Shown here piece by piece: positions 1-64,000 of a DNA stretch of 64,000 nt. The position numbers and the translations under genes were made by a program. Position 1 is the stretch's first letter. Each line of letters begins with the position of its first letter. This stretch comes from Nostoc cf. commune SO-36 (GTDB taxonomy: Bacteria > Cyanobacteriota > Cyanobacteriia > Cyanobacteriales > Nostocaceae): NCBI RefSeq assembly GCF_023734775.1, contig NZ_AP025734.1:62001-126000 (forward strand), written 5' to 3'. A model generated the notes under the pieces. It was not told the DNA's origin and did not search any database. It saw only the letters and a list, made by a program, of their open reading frames with translations.

Positions 1-325
1 AGGCAAACAGAATCATCTGGATTGTGCCAGTAATAAAAGGTAATGTCGCAAATTTCGCTCCTACATAAGCTCCTAACATTGTGGCAGAGCCAAACATGAA
101 AGCGGTTTTTAAATTTACATTGCCTTGCTGCCAATGGGGGATGACACCAATCAGACTTACACATCCCACAATAAAAAGCGTCATGGCGATCGCAGGTTTC
201 GGTGTCACACCCATGACATACACTAAAATCGGTACTGCTAAAACCGAGCCACCGCCGCCAATTAACCCTAAACTGATGCCTATACAAATGGCGAAAAAAT
301 GACCTAATATCCAGGCAATCGTCAT
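1..325 (-). CDS. Sulfite exporter TauE/SafE family protein (3' end outside window)
   Basis: The reverse strand reads in frame from an ATG at 325 to the window edge, giving about 108 residues that start MTIAWILGHFFAICIGISLG. Hydrophobic segments alternate with a Gly-rich GLIGGGGS motif near residue 21, which is typical of the first half of TauE/SafE permeases (usual length about 250 residues). These membrane proteins export sulfite or related sulfur anions. The gene follows the persulfide dioxygenase and DUF442 genes on the same strand with only 20 bases between, so it is probably the last gene of a sulfur-detoxification operon. The substrate is inferred from family and context only. Confidence 0.85.
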   Translation of the reverse strand, partial: MTIAWILGHFFAICIGISLGLIGGGGSVLAVPILVYVMGVTPKPAIAMTLFIVGCVSLIGVIPHWQQGNVNLKTAFMFGSATMLGAYVGAKFATLPFITGTIQMILFA

Positions 326-345
326 AATGGATCGAGCAAAAGATT

Positions 346-1044
346 TTAACGGGTAAAAAGTAAGTTACCGCAACGTTCATTGGCGGGAACTGCTTCCATA
401 ATTTTTTGCGGTTCAGGTAAATCTAAACTGCCCATGAACTCAATGAAGTTTTGGCGATCGCGCCCGACAAATCTTGGATTCCAGCGTTTTTCTTCGCCAA
501 TGGTAGATACTGTCTGTCCACGATAGTCATGCCCAGGATATACCAAAGTTTCATCTGATAAAGTAAATAGTTTTTGTGTCACTGATTCAAACAAAGTTCC
601 CGCATCACCACTTTGAAAGTCGGTTCGTCCACAGCCACGAATAAACAAGGCATCTCCAGTTAAAACTCGATCTTGATTAACTAAATACGCCATGTGGCTA
701 TCTGTATGACCTGGTGTGGCGATCGCCTGAATTGTTATGCTTGCCAATTGTAAGATTTCTCCATCTTTAATGTACCGATCTGCACAACTGGCTTGAGCTT
801 TATCGGGAACAATCCCTAAACAATCGGTCATTTCCCGCAATTTGGCTGTACCTGTAATATGATCTGCATGGATGTGGGTTTCTAAGCAGTAACGCAGAGA
901 TAACCCTAATTCTGTAAGTAGTTTTGAATCACGTTCAACTTGCTCCAGTACCGGATCGACCAAAATAGCTGCTTGAGTTTGTTGATCTGCAAGTAAATAA
1001 GTGTAAGTGCTGCTTTCTCTGTCAAATAACTGTCTGAATAACAT
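346..1044 (-). CDS. ETHE1-like MBL-fold persulfide dioxygenase
   Basis: 232 residues, a normal length for the ETHE1/BlhA metallo-beta-lactamase subgroup. The metal-binding signature THIHADHITG lies near residue 58, and the later ligand motifs TPGHTDSH and VYPGHDYRG follow. Family members oxidise glutathione persulfide to sulfite using one iron, in the cytoplasm. The sulfite would be the substrate of the TauE/SafE exporter encoded next. It lies downstream of the DUF442 sulfurtransferase on the same strand and divergent from an ArsR regulator, the arrangement known for sulfide-responsive BigR loci. Function is inferred from motifs and gene order. Confidence 0.88.
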   Translation of the reverse strand: MLFRQLFDRESSTYTYLLADQQTQAAILVDPVLEQVERDSKLLTELGLSLRYCLETHIHADHITGTAKLREMTDCLGIVPDKAQASCADRYIKDGEILQLASITIQAIATPGHTDSHMAYLVNQDRVLTGDALFIRGCGRTDFQSGDAGTLFESVTQKLFTLSDETLVYPGHDYRGQTVSTIGEEKRWNPRFVGRDRQNFIEFMGSLDLPEPQKIMEAVPANERCGNLLFTR

Positions 1045-1074
1045 AGTGTTTCCTCTTGCAACAATGCCAAGACT

Positions 1075-1524
1075 TCAATTTGCTTGGGAGTGAGTTGAAA
1101 CATAATGTTCAAGGAACTGTTTCATCTGCGGATTAGCACTACAATCAAAGCCAGCCGCAGCAGCTTTCTCAAATACTTGCTCTGGTGTCATTCCTTGTCG
1201 CGTCGCTACGTTCATAAATGCCATTAAACCCGCACGCATAGTACTGGCACAATGAATTAAAGCGGGTTTGGGTAGCTGATCAATTTGCTCAAGTACCTCT
1301 GTAGTCAGTTCATCGCTAATCTCGTTCGGCTTGACCGGAATGTTGACGTAGTGCAGCCCTAAAGCTTGTGCTTGTTGCTGTTCATTGCTGATAAAACCTT
1401 GTTCATCAGGCGATCGCAGATTGAGTACAGATTTATAACCTTCATTCACCGCCTGCTGTAACTGCTCTGATGTCACCTGTCCTGCTACTGTTAATTCATT
1501 GTTAATCTTTTTGACGTTTTCCAT
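1075..1524 (-). CDS. DUF442 / TIGR01244-type sulfurtransferase (Blh-like phosphatase fold)
   Basis: 149 residues. The sequence follows the DUF442 pattern: an early VAGQVTSEQL segment and a P-loop IHCASTMRAGLM whose Cys is about 93 residues in. In bigR operons this domain is fused to, or encoded beside, an ETHE1-like dioxygenase and is thought to handle persulfide sulfur. Here it is a separate gene 30 bases upstream of the dioxygenase. It is the first gene after a strong palindrome shared with the divergent regulator, so it probably heads the operon. Confidence 0.82.
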   Translation of the reverse strand: MENVKKINNELTVAGQVTSEQLQQAVNEGYKSVLNLRSPDEQGFISNEQQQAQALGLHYVNIPVKPNEISDELTTEVLEQIDQLPKPALIHCASTMRAGLMAFMNVATRQGMTPEQVFEKAAAAGFDCSANPQMKQFLEHYVSTHSQAN

Positions 1525-1545
1525 TGCTGTTTTATCTCTTAACTC

Positions 1546-1581
1546 TTACTACCATATTACTATCTGGTAATATGGTAGTAA
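1546..1581. promoter_or_regulatory. Perfect 15-bp inverted repeat, probable BigR/SqrR-type operator
   Basis: The divergent intergenic region holds TTACTACCATATTAC and its exact complement GTAATATGGTAGTAA separated by 6 bases (tatctg). It lies 22 bases upstream of the DUF442 gene and about 34 bases upstream of the ArsR gene. ArsR-type repressors bind such AT-rich dyads over divergent promoters, so autoregulation plus control of the sulfur operon is likely. Confidence 0.75.
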
Positions 1582-1614
1582 CTACATATAAGAAGATGTA
1601 ATATTTAAGTCTGT

Positions 1615-1959
1615 ATGTTAGAATCTTCCCCTCAAGCTCTTGCTCCCGTTGCTGAATACTTTAAAGTTTTGTCAGAAGTAAGTCGGCTGCAAGTTTTGTG
1701 TTGTCTCAAGTCAGGATCGAAAAACGTGACAGAAATCATCCAAGAAACCGGACTGGGACAAGCAAATGTTTCCAAACATTTGAAAGTATTGATGCAAGCG
1801 GGTATAGTCACTCGTCAACCACAAGGAATCAGTGTTTTTTACCAAATTACTGACCCGATAATTTTTGAGCTATGTGAGTTAGTGTGCGATCGCCTTGCTA
1901 TTCGACTGCAAGAACAAACACAACAGTTGGAGCAACTGCAAGCACTGCGCCATCCGTAA
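1615..1959 (+). CDS. ArsR-family repressor, BigR/SqrR-like sulfide sensor
   Basis: 114 residues forming an ArsR winged helix; the recognition helix region is GLGQANVSKHLKVLMQAGIV (residues 46-65). Cysteines occur at 29/30 (VLCCLK) and at 87 and 91 (ELCELVC). That matches the two-cysteine arrangement with which BigR/SqrR form a polysulfide bridge, although which pair is used cannot be seen. No SmtB-type ELCVCDL metal motif is present. It is divergent from persulfide dioxygenase, DUF442 and TauE genes, which supports reactive-sulfur sensing rather than arsenic. The ATG at 1615 gives the standard family N-terminus. Confidence 0.82.
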   Translation: MLESSPQALAPVAEYFKVLSEVSRLQVLCCLKSGSKNVTEIIQETGLGQANVSKHLKVLMQAGIVTRQPQGISVFYQITDPIIFELCELVCDRLAIRLQEQTQQLEQLQALRHP

Positions 1960-2095
1960 AAATTGCTCTTTTTCAGAGGCGATAGGATTTCATTGTCAAG
2001 TGTGATGATGAGAAATGCAATTAATTGTGATTTAACAATTACAGCTTTCTCTTAGCACCGAATTACCAGTCATCAACCCAAAGGTAACAGCAACA

Positions 2096-3295
2096 GTGAC
2101 AACAAAAACTTTTCAAACCATCCCCCGTAATGTTTGGGTTTTAGGATTTGTCAGCTTGTTAACTGATATTAGTTCTGAGATGATTCATTCAGTGTTGCCA
2201 CTATTTCTAGTTTCGGTATTAGGGGCAGATTTGCTGACAGTTGGCTGGATTGAGGGAATTGCAGAATCAACTGCTTCTGTACTGAAAGTTTTTTCAGGAG
2301 CCTTAAGTGATTATTTAGGACAGCGTAAGAAATTGGCTGTTGTTGGTTATGGGCTATCTACCTTAGTTAAACCCTTATTCGCATTGGCAACTAGTCCTGC
2401 TTGGGTATTGATGGCTCGTTTTGGCGATCGCGTTGGCAAAGGAATTCGTGTAGCTCCCCGCGATGCAATAGTAGCAGATGTTACCGATAGCGCTAATCGT
2501 GGAGCCGCCTACGGTTTACGCCAGTCTCTGGACACTATCGGCGCATTTACTGGGCCACTAGTTGCATTTATGTTGATGTCTTTTTCAGGACAGAACTTTC
2601 GTCTAGTTTTCTGGTTAGCGCTGCTTCCTGGTATCTTAGCAGTAGCTCTTTTGGCAACGGGCGTGCAAGAACCCAGCAATATAAACAGTCAAAGGCAGAA
2701 TAATCCTCTACAGTGGTCTGCCTTGCAAAGTTTAGGTAAAAGCTACTGGGTGCTAGTCGCAATTGCGCTACTATTTAATCTTGGTAACTCTAGCGATGCT
2801 TTTTTATTGCTGCAAGCACAGCAAGCTGGAATATCTGCTTCCCTAGTACCGCTTACCCTGGTTGTAATGAATGTAGCTTACTCTCTCAGCGCCTATCCAG
2901 TAGGATTGCTATCTGACCGCATTGGTAGATTGGGGCTATTAGTGGGTGGATTTTGTGTGTATGCTTTAGCATATCTAGGTTTTGCGTTTGTTGATGCTCC
3001 TTGGCAGGTGTGGGGACTTTTTGGGCTGTATGGGCTGCATCAGGGGATGAGTCAGGGCATATTGTTAGCACTGGTAGCAGATAGAGTTCCGTCCCATCTA
3101 CGAGGTACTGCTTTTGGGTTAATTAATTTGGCTACTGGTGTAGCGCTCTTACCAGCTAGTTTGTTGGGAGGTGTTTTGTGGCAAACAATCAGTCCAAAAG
3201 CAACTTTCATCGCTGGAAGTGTTTTCGCTTTGAGTGCGATCGTATTACTGCTGGTATTTGAAGGCAGAAGACGGAAATCAGTAGGTAGAGAGTAA
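2096..3295 (+). CDS. MFS transporter
   Basis: 399 residues with about 12 hydrophobic segments. Between TM2 and TM3 it has the MFS signature region ALSDYLGQRKK, followed by RFGDRVGKGIRVAPRDAIVAD, which is typical of a bacterial MFS subgroup often linked to metal-resistance loci. The start is GTG at 2096; the next residues, MTTKTFQTIPRNVWVLG, resemble the N-terminus of the related partial MFS gene at the right edge of the window. The substrate cannot be inferred. It is 136 bases after the ArsR gene on the same strand, so joint control is possible but not shown. Confidence 0.85.
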   Translation: MTTKTFQTIPRNVWVLGFVSLLTDISSEMIHSVLPLFLVSVLGADLLTVGWIEGIAESTASVLKVFSGALSDYLGQRKKLAVVGYGLSTLVKPLFALATSPAWVLMARFGDRVGKGIRVAPRDAIVADVTDSANRGAAYGLRQSLDTIGAFTGPLVAFMLMSFSGQNFRLVFWLALLPGILAVALLATGVQEPSNINSQRQNNPLQWSALQSLGKSYWVLVAIALLFNLGNSSDAFLLLQAQQAGISASLVPLTLVVMNVAYSLSAYPVGLLSDRIGRLGLLVGGFCVYALAYLGFAFVDAPWQVWGLFGLYGLHQGMSQGILLALVADRVPSHLRGTAFGLINLATGVALLPASLLGGVLWQTISPKATFIAGSVFALSAIVLLLVFEGRRRKSVGRE

Positions 3296-3433
3296 AAATC
3301 TTCATTGCCAGCCATATCTTTCCAAGTTCTTGACTTTTTCTCTCTACGATGAGCCTGCAAGTTCAGATGTTGTTTGTACCAGACTATGCTCATCTGAACT
3401 ATGATTGCTTACTATTTTTATTGTGAAAAAGAA

Positions 3434-4177
3434 ATGAACAAAGTTGCAAAAGTTACAATTTTCTTCTGGATTATGAAGATCATCGCCACGACACTCGGCG
3501 AAACCGCAGGTGACTTCATCTCAATGTCTCTTGGACTGGGGTATTACGTAGCCTTTGCCATAACGTTCGCCATTCTTGCTATTTTCCTGTTTTTTCAAAT
3601 TCAATCCGACAGATATCGTCCAGCCCTTTACTGGGTAGCCATCATTGCGACAACCACAGCTGGAACCGAAGTGTCAGACCTGATGGATCGATCTCTTGGG
3701 CTGGGCTACGCAATAGGATCGCTTATCCTGGTAGCCGCTCTCTTGAGCGTTCTTGCCATCTGGTACTACCGGGATCGGGATTTGAGCGTTTATCCGATCG
3801 CAAGGAAAGACGCAGAGACAACCTATTGGCTGGCGATTCTGTTCTCAAACAGTTTGGGAACGGCCTTTGGTGATTTTCTGACAAGCAACTTAGGACTAAG
3901 CTATATCCAGGGCGCATTCGCGACGGCCAGCGTCATTGGTGTTGTCATCGCCCTTCACTACGTAACAAAGTTGAGCGATGTTCTCCTATTCTGGCTCGCG
4001 TTCATCTTCACACGCCCCTTCGGAGCCACCTTCGGAGATTTTCTTACCAAACCAATCAAAAATGGTGGTTTATCACTGCCAAGGGGCTATGCTTCGGCGA
4101 TCGCCTTTATCCTGCTGGCAGTTGTCCTATTCTTTTCTGTGCGAAACGAGAAAAAAGTGCGTCACCCAATTGAGTGA
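3434..4177 (+). CDS. DUF347-repeat membrane protein (COG4705-like)
   Basis: About 247 residues from the ATG at 3434; an upstream in-frame ATG at 3401 adds 11 unlikely residues. Four internal repeats are visible: TTLGETAGDFISMSLGLGY, TTAGTEVSDLMDRSLGLGY, NSLGTAFGDFLTSNLGLSY and RPFGATFGDFLTKP, each followed by a membrane helix. This is the DUF347 pattern. The function is unknown; COG4705 members have been called membrane-anchored proteins possibly linked to manganese. The coding sequence looks richer in G+C than its AT-rich neighbours, a possible sign of transfer from another lineage (by eye, not computed). Confidence 0.8.
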   Translation: MNKVAKVTIFFWIMKIIATTLGETAGDFISMSLGLGYYVAFAITFAILAIFLFFQIQSDRYRPALYWVAIIATTTAGTEVSDLMDRSLGLGYAIGSLILVAALLSVLAIWYYRDRDLSVYPIARKDAETTYWLAILFSNSLGTAFGDFLTSNLGLSYIQGAFATASVIGVVIALHYVTKLSDVLLFWLAFIFTRPFGATFGDFLTKPIKNGGLSLPRGYASAIAFILLAVVLFFSVRNEKKVRHPIE

Positions 4178-4236
4178 TGCGTTTAATCAGGCAGATGACT
4201 ATTTTTTGTTAAATACAAAATAAATAGTATAAAAAT

Positions 4237-4911
4237 ATGAGAATCTTAATAGTTGAAGATGACGATCGCATCGCTAAACCTTTAGCCGAAGATTTAAAAC
4301 ACCAGCATCATGCTGTTGATATTGCTTGTGATGGGATTGAAGGTTGGGAATATTCCCAAGCAGGTAATTATGATTTAATTTTATTAGATTTAATGTTGCC
4401 GCGCTTAGATGGAATTACTCTCTGTAAACGGTTACGTGCTTCTAATTGCAACGCTTTTATTTTGATGTTGACAGCACGCGATACAACATCAGATAAAATA
4501 ATTGGACTTGATGCTGGTGCAGATGATTATTTAGTTAAACCATTTGAACTAGAAGAATTAGCAGCACGAATTAGAGCTTTATCTCGGAGAAGTCCAGAAA
4601 CTCGCCAATTAATCTTAATTCATGGTGATTTACAATTAGATCCTAGTAATTGCAATGTTACTTATGCAAGCAACCCTTTGTCATTAACACATAAAGAATA
4701 CATGATATTGGAATGTTTTTTGAAAAATCCTACTCAAGTTTTAACTCGCTCTGCAATTTTAGATAAATTGTGGGAGTTTGATAAATTATCCGGGGAGGAA
4801 ACCGTTAAAACTCACATTACAAATTTAAGAAAGAAACTCAGAGCGGTAGGAAGTTCAGAGGATTTTATTGAAACTGTTTACGGTGTTGGTTATCGTCTGT
4901 GTCCTAAGTAA
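4237..4911 (+). CDS. OmpR-family response regulator
   Basis: 224 residues. The receiver domain (1-120) has acidic residues E7-D8-D9, phospho-acceptor D51 in LILLDLMLP and the LVKPFE lysine. The C-terminal winged helix (about 125-224) ends ETVYGVGYRLCPK. It is followed 15 bases later by a histidine kinase gene and is clearly its partner. Such pairs in cyanobacterial metal islands often sense envelope metal, but no target is evident beside it. The two-component pair at 33.2-35.3 kb is a distant paralogue. Confidence 0.9.
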   Translation: MRILIVEDDDRIAKPLAEDLKHQHHAVDIACDGIEGWEYSQAGNYDLILLDLMLPRLDGITLCKRLRASNCNAFILMLTARDTTSDKIIGLDAGADDYLVKPFELEELAARIRALSRRSPETRQLILIHGDLQLDPSNCNVTYASNPLSLTHKEYMILECFLKNPTQVLTRSAILDKLWEFDKLSGEETVKTHITNLRKKLRAVGSSEDFIETVYGVGYRLCPK

Positions 4912-4926
4912 GGGCAAATTTAGCTT

Positions 4927-6171
4927 ATGTTTGAAAAAATTCGCCGTCGTTTACTGTTGTCTTATTTCATCGTATTATCATTAATCTTAGGTGGATTTGC
5001 AATTGCCGTTCGGATTGTCTTTACCCATAGCTTCCATAAACAACAAACACAAAAACTTGCTGTTCTAGCACAAGTTGCTGCTGCTAATGCCGAGTTTGAT
5101 AACGGTAAAATTAAAATTGAAAATGACTTACCTCAAGATAAGTTGTTTGAAAATCATCAAGGGTTACACTGGTTTGATACTAAAGGTAATCTTATAGAAA
5201 AACAGGGACAAGATATTTTAAATTTACCTGTTCATGTAACGGAAGGAGAACAAATTAATATAGTTGGTAAAAATCGTATTCAGTCTGTCACTTTACCAAT
5301 TATTAGTAGTGACGATAAACAATTCATTGGATATGTAAGAGCTAGTCAATCTTTAGAAGAATTCGATGAAACTTTAAATAAATTAGATTTGGGGTTAAGC
5401 GGTGGAATTGTTGTAGCTTTGATTATTAGTGGTGTTGGTGGAGTTTGGTTGACTCGTCAAGCAATGCAACCAATTGAAGAAAGCTTTGAACGGTTAAAAC
5501 AGTTTACTGCTGATGCTTCCCATGAACTCCGCAGTCCTTTAATGGCGATTAAAAGTAATACAGGGGTAGCACTCAAGTATCCAGAAGGGATGCGAGAAAC
5601 TGACGCAGAAAAATTTCAGGCTATTTCTAGTGCTACTAACCAAATGACTCGGCTCACTGAAGACTTACTATTTTTAGCTCGTCATGATAATATTCCTAGC
5701 CGGAGTAAAGAAATTATTAATCTTAATTCAATTTTAAATAACTTAGTGCAACTATATCAGCCGCAAGCGATCGCTAAACAAATTAATCTGAAAAGTCAGT
5801 TGACTGAAAAGCTTTATCTGTTGGGTGATATAAATCAAATAACACGATTATTTACTAATTTAATTCAAAACGCTATACATTACACCTCGTCAGAAGGAAC
5901 GGTAGAAATCACAGCTAATCGTTCTGCTTCCGATATAGTAGTTAATGTCCAAGATACAGGTATAGGAATTGCACCAAAAGATTTAGAAAATATTTTTGAG
6001 CGTTTTTGGCGAGCAGATAAATCACGTTCTTATAATTCTGGTGGTTCTGGTTTAGGATTGGCTATTGCCCAAGCTATTGCTCAAAATCACGATGGATTAA
6101 TTACCGTCACAAGTCAATTGGGAATTGGAAGTTGTTTTACAGTGCGTTTACCAGCAAGTTCTCTTAATTAA
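4927..6171 (+). CDS. Membrane sensor histidine kinase
   Basis: 414 residues. TM1 is about residues 9-31, followed by a roughly 120-residue periplasmic region and TM2 at about 155-178. A short linker leads to the dimerisation motif DASHELRSPL with H199. The catalytic domain shows NLIQNAIHYT (N box), DTGIGI (G1) and GGSGLGLAIA (G2). It phosphorylates the response regulator encoded just upstream. The stop overlaps the stop of the convergent DUF2127 gene by four bases. The signal sensed is unknown. Confidence 0.9.
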   Translation: MFEKIRRRLLLSYFIVLSLILGGFAIAVRIVFTHSFHKQQTQKLAVLAQVAAANAEFDNGKIKIENDLPQDKLFENHQGLHWFDTKGNLIEKQGQDILNLPVHVTEGEQINIVGKNRIQSVTLPIISSDDKQFIGYVRASQSLEEFDETLNKLDLGLSGGIVVALIISGVGGVWLTRQAMQPIEESFERLKQFTADASHELRSPLMAIKSNTGVALKYPEGMRETDAEKFQAISSATNQMTRLTEDLLFLARHDNIPSRSKEIINLNSILNNLVQLYQPQAIAKQINLKSQLTEKLYLLGDINQITRLFTNLIQNAIHYTSSEGTVEITANRSASDIVVNVQDTGIGIAPKDLENIFERFWRADKSRSYNSGGSGLGLAIAQAIAQNHDGLITVTSQLGIGSCFTVRLPASSLN

Positions 6172-6611
6172 TGTTTATAAAAGTGTCTGATCAAGTACCA
6201 TAGTACAGCTATATTAGCCATAAAGACTAAAAATTTTAAAATTGTTACCCCTCTAATTAACTCATAGATTTCGGGAGGTATACTAATACCAACTAATCCA
6301 ATAACTAATATCTTTGCCCAGGTTTTTTCATACCATAAACCGATAGTCTCAATGGCTGTCACAACTGCGTATATTGCAGTGGCAATTCCACTAAATTTTA
6401 AAGTTTGTGGTTTGATATTAATAATTTTTTCTAGTAACCACTCAATAACTTCGCGTTTACCTTCCAATATGTAAGATTCGGAAAAGGCTACAAGAGTATC
6501 ATGTTTTTTTAAAGCTAAAAGTAGAATAATAGATGTAGCTGTAAGCAGTAAAGCAACAAAGCCTTTATAAATAACAATTGCTATTAAACCTGGAGGACGT
6601 TTCTTGATCAT
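6168..6611 (-). CDS. DUF2127 family membrane protein
   Basis: 147 residues with four predicted membrane helices. It starts MIKKRPPGLIAIVIYKGFVA, a typical DUF2127 opening. Conserved features include GIATAIYAVVTAIETIGLWY and the IPPEIYELIR loop. Biochemical function is unknown. It converges on the histidine kinase, sharing four bases at the stop codons, so it is not part of that operon. It may act as a small integral membrane accessory protein. Confidence 0.8.
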   Translation of the reverse strand: MIKKRPPGLIAIVIYKGFVALLLTATSIILLLALKKHDTLVAFSESYILEGKREVIEWLLEKIINIKPQTLKFSGIATAIYAVVTAIETIGLWYEKTWAKILVIGLVGISIPPEIYELIRGVTILKFLVFMANIAVLWYLIRHFYKH

Positions 6612-6692
6612 TTAATTTTCCTTACTTGTTACTTTATTGCTTATGGAAAGCTAAATAATTTGTCAATAAAAAGGTTAACAACCTAAATATTG

Positions 6693-6869
6693 GGACTTAG
6701 ACAAAAAGTAGCCAGAAAAAACCATCAAACCTATATACAGAAAGACTTTGACATTACTTTGTCTTGTTGATTGATATATCTAGGTTTCAACCATTTTTTA
6801 GCCTTTGGTGTATTTTATTTGCTGTGCAAGGGTTTGAGGCTTGTTTTTGCCTCAAAAATGTTTAAGTCC
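6693..6869. repeat. MITE-like element, copy 1 (pair with 19316-19493)
   Basis: About 177 bases that align over their whole length with 19316-19493. The ends are imperfect inverted repeats: GGACTTAGACAAAAA at the left, and GGACTTAAACATTTTTG reading inward from the right. Near the right end is a hairpin, TTTGAGGC / GCCTCAAA, around a T-rich loop. No reading frame is conserved between the copies. It is probably a non-autonomous mobile element, possibly with a structured transcript. Confidence 0.65.
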
Positions 6870-6938
6870 TGATATATGATTGATTTATGACAATATTTAT
6901 ACTACCAGGGTACGTAATTAATTGATAACACTATTATT

Positions 6939-7127
6939 ATGTTGGGATTGGGATTAACAAAGTCGGTCTTTGCAACTCAAATACCGTCTAGTGTTTCTGT
7001 CAAATCTGAGTATTCCAAACACACCCAATTCTCTCAAGTCAATGCTGAAGAGTCTGATCCATCCGATCCTGCTGGAGACCCACCTGGCGGGCCTGATGGC
7101 AATGGAGAGGATCGCCCAGAAGGTTAA
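6939..7127 (+). CDS. Possible small secreted protein (doubtful)
   Basis: 62 residues: a short hydrophobic start (MLGLGLTKSVFA) and a polar tail rich in D, P and G (ESDPSDPAGDPPGGPDGNG). The low-complexity tail looks like a real peptide and not like AT-rich chance translation, and a short export signal is possible. There is no recognised domain, and the opposite strand is also open over the same stretch. I do not recognise it. Confidence 0.3.
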   Translation: MLGLGLTKSVFATQIPSSVSVKSEYSKHTQFSQVNAEESDPSDPAGDPPGGPDGNGEDRPEG

Positions 7128-7389
7128 GCCCAACTTTTGCACTTTATCTTGTTGTCCTTTTCGTTGAAAATTACCGTGAATTTAATACCAATTTGTTTTC
7201 TTAAATGTCATTCTGTAACCTAAAGCTTTTTCTGCTGGTTACATAGCGAGATGAAGTGTTAGCAAAGTGTTTCCTAATGGTAAGAATTTCGCGAGATTCT
7301 TTGTTAAGCTCGGTTTGCTCCAATATGACTAACTTACCTTTTTGATTGCAACTTGGTATTACGAAACTAACTACGTAGAGCTTTATTTT

Positions 7390-7723
7390 AACTGTTGAAG
7401 ATAAGATATAGCGGTTTTCAGATCAGTGAGATACAGTTTAAAATCGCAAAACCTTTATGAGCCGCCCTTAACTGTATTGCATCCGACCGAGAACCGCCAG
7501 GGCAAACGCATCTAAATTACTCTTGATCACAACGAAGGTTAAGAACCAACGAAAAAATGAGGATTTCGCGCTTGATTATTTTTTAAGCCCTAAAGCGATC
7601 GCCTAAAATTTTCGCAATAAGTAAGAGTTAATGACATTATTTTTAGCTCTATTGAGAATAGACTTTGCTTATTGACATGATGCGGCCGCCCTGCCGAGAA
7701 CCGCTATACTATCTTCAACAGTT
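7390..7723. repeat. 334-bp element bounded by about 30-bp inverted repeats
   Basis: The left arm begins AACTGTTGAAGATA and continues to TATAGCGGTTTTC. The right arm, read on the other strand, begins with the same 14 bases and continues to TATAGCGGTTCTC, with one small indel between arms. The interior has no convincing gene. TATAGCGGTT is reminiscent of IS630/Tc1-type ends, so this may be a MITE or solo-end remnant. The rest of 7128-7919 holds no recognisable feature. Confidence 0.6.
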
Positions 7724-7919
7724 TTATACAAAATTGTCATTTTTAAAATTTATGAGCGATCGCAAGAGAAAATATAATGTAACTGATACACCTGCTCAAT
7801 CAAACATGAATGTAATAATTCGCATACAAATAAAGGAGATTGCTGAAAATAGTTCATTCAACAACCTCGTATTTAGCTATTTACAGCCACGCATCACTTG
7901 TGACTAGTAATAAATAACC

Positions 7920-8468
7920 CTACTTACTGCCTTCATTTGTTTCCCGTTCGTTATTATTCTCCGTAACTTGAATGCTACTCTTTGGACGAGAAGCTTCATT
8001 TTCATCGCTTTCCTGGTTCGCATTCTCAGTGTAGAGAACCTTACCATTACCAGCGTCAACTTTCACCTCTTTTTGACCAATTTTTACAGCATAAACTAAG
8101 TTACCATCTTCATTTTCGAGTTTTACACTACTAGCTTTATCACCGACAGAAGTTTCAGCAGCTTGTTTAGCTTGTTCTGCTGTAATTTTAGCTAAAGCTT
8201 GTAGTTTTTTGTCCTCTTGCTGTTCTTCTTGATCATCATTAGTTTCACCGTCACCATCACTTGCTTGAGCTATTTTAGTGTGATGAACACCATTCTTCAT
8301 GATTTCATGAGCTTCTGTAGCGTCATTAGCTTCGCCATCTCCGTCACTAGCTTGAGCTACTTGTACACTGTTTTGTGAAGGAGAGGCACTTACGGTTTTG
8401 ACCACTGCACCAACACCTAAAATACTCATTAAAGCAGCTGCTAAAGCGATTTTTGTTGAAGTTTTCAT
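7920..8468 (-). CDS. Secreted PepSY-domain protein
   Basis: 182 residues from the ATG at 8468 (an in-frame ATG at 8504 would add 12 residues before the signal). The signal peptide MKTSTKIALAAALMSILGVG ends near VSASPSQ. An acidic linker holds the duplicated segment VAQASDGDGEANDAT / IAQASDGDGETNDDQ. The C-terminal half has a PepSY pattern: ITAEQAKQAAETSVG, then EDGNLVYAVKIGQKEVKVDAGNGKVL. PepSY proteins are usually periplasmic inhibitors or sensors and are common near two-component and metal-resistance genes. The partner is unknown. Confidence 0.8.
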   Translation of the reverse strand: MKTSTKIALAAALMSILGVGAVVKTVSASPSQNSVQVAQASDGDGEANDATEAHEIMKNGVHHTKIAQASDGDGETNDDQEEQQEDKKLQALAKITAEQAKQAAETSVGDKASSVKLENEDGNLVYAVKIGQKEVKVDAGNGKVLYTENANQESDENEASRPKSSIQVTENNNERETNEGSK

Positions 8469-8641
8469 GTGTGTCAATCCTGGAAATATGTGTTTTTTGA
8501 GCAATCCAAAATAATTAGCAGATACAAATCCTTAATTGTGGTATTTACACCTGCTTGAGATTTGCTATGGCTTCACTTTAAGAATAAAAAGTCAAGAAGT
8601 CGGAAAGATTGATTGAGATTATAAAAAATTAGTTTATTAAC

Positions 8642-8903
8642 TATAGGACTAATATTGGGAGCAATGCGATTTTGTGAGGTGCTTAAAATTCGGGTGCTAA
8701 ATCACCTATTTAGGGGTGCGATCGCAGCTAAATAACTGTTTTTATTGAGAATCTAGTTCTATAACTGAGAATTAAAGTCCGATCTAACAAAATCGCATTG
8801 CTCCCCTAATATTTGATTTCTGAAAAAGCTCCGTACATTTGAAGAGTCGCAAAATCAAAGGTAGTGTGTCGGATAAACCACTCAAACATCCACTTTAGAT
8901 GGG
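8642..8903 (-). mobile_element. IS630-type relic (end plus last codons of transposase)
   Basis: 8815-8903 matches the 3' end of the IS630-type copy at 29.75-30.94 kb; the reverse strand still reads KWMFEWFIRHTTFDF before the stop. The outer end TATAGGACT...ATTTGATTT matches that element's terminal repeat once the 149-bp insertion at 8657-8805 is removed. The matching sequence stops at about 8903, so the rest of the element is deleted. The Tn7-like transposon begins 50 bases later. Confidence 0.75.
8657..8805. repeat. MITE with the terminal repeats of the 46132-48055 IS
   Basis: 149 bases bounded by a perfect 18-bp inverted repeat, GGGAGCAATGCGATTTTG. The same 18 bases terminate the transposase-bearing element at 46132-48055. 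The flanks carry an exact 8-bp direct repeat CTAATATT (8649-8656 and 8806-8813). The interior is non-coding and differs from the large element, so this is a non-autonomous derivative. It sits inside the terminal repeat of the IS630 relic. Confidence 0.88.
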
Positions 8904-9067
8904 GTAGATATAGCGAAGCTGTCATGAAGGGCAAGATGGACTGAAAACTCTTACTGTCGGTGGAACCATAAGATTGCCGTTTTTACGTGCTTATGCTTCC
9001 AATTGATTTCGGCAAAATTATGCTTCCAAATAAACAAGCGTGCCATTCATTCCGGTATAGATCATGC

Positions 9068-10636
9068 TTATTCATAGCCGAGAGAGTTTTGAACATCACG
9101 TAGAGTCTTCTTAGCATACCAACTCAGCATGACTCCTGGCTTAGTGAGAAGCTGAGTTACCCTAGCTTGAGTCGGCTTGTGTCCTGTTTCATGAAGCAAT
9201 TGAGCAATATCAATAATCTCTTGGCATATGCGTTCCCTTTTCTCTTGTCCACTAGCTTTCTGGTACTCTTTATACCGCTTAGAGATTTCGCGAGAAAGTT
9301 CAGAGAAATATCGGTATAAATAGCTGTTATTTTTATAGCCAAGTCGTCGATTAATGGAAAGAAGTGAAGGAGGTGGAAATTCTTTGAGTGCTGCTTCCAG
9401 AATAGGTTGTATTTTTTGCTGTTTACTTACCTTTCTGTACTCAGCATGTCTGATTTTGATTGACTCACATAAAGAAGGAAAATGATATTGCAAAACTAAA
9501 GGACGATATCTCAAACGCAGTGCCACATATTCCAAAGAAGGTGCAGGATATTCCTTGAGTACCTCTGTTAGAACTACATTTAAAACTTGTTTTCTCTCCA
9601 AATCTAAGTGCTTATAAGATTTTCTTGGCTGCTTAACTACATTCAGTTTTGGTGAGAGAGAACTGTTTTTTGAGTCAGTTAATAATAAGTCTGTTGTTAA
9701 TAAATCTAACAGAGATATTTCTAGATAGTGAGTTAAAACTAAAAGATTATCAATCTGAGGTATTACTTTTCCTTTACACCACAAACCAATTGTTGCTTTA
9801 TTCATCCCAGATTGCCGAGAAAATGCAGGGATACTAGATTTAAAAACTTGCAAAATGTAGCTAGAAATTGTATTACTAACTTTCTGAAGATTAGGAGGAG
9901 AATTGAGAGTAGGTGTTACTGCAACTAGCTCTCCCAAATTGTTAACTATATTCAATTGCCGATTTCGTTCTGCTTCTGACTTTATCAGGCTTGTAAAAAC
10001 AGTTTTATGTCGATTATTTCCCAGCCACTTACCACATTTATTACAGTGTCCGGTTCGGGAGTCCCCAGAAATTGTCAGTTGTTGTTGATGACAGTGAGGA
10101 CACTGCTCTTGCAACGGTTGATGATGGTAAGGACAGACTTGGGCAGTATTGATAGACCAGAGAAGTGGTTCATAAACACTTGTGTGATTGTCATGCCATT
10201 CTTGGTAGCATTTGGGACACCAAGCCCGGTGACGACGGAGCAAGCCTCTTTTAGAAATGACCTGCGCCCAAGGTAACAGGGTAAGGTAGTGCAAGTCCAA
10301 ACGCCTAGTTAGCGCAGACATTGCACCCACAAGATTAGTTGCCATGAACCCTGTTCCATTAAACGCTGTTCTATCTCTGCCAGTTCCAAATACTTTGCTA
10401 ATACTTTCGTCTTGCAATTTTGCTTCTTTGCCCATTAGTGGGGCAATTTCGGTTATAGTCAACCGTCTAACAGTGACGCAATGTTCATGAGCAAGTCTTT
10501 GCACATAGCCTGTTAAGCTCTCTACATAAGGAGTTCCTATACCAATTGGCTCTAGATGATATAAGCGACTTCTTTGTGGGATAGCAGTTTTCTCAATATC
10601 CCATGATGGGTAAAGTTTGAGGGTCTCTTTGAGCAT
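9068..10636 (-). CDS. tniQ: TniQ/TnsD-family target-selection protein
   Basis: 522 residues, the size of Tn7 TnsD (508) and far longer than the short TniQ of type V-K CRISPR transposons. The N-terminal TniQ domain contains ESLTGYVQRLAHEH. Zinc-finger motifs follow: WCPKC (near 141), CPYHHQPLQEQCPHC and HCNKCGKWLG. A short helix-turn-helix-like stretch (GMNKATIGLWCKGKVIP) and repeated C-terminal units PAPSLEYVALRLRYRP / PPPSLLSINRRLGYKN resemble DNA-binding repeats of TnsD proteins. It probably binds a specific target site and recruits TnsC. Its stop lies near the left transposon end, and its start is one base from the end of tnsC. Confidence 0.88.
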   Translation of the reverse strand: MLKETLKLYPSWDIEKTAIPQRSRLYHLEPIGIGTPYVESLTGYVQRLAHEHCVTVRRLTITEIAPLMGKEAKLQDESISKVFGTGRDRTAFNGTGFMATNLVGAMSALTRRLDLHYLTLLPWAQVISKRGLLRRHRAWCPKCYQEWHDNHTSVYEPLLWSINTAQVCPYHHQPLQEQCPHCHQQQLTISGDSRTGHCNKCGKWLGNNRHKTVFTSLIKSEAERNRQLNIVNNLGELVAVTPTLNSPPNLQKVSNTISSYILQVFKSSIPAFSRQSGMNKATIGLWCKGKVIPQIDNLLVLTHYLEISLLDLLTTDLLLTDSKNSSLSPKLNVVKQPRKSYKHLDLERKQVLNVVLTEVLKEYPAPSLEYVALRLRYRPLVLQYHFPSLCESIKIRHAEYRKVSKQQKIQPILEAALKEFPPPSLLSINRRLGYKNNSYLYRYFSELSREISKRYKEYQKASGQEKRERICQEIIDIAQLLHETGHKPTQARVTQLLTKPGVMLSWYAKKTLRDVQNSLGYE

Positions 10637-10637
10637 A

Positions 10638-11807
10638 TTACTGATTGCCTACTTGATGCCGCTTGGGTTTGGGTTGTCCAGGTTTTCTTCTTAAGCGTGC
10701 TTTTTGAGTACCTAATTGTGGAGTTTTCAATGTCTGTGACTCCGAATCATCTGCAACGGCTCCTAAAGATGGCAAACCGAGTTCTGCACGCAGTTGAGAA
10801 ACTTCTGCTTCAATTTGTGCATGATTGTTTTCACCTTCCTTAATTTTCTTGAGAATGTTCCGGCATTGGGCAACAGATAAGGCACGCCGTTCTAAATGTT
10901 GAATTTTAACGGTGTTCGCACCTTCGGTCATGGCATCGAAGAGCGCATTCTGAAACCAATTTTTGAGAATCCCTACGCAGCCGAGACTTCGCTCATAACA
11001 GTAATCCCAATGAGAAACTAAATCCGGCTCCTCAACAAGGGGCATATTCAGTTGAAAACCCCACACCACGCTTTGAAATATCTCTCTGTCCTGAGTGCAG
11101 TCAGCACGGTAGCGGGGAAAGTGTACGTAGGCACTACGTCGGCTCAATTGATCCCCTACATCGTGTAAGGTGAGCAGTTCATAGGTGCCAACTAACCCAT
11201 GCACAACACTTGTTCTATTGGCAAGGGACTTAATAGCTTCTGGTAAATCTGTGAGCTTGCGCCCGGAAGCTATCATCAGCATATGATGAGCTTCATCAAT
11301 AAAAAATATTTTGGGTTTACGATGTTTGAGAGCTTGTTCTAATGCCCATCCCAAGTCTGTTTCAATAACTTTTGATTCAATAACAATTTGCCCATTGCTA
11401 TTACGATATATACCTCGCGTCCCATAGTCTATTTTCTGGTCAATCAATGGTTCATGAAGGGCAAATAAGCAGCGTTTGATATGATCTTTTGAATTGAAAA
11501 GTCCAGATTTTTGAACTACTGCCTCAACTGATGCAACTGGCAACCAACCTCTGTCAGCTTCTAATTCTTGTCGGTTCGTCTCAATCAGCCACTTTTCAAT
11601 CAGCAGACGCAGGGTTGTTTTCCCAACTCCAGTTGGCCCGTAAATAAAAATAACTCGTGATTCACCAGAATTACTAACCAAAAGCTTGAGTAAATTGAAG
11701 GTTTCTTCTAACCGAGGGTGTGCCATTGTATAGTTATCGAAGAAAGCCAACCGCACTAGCGGTGATTGCAACAGTAGAGATTGGGGGAATCTTGGGGATT
11801 TGGACAT
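10638..11807 (-). CDS. tnsC: TnsC-like AAA+ ATPase of Tn7-like transposon
   Basis: 389 residues. Walker A GPTGVGKTT is at residues 57-65 and Walker B KIFFIDEAHHM near 168; a sensor-like segment, VHGLVGTYELL, follows. The C-terminus is basic (RRKPGQPKPKRHQ) and may contact DNA or partners. TnsC polymerises on DNA with ATP and links target selection by TniQ/TnsD to the transposase. It lies between tnsAB (2-base gap) and tniQ (1-base gap), so translation is likely coupled. Confidence 0.9.
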   Translation of the reverse strand: MSKSPRFPQSLLLQSPLVRLAFFDNYTMAHPRLEETFNLLKLLVSNSGESRVIFIYGPTGVGKTTLRLLIEKWLIETNRQELEADRGWLPVASVEAVVQKSGLFNSKDHIKRCLFALHEPLIDQKIDYGTRGIYRNSNGQIVIESKVIETDLGWALEQALKHRKPKIFFIDEAHHMLMIASGRKLTDLPEAIKSLANRTSVVHGLVGTYELLTLHDVGDQLSRRSAYVHFPRYRADCTQDREIFQSVVWGFQLNMPLVEEPDLVSHWDYCYERSLGCVGILKNWFQNALFDAMTEGANTVKIQHLERRALSVAQCRNILKKIKEGENNHAQIEAEVSQLRAELGLPSLGAVADDSESQTLKTPQLGTQKARLRRKPGQPKPKRHQVGNQ

Positions 11808-11809
11808 GA

Positions 11810-14524
11810 TTAATAAGAATCGAAAGATTGGAGCAGATGGGGTTTAACCGCTATATTCTCGGATGTAGGAGACGATTCTGAGTTATTATTGTTAATCTCT
11901 TGTGCGATATTCAATTGCTCCAAAAAGCTTTCTTTTTGTCTGACTCCATCAATAACTTGAAATACTTCCTTGCCTTGAGCATCTCGCAGACGTTGGGCGA
12001 GTAAAACTTCCTCTGCTTCAGCAGTTGATAGAAATTCCGCTAACTTTTTAGCTCTCACTGTTAATTGTTTGTCATGGTTAGAGTTACGCTTTTGTAACTC
12101 AGCAGTCGCCAGCCAAATTTCTTTTTCTGAGCGTCCTTTGAAAATTGCATAATATTCACTAATACATTTCACCCATTGACCACGGATATAGGCATAGGCA
12201 ATTCCAACATCAAACGGGTCATATCTGGCTTCTACATGAGTTTTCTGGATTAAAGGGTCACGAAAGGCAGAATTCCAGTAGTGAATGCCCCGTATTTGTA
12301 TCCCTTTAGCTGGATGCACTTTTACCTTCCCAGATTGTATTGTTGGTAAAGTTAAAATTCTCCAGGTTTCGTCGTTAGGTATTAGTCGGTGAGCGCGACT
12401 TCCGTACTGGGATATTCCTGAAGTCAAAGCCTGTTTTGGCGAAATTCCTAATGCCGGATGTTCTGTTGTGTCGTACTCAGAGTAAGCCCATTCGCAGAGA
12501 TATAAATACAACAAGCCAAGTGTCCAAACTGCCAAGTTTTTAGGATTGACAGATTTGGTCATCAACCTGATTTTTTTAGTAATCTGTGTATTGCCGGCCA
12601 AGTTGTAGAGCAACTGGGTGTTTGCAGTTCCAAATAGGCGTTCGCAAACTCCACTAAATCGAGAAGCGGCAGGGGGACGGTGTTTGAGCGTACATTCAAA
12701 CAAAGCCAGCAAACTCTCGAAATAGTTGCTATGAAACTCTTTGCCGTTGTCTGTCACAATTATTTGGGGTAGGCGAGAGTGGCGCATCACGCAAATCCGC
12801 AGCACCATCATGCAACTGCGGTAGCTGGGAGGGTCAAAAGTCAAATAAACCGCTAGTATTGAACGACTGTAAGCATCCACCAAAAATGTTGCCCAAGGTC
12901 TGCCAAGAACTTGACCTGTAAGTGAACACCGTAGCTCTATGTCCATTTTGGTGTGGTCAATATGACCAATCTCAAAAGGGCGATCTCCGTGACGCGGTGT
13001 CGTTAGCTCTAATTCCCAGTAAAAAGGTTTTTGTGGGTAGGCAGCCCGATGTCCTTCACGAGCTTTTGTCTGTTCCCAACCACTACGCCGTTTTATTTCG
13101 TTAATAAATGTTTTGTAGCTGGGAATTTGGTCTGGAGAAATTCCGGCACTTACGCAGGCATTGTTAAAAGCTCCATAGACTTCATACTTGCGCTTCTGTT
13201 TGTGCGTTTCGTAGGCTTGTGTTATGAATTTGTCTATCAGTTCTAAGGTCTGTTGGGGTAGCTTTCGGTTGCGGTTGCCTTTTTTATTAGAGCAACTTAA
13301 AAGCCCAATATACCCATAGCCACATTTTTGTTGTGCTTGCCGATATTTGCTTAACCAATCTCTTAAGGTACGTTCTGATATTGTGGAATTCTCTAGTGGT
13401 TGCCCCAGCAACATTGGTTCAATACTTCTGTAACGGTGATTGGCCTCTTCTAAATCTTTTGAACTGGCTTGGAGCAGAATAGACTTTATTTGGTCATCGT
13501 TACAGTTGGACTGTTGGAGTTGAGAAGCTGTGATTTTTCCTTGACGAATTTTATTTTCAAACTCAGAAATGGGCAAATCAATAAAGTCTCCTTCTCTGGG
13601 ACGCAAAGTAATCTCAGTGTGACCAATTTGAACTAAGTTGTAGCTTTCACCATCCCAATTAATTGGCGTGTTGGGAATCAAATTTATAACTGGGGAACTG
13701 ATAGAATCAGCGATGGTCTGCGACGAAACCATCAAGTTGTAAGTTGTTCCCGAAAGTTGGTCACAAAAAACTCTGCACCGTTCTGGCTCAACCAAAAGGG
13801 TTGCCTTTAAATCCACATAAATTTTTTCAGTGGCAACCAGTTGGTAAATTTCATCTACACTAACTTTATTAGCTTGATAGAGCAATTCCCTCAGAGTTAT
13901 TCCAGGTTGTTCCTGAATTATTGCTCTTATAAGTTGTGTTTGATTCGGATCTATACTATCAACACGATTTCGGTAATAGTCTTCTAGGAAGGTAATGTTA
14001 CGATATAAAACCCAATTAATTTGGTCATCTGACTGGATGTGAAAATCAAATCCAAACTGTGCTGCGTGTTTAGATGCTGGTGGCGAATACCACTTTAAAT
14101 CTTCTCCCTTACTATAGCGATGGGGGTGTTTAACAATCAGCGATTTGAGTTCACTTAGAGTTTTACACTCTACCCAACCAGCACTGTTTGTTCTGATGAC
14201 AAAAAAGTCTGGGGTGTAAAAGAATCCAATATTTCGCCCACAGGCTCCTTGATAATTAATCTTAAATGCAGGGGGTTGGTCGTAAAATTCTAAGACATCT
14301 TCGTTATGCTCCAGTGAGTAAACGAAGGGAAGCTCAACTTTATGGGACTCAAATTGAATGCTTTGCCCCATCTTTTTACTGGGGTAAAAACCTGACACAT
14401 TTTTTCTCCCTCCTCCTACACGCCGTGCAGGTTCTTTTGATCGGATGTCTGCGAGAGTTTTGCGAGCCATCGGTGATAGGTTTTGACGACTACACCAGTT
14501 ATCAAACTCGTCAGGTGTGAGCAT
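11810..14524 (-). CDS. tnsAB: TnsA-TnsB fusion transposase
   Basis: 904 residues from the ATG at 14524, which has a strong Shine-Dalgarno (GGGGGAG) 7 bases upstream; an ATG at 14557 is less likely. The N-terminal about 210 residues are TnsA-like endonuclease: E64, then TPDFF with D106 and VECK with E119 and K121, the E-D-ExK pattern of Tn7 TnsA. The rest is a TnsB/Mu-type DDE transposase: HIDHT (D523), VTDNGKEF (D592) and GVCERLFGT (E628). The fusion would cut both strand ends, giving cut-and-paste transposition. TnsAB fusions are known in some Tn7-like lineages, including type I-B2 CRISPR transposons. Confidence 0.9.
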   Translation of the reverse strand: MLTPDEFDNWCSRQNLSPMARKTLADIRSKEPARRVGGGRKNVSGFYPSKKMGQSIQFESHKVELPFVYSLEHNEDVLEFYDQPPAFKINYQGACGRNIGFFYTPDFFVIRTNSAGWVECKTLSELKSLIVKHPHRYSKGEDLKWYSPPASKHAAQFGFDFHIQSDDQINWVLYRNITFLEDYYRNRVDSIDPNQTQLIRAIIQEQPGITLRELLYQANKVSVDEIYQLVATEKIYVDLKATLLVEPERCRVFCDQLSGTTYNLMVSSQTIADSISSPVINLIPNTPINWDGESYNLVQIGHTEITLRPREGDFIDLPISEFENKIRQGKITASQLQQSNCNDDQIKSILLQASSKDLEEANHRYRSIEPMLLGQPLENSTISERTLRDWLSKYRQAQQKCGYGYIGLLSCSNKKGNRNRKLPQQTLELIDKFITQAYETHKQKRKYEVYGAFNNACVSAGISPDQIPSYKTFINEIKRRSGWEQTKAREGHRAAYPQKPFYWELELTTPRHGDRPFEIGHIDHTKMDIELRCSLTGQVLGRPWATFLVDAYSRSILAVYLTFDPPSYRSCMMVLRICVMRHSRLPQIIVTDNGKEFHSNYFESLLALFECTLKHRPPAASRFSGVCERLFGTANTQLLYNLAGNTQITKKIRLMTKSVNPKNLAVWTLGLLYLYLCEWAYSEYDTTEHPALGISPKQALTSGISQYGSRAHRLIPNDETWRILTLPTIQSGKVKVHPAKGIQIRGIHYWNSAFRDPLIQKTHVEARYDPFDVGIAYAYIRGQWVKCISEYYAIFKGRSEKEIWLATAELQKRNSNHDKQLTVRAKKLAEFLSTAEAEEVLLAQRLRDAQGKEVFQVIDGVRQKESFLEQLNIAQEINNNNSESSPTSENIAVKPHLLQSFDSY

Positions 14525-14557
14525 TTTTTCTCCCCCTGAAATTTGAGTTGAAGACAC

Positions 14558-14849
14558 AACTCACAACATATGTCTTGTTTTTATAGCAGTGGTAGGAGTG
14601 CTGTCACTCGATTCATTGCTCTCGGCACTGGTCTGAGTGCTTCAGTTCATTGTATTTGTTACTACCGATTTGAAATCTTAAGAAAGTATATTTTTGGCAA
14701 GCTTATGGTGATAATTTTGCTTGACGGCAATGTTATGGTTCCAATTGCTGAAAAATGACTCAAAGTGTCTAACGGACACATCAGCATCTCAGCCACTATG
14801 GCGGCAATATTATGGTTCCAGTCGCGGCAATCTTATCCTTCCACCGACA
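14558..14849. other. Right transposon end with TnsB-type binding repeats
   Basis: Non-coding transposon end. Copies of GGCAANNTTATGGTTCCA start at 14696 (degenerate), 14726, 14803 and 14826; the last runs into the terminal ACCGACA. They share one orientation, as in Tn7 ends. No gene is supported here; the short open frames that cross it read transposon-end DNA. Confidence 0.75.
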
Positions 14850-15277
14850 AAGAGGCGGCAGATCAAGCCAAGAATTTAGTTGCCAATACCGAGGATAAAC
14901 AGGGCGGGATCAATGCTGAAGCTGCAACAACACCTAAGCCCACAACTGCTGGTGCAGCTATTTTAAACCATGAAATGCAGGTTACGCTTGCCCCTGATGA
15001 AGGTAAGGAAATCAAGCTTGACATGAGTAAAGGCAATAAAGTGCAATACACTTGGTCTACAGATGGTGGCAAAGCCAATTTTGATGTGCATGCCGATTCT
15101 CAAACATTAGGAATCAATTACCATCAGTACAGCAAGGGATCTTCGCAAAGCGAACAAGGGGAACTTGAAGCAGCCTTTGATGGTTCACATGGTTGGTTTT
15201 GGAGAAATCGGACATCTAACACAATTACCATTACCCTTAAAACTATAGGTGAATATACTGATATTAAACAGAAATAA
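14850..15277 (+). pseudogene. Truncated czc-associated transmembrane anchor protein
   Basis: An open frame from the transposon end to 15277 gives about 142 residues (ADQAKNLVANTEDKQGG ... HGWFWRNRTSNTITITLKT). The C-terminal beta-rich domain with a WFWRN motif resembles the transmembrane anchor proteins encoded just before CzcA pumps in cyanobacteria. Their N-terminal membrane helix is missing: the frame runs directly into the Tn7-like end, so the transposon, or a deletion next to it, removed the start. It is followed by a czcA relic, as expected for an old czc operon. Confidence 0.7.
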
Positions 15278-15860
15278 GGAGGAAATGCGCGATTCTTAAT
15301 TGGCGGCGGTCAAGAACTGTTGGTGCGCGGCATTGAGCAGGTGAAATCAATTGAAGACTTGCAGCAATCCGTGGTCAAAGTGCAAGGTGGTAAACTATGG
15401 ATAGATCGCCCTTACTGGCGGGGTCATTTCCATCGCCTCCCTGATTGGTTTCATCACCTTGTTTGGGGTTGCCACTCGCAATGGCTTGTTGCTGGTTGAT
15501 AACTACAACAACAAATTTGCCCAGGGAATGCACCTTAAAGATGTGATTGTGAAGGGTTCCCTGGAACGGATTAACGCCATCCTGATGACTGCCCTTAGCT
15601 CGGCACTGGGGATGTTGCCGCTAGCGATCGCTGGCGGAGCCGGAAATGAAATTCTGCAACCGTTGGCGATCGTGGTCTTTCTTGGGTGGTTTGTTTACCT
15701 CCACGGCATTAACCTTGTTGGTCATTCCTGCGATCTATGCCAAATTTGGCAAGTGGTTGATACCCAAGCAAACCCACCAACTTTACAGACTAGAACGGAA
15801 GCAGTACAACGTTCCTAGTCAGCGGCGGCAGATAATCTTTGCATTATCACCAGGATCTCC
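15278..15860 (+). pseudogene. czcA/cusA relic with large internal deletion and frameshift
   Basis: 15290-15400 reads FLIGGGQELLVRGIEQVKSIEDLQQS, matching about residues 215-245 of RND metal pumps. From about 15420 the frame changes and matches the far C-terminal region (FGVATRNGLLLVDNYNN ... ALSSALGMLPLAIAGG). Roughly 690 codons between are lost. At about 15678 four extra bases (cttt) relative to the copy at 18.4 kb shift the frame again, and FTSTALTLLVIPAIYAKFG continues in another frame. It cannot encode a pump. Confidence 0.82.
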
Positions 15861-15910
15861 AAACTGTCCGCTCCAACAGGGTTGTTGTGCTGCTGTCAAC
15901 TAACGTTCGA

Positions 15911-16771
15911 TTACTTCTTCACTGCCCCTAACTTTTCTGGATTAACCACTGCAAAAATCGATCGAATGCTATCTCCTGTAAACTCAAAGCTAAAAGTGCT
16001 ATGAAGCTTTTCATCCACGATATTAATCACTCCAAGCTGACTATTGACGACTGCAACCTGCGAAATCAGCATCGGGGTTAATCGGCTGCGACGAATCGCC
16101 ACTAAAAAACGAGCTACTTTTAGACAGCCAGACAATGGTTTTTGTGCTGCCACCACTTTACCGCCGCCATCTGACCAAAATGTTACATCTTCTGCCATCA
16201 GTGCAATAAGTCCCTGCAAGTCGCCATGATTCCAACAGTCAAGAAATTGCTCAACCAGGATGTCTCGATCGTGAGAAATTGGGGCAATTGAGGGTCTGCG
16301 TAGCACAAGATGCTGACGAGCGCGACGAATGATTTGGCGGCAACTTGGAATACTTTTACCGACAGTTTTGGCGATCGCCTCGTAGTCATAATCAAAGACT
16401 TCGCGTAATAGAAAAACGGCTCTCTCAGTTGGGGATAAGCACTCTAGCAGCATGAGAAATGCGAATGAAAGAGATTCTGCTAATTCAGCACAGTCTTTGA
16501 CCTCTGTTGATTCCGCGATCAGGGGTTCTGGCAACCATGTTCCCGTGTATTGTTCTCGTTTTATTTGAGCCGATCGCCGATGGTCGATACACAAACGAGT
16601 TACAGTCGTCGATAGAAACGCTTTGGGAGACTGCACGACACTTTCAGTCCGTTGCCAACGAATCCAGGTTTCCTGAAGGATGTCTTCTGCCTCGGTCACG
16701 CTGCCCAGCATTCGATAGGCGATCGCAAATAAGAGCGATCGATACTGATTGAAGAGGTCTAATCGGTTCAT
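15911..16771 (-). CDS. ECF41-type sigma factor (SigJ-like)
   Basis: 286 residues. Sigma-70 region 2 (FAIAYRMLGSVTEAEDILQE) and region 4 (LSPTERAVFLLREVFDYDYE) are followed by a SnoaL-like C-terminal extension of about 100 residues. This carries the ECF41 hallmarks WSDGGGK and NPEKL. In this class the extension tunes sigma activity in place of an anti-sigma factor, and the sigma is usually encoded beside an oxidoreductase it controls. Here the azoreductase gene ends 3 bases upstream, fitting that rule. Confidence 0.88.
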   Translation of the reverse strand: MNRLDLFNQYRSLLFAIAYRMLGSVTEAEDILQETWIRWQRTESVVQSPKAFLSTTVTRLCIDHRRSAQIKREQYTGTWLPEPLIAESTEVKDCAELAESLSFAFLMLLECLSPTERAVFLLREVFDYDYEAIAKTVGKSIPSCRQIIRRARQHLVLRRPSIAPISHDRDILVEQFLDCWNHGDLQGLIALMAEDVTFWSDGGGKVVAAQKPLSGCLKVARFLVAIRRSRLTPMLISQVAVVNSQLGVINIVDEKLHSTFSFEFTGDSIRSIFAVVNPEKLGAVKK

Positions 16772-16774
16772 AAG

Positions 16775-17398
16775 TTACCAAGTCGTCGCTAAATCCATCA
16801 GCTTTGCGCGGGCTTGTTCAATTGACTGTTGCCGAATTTCATCGGGCATGAATTGATTTGGCACAGCCACAATTGTGATGTCTTCAATGCCAATGAAACC
16901 CAGAATCGATCGCAGATAAGTTTCACAGAAATTTAAACTTCCCATCGGCGTATCGGGTGCAAAATCTCCCGCACTCGGAGTAATCACTAATGCCTTTTTG
17001 CCGATCGCCAATCCTTTAAATGTAAAATTAGCCGAATCAAAAGCAAAGGTGCGATTGACTCGAACGATATTATCCAAATATGCCTTAAATGTTGATGGCA
17101 CACTGAAGTTATACATCGGCACACCGAGCAATAGGCGATCTGCCCATAACAATTCCTCAATCAATTGCTCGGAAGCCGCAAGTGCCGTTTCCATTTCTGG
17201 GGTGCGACTGTCAGGAGGAAGGTAGTTTGCCGTTGTCCATAGTTCTGTTGGGTGAGCGGGCGGATGCATTCCGACATCCTGTTGTTTATGGAGCGCATTA
17301 GGATGGGAATTCTGCCACGCTTGGATAAATTCGTGACTGAGTGCGCGAGAAATTGACCGATCTAACCGCACACTAGATTGGATTTCAAGGAGTTTCAT
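16775..17398 (-). CDS. azoR: FMN-dependent NADH-azoreductase
   Basis: 207 residues from the ATG at 17398 (MKLLEIQSSVRLDRSISRAL); the longer frame from 17503 reads into the upstream gene. Flavodoxin-like fold features are the phosphate-binding start SSVRLDRSIS, the PMYNFSVPSTFKAYLDN motif and TPSAGDF. AzoR enzymes reduce quinones and azo compounds with NADH and protect against thiol stress. It is the middle gene of a SMI1 / azoR / sigma trio and the likely target of the ECF41 sigma factor. Confidence 0.88.
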   Translation of the reverse strand: MKLLEIQSSVRLDRSISRALSHEFIQAWQNSHPNALHKQQDVGMHPPAHPTELWTTANYLPPDSRTPEMETALAASEQLIEELLWADRLLLGVPMYNFSVPSTFKAYLDNIVRVNRTFAFDSANFTFKGLAIGKKALVITPSAGDFAPDTPMGSLNFCETYLRSILGFIGIEDITIVAVPNQFMPDEIRQQSIEQARAKLMDLATTW

Positions 17399-17438
17399 GG
17401 GTGTTATGCCATCAGTTTGGATTGAGGTTTGCAGGAGG

Positions 17439-18119
17439 CTAGCTTGTTTGCTGCTGGTAAAGCCGCTTAAATTCCACCGGATTGAGTTGGAGATCGATCG
17501 CATTCAGCAAACTCGCTTGCTGTGATGAAATAGGTTCAATTCCCTGTTGACAACAGCTTGTCAGAAATGTCATGAAACCGCTCAATCGGTTGAATTGAGG
17601 CTGTGTTGATAGAAATGCTTCAGTCACTTTCATCGGCGGTAGGTTTGTGCCGTTCGCACAATACAGAATCGGGTTGTCTCGGTCTAGGCGCATCATGCAG
17701 TAGATCGTATCTTTGCCCTCAGTCAAGATACAAAAAGGCAGTAAATCGATTGAGCATCTGCCCAGCTTTAGATGGCGATGTCCAGCTAAGGCATAATCCA
17801 AGGGCAAGAATTTGGCAACAATCAGACGGTTTCCAAGTTGTAGATGAAATTCATTCTCTCGACCGGATAATTCTCCATGCCATTTGCCTTTGATTCGGAG
17901 TAGTTTTTCCGCCAGATTTAACTTTCCTGGCTGACCAGACAGCCCATTATGCCATTGATAGAGGTCGTAAGCATCTTGGGGCAATTCCCACGAAAAGGAA
18001 GCAGTTTTTGCTTCAATATCAGCGATTGTTAATCCAGCCTGTAGGCGGCTGGCAATTTTAGGGGCAGTCTCTCTCAGGGCAGTGTCGAAACGGTGTAGTG
18101 TGTCGATCGGTGCAGTCAT
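17439..18119 (-). CDS. SMI1/KNR4 family protein
   Basis: 226 residues. The central ELPQDAYDLYQWHNGLSG segment and the later FLPLDYALAGHRH stretch match SMI1/KNR4 (SUKH-like) domains. Bacterial members are often immunity proteins against secreted toxins, but many are uncharacterised. No toxin gene is adjacent. It heads the minus-strand trio with azoR 40 bases downstream. The role is unknown; the link to a redox sigma factor is inferred from gene order. Confidence 0.75.
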   Translation of the reverse strand: MTAPIDTLHRFDTALRETAPKIASRLQAGLTIADIEAKTASFSWELPQDAYDLYQWHNGLSGQPGKLNLAEKLLRIKGKWHGELSGRENEFHLQLGNRLIVAKFLPLDYALAGHRHLKLGRCSIDLLPFCILTEGKDTIYCMMRLDRDNPILYCANGTNLPPMKVTEAFLSTQPQFNRLSGFMTFLTSCCQQGIEPISSQQASLLNAIDLQLNPVEFKRLYQQQTS

Positions 18120-18401
18120 GGCAGTTCCTTCAAAGTTGCGCTAATCTCTCGCAGTCAGAGATTGGCTTACTTAATTAAGACGAGGAAGATGCTTTGTTTG
18201 TGACAAGACTTTGAACATTAACAAATCACCTTGAAATTGCGCTCTATCCCTGTGACTTAAGCAGCACAACGACCAAGCTCACCCGCCGCTAACCATATGG
18301 TTCGGTTCGTAAAAAAAACTCATAACAGTCGGCGTGCAACGGGCTTGTTAGACGGCTTATTTACAAGTCAATTAGTAACTATCACCCCCAGAATCAGGAG
18401 C
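18120..18401. other. Non-coding stretch before second czcA relic
   Basis: No gene, terminator or RNA is recognisable. It separates the SMI1 gene from the second czcA fragment and probably holds the promoter of the minus-strand trio. Confidence 0.4.
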
Positions 18402-18650
18402 ATTGATGCACTGGGGACGCTGCCCTTGGCGATCGCTGGCGGAGCCGGAAATGAAATTCTGCAACCGTTGGCGATCGTGGTCTTGGGCGGTTTGTTTACC
18501 TCCACGGCATTAACCTTGTTGGTTATTCCTGCCCTCTACGCTAAGTTTGGCAAATACTTGATCCCCAACCAAAAACCTGCCGACCATGAGACGAGTTTTC
18601 CTTTGAATCCCGATCTATCGGTAAATTCAGTGCTTCCAGAGATTGATTAG
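18402..18650 (+). pseudogene. czcA/cusA relic, C-terminal fragment (second copy)
   Basis: Reads ALGTLPLAIAGGAGNEILQP, then FTSTALTLLVIPALYAKFGKYLI and a normal-looking C-terminal tail ending SVLPEID. It aligns at DNA level with 15600-15775, so the same czcA 3' region flanks the sigma/azoreductase/SMI1 trio on both sides in the same direction. Only about 80 residues remain. Sequence upstream of 18400 is unrelated to czcA. Confidence 0.82.
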
Positions 18651-18831
18651 AGATTAATTAGAGGTGCGATCGCGCCAACTCTGTGAAGTCAAAGCGATCG
18701 CATTCTCATCAGTACTAGGAATTCTGAAATGCCCCAAAGTAATGTAATTAAAAATCCTTGGTTTTAATGAAACAGTTATTGCTTTTTGTTGCAATAAACT
18801 TTACTCTAAATCCTAAATGGAGGTGTCAAAG

Positions 18832-19257
18832 TTGAGTTGGATGGTTTTCTCCTACTCCCTTCCTTCCAAATCTTCTTCCAGCCCTCGTGTCACATTGTGG
18901 CGACGGTTGCGACGATTGGGAGCCATCTCACTGAAAGGCAGCATTCACGTCCTTCCCGCTCGTGACGAATGTATAGAATCTTTCCAGTGGTTAGCTCAGG
19001 AAGTTCAACAGGCCAAGGGTGAAGCCCTAGTAACGCGGGTTGAGCAGTTTGAGGGATTGGCTGACCAGGAAATCATCTCACTGTTCCATAAAGCTCGGAG
19101 TGAAGAGTATCAAGAAATTGAAGCCCAAGCAATTGAACTTGAAAAGTCTGTGAATCTTACTGCCAACCTGGAAGGTCGTAGCAGTCTGCTGGAAACCTTA
19201 GAAAAGCTGCGTAAACAACACACCGAAATTACCCGTGTAGACCCAATTTGTCACTAA
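18832..19257 (+). CDS. ChrB N-terminal domain protein (chromate-resistance related)
   Basis: About 141 residues. The opening SWMVFSYSLPSKSSSSPRV and LWRRLRRLGAISLKGSIHVL is the ChrB N-terminal domain. The start is taken as TTG at 18832, because GGAGGTG lies 6 bases upstream and family members begin at this point; an ATG at 18817 overlaps that Shine-Dalgarno. Full ChrB is about 310 residues with a C-terminal chromate-sensing domain; that part is absent, and a coiled, Glu-rich segment ends the protein. No ChrA chromate transporter is nearby, so the role is uncertain. Confidence 0.72.
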   Translation: MSWMVFSYSLPSKSSSSPRVTLWRRLRRLGAISLKGSIHVLPARDECIESFQWLAQEVQQAKGEALVTRVEQFEGLADQEIISLFHKARSEEYQEIEAQAIELEKSVNLTANLEGRSSLLETLEKLRKQHTEITRVDPICH

Positions 19258-19315
19258 GATTGCCTCAGTTGCTGCCCTGCTTACCATCTTTACTGACACG
19301 TTCTTCTTTTAATGG

Positions 19316-19493
19316 GGCTTAGACAAAAAATACCCAGAAAATAGCCTCTAATCTATATACAGACAGACCTTGACATCGTTTTGCTTAGTTTCTTAATTTA
19401 TCTGAGTTTCAGCCATTTTTGAGGATTTGGTGTATTTATCTTAACTCTGTATGAGTTTGAGGCTTGTTTTTCCCTCAAAAAAGTTTAAGTACC
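19316..19493. repeat. MITE-like element, copy 2 (pair with 6693-6869)
   Basis: About 178 bases matching 6693-6869 along the whole length, with the same order of conserved blocks: TTAGACAAAAA, CTATATACAGA, TTTGGTGTATTT, GTTTGAGGCTTGTTTTT and GTTTAAGT. Divergence between copies is substantial, so the insertions are old or independent. No shared reading frame. It fills most of the gap between the ChrB-like gene and the secreted protein gene. Confidence 0.65.
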
Positions 19494-19557
19494 GTTAAAA
19501 GTACTTAAACAAAAACTCATTAGCTCAAAAATCCCAAACTTAAGCACTGCTAATGTA

Positions 19558-20004
19558 CTAGTCTACCAAACCAGGCAAACCCCGCATCTGACGTAGAGCA
19601 TTTAAGCAGGCTGGGCAATCGCAGCTGAACAAAGTTATGGAAGTTTCACTCTCTTCATCAGTGAATTGTAACTCAGGAAGCTCTTGGACAGAGGCATAGG
19701 CTAACTCTACAGCCCCACCCTGTTCTAGTTGAGCTTGGGGAGCGGTGAACTCTATAACTCTATCTTCATTTGGTTGAGCTTGGGCTGGTTTCACCCCTGG
19801 TGTAGATGCAGAAGCAATAGTATTGCTAACCCGTATGCAGACCATTTTCTTCGTTGCTGAGTGGGGGGATTGTATACAAGAAAGACGGTTGCCTGCTGCA
19901 TCCACGGTCTGATTTGCATAAGATGGTTGAGTCATCATGATCGTAGACATCACAGACGCAAACAGTGCAGGGCTGGAAAACAAGGTGAGGAGAAATTTGT
20001 TCAT
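19558..20004 (-). CDS. Small secreted protein with C-terminal CxC-x2-C motif
   Basis: 148 residues. The signal peptide MNKFLLTLFSSPALFASVMS probably ends near SYANQ. The mature part has cysteines in NRLSCIQSP and MVCIRV, an acidic middle, and a C-terminal SCDCPACLNALRQMRG motif that could bind metal or form disulfides. I do not recognise the family. It lies near chromate- and metal-related genes; a periplasmic role is likely from the signal alone. Confidence 0.65.
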   Translation of the reverse strand: MNKFLLTLFSSPALFASVMSTIMMTQPSYANQTVDAAGNRLSCIQSPHSATKKMVCIRVSNTIASASTPGVKPAQAQPNEDRVIEFTAPQAQLEQGGAVELAYASVQELPELQFTDEESETSITLFSCDCPACLNALRQMRGLPGLVD

Positions 20005-20493
20005 TTATTCAAAAGCGTTTGTGACTGCTCACACCTTTAAATTATTACTGAGTAACTTATATACAAATATAGACAAGATACTGATGATATCTCAGTATCT
20101 TGTAAAAAGTGCATGTAAACGATAGCATACCAGAGGCTGTTTGTAATGTCCAGAGAGTGTAGAGCCAGCAACCAATTCGCAATTCGCAATGACGCTCCTA
20201 CGGACGCTCGTTCCTCTCTACGAGACGCTGCACGTAGCTTGCTTCCCCGTAGGGGTACGGTACCGCAATTACGTTTTTTAACGGGGATTTAACCCCGACA
20301 CAAAACGTGCTGCCTGTAGAGGCAGGGGAATTAAACTGAACATACTTTGTTAAATCATAACGCCTAACTAAATTTTCTTTGAGAGCGGACACGGATTTTC
20401 TCCTTGTGCAGCTTCATAATAAAGTTCTAAAGCCTCGATGACAGCGAGTATGACCAAATCTCTGCTACACTGCGCCACAAATATTCAACCTTG
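20005..20493. other. Intergenic region with short palindromic repeats
   Basis: No gene supported. 20195-20270 holds clustered repeat-like sequence (CGCTCG, GAGACGCTG, CCCCGTAGGGG). 20279-20296 contains the palindrome CGGGGATTTAACCCCG. Both types are frequent between cyanobacterial genes. The part nearest czcA carries the regulatory repeat listed separately. Confidence 0.45.
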
Positions 20494-20510
20494 ATTTCAT
20501 CCTGATTTCA
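20494..20510. promoter_or_regulatory. 11-bp-spaced ATTTCA direct repeat upstream of czcA
   Basis: ATTTCA occurs at 20494 and 20505 (TGAAAT on the other strand), exactly 11 bases apart and about 106 bases before the pump start. The same arrangement precedes czcB and both DUF2808 genes. The 11-bp tandem spacing is the usual geometry for an OmpR-family dimer, so this is a candidate response-regulator box. Confidence 0.6.
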
Positions 20511-20615
20511 TCTTCATTTGAGACATTAGATACAGTGCCAGATTGTCAAAATTACAGATTATCCCAGATAGATTCACTGTATCGTCAAGCAAAAAACCCT
20601 TGATTTGTCTCAAAA

Positions 20616-23600
20616 ATGCTCAATTCCATTGTTAAATGGTCGATCGCGCAAAGGTGGCTAATCGTTATTGCCTCGATATTAATTAGTTTGTGGGGATTGC
20701 GCGTCATAACGCAAATGCCCCTCGACGTATTTCCTGCTTTCGCTCCGCCCCAAGTAGAAATTCAAGTTGAAGCTTCTGGTTTAGCACCAGAAGAAATTGA
20801 GTCTTTGGTGACTCGCCCAATTGAGAGCGCGATTAATGGCACACCTGGACTGGAATCGTTGCGGTCTTCATCTGCAATTGGGATTTCTGCTATTAAAACT
20901 GTCTTTAGCTGGGACACTGAGATATACCGTGCCCGTCAACTGGTAACAGAACGATTACAAGGGGTGAAACTGCCACAGGGAGTTGAACAGCCGGAAATCT
21001 TGCCTGTCAATTCGCCCTTGGGATGGGCTGTTAAATACGCTTTCTCCTCCCAAAGCACTGACATGATGGAGGTGTGGCGAATTGTCAACTGGGATGTGAA
21101 AAATCGCTTGCTGGCTGTACCAGGGGTGAGTAATGTATTTCTCTATGGTGGCGATGAACGGCAGTATCAAGTTTTAGTTGATCCAGACAAGCTCAAAGCC
21201 TATAGTGTATCCCTGCCAGAAGTTACCAAGGCAGTGCAGAATGCCAACGTCAATGTGCCGGGAGGATTTTTGATTACTCCTGATCAAGAAACCTTGATTC
21301 GGGGGATTGGGCGCATTGAGTCGATTGACAAGCTGAAGCGTTCGGTTATCAAAGCAGTTAAAGGCACACCCATATTACTAGAACAAGTCGCAGAGGTCAA
21401 AATTGGCCCAGGACTCAGACGAGGAGATGGACTATTTCAGGGCAAACGAGCAGTAATTTTAACTGTCTCTAAGCAGCCTGCGGCAGATACACCCACTGTA
21501 GTCAAAGCTGTAGAAGCAGCAATGGAAGAGATTAAGCCAGGGCTACCGCAGGATGTCAAGGTTACTAAAACCTTTGACCAAGATTTATTCATCGAAGCTT
21601 CAATCAAAAACGTTGAAGAAGCACTGCGCGATGGCATCATTATTGTTTCAGTCATCCTGATTATTTTCCTGATGAACTGGCGCACGGTAATTATTAGTCT
21701 TAGCGCCCTACCTCTGTCATTACTGTTAGGCATGATTATTCTTAGCTGGACTGGACAGGGCATTAATACAATGACCTTGGGTGGACTGGTAGTTGCAATT
21801 GGTTCAGTGGTGGATGATGCGATCGTTGATATGGAAAACGTCTACCGCCGATTAAGGGAAAACCAAATAGCAGGAAACCCGAAAAATCCTTTACAAGTAG
21901 TGTTTGACGGCTCAGTAGAGGTGCGCGTCAGTGTTTTATTCTCGACAGTCATTATCGCAGTAGTCTTTGCTCCAATTTTTGTCCTGTCTGGGGTAGAAGG
22001 TCGCATTTTCACACCGATGGGAATGGCGTATTTGCTATCGATTCTCGCTTCTACCTTAGTTGCATTAACGCTGACTCCAGCATTATGTGCCTTGTTGCTG
22101 GCAAATCAACCTTTACCCAGTACAGAGACTTGGCTAGAGCGCAAAGTACATCAATTTTATCGTCCAGCGTTGAAGTTCTCGATTCGCCGTCCCCAGGTAA
22201 TTTTGGGAGTTGCGCTTGCGGGCTTTGTTGCTTCCATAATTATTCTACCTGGGTTGGGAAAAGTCTTTCTACCAGAATTTCAAGACCGTTCTTTGGTCAA
22301 TTCAATGGTTCTTTTACCTGGTGAATCTCTGAATGCAACTAACCAAGCAGCTTTAGCGGTGATGGATGCGCTCAAAAACGATCGCCGTTTCGATTTCATT
22401 GCGTTGCGATCTGGATTTGCTCAAGGAGATCCAGAAGTAGCAGGGGTCAACTTTGGCGAGTTGGATGTGCAGATTAGCGAAGCCGGAGCGAAAAATCGGG
22501 ACAAGACTGTTGAAGTACTCCGCAAAGAGTTTGAAAAACTTCCTGGTGTGGCGACTAATATTGGTGGATTTATCTCACACCGCATAGATGATATTCTCTC
22601 AGGTGTGAGGAGTGCGATCGCAGTCAAAATTTACGGCCCCGAACTCAAACAACTCCGCACCCTTGGTCAACAGGTACAATCCGCGATGAGTGGTATTCCT
22701 GGCATTGTGGATCTGCAACTCGAACCCCAAATCCCAGTCAAACAAATTCAAATTCAGTTTGACCGCGATGCAGCAGCACGTTATGGACTAACCGTGGGGG
22801 AACTGGCAGAAACAATTGAGACTGGGCTAAATGGCAAAGCAGTTTCTCAAGTGTTGGAGAAGCAACAAACGTTTAATCTGGTCGTGTGGTTGCAAGAGCG
22901 CTATCGTAATAATTTAGATGTAATTGGCAATTTGTTGGTAGATACACCCAACGGGCAGAAAATCCCTTTATCCCAGGTTGCCAAAGTTGATTATGGCACG
23001 GGGCCAAGTACCATTAATCGTGAAAATGTTTCCCGGCTGATTGTGGTTTCTGCCAACGTTTCTGGAAAGGATTTGGGTTCTGTAATTAAAGATGTACGCG
23101 ATCGCGTTAAACAAATTCAACTGCCTGGAGGATACTATGTCCAATTTGGCGGACAGTTTCAAGCACAGGAACAAGCCACGCAGACATTAATTATTGCAGG
23201 TGGAATTGCTTTTGCAGTGATTTCCGTACTGATTTACTTTGCCGTCAAGTCAATTCCTGCCACAATCATGATTATGATTAACTTGCCACTGGCATTAATT
23301 GGTGGTGTCATCTCTGTGTCCTTGAGTGGTGGTATTATTTCCGTTGCTTCGATGGTTGGTTTTATCACTCTATTTGGTGTAGCTACCCGTAACGGATTGT
23401 TGTTAGTGGATAACTATAATAATCGTCTTGCTGAGGGAATACCACTCAAACAAGTAATTGTTGATGGTTCGATGGAAAGATTAGTAGCGATTCTCCTCAC
23501 AGCACTTTCGTCAGCGCTAGGTATGGTTCCCCTAGTAATTGGTTCTGGTGCAGGTAAAGAAATTTTGCAACCTTTGGCTGTGGTAGTGTTAGGAGGCTTA

Positions 23601-23726
23601 TTTACTTCCACTGCTTTAACATTATTAGTTTTGCCGGCTTTATATTCGCTATTTGGGAGATTTTTAGTTCCAAAAAAGACTACACAGATATACGATATCA
23701 AAGTTACTCAAGGTTCAGTTGTATGA
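20616..23726 (+). CDS. Heavy-metal RND efflux pump, CusA/CzcA family
   Basis: 1036 residues, the normal length. There are two large periplasmic loops and 12 membrane helices, with PLDVFPAFAPPQVEIQVEA near the start. The TM4 region is GGLVVAIGSVVDDAIVDMEN, with two Asp and a Glu that relay protons. The C-terminal block FGVATRNGLLLVDNYNN is conserved. The AIG opening of TM4 is closer to the CusA type than to the DFG of Zn/Co CzcA, so the metal is not settled. It acts with an adaptor and an outer-membrane channel, neither encoded next to it; the adaptor may be CzcB at 49.6 kb. A lipoprotein gene follows. Confidence 0.92.
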   Translation: MLNSIVKWSIAQRWLIVIASILISLWGLRVITQMPLDVFPAFAPPQVEIQVEASGLAPEEIESLVTRPIESAINGTPGLESLRSSSAIGISAIKTVFSWDTEIYRARQLVTERLQGVKLPQGVEQPEILPVNSPLGWAVKYAFSSQSTDMMEVWRIVNWDVKNRLLAVPGVSNVFLYGGDERQYQVLVDPDKLKAYSVSLPEVTKAVQNANVNVPGGFLITPDQETLIRGIGRIESIDKLKRSVIKAVKGTPILLEQVAEVKIGPGLRRGDGLFQGKRAVILTVSKQPAADTPTVVKAVEAAMEEIKPGLPQDVKVTKTFDQDLFIEASIKNVEEALRDGIIIVSVILIIFLMNWRTVIISLSALPLSLLLGMIILSWTGQGINTMTLGGLVVAIGSVVDDAIVDMENVYRRLRENQIAGNPKNPLQVVFDGSVEVRVSVLFSTVIIAVVFAPIFVLSGVEGRIFTPMGMAYLLSILASTLVALTLTPALCALLLANQPLPSTETWLERKVHQFYRPALKFSIRRPQVILGVALAGFVASIIILPGLGKVFLPEFQDRSLVNSMVLLPGESLNATNQAALAVMDALKNDRRFDFIALRSGFAQGDPEVAGVNFGELDVQISEAGAKNRDKTVEVLRKEFEKLPGVATNIGGFISHRIDDILSGVRSAIAVKIYGPELKQLRTLGQQVQSAMSGIPGIVDLQLEPQIPVKQIQIQFDRDAAARYGLTVGELAETIETGLNGKAVSQVLEKQQTFNLVVWLQERYRNNLDVIGNLLVDTPNGQKIPLSQVAKVDYGTGPSTINRENVSRLIVVSANVSGKDLGSVIKDVRDRVKQIQLPGGYYVQFGGQFQAQEQATQTLIIAGGIAFAVISVLIYFAVKSIPATIMIMINLPLALIGGVISVSLSGGIISVASMVGFITLFGVATRNGLLLVDNYNNRLAEGIPLKQVIVDGSMERLVAILLTALSSALGMVPLVIGSGAGKEILQPLAVVVLGGLFTSTALTLLVLPALYSLFGRFLVPKKTTQIYDIKVTQGSVV

Positions 23727-23744
23727 CACTTAATTTATTAATGA

Positions 23745-23768
23745 TTTCCAGATGTCCACCTGGAAATA
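23745..23768 (+). terminator. Hairpin after czcA
   Basis: An 8-bp stem, ATTTCCAG / CTGGAAAT, with an 8-base loop lies 19 bases after the pump stop. No T-run follows, so it may attenuate or protect mRNA ends instead of terminating fully. The lipoprotein gene starts 69 bases later. Confidence 0.4.
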
Positions 23769-23836
23769 CACAGATATTCATGCACTTTGCATGTAATTGA
23801 TCACAATTTTTCTAATAATCAATGAGGAGTAAATCA

Positions 23837-24325
23837 ATGCAATCATTCAAACTAGGTTTTATTATTTTTGCAAGTACAGGATTATTTTTCTTAGGAGCTT
23901 GCAGTAATCAAGCTTCTGACTCTAGTAGTAATCCTTCTAGTCCTTCTACAGAAAATACTAACAAAACCGAACCAGCCGCCAAAACTGAAACATCTGCTCA
24001 TGGCGACTCGCATGGTAAAAATGCTCAAGTTGTTGAAGTGGGAAAATATCACTTAGAGTTAGTGCCTGAGACAGAAGATGGCACGACTCACTTAGATTTA
24101 TATTTGCAAACAGGTGACAAACACCAAGCAGTTCCAAATGCGAAAGTTACTGCTGATATTCAGTCACCCGATGGAAAGCAAAAAACAGTTCCCCTAACGT
24201 ATGATGCTGATGGTAAACACTACGCTGCCAAGCTAGATAAAGGTGCCGCAGGGCAATATCAGGTGAAAATTACTGCAAATGTTGGCGGCGAAAAGGTCAA
24301 CGGTCGGTTTAGTTTTAATCAGTGA
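23837..24325 (+). CDS. Lipoprotein paired with RND pump (copy 1)
   Basis: 162 residues from the ATG at 23837, preceded by AGGAG 7 bases upstream; the ATG at 23822 is upstream of that Shine-Dalgarno. The signal peptide has a lipobox LGAC with Cys22. A Ser/Thr/Asn-rich linker and HGDSHGK lead to a beta-rich domain (KYHLELVPETEDGTTHLDLY ... GQYQVKITANVGGEKVNGRF). It is clearly homologous to the lipoprotein at 39742-40320. The domain resembles FixH/YtkA-like folds. It probably sits in the envelope and binds metal or assists the pump; this is inferred from position and His content. Confidence 0.78.
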   Translation: MQSFKLGFIIFASTGLFFLGACSNQASDSSSNPSSPSTENTNKTEPAAKTETSAHGDSHGKNAQVVEVGKYHLELVPETEDGTTHLDLYLQTGDKHQAVPNAKVTADIQSPDGKQKTVPLTYDADGKHYAAKLDKGAAGQYQVKITANVGGEKVNGRFSFNQ

Positions 24326-24595
24326 TCTGAGTATTTAGGCATCGCTTGCAGGGCAGTTATGGCGCGATCGCCTCCGGCGGGCGGGTACGCCATCGCAAAG
24401 CACGAAAACTCTCCCAAAGTCTCATTCAGTCTGGAAACTCATGGCAAGTTTATTATTTAATTAAACTCGACAACTAATTCCGAAAAAATCGAAATAATAA
24501 TGCTTTCAGCCTCCGTTACGGCAAATTTATCCTTTAAAAAACGGTAATCTTTTACTTTAAGTCACGAGGCTTTGATGTAGAGAGAAAAAAGCAGT

Positions 24596-26515
24596 TCAAT
24601 TCTTCAGCAACCGTAAACCACTGAGTGTCACGAGTACGGTAGATCCTTCGTGACCTAAAACCCCTAGAGGTAGACTCATGTGTCCAGTAAAGTTGGCAAT
24701 GAGTAGCAGCACAATGAAACCAAGGGCAAACACAATATTCTGCTTGACGATGCGTTGAGAGCGACGACCCAGACGAACGGCATACTCTAATTTTTCTAGG
24801 CGGTCTGCCATTAACACAATGTCTGCTGTTTCCAGCGCCACATCACTGCCTGCGGCTCCCATCGCAATTCCCACGGATGCCTGCGCCAAAGCTGGAGCAT
24901 CGTTAATCCCATCCCCTACCATTGCAACAGCCGGGTACTGCTTCTGTAGCCGCCGAATTACCTCAACTTTATCTTCGGGCAACAGTTCGGCATACACGCG
25001 ATCGACTCCAGTCTCTTGAGCGATGCTCTGTGCCGTTCGTTCGTTGTCGCCTGTCAACATAGCAATCTGCTCAATCCCTAAGCGTTTTAGGTTTGCGATC
25101 GCTTGTTTAGCTGTCGGTCGCACAATATCGGCAACGGCAATGATTCCGAGGATACGTCCGGTATCAGCAACCCAAACCACTGTTTTGCCTTCCTGTTCCC
25201 ACTGTTGGCTTTGCTGAGTTAGAGCATCTGGACAAGGGTTTGCATGAGTTTGAACAAAAGCAGCTTTACCGACTACAGCCATTTTGCCTGCAACATCTCC
25301 GGTAATCCCCTGTCCTGCTTGAGCTTGAACATTAGTGGCTTCAGTCCATTTCAACTGTTGCTTCCGAGCCGCTTGAACGATCGCGTCTCCAATCGGATGC
25401 TCTGACAAACTTTCCAAAGATGCCGCGACCTGGAGCAACTGATCTCCTGCTTGTTCGACTGTCATGACGTGGACAACTTGAGGTTTGCCCGTCGTTAAGG
25501 TTCCGGTTTTATCAAAGGCGATCGCTTTGATCCGTCCAATCATTTCCAGTTGAGCACCGTTCTTGAACAAAATTCCGTTTCGTGCGCCATTGGCAACTCC
25601 CGACAGCAGTGTGGGCATAGTCGCTGCCATCAACGCACAGGGCGAAGCTACCACCAGAAAAATTAGCGCCCGATAAATTGTATTCTCCCAAGTCCAACCC
25701 AGAAAGAACGGAGGTAGGGTTGCGAGCAGAATACCCATCAACACAATCACCTTCGCGTAGACTCGCTCAAATCGTTCAATGAACTGTTGGGAAGGCGGCG
25801 TTTCTGTTTGCGCCTGCTCCACCAGTCGAATCACTCGCTGAATCAGGCTACTTTCGGGTGGCTGATGAATTTTGAGTCTGAGTGCTCCATTGCCATTGAT
25901 GGTGCCTGCAAAAACTTGATCGCCCGCTACTTTCTCAACGGGCATCGACTCTCCGGTAATGGAAGCCTGGTTGAGGGTGCTGAATCCTTCAATTACCACA
26001 CCATCAGTCGGAACCAGTTCTCCCGGTTTAACCAGGACTTGATCCCCAATTCGTAGCTCAGAAACGGGGATTAGTTGTTCTTGCCCATTCAGCAGTTTCC
26101 GGGCGGTATCGGAGGTAAGGCTCATCAGTCCTCGAATACTACGCTCGGTTCGTTGCATCGCATAGCGTTCGAGAGCGCCGCTGATCGCGAAGATCAGAAT
26201 TAACACAGCCCCATCGACGATGAAGTAATACTCTTGTTGCCAAAGCCCTAAAGCCGCTGCCCCCAATGCTGCGACAATCATCAGCAGGTCTACGTCCAGT
26301 TCTTTTTCTCGAAATAGCGTCGTTAACCCCTCACGCGCACTTTTATAGCCCCCAATGACATAGGCAGCCGGGAGAATCAGGAAGCTGAGTCCCAGCCACC
26401 CTTGGTTGAGGGTAAACCAACCAAGAAATACGAGGATTGCACAGACCCCAGAGGCGATCGCGTCTGGATGATCCTTCAGCAAGGAAGGAAAGCGAGGCAG
26501 TGTAGTAGAAGACAT
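24596..26515 (-). CDS. coaT: P1B-4-type cobalt-exporting ATPase CoaT
   Basis: 639 residues without an N-terminal metal-binding domain. Motifs: TGES (actuator), SPCALM in the ion channel helix, DKTGTLTTGKP (phosphorylated Asp), SEHPIGDA and GDGINDAPAL. The SPC motif marks the P1B-4 group that exports cobalt, unlike the CPC of the ZiaA-type ATPase at 52.5 kb. It is divergent from coaR over an 86-base region containing a MerR-type operator. In Synechocystis this same pair gives cobalt tolerance. It exports Co(II) from the cytoplasm across the inner membrane. Confidence 0.9.
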   Translation of the reverse strand: MSSTTLPRFPSLLKDHPDAIASGVCAILVFLGWFTLNQGWLGLSFLILPAAYVIGGYKSAREGLTTLFREKELDVDLLMIVAALGAAALGLWQQEYYFIVDGAVLILIFAISGALERYAMQRTERSIRGLMSLTSDTARKLLNGQEQLIPVSELRIGDQVLVKPGELVPTDGVVIEGFSTLNQASITGESMPVEKVAGDQVFAGTINGNGALRLKIHQPPESSLIQRVIRLVEQAQTETPPSQQFIERFERVYAKVIVLMGILLATLPPFFLGWTWENTIYRALIFLVVASPCALMAATMPTLLSGVANGARNGILFKNGAQLEMIGRIKAIAFDKTGTLTTGKPQVVHVMTVEQAGDQLLQVAASLESLSEHPIGDAIVQAARKQQLKWTEATNVQAQAGQGITGDVAGKMAVVGKAAFVQTHANPCPDALTQQSQQWEQEGKTVVWVADTGRILGIIAVADIVRPTAKQAIANLKRLGIEQIAMLTGDNERTAQSIAQETGVDRVYAELLPEDKVEVIRRLQKQYPAVAMVGDGINDAPALAQASVGIAMGAAGSDVALETADIVLMADRLEKLEYAVRLGRRSQRIVKQNIVFALGFIVLLLIANFTGHMSLPLGVLGHEGSTVLVTLSGLRLLKN

Positions 26516-26557
26516 TTGGCAATGGGTTGAGATAAAATTACTTCTCTACCCTAAACC

Positions 26558-26579
26558 TTGACATTAATGTAAATGTCAA
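26558..26579 (-). promoter_or_regulatory. coaT promoter-operator with 20-bp spacing
   Basis: An inverted repeat TTGACAT / ATGTCAA with 8 bases between. On the coaT strand TTGACA (26579-26574) serves as -35, and TAGGGT (26553-26548) lies 20 bases on as -10. Over-long spacing is the hallmark of MerR-activated promoters and has been described for the coaT promoter of Synechocystis. Confidence 0.7.
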
Positions 26580-26601
26580 CCTTTAATCTGAAATTAGAAG
26601 T

Positions 26602-27753
26602 ATGAAAAACCAGCATTTAACGATAAAAGAACTGACAGAGGCGGTTGGGGGAGATACCACCCCTCGCATGGTGCGGCACTATCACACCTTGGGTTTGCTA
26701 CCTCAACCGCCACGCTCGGCGGGTAACTATCGACTATACTCCCAACAAGATGTGCAGCAGTTGCGGCAGATCGTAGCATTGAAGCAGCAAGGGTTTCAGC
26801 TATCCCACATTCAGCAGCTCCTCCAAAGTGAATCAGGCGTAAATGTGGAGCAAACGCTGATTACGCAACTGCAACAGCAATATCGCACCGTAATCCAGCA
26901 ATTAACCCGTCTTCGACAAACAGCGACCGCACTGGAAGGAGTGTTGGGACGCGATCTCAACTGCCAAACAATCCAGGCGGAAGCTATTGCTCAACTGAGG
27001 CTGTTAGAAGCCAAAACTCAAGATGGGCTAGAGGAGCTAGAAGAACTTTGGCATAGTCTGGATGCAGAAACAACGGCTCACCCAGAAGCATTTCAGGAAT
27101 CGCTACAGCGCCTGTTGCCAGACCTGTCTAACCGCTCTGAAATTGAAGTAGACTTGCTCTCCAAACTGGTATTGGCTTGTGGAGATGTGAGTTTGATCCA
27201 GTTTGTACGATTAAGTCGGGGGATTTTGGGAGATCGTTTACAGGACGCGATCGCGGCTGCTCGTGATGCACTCAAGAGGGGTTGTCAAGTTGTAGGTGAT
27301 GTTCCAACAGTTGTTGCTGCCTTAGATCAAACTCGATTGGCACATTTGCAGTGCCCCATCAAAACGTTGATTGCCGACCCACACATCACAAATGCAGCAG
27401 AAGCAGAGGAAGCGTTTTGGCACGACGAGCAGTGGAAGGAACGCTTACGCCAGTTGCCTGCTGGTTGTATTCTTGTGATTGGCTATGCGCCTTCAGTATT
27501 GATGGCTGCCTGTGACTTGATTGAGCAGGGACACCTTCAACCGACTCTTGTAATTGGAATGCCGATCGGTTTTAGTCATGCCCCAGCAGCCAAACGCCGA
27601 TTAGTGCGCTCTGGCATTCCTCACATCACTATTGAAGGAACATTAGGCGGTGGTTTGTTGGCGGCAGTTGCGTTAAATGCTCTGGTAGAGTCTTTATTGG
27701 AAAAGCCAAATTGCCATTGCTATCTCACATCATTAGACCTGTCCGAAAAATAA
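26602..27753 (+). CDS. coaR: CoaR: MerR-family cobalt sensor with precorrin isomerase-like domain
   Basis: 383 residues. The N-terminal MerR helix-turn-helix (LTIKELTEAVGGDTTPRMVRH) is followed by a long coiled helix. A domain from about residue 180 to the end is related to precorrin-8X methylmutase (CbiC/CobH): DVPTVVAALDQTRL, then GMPIGFSHAPAAKRRL. Near the C-terminus is Cys-His-Cys (NCHCYLT), the cobalt-sensing motif of CoaR. It activates coaT when cobalt is present. The divergent operator supports this. Confidence 0.92.
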   Translation: MKNQHLTIKELTEAVGGDTTPRMVRHYHTLGLLPQPPRSAGNYRLYSQQDVQQLRQIVALKQQGFQLSHIQQLLQSESGVNVEQTLITQLQQQYRTVIQQLTRLRQTATALEGVLGRDLNCQTIQAEAIAQLRLLEAKTQDGLEELEELWHSLDAETTAHPEAFQESLQRLLPDLSNRSEIEVDLLSKLVLACGDVSLIQFVRLSRGILGDRLQDAIAAARDALKRGCQVVGDVPTVVAALDQTRLAHLQCPIKTLIADPHITNAAEAEEAFWHDEQWKERLRQLPAGCILVIGYAPSVLMAACDLIEQGHLQPTLVIGMPIGFSHAPAAKRRLVRSGIPHITIEGTLGGGLLAAVALNALVESLLEKPNCHCYLTSLDLSEK

Positions 27754-28177
27754 ACTTAGTACAAAAAATCGGTAGAAGAATAAATTGAGTATCTACCACT
27801 TTGAGCTAAAAATATCGCCTCAGTAGTTCAGTAATTTCTATCGCTTATGCCTCTAAATAATTGCCACGATGACTGCTTTTAGATGTAGTGCTGCTGGTCT
27901 ATCTCTTTGTTGAGCGCTTTTTTTTCAAACGCTCCAAACTGTCTTAAGGTAATTGCGTTTGGCTTTTTCGACTTTGTATAGCAACAGAGAAATTTAAATC
28001 GTTAACTACGAAAGCATCAGCAAATTTGAGATTTCGGATAGTATTTGGTTACAAGAATGCTACTTTGATTTTGACAAGCAAAATACACAAAACAAAGTTG
28101 CACTCATGCTGGTTAGTACACCTTTAAAATAAACTTATTAAAAATGATTTTTACCTAATTTCAAGCCTCAATATTGC
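27754..28177. other. 424-base gap without recognisable gene
   Basis: AT-rich sequence between coaR and the end of the TPR gene. No open frame, inverted terminal repeat or RNA structure stands out. A terminator for coaR would be expected near the start, but no clear hairpin with T-run is visible. Confidence 0.4.
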
Positions 28178-28861
28178 TTACTGCTGAATTTTCTGAAGGA
28201 GAGCTTGTGTTTGCTGATACCTCTGGGTATCTCCTTGCTGTTGAAATAGACTTGCAGCTTGCTGTAAATCGCTAATAGCGCTTTTGCGATCGCCTAAAGC
28301 ATATTCAGCAAGTCCTCGGTTGCCGTAGGCATCAGGTAATTTGGGGTTGATTTGTAGTGCTTGGTTAAAATCTGCGATCGCCAACTTGTGATTTCCCTGT
28401 CTATAATTCAAAAAGCCCCTATTGTAGTAGGCATCTACAGACTTCGGATCAATTCTTAGTACCTGGTTAAAGTCGGTAATTGCAGCTTTAATACTTCCTA
28501 GTTCCGCATGAGCAGTCCCTCGACTGTTGTAAGCATCTGTATGGTTGGGATTTAGTCGCAGTGCTTGATCAAAGTCGGTAACGGCTGCTTTAAAATCTCC
28601 TAATTGAGACTTTGCCAAACCTCTCAGGCAGAAACCCTCGTAGTATCGTGGATTTAACTGTACTACCCGATTAAAATCTTCTATTGCACCATTGAAGTTG
28701 CCTTGCTCAAGCTTTTGCACACCCTGATTATAGTATTCCTGAAAATTCATCTGTTGGATGCGCGTTTGTGGTTCTTGTGCAGCAAGGACAGCAACAGGTA
28801 TTCCACTCAGTACGCTACTTGTTATTCCCAGGATGGCTACAGATTTGTGAATGTAGTTCAT
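28178..28861 (-). CDS. Secreted TPR-repeat protein
   Basis: 227 residues. The signal-like start MNYIHKSVAILGITSSVLSG is followed by five 34-residue tetratricopeptide repeats, each of the form A-x2-DFN-x-L-x4-Y-x-A-Y-x-NRG (for example AIEDFNRVVQLNPRYYEGFC), and a Gln-rich end. TPR arrays mediate protein binding; the partner is unknown. It is the last gene of the minus-strand block and lies just downstream of the broken mntH gene. Confidence 0.82.
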   Translation of the reverse strand: MNYIHKSVAILGITSSVLSGIPVAVLAAQEPQTRIQQMNFQEYYNQGVQKLEQGNFNGAIEDFNRVVQLNPRYYEGFCLRGLAKSQLGDFKAAVTDFDQALRLNPNHTDAYNSRGTAHAELGSIKAAITDFNQVLRIDPKSVDAYYNRGFLNYRQGNHKLAIADFNQALQINPKLPDAYGNRGLAEYALGDRKSAISDLQQAASLFQQQGDTQRYQQTQALLQKIQQ

Positions 28862-28955
28862 GGCTTGACTTTCTCCATGTCAGACAGATCAAAGCAGATG
28901 CACAGGGTTATTCTCGACTAGATCCATCCTAAGCGGTTTAAAGCTTGAAACCCAG

Positions 28956-29747
28956 CTAGCCCAAAATACTTTGTAATAGCAACCAAACATTTAGCCCAAC
29001 GATAACAGTAGCAACTCCCCAAGCTAAATATTTAAGCCATAACGGATTTACAAACTCACCCATTAAGCGACGGTTACTTGTGAACATCACCAATGGAATC
29101 ACTGCAAATGGTAACTGCAAGCTGAGGATAACTTGACTGAGAACTATAAGGCGACTTGTGCTGTGTTCCCCAAAGATAATAATTGTAATCAGCGCGGGGA
29201 TGATGGCAAGCAGACGGGTAACTAAACGCCGTAACCATGACGGAAGGCGAAATTGTAAAAAGCCTTCCATTACAATTTGCCCAGCTAGGGTTGCAGTCAA
29301 TGTTGAACTTTGACCAGAAGCAAGTAAGGCAATCCCAAAAATTGCACTAGCAGCACTAACGCCCAATAATGGTGAAAGCAGTTTGTAAGCATCTTGAATT
29401 TCTGCTACATTCTGATTACCAGAAAAATGAAATGTTGCAGCAGACACAATTAAAATCGCCGAGTTGATAAACAGTGCTAATGACAAAGCAAAAGTTGAAT
29501 CAATTGTGCCAAACTTAATTGCTTCCCATCTTTTTTCAGTATTAGGTTGCCAATCACGGGTTTGCACAATTGAGGAGTGTAAATATAAGTTGTGAGGCAT
29601 CACTGTTGCCCCTAAAATACCAATAGCAATGTAGAGCATTTCTGGATTCTGTAAAATTTCTCCCTTGGGCAGATATCCAAACATTACCCCCCCCATATCA
29701 GGTCGAGAAAACAGAATTTCCGCTGTAAAACAGATACCTACGGTTGC
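28956..29747 (-). pseudogene. mntH: mntH (NRAMP) C-terminal fragment
   Basis: Reads ATVGICFTAEILFSRPDMGG, GATVMPHNLYLHSSIVQTRD (the conserved MPHN loop of NRAMP TM6) and on to WLLLQSILG. The frame enters directly from the IS630 element. Joining across that IS at its TA duplication gives [19 protein letters not shown] without a break. This is about 60 percent of a proton-coupled Mn(II)/Fe(II) importer. It lacks the N-terminal metal-binding helix and is not expected to work. Confidence 0.9.
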
Positions 29748-29749
29748 TA

Positions 29750-30941
29750 TAGGAATCCTATTTGATTTTTGAATAGGCTCCGTACATCTGTAAAGTGTCG
29801 AAATCAAAGGTAGTGTGTCTAATAAACCACTCAAACATCCACTTTAAATGAGAAAATGTTGGAACCAAAGCACAAAAACGTCTAACCCATGTTTTGGCTT
29901 GTAACCAGATATCTTCAATTGGATTTTGTATTGGGCAATTGGGGGCAAAGCGAACACAATGTATTTTCCATTGCTCGGTTGGCAAACTTTGATTAACAGA
30001 GTCCAGAAAACCTCGAATTTCTTTGGAACGGTGGTAGCTAGCACCATCCCAAAAAATTAGTAATTGCTGGTCGGGAGAGTCAGCTAGCAAGTATTGTAGG
30101 TAGTCAATGGTATTTTTTGAGTTTCCCGCATCATAAGCTTTGAGAACTAATTTTCCATCAAGATAGTCAACTGCCCCATAGTATGTCTGCTTATCTCGTT
30201 CATTAATGACTCTCACCGCTATTTCTTGGTCACTTTTTCCCCATACGTAGCCGCTTAAATCTCCCCACATTAAATGACATTCATCAATTAGCAGTACTCT
30301 TAATTTTCCTGTTTCGATTGACTCCCGGTGAGTTGCCAGCAATGTTTCAATCTCTTTTTTTTTACGGCAACAGCATTCTCGTCGGCTTTGGGGTTCAGCT
30401 TTGTCGTTTTTTTCCAACTGATAGATGCTGCATCGAACAAATCGTAGTAACTTTGTTTTGACTCATAAACCACATCATACTCAAAGGCCAATTTATACTC
30501 TAGTTCCCCAAGCTCCCAACAGTACGAGTGTTTGCAACCAACTCAACACCTCTTCTCGCTGTTCGGCATTTAGGTAGCTCTTTCTCCCTTTGTGGTTCAA
30601 GCGCAGTCCCGAAATTCCATATTCCTCGTAGGCAAGATCCAACCTGTTATGGAGCCTCTAGACACATCTAGAATTGTTTGAATTTCATCATACAAGTAGC
30701 CTTGATAAACCAGCTTGACTGCCAACGCTTTCCTGACCTCACGCACATCTGGACGCAGAGCGATAAAATCTTGTAGTTCCACGATGGCATGAAATTTTAT
30801 TTCCTCTGTTGACTGTTGGCGCGATACTTCCAGTGCAAGTGTGGTAGTTTGTAAATGCTGGCTTATCATTGTCCTTTATTAGACTTTCATTTCCCTACGT
30901 ATTATCTTGTAGTCTTGTTCAAAAATCAAATAGGAGTCCTA
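29750..30941 (-). mobile_element. IS630-type insertion (copy A) in mntH
   Basis: 1192 bases. The terminal repeats read TAGGAATCCTATTTGATTTT at the left and TAGGACTCCTATTTGATTTT at the right (complement), flanked by TA (29748-29749 and 30942-30943), the IS630 target duplication. Removing the element plus one TA restores the NRAMP frame exactly. A relic of the same type lies at 8642-8903, and a MITE with related ends at 37450-37583. Confidence 0.9.
29758..30869 (-). pseudogene. IS630-type transposase with several frameshifts
   Basis: The N-terminal helix-turn-helix part (ISQHLQTTTLALEVSRQQ, then DEIQTILDVSRGSITGW) is in one frame up to about 30640. Then AYEEYGISGLRLNHKGRKSY, ELEYKLAFEYDVVYESKQ and the DDE domain (LLIDECHLMWGDLSG, IFWDGASYH, CPIQNPIEDIW) lie in other frames. 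The break at about 30355-30363 is a run of nine T (A on the coding strand) and could be a programmed slip, but breaks near 30640 and 30520 look like real damage. Probably inactive. Confidence 0.78.
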
Positions 30942-30943
30942 TA

Positions 30944-31086
30944 CCAGCATTATTATTAAGGCTTCTGTATAGCGAAAGCCTTTATGTTGCAGGAATAACA
31001 ATACCAGGACATCCAGCGCAGTGATGCACACACCCCATATCAAGGGAATACCGAATAAAAGTTGCAGCGCGATCGCACTTCCCAGT
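30944..31086 (-). pseudogene. mntH: mntH (NRAMP) middle fragment
   Basis: The reverse strand reads [40 protein letters not shown] and ALIIMLV, the TM3-TM4 region of NRAMP transporters. It is trapped between the two insertion sequences. Joined to the other two pieces it fits in frame on both sides with one copy of each target duplication. Confidence 0.9.
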
Positions 31087-32230
31087 AGACATCTCCAAAA
31101 TAGTAATATTTGATGGTAAAAGAATATTACATGATGTTTTTGGGTGCTAAAACATGAGTTCTATACTGAGCCATATTGAAAAAAATCCTCAAGATGCACA
31201 GCGCTTGATTGGTCTTGGGTATCCTGAGCTACAACAGTTAATTCAAAATGCAGAGCAATTACACGATGAAAAACAGGTCTTGCTAGAATCAAAAAAAATA
31301 AGAATTATTACAGGTGGAGGTGGTAGGAAACCAAAATTACCAATACCGGAACAAATAATTTTAACTTTGGTTTACCTCAGGCATCTGACTACATTTCAAC
31401 TTCTTGGTATCCAATTTGATGTAAGTGAATCGACAGCAAATAATATATTCAACTATTGGCTACCAATACTTCGAGAATTACTACCATCTAGTTTAATAGA
31501 ACAAGTAAAAAAAAATGAATCTGATTATGAAATACTTAAAGAAGTACTCACGGATTATGAATTAATTATAGATAGCTATGAACAAGTCAGGGAAAGACCA
31601 GGGGACAACAAAGAACAAGAAAAATATTTTTCTGGCAAGGCACATAAACATACATTTAAAACCCAGATAATTATTTTACCAGACGCCAGAGATATTGTTG
31701 ATGTTGTTGCAGGTGAACCTGGACCAAAAAGCGATATAACAATGTTTAGAGAAAATCGTGATAGCTTTGCTCCAAAACAAAGTTTTAAGGGAGATTTAGG
31801 TTATCTAGGAGAAGATTTAATTGATACTCCAATTAAAACACCAAGAAATGGGGAATTAACAACTGGCCAGAAAAAAGAAAACAAGGAGTTTTCATCAAAA
31901 CGAGTATTTGTTGAACATCGAATTCGCTCAGTAAAAATTTTCCGAGTTGTTCAAGACCGATTTAGGCTAAAACCTAAAAAGTATGAGCAAGTAATTTTGA
32001 CAATTTGTGGATTAGTAAGATTGCGAATAGGAGCGTTGATATTACCAACAAAAATAGACCTAGTAGCATTCGCCTTAAGTTAATGCATATAACTACATAT
32101 TTTTGCCTTATTACTATCAGTAAATATCTCAAAGCCTTATTTTTTCGTATTGACTAGCTAGTTTGAGATGCTTGCACTTGCGTCTTATAAGCTAGCCGCA
32201 GTAAAGCTTTGATAGTTATTGGAGATGTCT
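31087..32230 (+). mobile_element. IS5-family insertion in mntH
   Basis: 1144 bases with terminal repeats AGACATCTCCAA at both ends (inverted), flanked by the 3-bp duplication AGT (31084-31086 and 32231-32233). The short duplication and the DDE_Tnp_4 transposase fit an IS1031/ISL2-like IS5 subgroup. Excision with one AGT restores the NRAMP frame as [14 protein letters not shown]. Confidence 0.85.
31154..32083 (+). CDS. IS5-family transposase (DDE_Tnp_4 type)
   Basis: 309 residues, intact. The N-terminal helix-turn-helix is [20 protein letters not shown]. The DDE catalytic region shows [12 protein letters not shown] (first Asp), [13 protein letters not shown] (second Asp) and [13 protein letters not shown] (Glu). 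It is the only gene in the element. It runs opposite to the disrupted mntH gene. Confidence 0.88.
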
Positions 32231-32604
32231 AGTAGTTCTGCTAAGTCACAAGCGGCGATCGCAATCTCACACAATACCCACAAACAAAAGCTCACCCTTC
32301 GACTAAAATAGTCCCGACAAACCTGTGCCAAATCTCGACCTGTGGCAACACCCAAACGCACACATAGTGATTGCAGTAATATCGCCATCAAGTTAGACAG
32401 CAGGATCACTGTTAACAGAGTGTATCCAAATTTTGACCCCCCAGCGATATCTGTTGCCCAATTTCCAGGATCTATGTATCCGACTGAAACCAGATACCCT
32501 GGCCCTGCATAAGCCAACATCTTGCGCCAAAAGCTTTTACTGTTAGGGACTCTAATACTGCGGTGAACTTCAGGGAGACTGGGACGGTTTTCGGGACGAG
32601 TCAT
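32231..32604 (-). pseudogene. mntH: mntH (NRAMP) N-terminal fragment
   Basis: Begins [20 protein letters not shown], then [20 protein letters not shown] and [14 protein letters not shown], which contains the DPGN metal-binding motif of NRAMP TM1, and runs to CDLAELL. After that the open frame continues for a few codons into the IS5-family end. All three pieces together give a normal NRAMP of about 430 residues, so loss of Mn/Fe uptake is recent. Confidence 0.9.
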
Positions 32605-32665
32605 TTGTTTTACGCGGAGATATTTTCATATTCTTCTCATAATCCCAGAAAATTAGAAATAAATG

Positions 32666-32995
32666 TCAACCTCTTGGCGCATACATGATGATCAACACCC
32701 CCAACAGCACAATCCATGCGCCTAATTGATCAAATTTGTCAGGAGCTAATCCATCTATCTTCCAGCCCCACAGAATCGAGAGGATAATGAAAATACCTCC
32801 GTAAGCGGCATAAGTCCGACCAAAGTTGGTTGGCTGTTGTGTGGCAATAAATCCATAAACAGTTAGCAGTACTGACCCTCCCAAAGCTAGCCACATGCTT
32901 TTGCCTTCTCGTAGCCACAGCCAGACTAGGTAGCCTCCGCCAATTTCACACAAACCAGCCAAAAAGAAGTAAACCAGAGATTTGATAATAGGCAT
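32666..32995 (-). CDS. YnfA/UPF0060 family small membrane protein
   Basis: 109 residues from the ATG at 32995, the usual YnfA length; a longer frame from 33100 adds 35 non-homologous residues. Four membrane helices are visible, with conserved [41 protein letters not shown] and a final MYAPRG. Its fold resembles SMR transporters, and related genes are common in metal and metalloid islands. Substrate unknown. It sits between mntH and rppB on the same strand. Confidence 0.88.
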
Positions 32996-33162
32996 AAAAT
33001 AATTAGCAAATATAAATTTGTCACCAATACATAAGTGCAAACGCATAAAATGCGATAACTTCTGAATGCTAGATCGGTTACGGTAGCTGACATCTACCAA
33101 TGCCTAAAGAGATAGTGTGATAAAGCCTTAAAATTATCTGCTGTTTTGGATGTGCAGTTTAC

Positions 33163-34557
33163 TTACGTGAAACGTTGATGAACGGAGAATGCGCTCCGTT
33201 CTTGTGTCAAGGGTAAGTGAAGGATGAAGGTGCTACCTTTACCAATTTGGCTTTGTACCTGTGTACTGCCTCTATGAGCTTGAACAATTGCTTGAGCGAT
33301 CGCCAATCCCAATCCAGATCCACCAGTACGACGCGAGCGATCGCTGTTCACTCGATAAAAACGGTCAAAAATCCTCTTTTGCTCGTGCGATGCAATGCCA
33401 ATACCTGTATCTTGAACTTCAATCACTGCATCAACATTGCTGCGTTTGAGGATGACAGTTACATAACCGCCGGCAGGGGTGTATTGAATAGCATTAGCAA
33501 TTAGATTAGAAAGCACACGTAACAGTTGGTCTTCATCTCCCATCACGTATAACAGCTCCTGGCATAACACCAAAGATGTTAACTGCAAAGAAGCCGCCGC
33601 CGCTAAGGCTGAAAATTCTTCTATCAGGTCATTAATCAAAATATTCAGACAGCAATGTATTTGTTGTGTCGCCAGCTCTTGCTGTTCCAATCGAGACAGT
33701 AGCAGCATATCCTGAACTAGTTCAGCTAGTCGATGATTTTGACGTTGAATAGATGCCAAAATATCTTGCGTCTCCTCAGTTAGATACTCCATATCAAATA
33801 AAGTTTCTACCGTTGCATTAATCGCTGCTAGAGGAGTACGCAACTCATGAGAGGCATCAGACGTAAACTGTTGCATTTGTTTATACGACCTGTCAATTGG
33901 TCGCATTGCTAACCCTGCCAGCCACCAACTAGAACCACCAACTAACAATACCGTAATTGGCAATCCTAGCGCCAAAATTACTTTCAAAGCTGCGAGACGA
34001 CTATCAAGGTCATTTAGACTGCGCCCTACCTGAATATAGCCCCAAACCTGATTATCTTGAGTGTGCAACAGTAGAGACTTTTGACTGTAACGATTGCCTT
34101 GTAAGTCTTTGACTGTTTGCCAAACTTGGGTTTGCACAGTTGGTGGCAATTCATCCGCTTGGAAACCTGCCACTGCAATTAACCGTCCTGAAGCATCGAC
34201 AAAACGGATGTAATATTGCTTATCTTTGTATACAGTACTAAAAATGCCGTGGTCATCAGGGGTGGTTTTACCGTGGCGCAGGATCTTTTGGGTAGAACAA
34301 CTGGACTCAGCTAAACAAATATTTGGTAAAACCTGCTGGAAAACTAGCTCTGTAAGACCAGGTTGTTTCAAAGTCGGTTCAATTACATCATGAAGTGTAC
34401 CTGCTACTGATTCCAGTTCTCGGTTGATAGAAACCACATAAGCATCAATGATTACCTCATAAATCACGAAACCGCATAAGGACAGAATTAGAGCCATAAC
34501 TACCGCATACCAGGTAGCCAATTGCCAGCGAGTCTTACGAAATAGTCGAATCTGCAT
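33163..34557 (-). CDS. rppB: Sensor histidine kinase RppB-like
   Basis: 464 residues. TM1 is about 12-34, followed by a sensor region of about 155 residues with two cysteines (NICLAESSCST) and TM2 at about 190-212. A HAMP-like linker leads to DASHELRTPLAAI with H237, then NLIANAIQYT, DTGIGI and GGSGLGLAIA. It overlaps the response regulator gene by 23 bases, so the two are translated together. The related RppB/NrsS of Synechocystis responds to nickel or redox state; here the signal is unproven. Confidence 0.85.
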   Translation of the reverse strand: MQIRLFRKTRWQLATWYAVVMALILSLCGFVIYEVIIDAYVVSINRELESVAGTLHDVIEPTLKQPGLTELVFQQVLPNICLAESSCSTQKILRHGKTTPDDHGIFSTVYKDKQYYIRFVDASGRLIAVAGFQADELPPTVQTQVWQTVKDLQGNRYSQKSLLLHTQDNQVWGYIQVGRSLNDLDSRLAALKVILALGLPITVLLVGGSSWWLAGLAMRPIDRSYKQMQQFTSDASHELRTPLAAINATVETLFDMEYLTEETQDILASIQRQNHRLAELVQDMLLLSRLEQQELATQQIHCCLNILINDLIEEFSALAAAASLQLTSLVLCQELLYVMGDEDQLLRVLSNLIANAIQYTPAGGYVTVILKRSNVDAVIEVQDTGIGIASHEQKRIFDRFYRVNSDRSRRTGGSGLGLAIAQAIVQAHRGSTQVQSQIGKGSTFILHLPLTQERSAFSVHQRFT

Positions 34558-35272
34558 TGCCAGGATTGAAACGATAGCCCATACTAGGGATAGTTTCGAT
34601 TAGCCTATCACAACCATATTCCGATAATTTGCGTCGCAAAAGTCGGATTTGGGCTGCTACTACATTACTAACGCGTTCTGCACTAAAGGCGTACAGATGA
34701 TTTAAAATTTGGTCGCGGGTAATAACTGTATTAGGACGTTTCATCAAGTATTCTAATAATTGGAATTCTTTTTTTGTTAAATAAATTACCTTATTTTCAC
34801 CATTAGGGTACTGTCGAGAAACTGTACAATTACCGCAGTCTAGGATAAGGCCACCAACTTGCAATTGTAAAGACTGAAACTGAGGTGTAAGCGATGCACC
34901 TCCAAAAGAAGCTCGTCTTTGCAAAGCCCGCAACCGTGCCAGTAGTTCTGCCATGCCAAACGGCTTTATCAGATAGTCATCAGCCCCTGCATCTAGACCA
35001 GCTACCTTATCTGCCATGCTATCTTTAGCAGTTAGCATCAGCACGGGCAAAGCATTACCCCGACCACGTAATCGCTTGCACAGTTCCAAACCTGACATTC
35101 CCGGCAGCAACCAATCAAAAATTGCCAGTGTATATTGAGTCCAATCATGTTCTAGATAAATCCAGGCTTCATTTCCATCCAAAACCCAGTCAACAATATA
35201 TCTTTCTTTACTCAACTTTCGCTGAATCGACGCACCTAGATCAGGCTCATCTTCAACTAGCAAAACTTTCAT
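34535..35272 (-). CDS. rppA: Response regulator RppA-like (OmpR family)
   Basis: 245 residues. The receiver domain has E7-D8-E9, phospho-acceptor D53 in FDWLLPGMSG and the LIKPFG lysine. The DNA-binding winged helix spans about 140-240 (LTKKEFQLLEYLMKRPNTVI ... TIPSMGYRFNPG). The CNQ-like gap region ILDCGNCTVSRQYPNGENKV is typical of the RppA group. It is the best local candidate to bind the 11-bp-spaced TGAAAT repeats upstream of the RND pump and DUF2808 genes. That link is inferred. Confidence 0.85.
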   Translation of the reverse strand: MKVLLVEDEPDLGASIQRKLSKERYIVDWVLDGNEAWIYLEHDWTQYTLAIFDWLLPGMSGLELCKRLRGRGNALPVLMLTAKDSMADKVAGLDAGADDYLIKPFGMAELLARLRALQRRASFGGASLTPQFQSLQLQVGGLILDCGNCTVSRQYPNGENKVIYLTKKEFQLLEYLMKRPNTVITRDQILNHLYAFSAERVSNVVAAQIRLLRRKLSEYGCDRLIETIPSMGYRFNPGNADSTIS

Positions 35273-35303
35273 AAGCAGTAGATTTACTTTATAAATTTGT
35301 TCA

Positions 35304-35789
35304 TTAAATTACACGCAATTGAACAACTCCAATGGGTAACTCTACATTCATACCAGCGAGAATAGTAGATATCTTGTAGAACTTGTCACCAGTAGTCACT
35401 GCTGTTTTTTTAACATTCTTCATTTCTACGATGATGATAGTTCCAGGAGCGACTGATTCGGCAAACTCTAGCGTAGCTTTTTTGCCTTGAATAGAAACTT
35501 TTGCAGCAATTTTTTTACCGGATTCCTCGGACACATCAATATTTTCTCTGAGGACAATGTTAGTTGGAGCTTCGATAATTAGCTGAGAAATAGCCTTGCT
35601 GTTTTGGGGAACTGCTATTTTTAAAGTATGTCTGAGAATTCTCCAATGGCGAATACCTTGAGGAGATTCCCCTAAGCTAATAATGTGAGGAAAGTTACTA
35701 GATTGTGGTGTAGGATTTGCATAAGTAGCTGGAATGAAAACTGCCATAGTCAATGCGAAAATAGCAGTATATGTCAGTGTTCTATTCAT
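35304..35789 (-). CDS. Secreted DUF2808 protein
   Basis: About 161 residues from the ATG at 35789 (an ATG three codons earlier is possible). The signal peptide NRTLTYTAIFALTMAVFIPA ends near TYANP. The DUF2808 domain contains GIRHWRILRHTLKIAVPQNS, KAISQLIIEAPTNIV and the C-terminal MNVELPIGVVQLRVI. Function unknown; the family is nearly confined to cyanobacteria and exported. A close paralogue, truncated by an IS, lies at 38.9 kb. It lies 31 bases upstream of rppA on the same strand, so cotranscription is likely. Confidence 0.82.
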   Translation of the reverse strand: MNRTLTYTAIFALTMAVFIPATYANPTPQSSNFPHIISLGESPQGIRHWRILRHTLKIAVPQNSKAISQLIIEAPTNIVLRENIDVSEESGKKIAAKVSIQGKKATLEFAESVAPGTIIIVEMKNVKKTAVTTGDKFYKISTILAGMNVELPIGVVQLRVI

Positions 35790-35880
35790 TTGAGTCATAT
35801 AATCACTTCACTATGTCTATCAATCATCAGAATCATCTGCCGTGAAAGATGCTGCCTCTTAATAGCTTGACAAAGTGAGA

Positions 35881-35897
35881 TGAAATTTGGGTGAAAT
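35881..35897 (-). promoter_or_regulatory. 11-bp-spaced TGAAAT repeat upstream of DUF2808 gene
   Basis: TGAAATTTGGG followed by TGAAATTTT: the hexamer starts at 35881 and 35892, 11 bases apart, 92 bases upstream of the DUF2808 start. The 19-base block is nearly identical to the one upstream of czcB at 51458. The same box would precede rppA if cotranscribed, giving autoregulation. Confidence 0.65.
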
Positions 35898-36081
35898 TTT
35901 AGCTAGTTAAACAGATTTTTTAAAAATAAAAACAAATAAGTGACCTTTGATGAAATCATAACACTTTCGTAAACGTACACCTTTATAGTCTCAAAGCTAT
36001 CTCTAACCTCGTTTCAGCTTATAACGATATTGACAAACAGTTGAAGAAGCAAAATATTCGTACTGATGTTTTTTCATACAT

Positions 36082-37068
36082 TTAACTGAAAATATACTCT
36101 CGTAGATTTGTTTGGCAACGACGGAGATAACTAAGTGCTTGTTTTTCTATGTAACGAACTCTGCTCTCACTAATGTTGAGATGTTGAGCTATCTGCGTCA
36201 AGGTGAGTTCGCAATCATCTTCCAAGCCATAATGCAAAATTAGGACTTGTTGCTGCTCTGGAGTTAATTCTGTCAGTGAGAGATAGATATCTTGACGCAT
36301 TAAATCTTGAGTTACTTGGATTTCAGGCGACGCTTCTGGAACTTCTGTTAAAAGTTCTTGCAATTCTGTGTCTTCGTTATCGCCCACTTGTTTATCTAAT
36401 GAGACAGGTTGACGATACATCATCAGCAGCTCGCGGATTTGGGCAGGGTTTAATTTCATCTTTTCTGCAATTTCAGTTACACTAGGACTGCGCTTTAATT
36501 TCTGAGATAGTTCCCTTTGCACTTTTTTAAGTTTATTCAACTTTTCGGTAATATGAATTGGCAGTCTAATAGTTCGTGATTGCTGAGATATTGCTCGTGT
36601 CATTGCCTGGCTAATCCACCAATAAGCATAGGTAGAAAATTTATAGCCACGAGTGGGGTCAAATTTCTCTACGCCACGTTCTAAACCTAACGAACCTTCC
36701 TGAATTAAATCCATAAACTCCAAATTTCGTCTTTGATATTTTTTGGCGATAGAAACCACTAAACGAAGATTTGCTGTCATCATCTTTTGCTTTGCCTGTG
36801 TACCTTGCTGAAAAATTTCCTTCACTTTTATTTCACTAAGCTGTACATATTTAGCTAATTCTTTTTGAGATGGTTCGTGGTTGATTTGTTTCTTCAAAGT
36901 TTCCTTCTTCTTCTGTAACACCATCATCTGCTGTACCTGTTTGCTATATAAAATTTCTTCTTCGTGAGTCAACAATGGTACACGAACAATATCTCGCAGA
37001 TAAATCCGAACTATATCTGTGGTGAATTTAGTATTTAAATTTGTTGTGCTAGTGTCGGAAGCTGACAT
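36082..37068 (-). CDS. Group 2 sigma-70 factor
   Basis: 328 residues. Region 1.2 is [20 protein letters not shown]; region 2 is [20 protein letters not shown], then [20 protein letters not shown]. Region 3 is [20 protein letters not shown], and region 4 is [20 protein letters not shown] with an HTH ending [15 protein letters not shown]. It lacks the long N-terminal region 1.1, as group 2 factors of cyanobacteria do. It is paralogous to the sigma at 40.4 kb; each lies upstream of a DUF2808 gene. It would redirect RNA polymerase under stress, perhaps metal stress. Confidence 0.92.
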
Positions 37069-37449
37069 GGTTTTAGTATTTATTGTCCAAAAAATTTAGA
37101 TGTAGGCTAAAGTTAAACTTAATTACAAATCAATACAACGGTGAGCTAATAGCTTTTTTGTCAAGTTTATTATCTATGTAAGTATTTACTATGACATTTA
37201 TTTGTTTTAATTTTAGATATCAAGTTAGAATTATTTTTAATAAAAAAATTACGTGTTTGCTAATTAACTCAAAAACTTTATTAAATCTTAGTTTGGCAGC
37301 CGTAGATGAAATTGAGATTAGAATTAAATATTTAGGGAAAATTGCTGTTCATCATAACTATAAAAATAATTTTATTAAGTTTTTAAAATAAAATATGAAA
37401 TTAATTTAAATATTTTTATATGCAATTTTATGTATTTAGAATTATACTA
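37069..37449. other. AT-rich gap upstream of sigma gene
   Basis: Very AT-rich. A 66-codon frame (37191-37391, plus strand) is made of A/T-rich codons only (KNNFIKFLK end) and has no ribosome-binding site, so I do not call it. It probably contains the sigma gene promoter. Confidence 0.45.
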
Positions 37450-37583
37450 TAGGAATCCGATTTGATTTATGAACGACTCGTGAAGACAGAGAACTCTTAA
37501 CAGGGAACAAGGAACATCAAGTGTACTGAGTTTTTTAAGCGCAGAGCGCAGGCTACGTCAACAAAAATCAAATATGAGTCTTA
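37450..37583. repeat. MITE with IS630 copy-A-like ends
   Basis: 134 bases between TA dinucleotides (37448-37449 and 37584-37585). The left end TAGGAATCCGATTTGATTTA and the right end (complement) TAAGACTCATATTTGATTTT are inverted and resemble the ends of the IS630-type element at 29750-30941. The interior is non-coding. It could be moved by that family's transposase. Confidence 0.75.
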
Positions 37584-37778
37584 TAATATTTACAAAAATA
37601 ACGAAAAATATTACATAAACAAACTCAAGCTCCATTAAGATTAAAATGCGGGAAACTGAGCTACGCCTACGGGAATTTCTACGTTACTACCAATAACTTT
37701 AAGTAAGTCGGCGTGAAAAAACCAAAGTATGTAAAGATAAGTAAATACGTAGAATGTATCTACCGAGGTGGCTAAGAC

Positions 37779-38234
37779 ATGGGCGCTCGTTTAAGGGTAT
37801 TTTTGACTCGTGAGCAGGATAAAACTCTATTAAATCTAAGAACTACGGATGCACCGCAGAAAGTGAAAGACCGAGCAGAGGTAATCAGGCTGAATGCACA
37901 TGGTTGGTACGTAGAAAAAATAGCTGCTCATTTTAATTGGACTCCACAAACAGTAAGAGAAATCTTACATAAATGGCAGAAACTAGGTCTAGAAGGGCTT
38001 TGGGAATTACCAGGTAGAGGAGGAAAAACCAAGTACTCAGAAGAAGACATAGTTTTTTTGGAAGAATGCCTCAAAAAAGAACCTCGTACATACAACAGTC
38101 ATCAACTAGCTCAAAAACTATCTAGCGATCGCCAAGTTAAATTGAGTCCCGACAGATTAAGACGGGTACTCAAAAAAAGGGGGTCATTTGGAAAAGAACC
38201 AGAAAGAGTCATAAAGGAAAACAAGACCCTGTAA
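37779..38234 (+). CDS. IS630 transposase ORF A (helix-turn-helix)
   Basis: 151 residues with a paired helix-turn-helix region: KDRAEVIRLNAHGWYVEKIA, HFNWTPQTVREILHKWQKLG, then a winged-helix part ending RRVLKKRG. At 38172-38183 is a run of seven A and five G. A -1 slip there joins this frame to ORF B through VIWKRTRKSHKGKQDP. This is the usual way IS630 elements make full transposase, so both frames should be read as one gene. Confidence 0.82.
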   Translation: MGARLRVFLTREQDKTLLNLRTTDAPQKVKDRAEVIRLNAHGWYVEKIAAHFNWTPQTVREILHKWQKLGLEGLWELPGRGGKTKYSEEDIVFLEECLKKEPRTYNSHQLAQKLSSDRQVKLSPDRLRRVLKKRGSFGKEPERVIKENKTL

Positions 38235-38263
38235 TACGGGAAAAAAAGCAAGCGGACTTAGAT

Positions 38264-38833
38264 ATGCTGGAATTAGCTGCTGCTGCTGGAGAAATAGACC
38301 TAAAGTATTTGGACGAATCCGGGTTTTGTGCATGGAGCGAGCCTAGTTACACTTATTACCAACGAGGTGAGCAAAAACGTTTAGAACAAAGCAAGCGTCG
38401 TGGTCGTAGATTAAGCATTATTGGGTTTCTTCAGCCAATAATCAGTTTTATTTACGGTCTGGTGATTGGAGGTGTTGACAGAAAATCTTATATCCAGATG
38501 ATGGAGCTTGAAGCCCTTGATGCCCAAAAGATAGGGCGCATCAGAGTCATAGTACAGGACAACGGTCCAATACATCGATGTAAACAAGTGCAGCAATTAT
38601 GGTCAAAGTGGGAACAGATGGGTTTGTACATTTTCTTTTTGCCGAAATATTGTTCGGAAATGAACCCAATTGAATTGGAATGGCAACACCTGAAAAAAGA
38701 TGAACTAGCAGGAAAAATGTTTGATGACGAGCTAGAACTTGCTTATGCCGTAATTGATGGTGTCCAAGCTAGAGGGGAAAAAGGAAACTACAGTACACAA
38801 CGTGTTAAATTTAACTTTAACTCCTTTGGTTAA
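38264..38833 (+). CDS. IS630 transposase ORF B (DDE domain)
   Basis: 189 residues as an isolated frame; the fused product reads without stop from about 38184. It is a DDE_3 superendonuclease: YLDESGFCAWSEPSY (first Asp), VIVQDNGPIHRCKQV (second Asp) and YCSEMNPIELEWQHLK (Glu). The fused protein would be about 350 residues, a normal size. The element looks potentially active. Confidence 0.82.
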   Translation: MLELAAAAGEIDLKYLDESGFCAWSEPSYTYYQRGEQKRLEQSKRRGRRLSIIGFLQPIISFIYGLVIGGVDRKSYIQMMELEALDAQKIGRIRVIVQDNGPIHRCKQVQQLWSKWEQMGLYIFFLPKYCSEMNPIELEWQHLKKDELAGKMFDDELELAYAVIDGVQARGEKGNYSTQRVKFNFNSFG

Positions 38834-38868
38834 ACTTTCGTTACATACTTATAAATTTTCCCGCCGAC

Positions 38869-39294
38869 TTACTTAACTGAAAATTTATAAATAGAAGCAG
38901 AACCAGAAATTGGTTGTTTTACTTTGTTGAGGTTAACATTGAGCTTAGAGTTATAAACAACTGTTTTAGGAAAATTTATTATGATTTGTCTGCCACTTAC
39001 AGAAATATTAGTATTGATTTTTTGACCCTCTTCATCCAAAACTTCAATATCATTACTTACAGCTACAGTAGATGGAACATCAATTATTAGCTGGGAAATA
39101 GTTTTGCCATTCTTAGGAATATTTATTCGGAAAGTATGTTTAACAAGTCGCCAAGCATTAGGTGAAAATGGCAGATTATTATCCACATTGGGATCTATGT
39201 CATCGTCTGTTTTGGCAACTGCATATCCGGCAAAAATTAAAGCTAGGGTAGCCGCAGTAAATGCTACTGTCGCGTAAATTATTTTTTTCTTCAT
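38869..39294 (-). pseudogene. DUF2808 protein gene truncated by IS630 copy B
   Basis: Starts at the ATG at 39294 (MKKKIIYATVAFTAATLALI), with a signal peptide ending near AVAKT. The domain shows NAWRLVKHTFRINIPKNGKT and IIDVPSTVAVSNDIEV. The frame ends FSVK followed by a stop supplied by the IS. Joined across the IS it continues VIGSNVEIPVGVAQFPAF, matching the paralogue's end MNVELPIGVVQLRVI. Only 21 residues are lost, so a shortened product may still be made and exported. Confidence 0.88.
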
Positions 39295-39385
39295 CTTAGC
39301 TGTCAAACCTATAAGATATGTCAATTAGATTAGAAAATTATCTTCAGTGCATAAACCTCTACTTAATTAGAATGACAGAAGACTA

Positions 39386-39402
39386 TGAAAATTGGATGAA
39401 AT
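39386..39402 (-). promoter_or_regulatory. 11-bp-spaced TGAAAA/TGAAAT repeat upstream of truncated DUF2808 gene
   Basis: TGAAAATTGGA then TGAAATTTT, 11 bases apart (39386 and 39397), about 92 bases before the start at 39294. Spacing and distance match the box of the other DUF2808 gene almost exactly. Confidence 0.6.
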
Positions 39403-39421
39403 TTTGACTCTTTAGGTAAGA

Positions 39422-39550
39422 TTATTCATTCATGGCAGCTAACCCATAAACTACTTCCATGACAACAAATCCAGTGTTGAGAGCAACGCTAATAAGGAAG
39501 GCACGGTTGTAATTAGTCGGTTCGTGCTTGTGTCCGTGACTGTGAGACAT
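39422..39550 (-). pseudogene. CDF cation exporter relic (N-terminal fragment)
   Basis: From the ATG at 39550 it reads MSHSHGHKHEPTNYNRAFLI, then SVALNTGFVVMEVVYGLAA, then stops. This matches the start of the intact CDF gene at 55067 (NYNRAFAVGTALNIGFVIVE). Only the His-rich tail and first membrane helix remain; the rest, about 260 residues, is absent. Confidence 0.8.
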
Positions 39551-39741
39551 GAATATTGCCCTTAAAGTGTTACCAACGGTGAGAGAACTTCTATGCTTTG
39601 ACAAGTAACAAACTTATCTTTAAGCATATCTTTGACCAAGGAAAAAAATTCGGTTATTGCTAGTGAAACTGCAATAACCGTTGTCATATAGCGTTTCCTA
39701 TAATGGTGTCGCTATTATCACTAATTATTTATTTGCTCGGA

Positions 39742-40320
39742 TTATCGTTTAAAGGTAAAGCGACCATTAAATTTTTCACCTTTTACATCCGTTTGAACAA
39801 CAACTTTGTACTCTCCCGTTGCAGTTGCAGGCAGGTTTACTGTATATTGTTTTTCCTCGGTATTATAAGGAACTTGTAGGGTTTTGTTGCTGCCATCTGG
39901 TAGCTGAACTTGAGCCGTGAGCTTGGCATCAGTAATTGCTTGATCCTGCTCGCCGTGTACGCTGATATCTAAATGAGTAGAATCTTTTTCTACATCTGGT
40001 TTAAACTCTAAATGATATTTGCCCGAATTTACAACTTGACTGCTACGCTTCTCTCCACTATTGGAGTGACCACCTTTTTCATCATGTCCATGACCGTCGT
40101 TTTCATTATGGGCTTCCCCAGTTTTAGCAACGGGTTCAGTTTTGGCAGATGTTTCTGTAGTTGCACTTTTAGCAACGGGTTCAGTTTTGACAGATGTTTC
40201 TGTAGTTGCAGTCTTGGTAGCATTTTCCGAGTTAGCAGCTTGATTCCCTTCACCACAAGCACCCAAAAAAATTAATCCTAAGCTGCTAACAATTACTAAA
40301 CTGGTCTTCAGAAATTTCAT
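39742..40320 (-). CDS. Lipoprotein related to the RND-linked lipoprotein (copy 2)
   Basis: 192 residues from the ATG at 40320, with AAGGAG 9 bases upstream; the frame from 40392 is too long. The signal peptide has lipobox LGAC and Cys22, at the same position as in the 23.8-kb paralogue. A linker contains a tandem repeat (TTETSVKTEPVAKSA / TTETSAKTEPVAKTG), about 45 bases per DNA unit. A His-rich stretch (DGHGHDEKGGHSN) suggests metal binding. The beta-rich C-terminal domain is KYHLEFKPDVEKDSTHLDIS ... KGEKFNGRFTFKR. It probably works in the envelope with metal efflux. Confidence 0.8.
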   Translation of the reverse strand: MKFLKTSLVIVSSLGLIFLGACGEGNQAANSENATKTATTETSVKTEPVAKSATTETSAKTEPVAKTGEAHNENDGHGHDEKGGHSNSGEKRSSQVVNSGKYHLEFKPDVEKDSTHLDISVHGEQDQAITDAKLTAQVQLPDGSNKTLQVPYNTEEKQYTVNLPATATGEYKVVVQTDVKGEKFNGRFTFKR

Positions 40321-40404
40321 GAATTCAAACTCCTTGATGTTTTGTGAATTAAAAACTAATGCAGCACGTTGTAAGTAAACCACCCATTTCAAAATTAAGG
40401 AGTA

Positions 40405-41403
40405 TCAGTCAGCTAGATAGCTGCGTGAGTTAAACCCATATCTTCGTAGAAGCGTGAGAGCTTTTTTTTCCAGTTGTCGCACTCGTTCCCGACAAATGCC
40501 TGTCCGTTGACTAATCTGTATTAGGGTTAGTTCGCATCCACCTGCTAAACCAAAGCGCAAGATTAATACTTCCTTTTGCTGGGGAGTCAACTTTGCTAAT
40601 AGTTTGTGAACATCTTGATAGAGCAATTCTCGCTCAGTGTAGCGTTCGGGAGATATTCCATCATCTTTCAGAATATCCTGCAATTGAGTATCCTGCTCAG
40701 ATCCAATTCCCATATCTAAGGAAACAGGTTGACGAGCAAACTGCAAACATTCTCGAATCTGACTGGGTTCTAGATTAAGCGCTTGGGCAATTTCAGTCAC
40801 GTCGGCAGTGTGACCAAGCTTTTGAGATAACTCTCGCTGAACACGTTTAATTTTGTTCAGCTTATCAGCCATGTGAATGGGTAAACGAATGGTGCGGGAT
40901 TGTTGTGTGATCGCTCGTGTAATTCCCTGACGAATCCACCAGTAAGCATAAGTAGAAAACTTGTATCCAAGAGTTGGATCAAATTTCTCTACCCCTCGTT
41001 CTAGCCCCAATGCACCTTCTTGAATTAAGTCTAGAAACTCAATATTGCGTTTCTGGTATTTTTTAGCAATAAACACCACTAACCGCAGATTAGCCTGAAT
41101 CATCTTCTGCTTGGCAATTTGTCCTTGACTTAGTTGTTGCAGCAGCATATCTTCTTCCAACTGCATCTTGTCAGCCCATTCTTCCAGAGTGGGTTCACGC
41201 TGTAATTTTTCAGATAGCTCTTCCTTCGCAGTAAGCATTGCCATCATTTGCTGAACTTGTTTAGCAAAAAAAATTTCCTGTTCATGAGTTAAAAGAGGTA
41301 TACGTCCAATTTTATGAAGATAGATACGGACTGCATCTGCTGTAGGTGAAAGTTCGTTATTCTTGCTCTTAACTTTAGTTGGTTGGGATGCTGAATTAGA
41401 CAT
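40405..41403 (-). CDS. Group 2 sigma-70 factor
   Basis: 332 residues from the ATG at 41403, which has GGAGG about 10 bases upstream; further ATGs at 41421 and 41460 are less likely. Regions: 1.2 (AVRIYLHKIGRIPLLTHEQE), 2 ([40 protein letters not shown]), 3 (IRLPIHMADKLNKIKRVQRE) and 4 (LTPQQKEVLILRFGLAGGCE, ICRERVRQLEKKALTLLRRY). It is paralogous to the factor at 36.1 kb. The lipoprotein gene follows on the same strand after 84 bases. Confidence 0.92.
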   Translation of the reverse strand: MSNSASQPTKVKSKNNELSPTADAVRIYLHKIGRIPLLTHEQEIFFAKQVQQMMAMLTAKEELSEKLQREPTLEEWADKMQLEEDMLLQQLSQGQIAKQKMIQANLRLVVFIAKKYQKRNIEFLDLIQEGALGLERGVEKFDPTLGYKFSTYAYWWIRQGITRAITQQSRTIRLPIHMADKLNKIKRVQRELSQKLGHTADVTEIAQALNLEPSQIRECLQFARQPVSLDMGIGSEQDTQLQDILKDDGISPERYTERELLYQDVHKLLAKLTPQQKEVLILRFGLAGGCELTLIQISQRTGICRERVRQLEKKALTLLRRYGFNSRSYLAD

Positions 41404-41637
41404 GAATAGATTATCCTCCATTGAATAAATTAAAATGTTTATAAAATCATAAATAAACACAGATTAATCGAGATGATAAACTTCTACATTTTGGAAAATT
41501 ACCTGAATTTACTAATGAAATTTTCAGCGCAAATCCAAATCTCTGAATTGTTTTTTTATTGCAACTTTGGTTTTTTTATTAGTGCTAGTTTTGTGATTAA
41601 TTCTGCATCTAACAACTGAGTAAAATTTGTAAAATAC

Positions 41638-42324
41638 TCAATTAATAGGCTCAAAACGTCCTAAAAAAGTAGGTCGGGGACGGGTAATGTCAACTTCCCA
41701 CAAAGCCTTGACATTCGCTAACATTTCCCTCCCTAAATCGGGAATCATTCCTCGTAATCCATAAATTTCTATATCTGGAGTTCCTAAACCAACTGTCTTT
41801 AGTCCTAATTGACGACAGGTGTAAACAGTGCGGGGAAGATGATAATTTTGAGTTATGACAACAGCCTTATGTACACCAAAAACCTTGTGAGCGCGATAAC
41901 AACTCTCATAAGTGCTGAAACCTGCATAGTCTAAGGTAATGTTTTTTATCGGTACACCCAGATCATGGGCATATTTCTGCATAGACCTGACCTCATTATA
42001 GGAAACTGTGCTGTTATCTCCTGTCATCAAGAGTTTACTAATCTTTCCCGTTTTATAAAGTTTGACAGCAGCTTCTACACGGTCTGACAACATAGGTGTG
42101 GGATTACCATTTGGAAGAATTCCTGCACCGAATACTATTGCAACCAGTTCTTTTGGGACTGATTCTGGTTGAACGTAGCGATCGCCATTCGTCATTAAAC
42201 CTATATAAGTCGTTGCTATTAAAGGTTTTGCTAATACACTAATTACTAAACCTAACAAAATCCATCGCAGGTGATGGAAAAATTTGAAATATTTTTTCCC
42301 TACAATTTTTTCAAAAAATCTCAT
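41638..42324 (-). CDS. SanA/YdcF-like DUF218 membrane protein
   Basis: 228 residues. One N-terminal helix (LRWILLGLVISVLAKPLIAT) is followed by a DUF218 domain: AIVFGAGILPNGNPTPMLSD, LLMTGDNSTVSYNEVRSMQK, VVITQNYHLPRTVYTCRQLG. SanA proteins affect envelope barrier function and vancomycin sensitivity in enterobacteria; the reaction is unknown. It lies between the RND pump and a sigma gene, suggesting an envelope role, by context only. Confidence 0.82.
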   Translation of the reverse strand: MRFFEKIVGKKYFKFFHHLRWILLGLVISVLAKPLIATTYIGLMTNGDRYVQPESVPKELVAIVFGAGILPNGNPTPMLSDRVEAAVKLYKTGKISKLLMTGDNSTVSYNEVRSMQKYAHDLGVPIKNITLDYAGFSTYESCYRAHKVFGVHKAVVITQNYHLPRTVYTCRQLGLKTVGLGTPDIEIYGLRGMIPDLGREMLANVKALWEVDITRPRPTFLGRFEPIN

Positions 42325-42488
42325 ACAAGTGATGTTTTACAGAGTATTTTATTGGATCAGCGATGCACATTCTCGAAAGTTGATATGTACCTATAAATTA
42401 CTTCTTATATTATCAGCCAGTAAAACAAATCACTGGCTGTACTTTAGCAAAATTACTGTCACATCTGTGCTTAACTTAGTGATGCCAA

Positions 42489-45400
42489 TTAATTCTCCAA
42501 CACCACCCCAGCTACCTTTCCATTTTCTACAACAACCGCACTTCGCTTAGGTAAGAAATACTTACCAAACTTAGAATATAAAGCAGGTAAAACTAGCAAA
42601 GTTAACGCGGTAGAAGTAAATAAACCACCCAAAACCACTATCGAAAGTGGTTGCAAAACTTCCTTACCTGGACCAACTGCAATTACTAACGGTACTAATC
42701 CCAAAGCTGATGTGAAGGATGTCATCAAAATAGCATTGAGTCGTTCCATTGACCCGGTTATAATAATTTCTTTTAACGACATTCCGCTAGCAAATTTAGT
42801 AGTGTAATTGTCTACTAAAAGTAGTCCGTTGCGAGTAGCTACACCAAATAAAGTCACAAAACCTACCAAGGAAGCGACTGAGACAACGCCCCCTGTTAGT
42901 GCCACAGCAATTACACCTCCGACTAAAGCGATGGGCAAGTTAATCATAATCATTGCTGTAGAAGCAATAGATTTGACAGAAAGATACATTAATACCGTAA
43001 TCACTACAAAGGAAATGGCACTGAAAATCAAAATATTTTGTGAGGCTCTTTCTTCGGCTTCAAATTGACCGCCATACTGAATAAAGTATCCAGAGGGCAA
43101 TTGCACTTGTGCTTTGACTTTGTTTTTAATTTCATTGACTACCGATCGCAAATCTTTGCCTTTAGCATTAGCAGATACTACAATTAGACGAGAGACATTT
43201 TCCCGGTTAATGGTATTTGGTCCAGTGCCATAGGTAACTTTAGCCACATTAGCTAAAGGAATTTTATTTCCTCCTTCATCTCCACCTTGGGAAGGGGTAT
43301 CAACTAACAAATTTTCAATCGTTTGTAAATTATTACGGTATTCTGACTGTAACCACACAATTAAATCAAAACTTTGTTGCTTATCCAAAACTTGCGATAC
43401 TACTTTACCATTGAGCGCAGTTTCGACAAGTTCAGATAGTTGCCCAACTGTTAAACCATAACGTGATGCGGCAACACGGTCAAATTTTATTTGAATCTGT
43501 TCGATGGGAACTTGAGGTTCTAATTGTAAATCTACAAGCCCAGACACGGATGACATTGCACCTTCAACTTGTTGACCAATCTGGCGGAGTTCTTCTAAAT
43601 CTGGTCCAAATATTTTCACAGCAATTTGACTTCTTACCCCAGATAATATTTCATCAATTCTGTGAGAAATAAATCCACCAATATTTGCAGCAGCACCCGG
43701 TACTTTATTAAATTCTTCCCGCAACCATTCTACTGTTTCTTTACGCTTTTCCATTCCTTTGTCACTCAGCCCAATATCAAGATGACCAAGATTTACGGGT
43801 GCTGCATCTGGATCACTAGGGGCGCGTCCTGCCCGTAACTGCACATATTTTAACCTGGGATCATCTTTGAGTTTATTCTCCAACACAAAAGCTGCACTGT
43901 TAGTAGCTTCTAAAGATGAACCTGGATAAAGAGCTAAAGTATTGACCAAAGTTGATTCTTGAAATTCTGGTAAAAAAGCCCGTCCCAAAGCTGGAAAAAT
44001 CACTATTGCCGCTATCATCCCCGCTACAGCCACGGAGATAATGATCATGGGACTGCGGATAGAAAAATTTAAACAAGGATAATACAGCCGCTTGAAAATT
44101 CGGGGTATTAATGGTTCTTTTAACGGCATTTTTCCGTGTGGAAGTAAAATTGCACACAAAGCCGGACTCAATAGTAATGATTCTAAACTGGAAACCATAA
44201 CCACCACTAAATAAGTCATTCCCATTGGTCCAAAAATTCGGCCTTCTACACCTGCGAGGGCAAATATTGGAGAAAAAACGACAATAGTAATTAAAGTTGC
44301 ACCGAGGAGAGATTCTCGGACTTCTTGTCCGCCTTCAAAAATGACTTCTAGTACCGGACGCGGATTGGCAGAATGTTTATTTTGGCGGAGGTTGCGATAA
44401 GTATTTTCTGCATAGACAATGGCATCATCAATTGCTGTACCAATGGCGATCGCTAATCCGCCTAAAGTCATAGTGTTTAGCCCCAAGCCTAGCCAGGATA
44501 ATATTTGTAAGGAGAACACAAAAGTCAAAACAAAATCTAACAAGCAAAGTGATAGAGTCCGCCAATTCATCAAAAAGGGAATGAGGATAAGTGCGGCAAT
44601 GATACTACCTTCTACCAAGGCCGATCTAACATTTTCTACTGAAGCATCAATATAATCAGCTTGACGGAAGGTTGCATTTACTTTAACTTCTTTCGGTAAA
44701 CCTGCTTCTAGCTCAGATATTGCGGCTTCAATAGCACGGGTAACGGAGGGAGTATCAGCTAGAGGTTGCTTATTCACCATCACTACTACAGCATCTTTGC
44801 CATTTAAGCTGCCATCGCCTATCTTAATCGCACCGCCAATTTGAATTTCGGCAACATCTCCCAAACGCACAGGTGTTCCTTGACGGGCAACAATTACAGA
44901 TTGTTTTAAATCATCCAAGGATTCAATTCGGCCAATTCCCCGAATCAGAGTTTGCTTGTCAGGGCTGATTAAAAAGCCACCAGGAGCATTGACATTTGCT
45001 CCCTGTACTGCCTCAGATACTTGCTGTAAGGATACATTAAAAGCTCTGAGTTTGTTCGGATCTGCTAGTACTTGATACTGGCGTACATCACCGCCATACA
45101 CTAGCACTTGACTAACGCCAGGAACTGCTAAAAGGCGATTTGTAACTTGCCAATCCACGATTCGGCGTACTTCCATCAAGTCGATTTTGGATTTTGGGTT
45201 TTGGATGGGTATTTCTCCTTTCTGCCCTTCCTCTTCCACGGTGAAGGCATATTTTAATACAGTGCCAATAGGTGAACTGATAGGAGCGAGTCTTGGCGTT
45301 TCAATTCCTTGAGGTAGCTTACTCACTACTTGTTGTAGTCGTTCCTGTACCAACTGGCGGGCTTGATATATATCTGTTCCCCAGCCAAAAACGACTCTGA

Positions 45401-45680
45401 CTACAGAAAGTCCTGCTGAAGAGGAAGAACGAACTGCGCTGATTCCTGGAGTGCCGTTGATTGAGCTTTCAATTGGTAATGTCACCAGAGATTCTATTTC
45501 TTCGGGAGCGAGTCCAGGAGCTTCTGTTTCAATTTCGACCTGGGGAGGTGCAAAGTTGGGGAAAACATCCAACGGCATTTGCGGGATGGTATTAAATAAT
45601 ATGATTATTGTGGAAATAAGTGCAGCAATTACTACTAACCAGCGTCGAGAAATTACCCATTTAGCAACTGTACTAATCAT
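42489..45680 (-). CDS. czcA: Heavy-metal RND efflux pump CzcA/CusA (second copy)
   Basis: 1063 residues. PLDVFPNFAPPQVEIETEAP is near the start. TM4 reads GGLAIAIGTAIDDAIVYAEN with the proton-relay acidic residues, and FGVATRNGLLLVDNYTT is near the C-terminus. It is about as closely related to the 20.6-kb pump as paralogues usually are. Two small insertions (near EEEGQKGEIPIQNPKSK and SQGGDEGGN) distinguish it. Its adaptor gene czcB is upstream but now separated by about 3.9 kb of insertion sequences, which may reduce its transcription. No outer-membrane factor gene is present. Confidence 0.92.
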   Translation of the reverse strand: MISTVAKWVISRRWLVVIAALISTIIILFNTIPQMPLDVFPNFAPPQVEIETEAPGLAPEEIESLVTLPIESSINGTPGISAVRSSSSAGLSVVRVVFGWGTDIYQARQLVQERLQQVVSKLPQGIETPRLAPISSPIGTVLKYAFTVEEEGQKGEIPIQNPKSKIDLMEVRRIVDWQVTNRLLAVPGVSQVLVYGGDVRQYQVLADPNKLRAFNVSLQQVSEAVQGANVNAPGGFLISPDKQTLIRGIGRIESLDDLKQSVIVARQGTPVRLGDVAEIQIGGAIKIGDGSLNGKDAVVVMVNKQPLADTPSVTRAIEAAISELEAGLPKEVKVNATFRQADYIDASVENVRSALVEGSIIAALILIPFLMNWRTLSLCLLDFVLTFVFSLQILSWLGLGLNTMTLGGLAIAIGTAIDDAIVYAENTYRNLRQNKHSANPRPVLEVIFEGGQEVRESLLGATLITIVVFSPIFALAGVEGRIFGPMGMTYLVVVMVSSLESLLLSPALCAILLPHGKMPLKEPLIPRIFKRLYYPCLNFSIRSPMIIISVAVAGMIAAIVIFPALGRAFLPEFQESTLVNTLALYPGSSLEATNSAAFVLENKLKDDPRLKYVQLRAGRAPSDPDAAPVNLGHLDIGLSDKGMEKRKETVEWLREEFNKVPGAAANIGGFISHRIDEILSGVRSQIAVKIFGPDLEELRQIGQQVEGAMSSVSGLVDLQLEPQVPIEQIQIKFDRVAASRYGLTVGQLSELVETALNGKVVSQVLDKQQSFDLIVWLQSEYRNNLQTIENLLVDTPSQGGDEGGNKIPLANVAKVTYGTGPNTINRENVSRLIVVSANAKGKDLRSVVNEIKNKVKAQVQLPSGYFIQYGGQFEAEERASQNILIFSAISFVVITVLMYLSVKSIASTAMIMINLPIALVGGVIAVALTGGVVSVASLVGFVTLFGVATRNGLLLVDNYTTKFASGMSLKEIIITGSMERLNAILMTSFTSALGLVPLVIAVGPGKEVLQPLSIVVLGGLFTSTALTLLVLPALYSKFGKYFLPKRSAVVVENGKVAGVVLEN

Positions 45681-45942
45681 TATCTATTTAGTTGTTAATT
45701 GTTGTTGGTTGGTTATTAGTTGTTAATTATTTCAAATCCACAACTTTATAAGAGAGAATTTCAAATTCCACATTATTAATTTTTTGGCGTTGCTGATAGC
45801 CTGCGTGGCGTAGCCATATTGAAGTATGAAATAATAAAAAATCAAGGATTTCATACTACTGCTCTCTGCGCCTCTGCGTGTTAGCGTTAGCGGGGCGTAG
45901 CCCGATAAATTCATACTCTTAATCAGCACCGCCAATTTTTTA
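45681..45942. other. czcB-czcA intergenic remainder
   Basis: No gene. A hairpin AGTATGAAAT / ATTTCATACT lies at about 45831-45865. Short repeat-like stretches (GCCTGCGTGGCGTAGCC, GCGGGGCGTAGCCCG), common in cyanobacterial intergenic DNA, follow. It ends at the IS66 target duplication ATTTTTTA (45935-45942). Confidence 0.5.
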
Positions 45943-46131
45943 GTAATCGACCACGGGGCGATCGCAAATTACAACAAAGTTAAACCCATTGAGATCAAAG
46001 AGTTAGAGGTCAAAAGAAGCAGATAGCAGACTGATTCAATTTGAGAAATCAAACTGTATAAATTCGTGGGTTTTAAGCAGCATTTTTGACTCTTCAGCAG
46101 TGGCAAGAACTTGTGGAAGTAAAGAAGGAGT

Positions 46132-48055
46132 GGGAGCAATGCGATTTTGTGAGATGACCCCACCTGGAGAGCGATCGCTAATAACATCTTACGTATATAC
46201 TAAATATTTAATACAATAACCTGAGTAATATTCGTTAGAAGACACAACGTGTGCTAAAAACGAGGTTTCTGTACATTGTTGCGACTATAAAAAGGTAAAA
46301 TTTCCTTTCAAGAATAGTTTTGAAATAGGAAATATCTACTTTTATGGAGAACAACATATATGCAAATCTAAATTTTGCCGATTCATTATCAGATTTTAAA
46401 GAGGATGTGACGAAACTTTTAGAGTTGAAAAATATCGAGGAATGGTCTGGAAGAATAGTTAAAGAAAAAGAAGAAACAATTAGACAAGCTGCGTTAGTTT
46501 TAGCGGGTCAATGTATCGCCATATTATTGCATAAGCTTTCTCAATCAGAGTCGGCTCATCAAACAGCAATTAATCAAACCAAAGGATGGTGGCATACCGA
46601 CACGCAAAGACACGGTTATACGAAGAGGGAAATATTAACAGTAGGTAATGTTATAGTAAATCTTAAATTACCATACGTTGTTCAAAAAAGAGAAAAAAAA
46701 GCGAAGAAAAAATCTCCTAATGTTGGATTCTGTCCTTTGTTAAAATGGTTAGGAATGTCAGAAGGCTTGACCCCATTAGTTTGGTCATATATTGCAAAAT
46801 ATGGTGCTATAGCTAGTTCTTTTGAAGCCGCACATACAATCCTGGTTGATTGGGGAATTAATATTAGTCTTAAACGAATTGAACGATTGACATATAAATT
46901 TGGTCAAATCGGCATTGATTTACGTCAAACTAAAATATCTAACTTGCAACAAGGTAAATTACCTGATGGGAATATACTTAAAGACCAAAGAGTTGTAATT
47001 GCTGTAGATGGTGGCAGGAGTAGAATTAGGATTAATAAAAAAGGTAGAAAAAATCCCAAAACAAATAAGCATGGCTTTATAGGGGAATGGGTTGAGCCAA
47101 AATTATTAACAATTTATGTGGTTGATGAACAGGGTAAAAAAGTTAAAAATGGCGAAATAAAGATTGTAAATGATGGCACTTATGAAGACTATAAAGGCTT
47201 TTTACCAATTTTAGAAATGCATCTGATTAGTTTGGGAATTAGTCAAGCAAAACAAGTTTTACTAATTGCTGACGGTGCTGAATGGATTTGGAAACATATT
47301 CCTCCTCTTTTAAAGAAATTGAAATCTCCCGATGCCACTTATCAATTATTTGATTTTTACCATGTTACTGAGCGACTACATAAATTTGCTGATGTCGCTT
47401 TTAGTGATGAGAAGGAGCGGAATAATTGGTTTAAAAAAGCACGTAGAACTTTAAAAAAAAGTAATGCCATGTCCATAATTAGGCAGATGGATGAATTTAT
47501 CTTTGAAGCCACGGGAGAGCGTTGTAAAACTATGGTCATACAGAGAAATTACCTTTTACGTGCCTATCGTGAAAGGCGTTTAAATTACGCTAAGATACTA
47601 GACCAAAAACTACCAATAGGTAGTGGGGCAATTGAGAGTTTAATCCGTCAAGTTGTCAACTTAAGAATCAAGGGTAATAGTAAATTTTGGTTGAAAGAAA
47701 ATGCAGAAATTATCTTACATCTGCGTTGTCAATGGATAGCTGAAAGTTGGGATATTTTTTGTAGTTCTATCTTTAATTCCTTTATTAAACCTCAAACTGC
47801 TTGATTAATTTTATACTTCAGTTCGGACTTTACTTGATTTCCTGCCGTAATTGATACTAAGTATCAAAGACTGCTTGTAGATATTTTTAGGAATAATCGT
47901 CAAAATACTTGCTAGTAATCTTTTTGAGATATCTCATCAAGATAAATCTTTGTGTAAAACAATATAGTTTATGTAAATAAAAGCACTCTTTACTTAGATT
48001 TGATTTTTAGCGATCGCACCTTTTTTGTCCAACCTCACAAAATCGCATTGCTCCC
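46132..48055 (+). mobile_element. ISKra4/ISLre2-like element nested in IS66
   Basis: 1924 bases with inverted ends starting GGGAGCAATGCGATTTTG (22 bp in total) and an exact 9-bp duplication AGAAGGAGT (46123-46131 and 48056-48064). Its end sequence is identical to the MITE at 8657-8805. It carries one intact transposase gene. A 230-base stretch between the transposase stop and the right end has no gene. Confidence 0.88.
46344..47804 (+). CDS. DDE transposase, ISKra4/UPF0236-like
   Basis: 486 residues, intact. Catalytic-type blocks: RVVIAVDGGRSRIRINKKGR, QVLLIADGAEWIWKHIPPLL, YQLFDFYHVTERLHKFADVA and PIGSGAIESLIRQVVNLRIK. The final GSGAIES Glu block and the DFYH block are shared with ISKra4 and ISLre2 transposases; I cannot decide between them by eye. 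It differs strongly from the ISKra4 transposase at 60.7 kb. Confidence 0.8.
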   Translation: MENNIYANLNFADSLSDFKEDVTKLLELKNIEEWSGRIVKEKEETIRQAALVLAGQCIAILLHKLSQSESAHQTAINQTKGWWHTDTQRHGYTKREILTVGNVIVNLKLPYVVQKREKKAKKKSPNVGFCPLLKWLGMSEGLTPLVWSYIAKYGAIASSFEAAHTILVDWGINISLKRIERLTYKFGQIGIDLRQTKISNLQQGKLPDGNILKDQRVVIAVDGGRSRIRINKKGRKNPKTNKHGFIGEWVEPKLLTIYVVDEQGKKVKNGEIKIVNDGTYEDYKGFLPILEMHLISLGISQAKQVLLIADGAEWIWKHIPPLLKKLKSPDATYQLFDFYHVTERLHKFADVAFSDEKERNNWFKKARRTLKKSNAMSIIRQMDEFIFEATGERCKTMVIQRNYLLRAYRERRLNYAKILDQKLPIGSGAIESLIRQVVNLRIKGNSKFWLKENAEIILHLRCQWIAESWDIFCSSIFNSFIKPQTA

Positions 48056-49540
48056 AGAAGGAGTTGGCTGACCTTGGCGTTTAGCACTAACGGCTTGAGT
48101 CAAAAATTCCAAGACATTTCGACGCTGAGACTTAAGAGTGGTCACAACAGTCAACATCCTTTGCACAAAATAACTACCAGCCTGGGTTTGAGAACCAAAA
48201 CTGGTACGTCGCCATATAACAGCAGGACGTATCGCCCTTTCAGCAGCATTATTAGTTGGTTCTACACCCTCAACTGTCACAAACAACCATAAAGCAGGTT
48301 CAACTTTCAGTATTTGGCGGCAAGTGCGGACAGTTTTAGCTAGTGGTGTTTTTTCCTTGGAACCAATCTCATAATTGGCAGCTTCTTCTAGAGAGGAATT
48401 AATGGTATTACGAATTGGTTGGACTAAAAGCTGAAACTCACAACGCTTCAAAGTTCCGTCTCTAACTCGATGCCACAGTTCAAATAATTTTTCTTGTTGT
48501 TTGACCAGAGCATTTCCGATGTCGCTTGAAACTCCGGGACGCTCGGATATTTTGATGAATTCTCGTTTCAAGTGTGCCCAGCACAATTGGCGTTGCTCTA
48601 AACCCACCCAATTGTATGCTGCATACCGATCTGAATTTAAAATCCCGCGAAAGTTTTCACCCAATAGATTACGGGCTGCATCCGAACAACGGGAAAGGGC
48701 AATCTCAAAAAACGTCACTAGTGGTGTAACCGCAACCCACAGCCAACCAAGACTTTTTTTGTCATTGCATCCATCAACATTTCCTTGGAAGAAGCTTGTT
48801 TCATCAGCTCCAACTACTTGGGAGTTCTGGACGTATATTTTCGCTTCTTCAACTGCACTTTCGACTGCATTGCTTGCTTCAAGTCTCAGGTTATTGACTG
48901 TACCCAAGGACATCGAAATTCCAAATATATCTAGCATGGCACTCTGCACCATCCTTTGACTGTGGCGGTAAAGTCCACTCAATACAGTTACAAGAGCCAC
49001 TACTCTTACACCATAGCCACTTGGATACACATCTTGTGGTAATGTTGCACGAGTTAAAGTACCGCATTCCCCACACATTAGTTGGTGCAGGCGATGTTCT
49101 ACGATTATTGGGCTGATGGGGGGAATTTCTACGATCTGGTGGCGGTAAGGGTTGGCATCTTCTCCTAATAATATTTCTCCGCAACACCTACAGGTCTTTG
49201 GATGGTGGTCTAAAACACTTTCACATTCGGACACATCGTACAAAAACCGACTATGACCCTTGTGCCCTGGTTGCCCCCCTCGCTTTTTACCACTCTTCTT
49301 TTTTTCTGGTTTTTTTTCGGCATGAAGTGGATCTAAAGACGGCGGAGATGAGGAATTTTTTGATGTGCAATTGATTTTTTCTAATAGTTCTTGCTGTTTG
49401 GCCTCAAGTTCCGCCAACTTTTCTTCTGATTTCTTGATATGCTGCCCCATTCTCTCCACCAGTTGTTTGACCCTGGCTGGAGTCAGGTACCAATCTGAGT
49501 CGGAAATTTCAATTCCGTAGGCGAGACAGTTTTCTTCCAT
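48056..49540 (-). pseudogene. IS66 transposase (TnpC) with C-terminus interrupted
   Basis: About 495 of its own residues: leucine-rich N-terminus, Gly/Lys linker (KKSGKKRGGQPGHKGHSR), zinc-binding CRCCGE ... CGEC, and DDE residues in VVGADETSFFQG, LNSDRYAAYNWV and PTNNAAERAIRPAV. The frame reaches QPTPS and then reads six residues of the nested element (GSNAIL). On the far side (46122 downward) the original tail continues LLPQVLATAEESKMLLKTHE to a stop near 46037. About 30 residues are replaced; activity is uncertain. Confidence 0.85.
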
Positions 49541-49616
49541 GCCTCTTAATCTACCATCTACCTGTACCTATTTTTCACAGTAGCAGCACAACTTCTGTGA
49601 ACGGTTACATTTTTTA

Positions 49617-51296
49617 TTAGTAATTGGAATGAGGATGCTTGTCATTTTCCTCAACAGAAGTGGTGGGAGTAGAGGGGGTTGGTTGTTTGTGGTCGTCGAT
49701 ATAAACCTCGGTTTCATAATTAAAACCGTCACCTACTGGTATTAGACGGGAACGGTTACGACGGCTAGACCAAAAACTACCTGCAACAAAAGCCAAAGTA
49801 GCAAGGGTTATTCCTCCTGCTCCAAATAACCATAGAGGTACTGGTAAGCTGTCAGCCTTAGTCTCCTCTGAATGTGCTTGTTCCTGTTCTTCTCCTTCGT
49901 TAGATTTACTATCAACCCGTAACGACTGTGCATAAAGTTGTGGCGCACGCTGGGTGACAACTGAATCTCCCTCAAATAAACCACTTTTAATCTCAATTAA
50001 ATCTCCAGAGGTTTGTCCTAACTCAACTTCAACAGATTGGAAAGCATTGCCGTTTTGGACATAGATCAATTTCTTATTATTTGCATCCACTACAGCAGAC
50101 TGGGGAATTGCCAAAGTAGCTGTAGATGTCTGGTCTGTTACAACTTCAAATTCGGCAAACATTCCAGGTTTAAGCTGCCCTCTAGCATTATTGACTTCGG
50201 CTTGTACTGGTACTACTCGCGTTTCTCCTTCTACCACTGAGCCAATTCGTGTAATCTTTCCTGTAAAGGTTTGATTAGGTACACTAGCAACCTTCATCCT
50301 GACCTGTTGACCTGTCCTCACTTTATCTAAATCTTTTTCATAAATATTCGCTGTGGCAAAAACCCGACTATCATTGACAATCGTCATTAACTTGCCACCC
50401 GCATCCTGAAATGATTGGCCGATAGTAACTTCTCTGTCAGTAACCTTGCCGGAAATCGGAGCAGTTACTATTATTACTCCCTTAGCATTAGCGCGGTTTC
50501 CTAGTTGTAGCAGCCGCGTTTCATAAATAGCGCTGCTGCGATTAATATTGGATTTTGCTAGTTGAACTGATACTTGAGCGCGTTTGAGTTGATTTTCGGA
50601 CTGGATAACATCGCGGTGACTGTTAGCTGTGGTTAGTTTAGCTTTAGCTTCTGCTAGCTGGGTTTGAGATTCAAGAGCGTTGCGACGTGCCAAAGCACCT
50701 TCAGTGGCTAACACTTGATCTTTCTCATACTTTTCTTGAGCAAATGCTACTTGGCTTTGGGCTTGGGCGATTTCTGCTGCGGCTATTTGCTGATAGCGAT
50801 CGTAGTTTTGTTGAGCCAGCCTCAAGTCAGCTTGAGCCTGTTGTAAATCAGCTTGACCTTGTGCTAATTTGTCCTGAGATTCCACGCGCAACGTCACTAA
50901 ACCTGGACTAGTTACAACGGCGACAGGTTGACCTTTCTTTACTGATGCACCTGGTTCCACCAATAGTTCAACTACTCTTACCCCTTCAACCGGGGTTGTG
51001 ACTGCCACTTTCTGGTTAGGTAAGATTTCAATTTGTCCAGTGGTTTTAATACCGACAGCTAATCGTTGACGCTGCACCGGTTCGACCTTAACTCCCAACA
51101 GTTTTGCGGTTTCGGTATCAACTTCGACAGAACCAGTTGCTTCGCTTCCACCACCCTGAAATGAACTTGCACCGGTATGGTCGTGTCCAGCACCAGCCAA
51201 AACAGTAGTAGGAGTATTTAGTAGTAACAAACTCAACATTGTTAACGAAACATAACGCAGTGGCGCAGAACATTGAAACAAATTAGAGATTCCCAT
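49617..51296 (-). CDS. czcB: RND membrane fusion (adaptor) protein CzcB/CusB family
   Basis: 559 residues. A signal-like N-terminus (YVSLTMLSLLLLNTPTTVLA) and GAGHDHTGAS are followed by the lipoyl half GVRVVELLVEPGASVKKGQP. A long alpha-hairpin runs over about 150-260 (Gln/Ala-rich), with the second lipoyl half and barrel after (KGVIIVTAPISGKVTDREVT). Unusually, a C-terminal membrane helix (PLWLFGAGGITLATLAFVAG) and a polar tail follow. It links the RND pump to an outer-membrane channel. The czcA gene follows after an IS66 insertion right at its stop codon. Confidence 0.9.
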   Translation of the reverse strand: MGISNLFQCSAPLRYVSLTMLSLLLLNTPTTVLAGAGHDHTGASSFQGGGSEATGSVEVDTETAKLLGVKVEPVQRQRLAVGIKTTGQIEILPNQKVAVTTPVEGVRVVELLVEPGASVKKGQPVAVVTSPGLVTLRVESQDKLAQGQADLQQAQADLRLAQQNYDRYQQIAAAEIAQAQSQVAFAQEKYEKDQVLATEGALARRNALESQTQLAEAKAKLTTANSHRDVIQSENQLKRAQVSVQLAKSNINRSSAIYETRLLQLGNRANAKGVIIVTAPISGKVTDREVTIGQSFQDAGGKLMTIVNDSRVFATANIYEKDLDKVRTGQQVRMKVASVPNQTFTGKITRIGSVVEGETRVVPVQAEVNNARGQLKPGMFAEFEVVTDQTSTATLAIPQSAVVDANNKKLIYVQNGNAFQSVEVELGQTSGDLIEIKSGLFEGDSVVTQRAPQLYAQSLRVDSKSNEGEEQEQAHSEETKADSLPVPLWLFGAGGITLATLAFVAGSFWSSRRNRSRLIPVGDGFNYETEVYIDDHKQPTPSTPTTSVEENDKHPHSNY

Positions 51297-51457
51297 CGCT
51301 TGTTGTGTCCTAAGTTAGTGAGAAAGCAGAATCGCCTTTAGATGTTGGCTTTTGATGTGCAAATTTGGACTAACGCTTTTTTTAGCTAGTTACATTGCTT
51401 TCGTGAGCAATCTAAGGAGTTTGAATATTACTCTTCTTTCAGTGTTTCATATCGATA

Positions 51458-51474
51458 TGAAATTTGGGTGAAAT
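51458..51474 (-). promoter_or_regulatory. 11-bp-spaced TGAAAT repeat upstream of czcB
   Basis: TGAAATTTGGG then TGAAATTTTT (hexamers at 51458 and 51469), 162 bases upstream of the czcB start. The first 19 bases match the box of the 35.3-kb DUF2808 gene base for base. Confidence 0.65.
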
Positions 51475-51479
51475 TTTTA

Positions 51480-51951
51480 GTGGCGATTATTATTAGGAGT
51501 AACTATAATATTTAGGCGATATTCATGTTTGGAATTTTACATTTTTCCTGGAACTACAAAATACACAAAACGTATATAATATATATACGTTTTGAAATTA
51601 CTGTAGGCATTTTTACAACACAACTATAAATATTTCTTGTATATTTTCATTACTATTAGCTAACGTAAAAATTAAATAGCCTACAGCTTTCTAAATAAGA
51701 AGGCACTCGCTATCAAGCTTCAGCTATTAGCCCTATCTTGAAAAGGAGACAGGAGACAGGAGACAGAAGGCAGAAGTAAAGAAAAATTTTTATCTTTTGT
51801 TGTGTTCATATAGCGCCTGCTTTGCGCTCACCTGATTTCATAACGTCTCTTTTAAAAAAATCTAATTTTAGACTTTAAAAGTCTATTATTTAAAGGATTT
51901 TAAATTAACATAAAGATCGATAACCAAATAAGTCAAAATTCAAATATTTGA
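51480..51951. other. Intergenic region with palindrome and short tandem repeat
   Basis: No gene. 51566-51594 is a perfect inverted repeat (CAAAACGTATATA / TATATACGTTTTG, 3-base spacer). 51743-51775 is a short purine repeat of GGAGACA / GGCAGAA units. 51886-51950 is AT-rich and lies after the ziaR stop. Confidence 0.5.
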
Positions 51952-52344
51952 TTAATTTAAATTTTCTACTAAAGAGCGATATAAATTTATGACGTGACTG
52001 TCAGCCAAACTATAATAAACATTCCGACCTTCTCGACGATAGCTGACTAAACGCATAGCTTTCAATAACCGCAACTGATGGCAAACAGCTGATTCACTCA
52101 TCTTCGTTAATGCAGCTAGATCGCAAACACACAACTCACTAGAAGCCAAAGCTGATAAGAGACGTATACGGTTTGTATCTGCTAATACCCCAAAAATTTC
52201 TGCCATTTGCTGTGCTTTATCTGTCGGTAAGATTTGCGCCTGAGATGAGCGTACATTCTCTAGATGCACCAGATGAGTATCACAGGTAGGGGTGTCAGAA
52301 CTTTGAATTAAGTCTAAGTCCTGCTTTTTCTTGTGCTTATTCAT
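51952..52344 (-). CDS. ziaR: ArsR/SmtB-family zinc-type repressor ZiaR-like
   Basis: 130 residues. The alpha-3 metal motif ELCVCDLA has C72 and C74; the recognition helix is MSESAVCHQLRLLKAMRLVS. In the last helix D115 and H117 are present, but the second pair of the SmtB alpha-5 site (His and Glu) would fall on N128 and beyond the end at 130, so that site looks incomplete. The N-terminal C21-D-T-H24 may contribute, as in ZiaR/CadC. Divergent from a zinc-type ATPase over a SmtB-like operator. Confidence 0.85.
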   Translation of the reverse strand: MNKHKKKQDLDLIQSSDTPTCDTHLVHLENVRSSQAQILPTDKAQQMAEIFGVLADTNRIRLLSALASSELCVCDLAALTKMSESAVCHQLRLLKAMRLVSYRREGRNVYYSLADSHVINLYRSLVENLN

Positions 52345-52360
52345 AGCAAATTTTACTTAG

Positions 52361-52424
52361 CAATGGTTATCAATCTCAATAATACCTAAAATGATAACCA
52401 TTGTACAGTTGAATAGTTGTTCAA
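52361..52424. promoter_or_regulatory. ziaR-ziaA operator region
   Basis: Two dyads. CAATGGTTATCA (52361-52372) and its exact complement TGATAACCATTG (52392-52403) are 19 bases apart. TTGAATAGTTGTTCAA (52409-52424) contains TGAATAGTTGTTCA, one base from the SmtB/ZiaR consensus TGAACANNTGTTCA. The second is the likely repressor site; the first may be a second operator or overlap the divergent promoters. Confidence 0.7.
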
Positions 52425-52477
52425 TTGTTGTATTAAAATATTGGCAGTTAACTTTTCGCCTTGATTCTAAAGCTGCT

Positions 52478-55063
52478 ATGACTCAAACTCCTGACCTCAA
52501 AACCCGAACTTTGCAAGTTGGCGGTATGGACTGCGGAAGTTGCGCCAAGACAATTGAAGTCGCTTTACAAAAGTTACACGGTGTGAAAGAAGCAACGGTA
52601 AACTTTACAACTGGTAAAGCTAGGGTTTCCTATGACTCAGAGGTATTGAGTGAAAAGAGTATCTATGACCAAATTAAAGGTTTGGGTTATACGGTAGAGC
52701 AGAGTCATAAGGCGCAATCCCGTCAGCATACTCATTCCTGTGGCGGTGAACACGACCATGACCACCAAAATCATGACAATAACGTAGATGTAGCTCCTCT
52801 GCAAACATTACAGCTACAAATTGGCGGGATGGATTGTGGCAGTTGTGCCAAGACGATTGAGGTTGGGGTGCAGAAGATAATAGGCGTACAAGAAGCATCG
52901 GTCAGCTTTGCCAGCGAAAGATTGCATATATCCTATGACCCACAATTGGTGAATGAGAAAGCAATTTGTGACCGGATTCAAGATTTAGGTTACACGGTTG
53001 AGGAGGGTGTTGAAGCAAGTTCCTATAGTTCCTATCATCACGACCATGACCATAGCCATGATCATAACTACGAGCATTCTCAGCCAATAAACAAGTCCAA
53101 ACAAAAACAAAAATCCGACCTAACAAGCTGGAGATTCTGGATTGAAAATCGTCGGGGACAGAGTGTCATACTTGCAGGTATAGGCTTAGTTTTAGGTTTA
53201 CTTACTCAGTATTTCGTGCTACCCATCTGGATTGCACGAGCTTTTTATGGCATTGGTATAGTAATTGCTGGCTATCCGATCGCACGGGCTGGTTTGTTTG
53301 AGTTGCGCTTGCGTCGCGCCGATATGAATCTGCTGATGACTATTTCGGTAATTGGGGCAGTGATTTTAGGAGACTGGTTTGAAGCGGGGCTGGTTGTCTT
53401 TTTGTTCTCTTTAGGCACAACATTGCAAGTTTTCACCTTTGGTCGTACCCGCAATGCCATTCGCTCTCTAATGGATTTAACTCCGCCCACTGCTACTGTC
53501 AAGCGAAGGAATCAGGAATTTACAGTTCCCGTCGAAAGTATTGAGCTAGGTGAAGTTTTGACGATTCGACCAGGACAGCGTGTGGCGTTAGATGGTGTGG
53601 TTGTTTCTGGTAACAGTGCCATTGATCAGTCTCCAATTACGGGAGAGTCAATCCCAGAAGATAAAGCCGTTGGGGATACTGTCTTTGCTGGAACGCTGAA
53701 TCAGACAGGTTTTTTAGAAGTTAAAGTTACGCACACTTCTAGCGATACAACCGTTGCCAAAATTATTAATTTGGTGGAACAAGCTCAAGAAAGCCGCGCA
53801 CCTTCGCAGCAGTGGGTGGATAAGTTTGCACAGGTCTACACTCCGATAGTGATTTTAGCAGCGATCGCCATTGCTCTAATTCCCCCCTTGGCATTTGCTC
53901 AACCTTTCAACGTCTGGCTCTATCGGGCGCTAGTGATGTTGGTAATAGCTTGCCCCTGTGCTTTAGTAATTTCTACTCCTGTTTCGATTGTCAGTGCTAT
54001 TGGTGCTGCAACTCGTAAAGGCGTTTTATTCAAAGGAGGCAACGCACTGGAAACCGCCGGACATCTGACTACCCTTGCTTTTGATAAGACTGGTACAATT
54101 ACGCAAGGGCTACCCGTTGTACAGAAAGTTTATAACCTTGGAACAATAAGTGCAAACATGGTGTTACAGATTGCAGCTTCACTTGAGCAACAGTCAGAAC
54201 ATCCGCTCTCCAAGGCAATTGTAGCCAAGGCTCACGATCAAGGCATGGAGTTAGAAACACCTATTAACTTCATGGCACTACCTGGGAAAGGGATTCAGGC
54301 GAACTTTAGTGAGCAGCGCGTTGCATATTTTCCCGGCGTTGTAGCGACTGCAAACTCGGAGGGAAATCTGTTGTACTTTGTAGGCAATAAACGGTTATTT
54401 TTAGACCAAGGTATTCGCTTATCTGATAAAGCTGAATCTTTGTTAGCTGAAATTGAACAACTCGGTCAAATTGCAGTGCTGGTAGGGACAAATGAAGGGC
54501 TATTGGGAGCGATCGCACTTTCCGATGGTATCCGCTTAGAAGCCACAGAAGCCATGCGACAGTTGAAGCGGGTTGGATTAAAGCGGTTAGTGATGTTGAC
54601 AGGCGATCGGACTGCTGTTGCTCTTCAGATTGCCCAGCAAGTTGGAATTACAGAGTATCGGGCAGAAATGCTACCAGAAGATAAACTTCAAGAAATTCAA
54701 CTCCTGCGTCGAACCGGAGTAGTAGGTATGGTTGGGGATGGTATCAACGATGCTCCGGCACTCGCTGCTGCGGATATTAGTTTTGCGGTTGGTGGAATAG
54801 ATATTGCTTTGGAGACAGCAGATGTGGTGATCGTGGGAAGTGACCTCAGACGACTTGCTTATGCAGTAGAACTAAGCCGTCGCACTGTATCTGTGATTCA
54901 ACAGAATGTTGTCTTTTCTCTGGTAACAAAGGCTTTGTTCCTACTGTTGGGGACATTTGGGTTTGTTGGGTTAGCCGTCGCCGTCTTGGCAGATACAGGG
55001 ACTTCCTTGTTAGTGACTGCAAATGGAATGCGCTTATTTAAAACTAAGACTGTTAAGGATTGA
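52478..55063 (+). CDS. ziaA: Zinc-type P1B ATPase ZiaA-like with two HMA domains
   Basis: 861 residues from the ATG at 52478 (MTQTPDLKTRTLQVGGMDCG); the frame from 52391 runs through the operator and is rejected. Two heavy-metal-associated domains each carry GGMDCGSCAKTIEV, and each is followed by a His/Asp-rich stretch (GGEHDHDHQNHDN; HHDHDHSHDHNYEH). The catalytic core has TGES, CPC (ACPCALVISTP), DKTGT, SEHPLSKA and GDGINDAPAL. It exports Zn(II), possibly Cd/Pb, across the inner membrane. The CDF exporter gene follows after 3 bases. Confidence 0.92.
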   Translation: MTQTPDLKTRTLQVGGMDCGSCAKTIEVALQKLHGVKEATVNFTTGKARVSYDSEVLSEKSIYDQIKGLGYTVEQSHKAQSRQHTHSCGGEHDHDHQNHDNNVDVAPLQTLQLQIGGMDCGSCAKTIEVGVQKIIGVQEASVSFASERLHISYDPQLVNEKAICDRIQDLGYTVEEGVEASSYSSYHHDHDHSHDHNYEHSQPINKSKQKQKSDLTSWRFWIENRRGQSVILAGIGLVLGLLTQYFVLPIWIARAFYGIGIVIAGYPIARAGLFELRLRRADMNLLMTISVIGAVILGDWFEAGLVVFLFSLGTTLQVFTFGRTRNAIRSLMDLTPPTATVKRRNQEFTVPVESIELGEVLTIRPGQRVALDGVVVSGNSAIDQSPITGESIPEDKAVGDTVFAGTLNQTGFLEVKVTHTSSDTTVAKIINLVEQAQESRAPSQQWVDKFAQVYTPIVILAAIAIALIPPLAFAQPFNVWLYRALVMLVIACPCALVISTPVSIVSAIGAATRKGVLFKGGNALETAGHLTTLAFDKTGTITQGLPVVQKVYNLGTISANMVLQIAASLEQQSEHPLSKAIVAKAHDQGMELETPINFMALPGKGIQANFSEQRVAYFPGVVATANSEGNLLYFVGNKRLFLDQGIRLSDKAESLLAEIEQLGQIAVLVGTNEGLLGAIALSDGIRLEATEAMRQLKRVGLKRLVMLTGDRTAVALQIAQQVGITEYRAEMLPEDKLQEIQLLRRTGVVGMVGDGINDAPALAAADISFAVGGIDIALETADVVIVGSDLRRLAYAVELSRRTVSVIQQNVVFSLVTKALFLLLGTFGFVGLAVAVLADTGTSLLVTANGMRLFKTKTVKD

Positions 55064-55066
55064 GCA

Positions 55067-55990
55067 ATGGTACACGACCACAGCCACAAGCATCACGGAC
55101 ACGAACATGGACAGGGCAACTACAACCGCGCTTTCGCAGTTGGTACAGCCCTCAATATAGGATTTGTGATTGTTGAAGCAGTCTATGGCTACCGAGCACA
55201 CTCCCTTGCTCTGGTTGCCGATGCCGGTCATAATTTGAGTGATGTATTGGGACTGCTACTAGCTTGGGGAGCAAGTGCCCTCAGCCGGCGACCCCCAACC
55301 CGACGGCATACCTACGGATTGCGTCGTTACTCAATTTTAGCGGCTCTGATCAACGCACTTGTTCTCCTCCTAGCAATGGGTGCGATCGCTTGGGAAGCCC
55401 TCCACCGCTTCAGCGAACCTAGCCCAGTCTCAGGAGGTACAGTCATCGGTGTTGCTTTAGTAGGAATTATCATCAACACAGTCACTGCCTTGATGTTTTT
55501 GTCCGGTCGCCAGCAAGACTTAAATATTCGAGGAGCATTTCTGCACATGGCGGCTGATGCCGGAGTTTCGTTGGGGGTTGTATTAGCTGGCATCGCCATT
55601 GTTTTCACTGGCTGGTTGTGGTTTGACCCAGTTGTGAGTTTAATTATCGTTGTCGTAGTGGTTGTTGGAACCTGGCAGCTGTTGAAAGATTCTGTGAATC
55701 TAGCATTAGATGCTGTACCAGAGGGAATCGAGCCTTTGGCTGTGCAGACTTATCTGGCTGAACGTCCTGGTGTAGCTGGTGTCCACGACTTGCACATCTG
55801 GGCAATGAGTACTACCGAGACTGCACTCACTGCTCACTTAATTATGCCCACAGGACATCCAGGCGATGCTTTTTTAGTACAGGTAAATCAAGAGCTTCAC
55901 GACCATTTTGGCATTGAACACATTACTATGCAGATAGAGACTGGTGATCCGAGGTATCCGTGTACTCTTGCTCCAGAAAATGTGGTTTAA
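55067..55990 (+). CDS. czcD: CDF cation efflux protein (CzcD-like)
   Basis: 307 residues. The His-rich N-terminus MVHDHSHKHHGHEHGQGN is followed by six helices. Metal-site residues lie in LVADAGHNLSD (TM2) and LHMAADAGVSLG (TM5), and a cytoplasmic C-terminal domain has GVHDLHIWAMSTTETALTAH. It exchanges Zn/Cd/Co for protons. It starts 3 bases after ziaA, so both are under ZiaR control. A relic of a paralogue lies at 39422-39550. Confidence 0.92.
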   Translation: MVHDHSHKHHGHEHGQGNYNRAFAVGTALNIGFVIVEAVYGYRAHSLALVADAGHNLSDVLGLLLAWGASALSRRPPTRRHTYGLRRYSILAALINALVLLLAMGAIAWEALHRFSEPSPVSGGTVIGVALVGIIINTVTALMFLSGRQQDLNIRGAFLHMAADAGVSLGVVLAGIAIVFTGWLWFDPVVSLIIVVVVVVGTWQLLKDSVNLALDAVPEGIEPLAVQTYLAERPGVAGVHDLHIWAMSTTETALTAHLIMPTGHPGDAFLVQVNQELHDHFGIEHITMQIETGDPRYPCTLAPENVV

Positions 55991-56017
55991 GAGTTTACTT
56001 AGTTATACTTACCTCTG

Positions 56018-56683
56018 CTAGACTTTCTTAACTGCTACACCAATTATTTGAGGGCTGACGATCGCAGGGAGGTTTGCCCGAAAATGTTGATAGTTTACTC
56101 GCTCAAACCCTGCATTCTCCAATGCTAACCAGGTTTCGCGATCGGGATGGCAGCCATCACCAAGGGTTTTCCAAAGCGGTCGGATGACATGCTGTATCAA
56201 CCGCAACATTGTCCCTTGAGGTGCCGCAACGTGCTCAAGGAAAAAGAAGCGTCCACCAGGCTTAAGTACTCGTATGACTTCCTGCAAAGCAGCAGCTAGA
56301 TTATCTACGGAACATAGAACGAGCGTACTTACAACAGCATCCATGCTGTTATCCTCGACTTCCAAGTGTTCAGCAGTTCCAAAGCGGAGGTCGATATCTA
56401 AAGCGATCTGTTCAGCTTCTCGCTCTAAATATGGATGCATGAAAATATTTGGCTCAATGCCAATCCAATGGATGTCGGACGGATAGTAGGACAAGTTGGG
56501 GCCCGTGCCTGGGCCAATTTCTAAAACGTTACCATGCAGTTCGGCAAACAAAGCTCGCTTTCGGTCTGCTATTTCCTCCTCATACTTAGCATTGCCATGA
56601 GCCATCATCCAGGCAAATAAGCGTTTATACCAGTCTGGAGAATTTTTTGTGTTTGACGCTATAGCACGTATGTTCGCCATCAT
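56018..56683 (-). CDS. Class I SAM-dependent methyltransferase
   Basis: 221 residues. The SAM-binding motif VLEIGPGTGPNLSYYP is at about 53-68, IGIEPNIFMH is motif II, and DAVVSTLVLCSVDNLAAALQ and VLKPGGRFFFLEHVAAPQGT follow. The length and FLEHV motif fit the small METTL7/UbiE-like group. The substrate cannot be told. Convergent with the CDF gene and separated from it by 27 bases, so not part of that operon. Confidence 0.82.
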   Translation of the reverse strand: MMANIRAIASNTKNSPDWYKRLFAWMMAHGNAKYEEEIADRKRALFAELHGNVLEIGPGTGPNLSYYPSDIHWIGIEPNIFMHPYLEREAEQIALDIDLRFGTAEHLEVEDNSMDAVVSTLVLCSVDNLAAALQEVIRVLKPGGRFFFLEHVAAPQGTMLRLIQHVIRPLWKTLGDGCHPDRETWLALENAGFERVNYQHFRANLPAIVSPQIIGVAVKKV

Positions 56684-56872
56684 TATTTTCTCGATTCTAG
56701 AACTATAGTTAGTACTGCTAAAGCTATGATTGTAACCCTCTAATAATTAACTAAAGTAATGGCTAAACTGTAATCTTAGTTGTAAGTAATCCTAAACGTT
56801 CAACATATCTTGATTGCAGATTTAAGTCCTTGGTATTCCCAATTACTACCGCTATGTAAATAGTCTTCAAAT

Positions 56873-57397
56873 TTATTTTACTTCTTTCCATGTCTTGCCG
56901 CTATCTTGGGATTGAAAGACAGCATTGTTCTCATTTACCGCATAAAATATCTGTGGATCGTTAGGGGCAACTGCCAGTTTCACGACCACTCCATCAGTTT
57001 CCGTCCAAAGCTTTTCCCAAGTCTTACCACCATTATTACTGCGATAAACACCAGGTGCTGATTTGAGAAAGCGATAGCCATACATGACAGTACTGTTGCC
57101 ATCTTTGAGCAAAGCTAAACTAACAACAGGAACTTCCTGCGTATTTGGCACTAGCGTCAAGTTGTCACCACCATTAGTACTCTCGTACAAACCCGAACGA
57201 GTAGTTGCAAACACATGGTCAGGGCTTCGCGGATCAACTGCAAGGTCAAAGGGAGCATCGCTTAACCCATTCATGCGGGGTTTAGTCCAGTTTTTTCCAC
57301 CATCTTTTGAAGTATGCAGCCCTTCTGCTCCCGAAGCCGGCCATCCATAGAAAACATTGGGGTTACTGAGAGATATTGCCAAAGCGTGAAAGTCTAC
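56873..57397 (-). pseudogene. BNR-repeat (F510-type) secreted protein, N-terminus lost
   Basis: About 170 residues: repeated Asp-box motifs SKDGGKNWTKP, STNGGDNLTLV, SNNGGKTWEKLW and SQDSGKTWKEVK, typical of a beta-propeller. Reading upstream of the TTG at 57382 the frame stays open (VDFHALAIS), matching intact homologues, then stops making sense near 57400 where the IS701 unit begins. Nothing matching its N-terminal part was found beyond the IS, so a deletion accompanied the insertion. An independent start at TTG is possible but not convincing. Confidence 0.72.
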
Positions 57398-57464
57398 CGC
57401 TCTTTTATTACTCTTATCAGAGTATAATTAATTACTAACAGTTTAATTTACCAAGGGTATTTAA

Positions 57465-58778
57465 TTGGGTTCAAGAACGGCTACCTCTACGATCACCGTG
57501 GTAGATCAGTACTGCGATGCCTATAGAGATTTGTTTCCAGAAGTGAGGACATTTGAGAATTTTAAACATCTTCATGCTGGAATGTTATCTGACATAAAGC
57601 GTAAATCTTTACCAGAAATAGCCAAGGCAGTTGGTTTACACGATGCACAACCACTGCAAAACTTCCTTACGAATTCACCTTGGTCAGTAGTTGCTTTACG
57701 AGACAAGCGTTTAGAACTTACTCTCTTAATGTTAGAGGGACGTTCATTTAAGCTAGTAATTGATGAAACTGGAGATAAAAAGAAAGGGAAACATACAGAT
57801 TACGTTGCCAGACAATATATTGGGAACTTGGGTAAAGTTGATAATGGAATTGTCTCAGTTAATGCTTATGGAGTATTAGGAGACTTGACTTTCCCTTTAA
57901 TATTTTTAATATATAAACCACGAAAAAGACTTGAAGTAGGAGGAGTCTATAAAACCAAACCTCAATTAGCAGTTGAAATAATTGAATCGTTGCTCAAAAT
58001 CGGATTTAATTTTGATTTGGTTTTAGCGGATAGCCTTTATGGTGAGAGTCCAACATTTATTGCTGTGTTGTCTAAGTATAAAAAACATTATTTACTAGCG
58101 ATAAGAAGTAATCATCGAGAGTTTAGCTTGCCAGACCAAGAGGCTAAGTATGGGGTGTGGCAAGAGTTTGAGCGTACATTTAGTGATGGGAAGTCAGAAA
58201 AAAGATATATACAACAGATAAATGAAAGCGAATCCAGACTGGTAACATATTGGCGAATCACTACTGACCCAAATAATTTACCAAAAAATCAGACATGGTA
58301 TGTAAAAACAGATTTAAAAAGTGATATGGCTGCTAAATTAGGAAATCTTTATGGATTTCGTAATTGGGTAGAGTATGCCTTTAAACAAGGGAAGAATGAG
58401 TTAGGATGGGCTGATTTTAGACTTACGAATTATCAGCAAATAGAAAAATGGTGGGAGCTAGTTATGAGCGCCTATTTTTTAGTGAGTTTACAGGCTCAAG
58501 CTAGAAATAAATCTGAAAGCGAAAGCAATAACGAAACAATTTCATCGCCAATTTCAATAGAACCCGCAGATTTTAGTAAACATAAATGGTGGGATTTCAA
58601 TTTGGGATGGAAGTCCACTTTGAACAATTTAAGATTAATTATTCAACCATATATTTTTTGGAATCTAATCAAACCGTGGTTAGCCGTTTTTGTTAATACT
58701 AACTTCCAGTTAGGATTCCAAAAGCTGATAAAAATAATGAATCAGTTTCAAGGTTATATAACCGTGGATTCGGGGTAA
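57465..58778 (+). CDS. IS701-family transposase
   Basis: 437 residues, intact. DDE_5-type catalytic blocks: FKLVIDETGDKKKGKHTDYV (first Asp), FDLVLADSLYGESPTFIAVL (second Asp) and YGFRNWVEYAFKQGKNELGW (Glu). It is probably the only gene of an IS of about 1.4 kb lying between roughly 57400 and 58790. I could not identify clear terminal inverted repeats or a target duplication. Confidence 0.85.
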   Translation: MGSRTATSTITVVDQYCDAYRDLFPEVRTFENFKHLHAGMLSDIKRKSLPEIAKAVGLHDAQPLQNFLTNSPWSVVALRDKRLELTLLMLEGRSFKLVIDETGDKKKGKHTDYVARQYIGNLGKVDNGIVSVNAYGVLGDLTFPLIFLIYKPRKRLEVGGVYKTKPQLAVEIIESLLKIGFNFDLVLADSLYGESPTFIAVLSKYKKHYLLAIRSNHREFSLPDQEAKYGVWQEFERTFSDGKSEKRYIQQINESESRLVTYWRITTDPNNLPKNQTWYVKTDLKSDMAAKLGNLYGFRNWVEYAFKQGKNELGWADFRLTNYQQIEKWWELVMSAYFLVSLQAQARNKSESESNNETISSPISIEPADFSKHKWWDFNLGWKSTLNNLRLIIQPYIFWNLIKPWLAVFVNTNFQLGFQKLIKIMNQFQGYITVDSG

Positions 58779-58791
58779 ATCATGAGATGGA

Positions 58792-59298
58792 TCAAGGATA
58801 ACTTTTTAAGGATTCGCTATTAACTGGTGTCAAATAACACTTAGATATGAATCTAGCTAGAGATATTCGCGCACACTTTTTTTGCTGAACAATCTCTCTG
58901 GCTAAAAATATAGCATCCATGAACGATGGCATGGGTTGAGCCATCAAACTTGATTCTGTCACTATTTCAAATTGGTCAGTAGTATTGAGCGCATTTATTG
59001 CCTCTAAACTTGATTGTGTTTCATATTCAAACTCGTCGCTAATTGTATCTAGAACAGTCAATTTTGATTCAGTCACAAAATCATCGTCCCAATCAATTGA
59101 TTCTGTTTCATTATCAAGTATAAATCCTGTGTCCAGATATCGTGCATACCTCATCAGTTCTTCCTCAAAAGCTTTTGGTATACGGATTGTGCTTGTTTGT
59201 TTGTGATTCCATGTAGATTTCCTGCCAGATTTTTCTCTATACCCTCCCCAGCTAGGGTTTAAGGCTTTTTTAGTAGTTTTTTTATTCACGTTCAACAT
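58792..59298 (-). CDS. Hypothetical protein with RHH-like N-terminal segment
   Basis: 168 residues. The basic start NPSWGGYREKSGRKSTWNHK and TSTIRIPKAFEEELMRYARY resemble a conserved cyanobacterial module with a ribbon-helix-helix-like strand (STIRIP) and helices. The rest is acidic and Ser/Thr-rich without known domain. It could bind DNA, like small plasmid-borne regulators. No toxin or partner gene adjoins. Function unknown. Confidence 0.6.
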   Translation of the reverse strand: MLNVNKKTTKKALNPSWGGYREKSGRKSTWNHKQTSTIRIPKAFEEELMRYARYLDTGFILDNETESIDWDDDFVTESKLTVLDTISDEFEYETQSSLEAINALNTTDQFEIVTESSLMAQPMPSFMDAIFLAREIVQQKKCARISLARFISKCYLTPVNSESLKSYP

Positions 59299-59502
59299 GA
59301 TTTTGTGGCTTTTTCATGTTAACTGTAATCTATGCCATATCTTGGTTTTTTCACAGATATATTTGATGACTTCCCAATATTTCCGACATAGCTGCGCCTG
59401 TATTGTTCACAGCCTTCAAGGAATTTCAAGAATCTCAGCAAATCACAGCATTTTTCTCTCACCAGAGACATAAAAGAGCGATAGAGTCAAGTATTAAATT
59501 TA

Positions 59503-59991
59503 CTAGCCTCGTAAATTGTGAACAGGTATATCAGAGCAAGCTACTTCCTCAATCAAGCTGCAAAGCTCTTTATTACAGGGATTATCCAAAGGTCGGTTTT
59601 CCCAACGCTGTTGATATGCCTCTAGCTCATCCTTGAGTTGCTTCATACGATAAATCTGTTCCTCAAGATGAGCAATTTTCTGTTTGAGTAAGTCCCGAAC
59701 TAGTGGGCAAGCAGGGTCGCCTTGGGAACGGATGCCTAGCACTTGTTGAATTTCAGACAGGGAAAACTGTAAAGATTGGGCTTTTTTGATGAATTTCAGC
59801 CTGTTGATTGCCTCATAGTCGTAATAACGGTAGCCACTTTCACTTCTTTCAACTGGTTTTATCAAGCCCAAGCCTTCGTAATACCGGATTGTTCCCACTG
59901 CCACATCAGTTTGATTTGCTAGCTCACCAATTTTCAGCAGCTTTTTTGGGGATGATACTTCACAGCAAAATTGTTCCACGACAGCAATCAT
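59503..59991 (-). CDS. MerR-family heavy-metal-responsive regulator
   Basis: 162 residues. The helix-turn-helix is KIGELANQTDVAVGTIRYYE; after a long dimer helix come the metal-site cysteines: C95 (DPACPLVR) and C139 and C144 (NPCNKELC), the layout of MerR/ZntR/CadR sensors. C9-C10 at the N-terminus are extra. Its own promoter and the promoter of the divergent thioredoxin-like gene both carry the same operator, so it likely controls both. The metal (Hg, Cd, Pb or Zn) is not settled. Confidence 0.88.
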   Translation of the reverse strand: MIAVVEQFCCEVSSPKKLLKIGELANQTDVAVGTIRYYEGLGLIKPVERSESGYRYYDYEAINRLKFIKKAQSLQFSLSEIQQVLGIRSQGDPACPLVRDLLKQKIAHLEEQIYRMKQLKDELEAYQQRWENRPLDNPCNKELCSLIEEVACSDIPVHNLRG

Positions 59992-60021
59992 AGTTTTTTA
60001 CTACTAGTATGTGTTGTTACA

Positions 60022-60053
60022 ACCTTAAAGTCTATAGTCGGCTATAGAGTCAA
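60022..60053 (-). promoter_or_regulatory. MerR-type promoter-operator of the merR gene
   Basis: On the minus strand TTGACT (60053-60048) is followed by 19 bases containing the dyad CTATAGCCGACTATAG and then TTAAGG as -10. The 19-base spacing is diagnostic for MerR-activated promoters. It lies about 57 bases upstream of the regulator start. Confidence 0.75.
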
Positions 60054-60286
60054 CCCTTGTAGCCATAACTTTTGTAAAGATATATTATAAAAATTTGTAT
60101 TTTTTGTATTGAGTATTTATATCCATTAACTCGACTGCAACAGGTAAGGCAATTAGGGCGATCGCGTCTTGTTAATAAGAACCTCTCAATCTCAATAAAA
60201 CTCAAATTATTCGCATTAATAGCTGCTTATCGATAAAAATTTAGGCAATTATTTTCATCCTTGGAAAATGATGTTCACCTTTGGGG

Positions 60287-60317
60287 TTGACTCTATAGCC
60301 GACTAGAGGATTCAGAA
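60287..60317 (+). promoter_or_regulatory. Second MerR-type promoter-operator (for thioredoxin-like gene)
   Basis: TTGACTCTATAGCCGACTA (60287-60305) is identical to the first 19 bases of the merR promoter box, but points the opposite way. TTGACT is the -35; 19 bases later TCAGAA (60312-60317) is a weak -10. Transcription would start near 60324, so the coding start must lie downstream of that. Confidence 0.7.
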
Positions 60318-60349
60318 TGAATGAGTCAGAAAAATTTTTGGTAGACATT

Positions 60350-60649
60350 ATGACAAAACGTCAAATTGAGATTTTTACGGCTGACTGTCCTCTTTGTGAT
60401 CAGACAGTGCAAATGGTGCAAGAATTGACTTGCCCTAATTGTGAAGTATCAGTCTATAACCTGCGACAAGAGCAGGAAAAAGCCCAGCATTATGGAGTGA
60501 ATGCAGTGCCAGCGATCGCCATCAATGGAAAACTGGTTGTGACTGGCAAACCCAGTCGAGAGCAACTCCAAGCTGCTGGTGTCGGTCAGCCCCTGAGTTT
60601 TAATATGGGTGCGGCTCTTATCAAAAGACGATACTCTGATAAAGAGTAG
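60350..60649 (+). CDS. Thioredoxin/glutaredoxin-like protein, C-terminus altered by IS
   Basis: 99 residues from the ATG at 60350; the ATG at 60317 lies inside the MerR promoter. It is a small thioredoxin fold with two CxxC pairs (TADCPLCDQ and LTCPNCEVS) and a cis-Pro loop (NAVPAIAIN). It may bind or reduce metal-thiolates with the adjacent MerR regulon. After QPLSFN the frame enters an ISKra4 element and adds about 14 foreign residues; before insertion it ended NI-stop using 62342-62353. Probably still functional. Confidence 0.78.
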   Translation: MTKRQIEIFTADCPLCDQTVQMVQELTCPNCEVSVYNLRQEQEKAQHYGVNAVPAIAINGKLVVTGKPSREQLQAAGVGQPLSFNMGAALIKRRYSDKE

Positions 60650-62341
60650 AAATCAGAGTGCTGTAATCATAAGCTTTGGAGACAATTATCAGGGCAAAAA
60701 GACAGGCTCGCTATTCTAAAAAAAGAGACAGTTGTGAGTGGGGATAGATGGAAGCATCGACGGTAAATGAAGGATTTTTCACAGAAGCACGCTCACTATT
60801 TGAAGAAATAGTAGCCTGGTTAGGCTCAGATGTGGTTTGCGGACTAGAACATGAACAATTAGAGAAAAATCTCTTCGTTAACGGGAACGAACTCTTAAGA
60901 CGCTTATTACAAGGTTATCTAGACCTACGTAGTGATGACGAGATAGAAGGAGATTGTCAAGGAGCGGATGGGGAAACAAGAACCCATAAGCGCTTTCAAG
61001 AGCGAAAATTGACAACTCGATTTGGCACAGTCATAGTCCGTCGTATTGGTTATGGTCAAAGAAAGATAGTCAGCTTGAAACCATTGGACGCAGAACTGAA
61101 CCTGCCCATAGAACAATACTCCTATGGGATTAGAGAAAGAGTAGCAACAGAAGTAGCATTGAATGGGTTTAATGAGACGGTAGAAGCCATAAAAAAAACA
61201 ACCGCAGCACAAGTACCAAAACGGCAAGTCGAGGAATTAGCTCGTAGAAGTGCTAGCGATTTTGACTCATTCTATAAACATCGACAAGCAGACCCAAAGC
61301 AATCGAATCAATTAGAAAAAACTGGAGAAATAATCGTTATTAGTGCAGATGGAAAGGGCGTGATTCTACGCACAGAAGATTTGCGTCCTCAAACCCAAAA
61401 AAGAGCGCTCTTAAATCACAAGAAACTCGATAAAAGGTTAACTAAGGGAGAAAAACGTAACTCGAAACGGATGGCAACAGTAGCATCTGTTTATACAATC
61501 GCCCGATTTATCCGCACACCAGAACAAATTATTGACCCAGAAAAATCTTGTGTTGATAAACGCCCGAAGCCCGAAAATAAACGAGTTTGGGCTAGCTTAG
61601 TTAAAGAGCCAGAGTTAGTTATTAGTGATGCATTTGACGAAGCATTACATCGAGATCCAAACAAACAAAAACATTGGGTTGCCTTAGTTGATGGTAATAA
61701 AACACAACTGAACCTACTAAAAAAGTTTTCACGTCAACATCATATAAACCTGACTATTGTTCTTGATATTATCCATGTAATTGAGTATCTATGGAAAGCT
61801 GCATTTGTCTTTTATGACAACACTAGTAAGTCAGCAGAAAGTTGGGTAAGTCAACGTTTACTCTCTATCCTTCAAGGAAAATCGAGTCTGGTTGCTTCGC
61901 TTATGCGACGCAGTGCAACTTTACAACAATTATCATCCCAAGAACGTTTGAATGTTGATAAATGCGCTAATTATTTACTTAACAACAAGGCTTACCTCAA
62001 ATACGACTGCTATTTAAACGCAGGTTATCCCATTGCTACAGGAGTCATTGAAGGTGCTTGCCGTCACTTGATTAAAGACAGGATGGATATCACTGGCGCG
62101 AGGTGGAGCCTAACAGGTGCAGAAGCTGTTTTACGTCTTCGTTCCCTCCATATTAGTGGTGATTGGTATGAATATTGGCGCTTCCATTTACGTCAAGAAT
62201 ATGAGCGTAATCATCTGCCGTTGTATTTTGATGCTGTTCCTTTGATGAAGCGTGTCACTCAAGCTCGCTGCTCTATTACTCCACTATCACTCCCAATGCT
62301 TGTCTAACTTCATTCTTTCTCTTTTTAAAAGAGCCGCACCC
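60607..62341 (+). mobile_element. ISKra4-family element in the thioredoxin-like gene
   Basis: 1735 bases. Inverted ends GGGTGCGGCTCTTATCAAAA (left) and GGGTGCGGCTCTTTTAAAAA (right, complement). Exact 9-bp duplication TTTTAATAT at 60598-60606 and 62342-62350. One transposase gene. The target is the second-last codon region of the thioredoxin-like gene. Confidence 0.9.
60748..62307 (+). CDS. ISKra4-family transposase
   Basis: 519 residues, intact. ISKra4 features: an N-terminal helical region, a central RKLTTRFGTVIVRRIGYGQR block, first Asp in IIVISADGKGVILRTEDLRP, second Asp in HWVALVDGNKTQLNLLKKFS with IVLDIIHVIEYLWKAA, and PIATGVIEGACRHLIKDRMD with the catalytic Glu. Probably active. Confidence 0.88.
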   Translation: MEASTVNEGFFTEARSLFEEIVAWLGSDVVCGLEHEQLEKNLFVNGNELLRRLLQGYLDLRSDDEIEGDCQGADGETRTHKRFQERKLTTRFGTVIVRRIGYGQRKIVSLKPLDAELNLPIEQYSYGIRERVATEVALNGFNETVEAIKKTTAAQVPKRQVEELARRSASDFDSFYKHRQADPKQSNQLEKTGEIIVISADGKGVILRTEDLRPQTQKRALLNHKKLDKRLTKGEKRNSKRMATVASVYTIARFIRTPEQIIDPEKSCVDKRPKPENKRVWASLVKEPELVISDAFDEALHRDPNKQKHWVALVDGNKTQLNLLKKFSRQHHINLTIVLDIIHVIEYLWKAAFVFYDNTSKSAESWVSQRLLSILQGKSSLVASLMRRSATLQQLSSQERLNVDKCANYLLNNKAYLKYDCYLNAGYPIATGVIEGACRHLIKDRMDITGARWSLTGAEAVLRLRSLHISGDWYEYWRFHLRQEYERNHLPLYFDAVPLMKRVTQARCSITPLSLPMLV

Positions 62342-62410
62342 TTTTAATATTTGAAACAGAAGGTAAATAAGCTAAAAAACCTTCGATTTGCAAAAAACTA
62401 AATCTATTAT

Positions 62411-62432
62411 AGGGTGGCATCGCCCACCCTAA
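62411..62432. terminator. Hairpin, possible terminator
   Basis: Stem TAGGGTGG / CCACCCTA with a 6-base loop (CATCGC), 61 bases after the ISKra4 right end. Before the IS inserted it would have lain 60 bases beyond the thioredoxin-like stop. No T-run follows, and such GGGTGG hairpins also occur as cyanobacterial repeats. Confidence 0.4.
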
Positions 62433-62459
62433 TTATGCAACTGAATAGCACATTAGCTT

Positions 62460-62591
62460 ATGAACCATAAATCTGTTTTCTGGATGGTTTTGTTTATCCT
62501 CATGGTGAGATTAATTATCGTATCACTCAACTTTGTAACGAGTCAGAACACACAAATTGCTCAGAGCATGATGGGCAGCATAGTAAAATAG
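62460..62591 (+). CDS. Possible small membrane peptide
   Basis: 43 residues: MNHKSVFWMVLFILMVRLII, then a short polar tail ending GSIVK. One hydrophobic helix. The stop is only 7 bases before the start of the next membrane protein gene, which suggests translational coupling. No good Shine-Dalgarno is visible before its ATG. No family recognised. Confidence 0.4.
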   Translation: MNHKSVFWMVLFILMVRLIIVSLNFVTSQNTQIAQSMMGSIVK

Positions 62592-62598
62592 CGGTGAG

Positions 62599-63069
62599 AT
62601 GAGAAGGTTACTAGCTAATTGGGTAGTATGGATTCTGCCTGCACCAGAGACGAATTTGTTTTTGTTTTCTTTCCTGCTTCATTTTGTTTATGAAGTCTGG
62701 CAGTCACCTTATTTTGACTTCTATAAAATGCCTTCACTAGCAGATAAGGTGAACTACATTACTCATTGCACAATAGGAGATGGGGTTATTACAGTCATCT
62801 GTTTTTGGATCATTAGCTGTTGGTGCGGACGCTACTGGATTCTCAGACCAACATGGAAGCTGACTATACTCTTTACTGGCTTAGGATGGGTCTACACCTT
62901 CAGTTCAGAAATTTATCGAGTGCATATCGCCAAACTTTATGGTGTTTTAGCCTTGGCTGTCCCAGGTGTTGGAATTAGCTGGTTACCCCTACTACAATGG
63001 GTAATTCTGCCGCCTTTGGTGCTATTGTTTGCTCGACGCCATACGCTGGGCTATCGAAATAGCTCATAA
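62599..63069 (+). CDS. Hypothetical multi-pass membrane protein
   Basis: 156 residues, four predicted helices. Notable segments are FLLHFVYEVWQSPYFDFYKM, a first half with His/Glu/Trp residues at the helix end, and FSSEIYRVHIAKLYGVLALA. GGTGAG just upstream of the ATG gives a ribosome-binding site. The HFxYE...WQ pattern occurs in small uncharacterised membrane proteins of cyanobacteria and other bacteria, but I cannot name a function. Next to metal and methyltransferase genes. Confidence 0.65.
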   Translation: MRRLLANWVVWILPAPETNLFLFSFLLHFVYEVWQSPYFDFYKMPSLADKVNYITHCTIGDGVITVICFWIISCWCGRYWILRPTWKLTILFTGLGWVYTFSSEIYRVHIAKLYGVLALAVPGVGISWLPLLQWVILPPLVLLFARRHTLGYRNSS

Positions 63070-63149
63070 TGTCCGTTTTTACTAAAATACATCAAAAAAT
63101 TCCAGATAAATAGCAATCAAATCAAATTGGGAAATGTAGCATGTTAACC

Positions 63150-63544
63150 CACGAGAAGAAACTACTTTTAATTGGTCAGGTAACAACTTTAAGCGGAATA
63201 CCCACTTAGCATTACCCTTTGTAAGTAACAGTTTCGATGTGGTTGTATCTGCTAGTTCATTTCATTATTTTGATGACCTTGACGCTGCATTAGCAGAAAT
63301 TAAAAGGGTTCTGAAGGCTGATGGTAAATTAGTGATTTTAGATTGGTGCAGAGATTATTCACTATGCCAAATATGCGACATCATGCTGAAAGTTTTTGAT
63401 CCAGCTGATCCAGCATACAGGCAGTGTTACTCCCAAGCTGAATTTCATCACCTGCTTGCATCCGCAGGTTTTAATATTTGTCGTGCTACTAAGGTTCGTT
63501 TTGGGTTGATATGGGGATTGATGGTAGTAACAGCTAGTCGCTGA
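63150..63544 (+). pseudogene. Methyltransferase fragment (N-terminus lost)
   Basis: The C-terminal part reads SFDVVVSASSFHYFDDLDAA, LAEIKRVLKADGKLVILDWC and HHLLASAGFNICRATKVRFG, a class I SAM methyltransferase second half. The frame stays open upstream to about 63150 (NWSGNNFKRNTHLALPFVSN), but no GxGxG SAM-binding motif precedes it and no start fits. The first half, about 80 residues, is missing. A GTG at 63239 could give a 101-residue product, unlikely to be active. Confidence 0.7.
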
Positions 63545-63712
63545 ATCACAAGTTTTACTCATTTGAGGATCGCTTGTAAGCTGTTGCGTTTTTAATTTAG
63601 GGTAATGCTAGAAAAGCTGAAACCTTGTGCCATTACTACTCGCTGTTAGATGATTGTAGAAATCATGCTGAAAACTGTTTTGAGCTAAATCAGGATTAAG
63701 CCTCTATCTACA

Positions 63713-64000
63713 ATGACAAATATCAAAAGCCTTTCTAAAACCCCTGCTTTCAAGTTCGTAATTTTACTCGGCTTTGTTAGCTTATGTGCTGATGCAACCT
63801 ACGAAGGGGCGCGTAGCATCACGGGAGCTTATCTTGGAGTTTTGGGTGCTAGTGGCACTGTGGTAGGGCTGGTAGCGGGTTTAGGGGAGTTAATTGGCTA
63901 TGGCTTTCGCCTAGTTATCGGTTATCTCAGTGACCAGACGCGAAAATACTGGGGAATCACTACATTCGGTTATTTTATCAATACAGCAGTTGTGCCGCTT
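63713..64000 (+). CDS. MFS transporter, N-terminal part (continues past window)
   Basis: The ATG at 63713 opens 96 codons to the window edge: FKFVILLGFVSLCADATYEG, ARSITGAYLGVLGASGTVVG, then the MFS signature region GFRLVIGYLSDQTRKYWGIT. It resembles the MFS at 2.1 kb in layout (GFVSLLTDISSEM against GFVSLCADATYEG). Substrate unknown. It probably belongs to the same accessory region, which therefore extends beyond the window. Confidence 0.82.
   Translation, partial: MTNIKSLSKTPAFKFVILLGFVSLCADATYEGARSITGAYLGVLGASGTVVGLVAGLGELIGYGFRLVIGYLSDQTRKYWGITTFGYFINTAVVPL

Follow-up and report, generated by a model that had tools for sequence, protein, structure and literature searches.

How does a Tn7-like element that has one TniQ protein and no cargo choose where to insert? 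The question is raised by a locus of Nostoc cf. commune SO-36, on contig C3 (228,652 bp) of this Nostocales genome; the window is the whole stretch of 64,000 nucleotides that was analysed. Positions 8955-14849 of the window contain an intact Tn7-like element of 5895 bp with three genes, all on the minus strand; no other full copy is present in the same genome. Gene and domain content bears out the original prediction of a cargo-less, minimal element that combines a TnsAB fusion with a single TnsD-type TniQ, and there is no room for cargo between the ends. The predicted inverted ends are present, with 23 of the outer 25 positions identical between 8955 and 14849, including TGTCGGTGGAA, and the predicted internal repeats comprise six TnsB-like 19-mers (consensus CGGCAATnTTATGGTTCCA), two at the TniQ end and four at the TnsA end. 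The element thus has the TGT...ACA ends and several TnsB sites that are a hallmark of Tn7-like elements. No Rfam matches and no tRNA genes were found in the window.

8955-14849, no strand: whole Tn7-like element (matching ends; identical boundaries in the L008 and G221 copies)
8955-8979, plus strand: terminal repeat of the TniQ end, with a terminal TnsB-like site at 8961-8979 (minus) (from sequence)
9010-9028, plus strand: inner TnsB-like site of the TniQ end, not mirrored (from sequence)
9068-10636, minus strand: tniQ/tnsD, 522 aa, with C-terminal helical repeats at about residues 346-519 (PF06527; TnsD 8v32_J)
10638-11807, minus strand: tnsC, AAA+ ATPase of 389 aa (AAA_22, TniB; 8fcu_Q, 371.5 bits)
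11810-14524, minus strand: tnsAB fusion, 904 aa from ATG (TnsA N- and C-terminal domains, rve, Mu-transpos_C; 9bw1_M, 1121.6 bits)
14695-14843, plus strand: four TnsB-like sites of the TnsA end, at 14695, 14725, 14802 and 14825 (plus) (from sequence)
14825-14849, minus strand: terminal repeat of the TnsA end (from sequence)

In the window (8955-9028), as in L009 and L042, the inner TnsB-like sites at the TniQ end run in the same direction as those at the TnsA end and are unmirrored. Further copies share these ends, as the original prediction anticipated. One (L008, which is also L324) is 97.8% identical over 5895/5895 bp, and four copies of 5894-5895 bp occur in genome G221, with TnsAB proteins 96% identical to that of the window.

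The TnsAB protein has the TnsA endonuclease residues E64, D106, E119 and K121 together with TnsA N- and C-terminal domains, and the TnsB-type DDE residues D523, D592 and E628 together with rve and Mu-transpos_C domains; each lies at the position that had been predicted. Translation from an alternative upstream GTG at 14557 would give 915 aa. The structure model of TniQ has a mean pLDDT of 83.2. Its C-terminal repeats, which had been called unusual, have homologues in the C-terminus of TnsD 8v32_J, a solved protein, and exceed them by one unit.

The nearest solved relatives are the proteins 9bw1, 8fcu and 8v32 of type I-B2 CASTs (PmcCAST, Tn7744), in agreement with the predicted kinship to I-B2 CRISPR transposons. 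As judged by these solved relatives, the window element is a predicted non-CRISPR relative of type I-B2 CASTs. It has three genes, a single TniQ where the CASTs have two, and no Cascade; among five proteins scanned at L046, a locus of the 898-aa TnsAB group, there were no CRISPR neighbours. Type I-B2 elements insert at a tRNA gene site, according to the part of a review that was available, whereas the window element lies at a transposon TIR. The same genome contains a distant second TnsAB locus (L049, G000:C1:4968001-4988000) that encodes two TniQ proteins, of 520 and 428 aa, and has 43% TnsAB identity. Other loci (L011/L167 and L048/L318) have internal deletions that remove TnsC and join TnsAB to TniQ.

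The target was sought in the flanks of related copies. With the TniQ-end pattern, 217 genomes from the family were searched, and 73 matches were picked by eye by their end sequence, with other end types left out of the flank sample. Together with the window copy these make 74, of which 70, from 42 genomes, are distinct in the last 50 nucleotides of the TniQ-side flank. Two motifs are common to the TniQ-side flanks of copies with readable ends. The GGGGTAAANNTAGCGAAGCTGTCA motif occurs as inverted pairs 4.5-4.8 kb apart that enclose genes including Tn3 TnpA (PF01526, E values 5.5e-139 and 1.1e-142 at two such loci), and is a Tn3-family TIR. The other motif, TGTAGCGAACTGCAAAC..., is the end of another transposon and occurs alone or in inverted pairs; at L135, such ends enclose a resolvase, a gene annotated as a DDE transposase and an AAA ATPase. 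With weak Pfam support for the transposase gene, we tentatively assign this transposon to the TniA/TniB type (Tn402/Tn5053-like). It apparently makes a 6-bp target duplication (L110, L135), which is GGTATC in L110.

Two other interpretations of the flanks were rejected. Coding sequences, suggested by the many TIRs whose translation is '...GVKVAKLSP', are not the targets, because rejoined sites give short open frames only and the motif is paired at transposon ends. A conserved 47-nucleotide T-motif is not part of the Tn7-like element, because it is another transposon's end, found alone or in inverted pairs.

A Tn3-type TIR was scored when at least 18 of 26 positions matched with the tip 50-60 bp away, and a TniA/TniB-type TIR when at least 17 of 26 matched at 46-49 bp. 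The former is found on 40 of the 70 flanks, at a distance of 50-58 bp between its outer tip and the element, and 36 of these tips are 54-56 bp away (55 bp in 26, 56 in seven and 54 in three; 50, 53, 57 and 58 bp occur once each). The latter is found on eight flanks (47 bp in seven, 48 in one). For 20,000 positions drawn at random from these loci, the corresponding rates are 0.245% and 0.005%. Neither TIR was scored on the remaining 22 flanks, two of which (L274 and L290) belong to second members of tandem pairs whose first members do have one; some of the 22 are TIR-like by eye, but L277, L284, L285, L295, L300, L305, L311 and L324 are not.

Because the motif was first noticed in some of the flanks that were later counted, and because three Tn3 reference TIRs (L224, L225 and L227) were found through it, an independent set of TIRs was built solely from inverted pairs that flank TnpA genes at 20 loci. 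Such a pair is present at 19 of these, L382 having none, and with 13 independent tips alone 15 of the 70 flanks qualify, compared with 0.17% of random positions. Judged from these sequences, related copies have repeatedly inserted at a precise position a short way inward from the tips of other transposons, and this position is well supported as a predicted new class of target for Tn7-like elements. The original prediction expected an attachment site to emerge from a comparison of empty and filled sites; it was found in the related copies, as the TIRs of other transposons. The window copy yielded no empty site when its flanks (14850-15850 and 8455-8954) were compared across 53 genus genomes.

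Insertions were scored for duplications and orientation in 25 elements with both flanks scorable (the far flank of L289 is too short). Twenty of them have a TIR next to the TniQ end and six have one next to the TnsA end. A perfect 5-bp duplication is present in 13 of the 25; 11 of these carry a TIR beside the TniQ end and none carries one beside the TnsA end, so clean insertions have a single orientation. Two tandem pairs (L273/L274 and L289/L290) each have one common 5-bp duplication, as expected if a single site was used twice. When 20 sites were rejoined, seven could be aligned over the junction with retrieved loci, TIR-bearing or other, including L289 to TnpA locus L386 (89.5%, 105 nucleotides, gapless), L330 to TnpA locus L391 (81%, 79 nucleotides, gapless) and L298 to TniA-type locus L109 (79.5%, 176 nucleotides). 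The other 13, including the window and L008, had no match across the junction.

Very probably, the single TniQ/TnsD protein recognizes the TIRs of other transposons, mainly of the Tn3 family and less often of the TniA/TniB type, and TnsC and TnsAB insert the element about 55 bp inside the Tn3 tip. Untargeted insertion into transposon-rich DNA, with the TIR association as a by-product, has been suggested for the cargo-less Tn5469 in the part of a review that was available, and could account for the 22 flanks without a TIR and for the L008 copy. This explanation is very improbable for the present elements, because it does not predict the fixed spacing, 36 of 40 tips at 54-56 bp against a random rate of 0.245%, or the one orientation of the insertions with duplications. 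Still less credible is the reverse order of events, in which Tn3-family and TniA-type transposons inserted beside resident Tn7-like elements. Both kinds of transposon are common, with the Tn3 TnpA family matched in 130 of 208 searched genomes, but the outer tip faces away from the element, which places the element inside the TIR. In addition, the 13 elements have perfect duplications of the Tn7 type, and some rejoined sites are continuous TIR-bearing sequence.

A further question is what would be recognized at the TIR. Tn5053-family elements provide a precedent for sensing of bound protein, at the resolution sites of Tn3-family transposons, as reported in an excerpt of a review, and the element might likewise sense the host transposase or another TIR-bound protein rather than the TIR sequence. 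Use of a Tn3-type TIR by an element whose TniQ is short (L338, described below) fits such sensing. We nonetheless regard it as unlikely, because GTAGCGAA is common to both TIR types in the same register, 46-39 bp from the element, and Tn3-family and TniA/TniB-type hosts have unrelated sets of genes; this coincidence is more easily explained by direct reading, which we favor.

Under direct reading of the host TIR, TniQ/TnsD would bring TnsC and TnsAB to it. At a Tn3 TIR, the insertion point would be about 55 bp inward of the tip and about 45 bp from the start of the TAGCGAA core, with the TniQ end toward the tip, and transposition is presumably of the cut-and-paste type. The C-terminal repeats had been proposed as a possible basis of targeting, a link that L338 makes doubtful. 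This element, in a sister clade, has a TniQ of 333 aa and a Tn3-type TIR at 55 bp, and no second TniQ-sized gene is present in the 7.5 kb around it; the long TniQ C-terminus is therefore perhaps not the determinant of the TIR target.

The window copy itself is next to a TIR that matches the TIR of Tn3-family locus L225 at 23 of 26 positions at distance 54, and the Tn3-type TIR consensus is matched exactly at 8901-8924.

8901-8938, plus strand: Tn3-family-type TIR, outer 38 bp, with its tip at 8901, 54 bp from the element (TIR match)
8911-8917, plus strand: TAGCGAA core, starting 44 bp from the element (from sequence and the core register in other copies)

This copy has no 5-bp target duplication (CTTAC versus AAGAG), and its TnsA-side flank is a truncated gene, which together indicate that the site is rearranged. 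The right flank is decayed: 14850-15903 contains the truncated gene and an RND-type efflux gene fragment, and presumably represents a decayed metal-efflux region. The left flank consists of repeats of 150 bp (8657-8806) and 96 bp (8806-8901), each repeated many times in genomes of the genus; the shorter one also occurs at 29759-29850, and the window TIR begins where the copy at 8806-8901 stops. The window's genome has a single match to Tn3 TnpA, which is away from the element. L008 has neither TIR nor duplication, and all four G221 copies are at Tn3-type TIRs, with tips 55-58 bp away.

Because the outer 38 bp of the Tn3 TIR are left whole, the host transposon would still be movable, and units between two host TIRs would be movable by the host's transposase. 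Five elements (L280, L281, L292, L313 and L340) have TIRs on both sides, and none of these has a Tn7-type duplication. In three of them the outer TIR-element-TIR unit is bounded by a perfect duplication, which suggests that the host transposon carried the unit: the duplications are GAGAA in L280 and AAATT in L292 (5 bp, Tn3-like) and TCTAGT in L281 (6 bp, the length found at the TniA-type L110). The outer repeats of L313 have one mismatch in six positions, and L340 has one TIR of each type and no outer duplication. The L292 unit, of 6007 bp, matches each of the three Tn7-like genes and contains no gene of the host. Host transposons seem, from these arrangements, to have carried some elements onward as cargo. 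Such units probably arose when a single host transposon received insertions at its two ends and recombination removed what lay between them, after which the host's transposase would have moved the unit.

Sixteen miniature elements of 316-422 bp (L271, L273, L276, L280, L281, L293, L307-L310, L313, L329, L330, L334, L336 and L341) have the same ends and no genes. They are mostly at the same TIR sites, 10 of the 16 have perfect duplications, and members of miniature families (for example, L273, L334 and L280) are 98.7-99.4% identical. Mobilization in trans could be provided by a Tn3 or TniA-type transposase. We lean toward a broader interpretation, with some reserve, in which these elements form a transposon-end-hunting lineage: TniQ would read GTAGCGAA of two TIR types and direct insertion behind the TIR, and the element and its satellites would become cargo of Tn3- or TniA-type transposons, including as units of 426-6007 bp without host genes.

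The kind of element is already known, and its target and apparent carriage by Tn3-family transposons appear to be new relative to the literature searched, including the available parts of PMC10293859, PMC11406308, PMC8649781 and PMC11187229. In that literature, Tn7-like insertion at Tn3 TIRs is undescribed, with an earlier account possible in Hsieh and Peters (PMC9881144), and the parts searched hold no account of carriage of Tn7-like elements by Tn3-family transposons. Tn5469 of Fremyella diplosiphon, known here by a partial review description, likewise has no cargo and a single TniQ; its insertion is reported there as apparently untargeted, whereas many relatives of the window element are at TIRs. 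In two records of Tolypothrix PCC 7601, Tn5469 was not identified; they contain another TnsAB element, for which no TniQ is annotated. The TniQ of Tn5469 is short.

The res-site hunters of the Tn5053/Tn402 family resemble the window element in having one TniQ and landing in parts of Tn3-family transposons. Their target, as the review excerpts describe it, is the resolution site, whereas here it is the TIR, with spacing fixed to the TIR. In contrast to Tn5053-family elements, which have no TnsA and have their own resolvase, the window element has TnsA and no resolvase between its ends. IS4321 and IS5075 (IS1111 family) also target TIRs, those of Tn21-family (Tn3-type) transposons, according to the same kind of partial description. 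Their transposase is unrelated, and here, unlike there, the outer 38 bp of the TIR stay whole. IS4321 and IS5075 insert within the TIR itself.

Known TnsD-type selectors direct insertion to safe sites in the host genome, of which glmS and tRNA genes are examples; for access to mobile DNA, Tn7-like elements often require a second pathway. A single TnsD-type protein aimed at transposon ends would allow mobility to be gained from the target. Because the window element is a close non-CRISPR relative with a short, readable target, the protein-DNA code of the TnsD C-terminus may be comparable with that of the solved I-B2 TnsD. The copies with a one-sided TIR, together with the satellites, would provide many natural insertion sites for this comparison.
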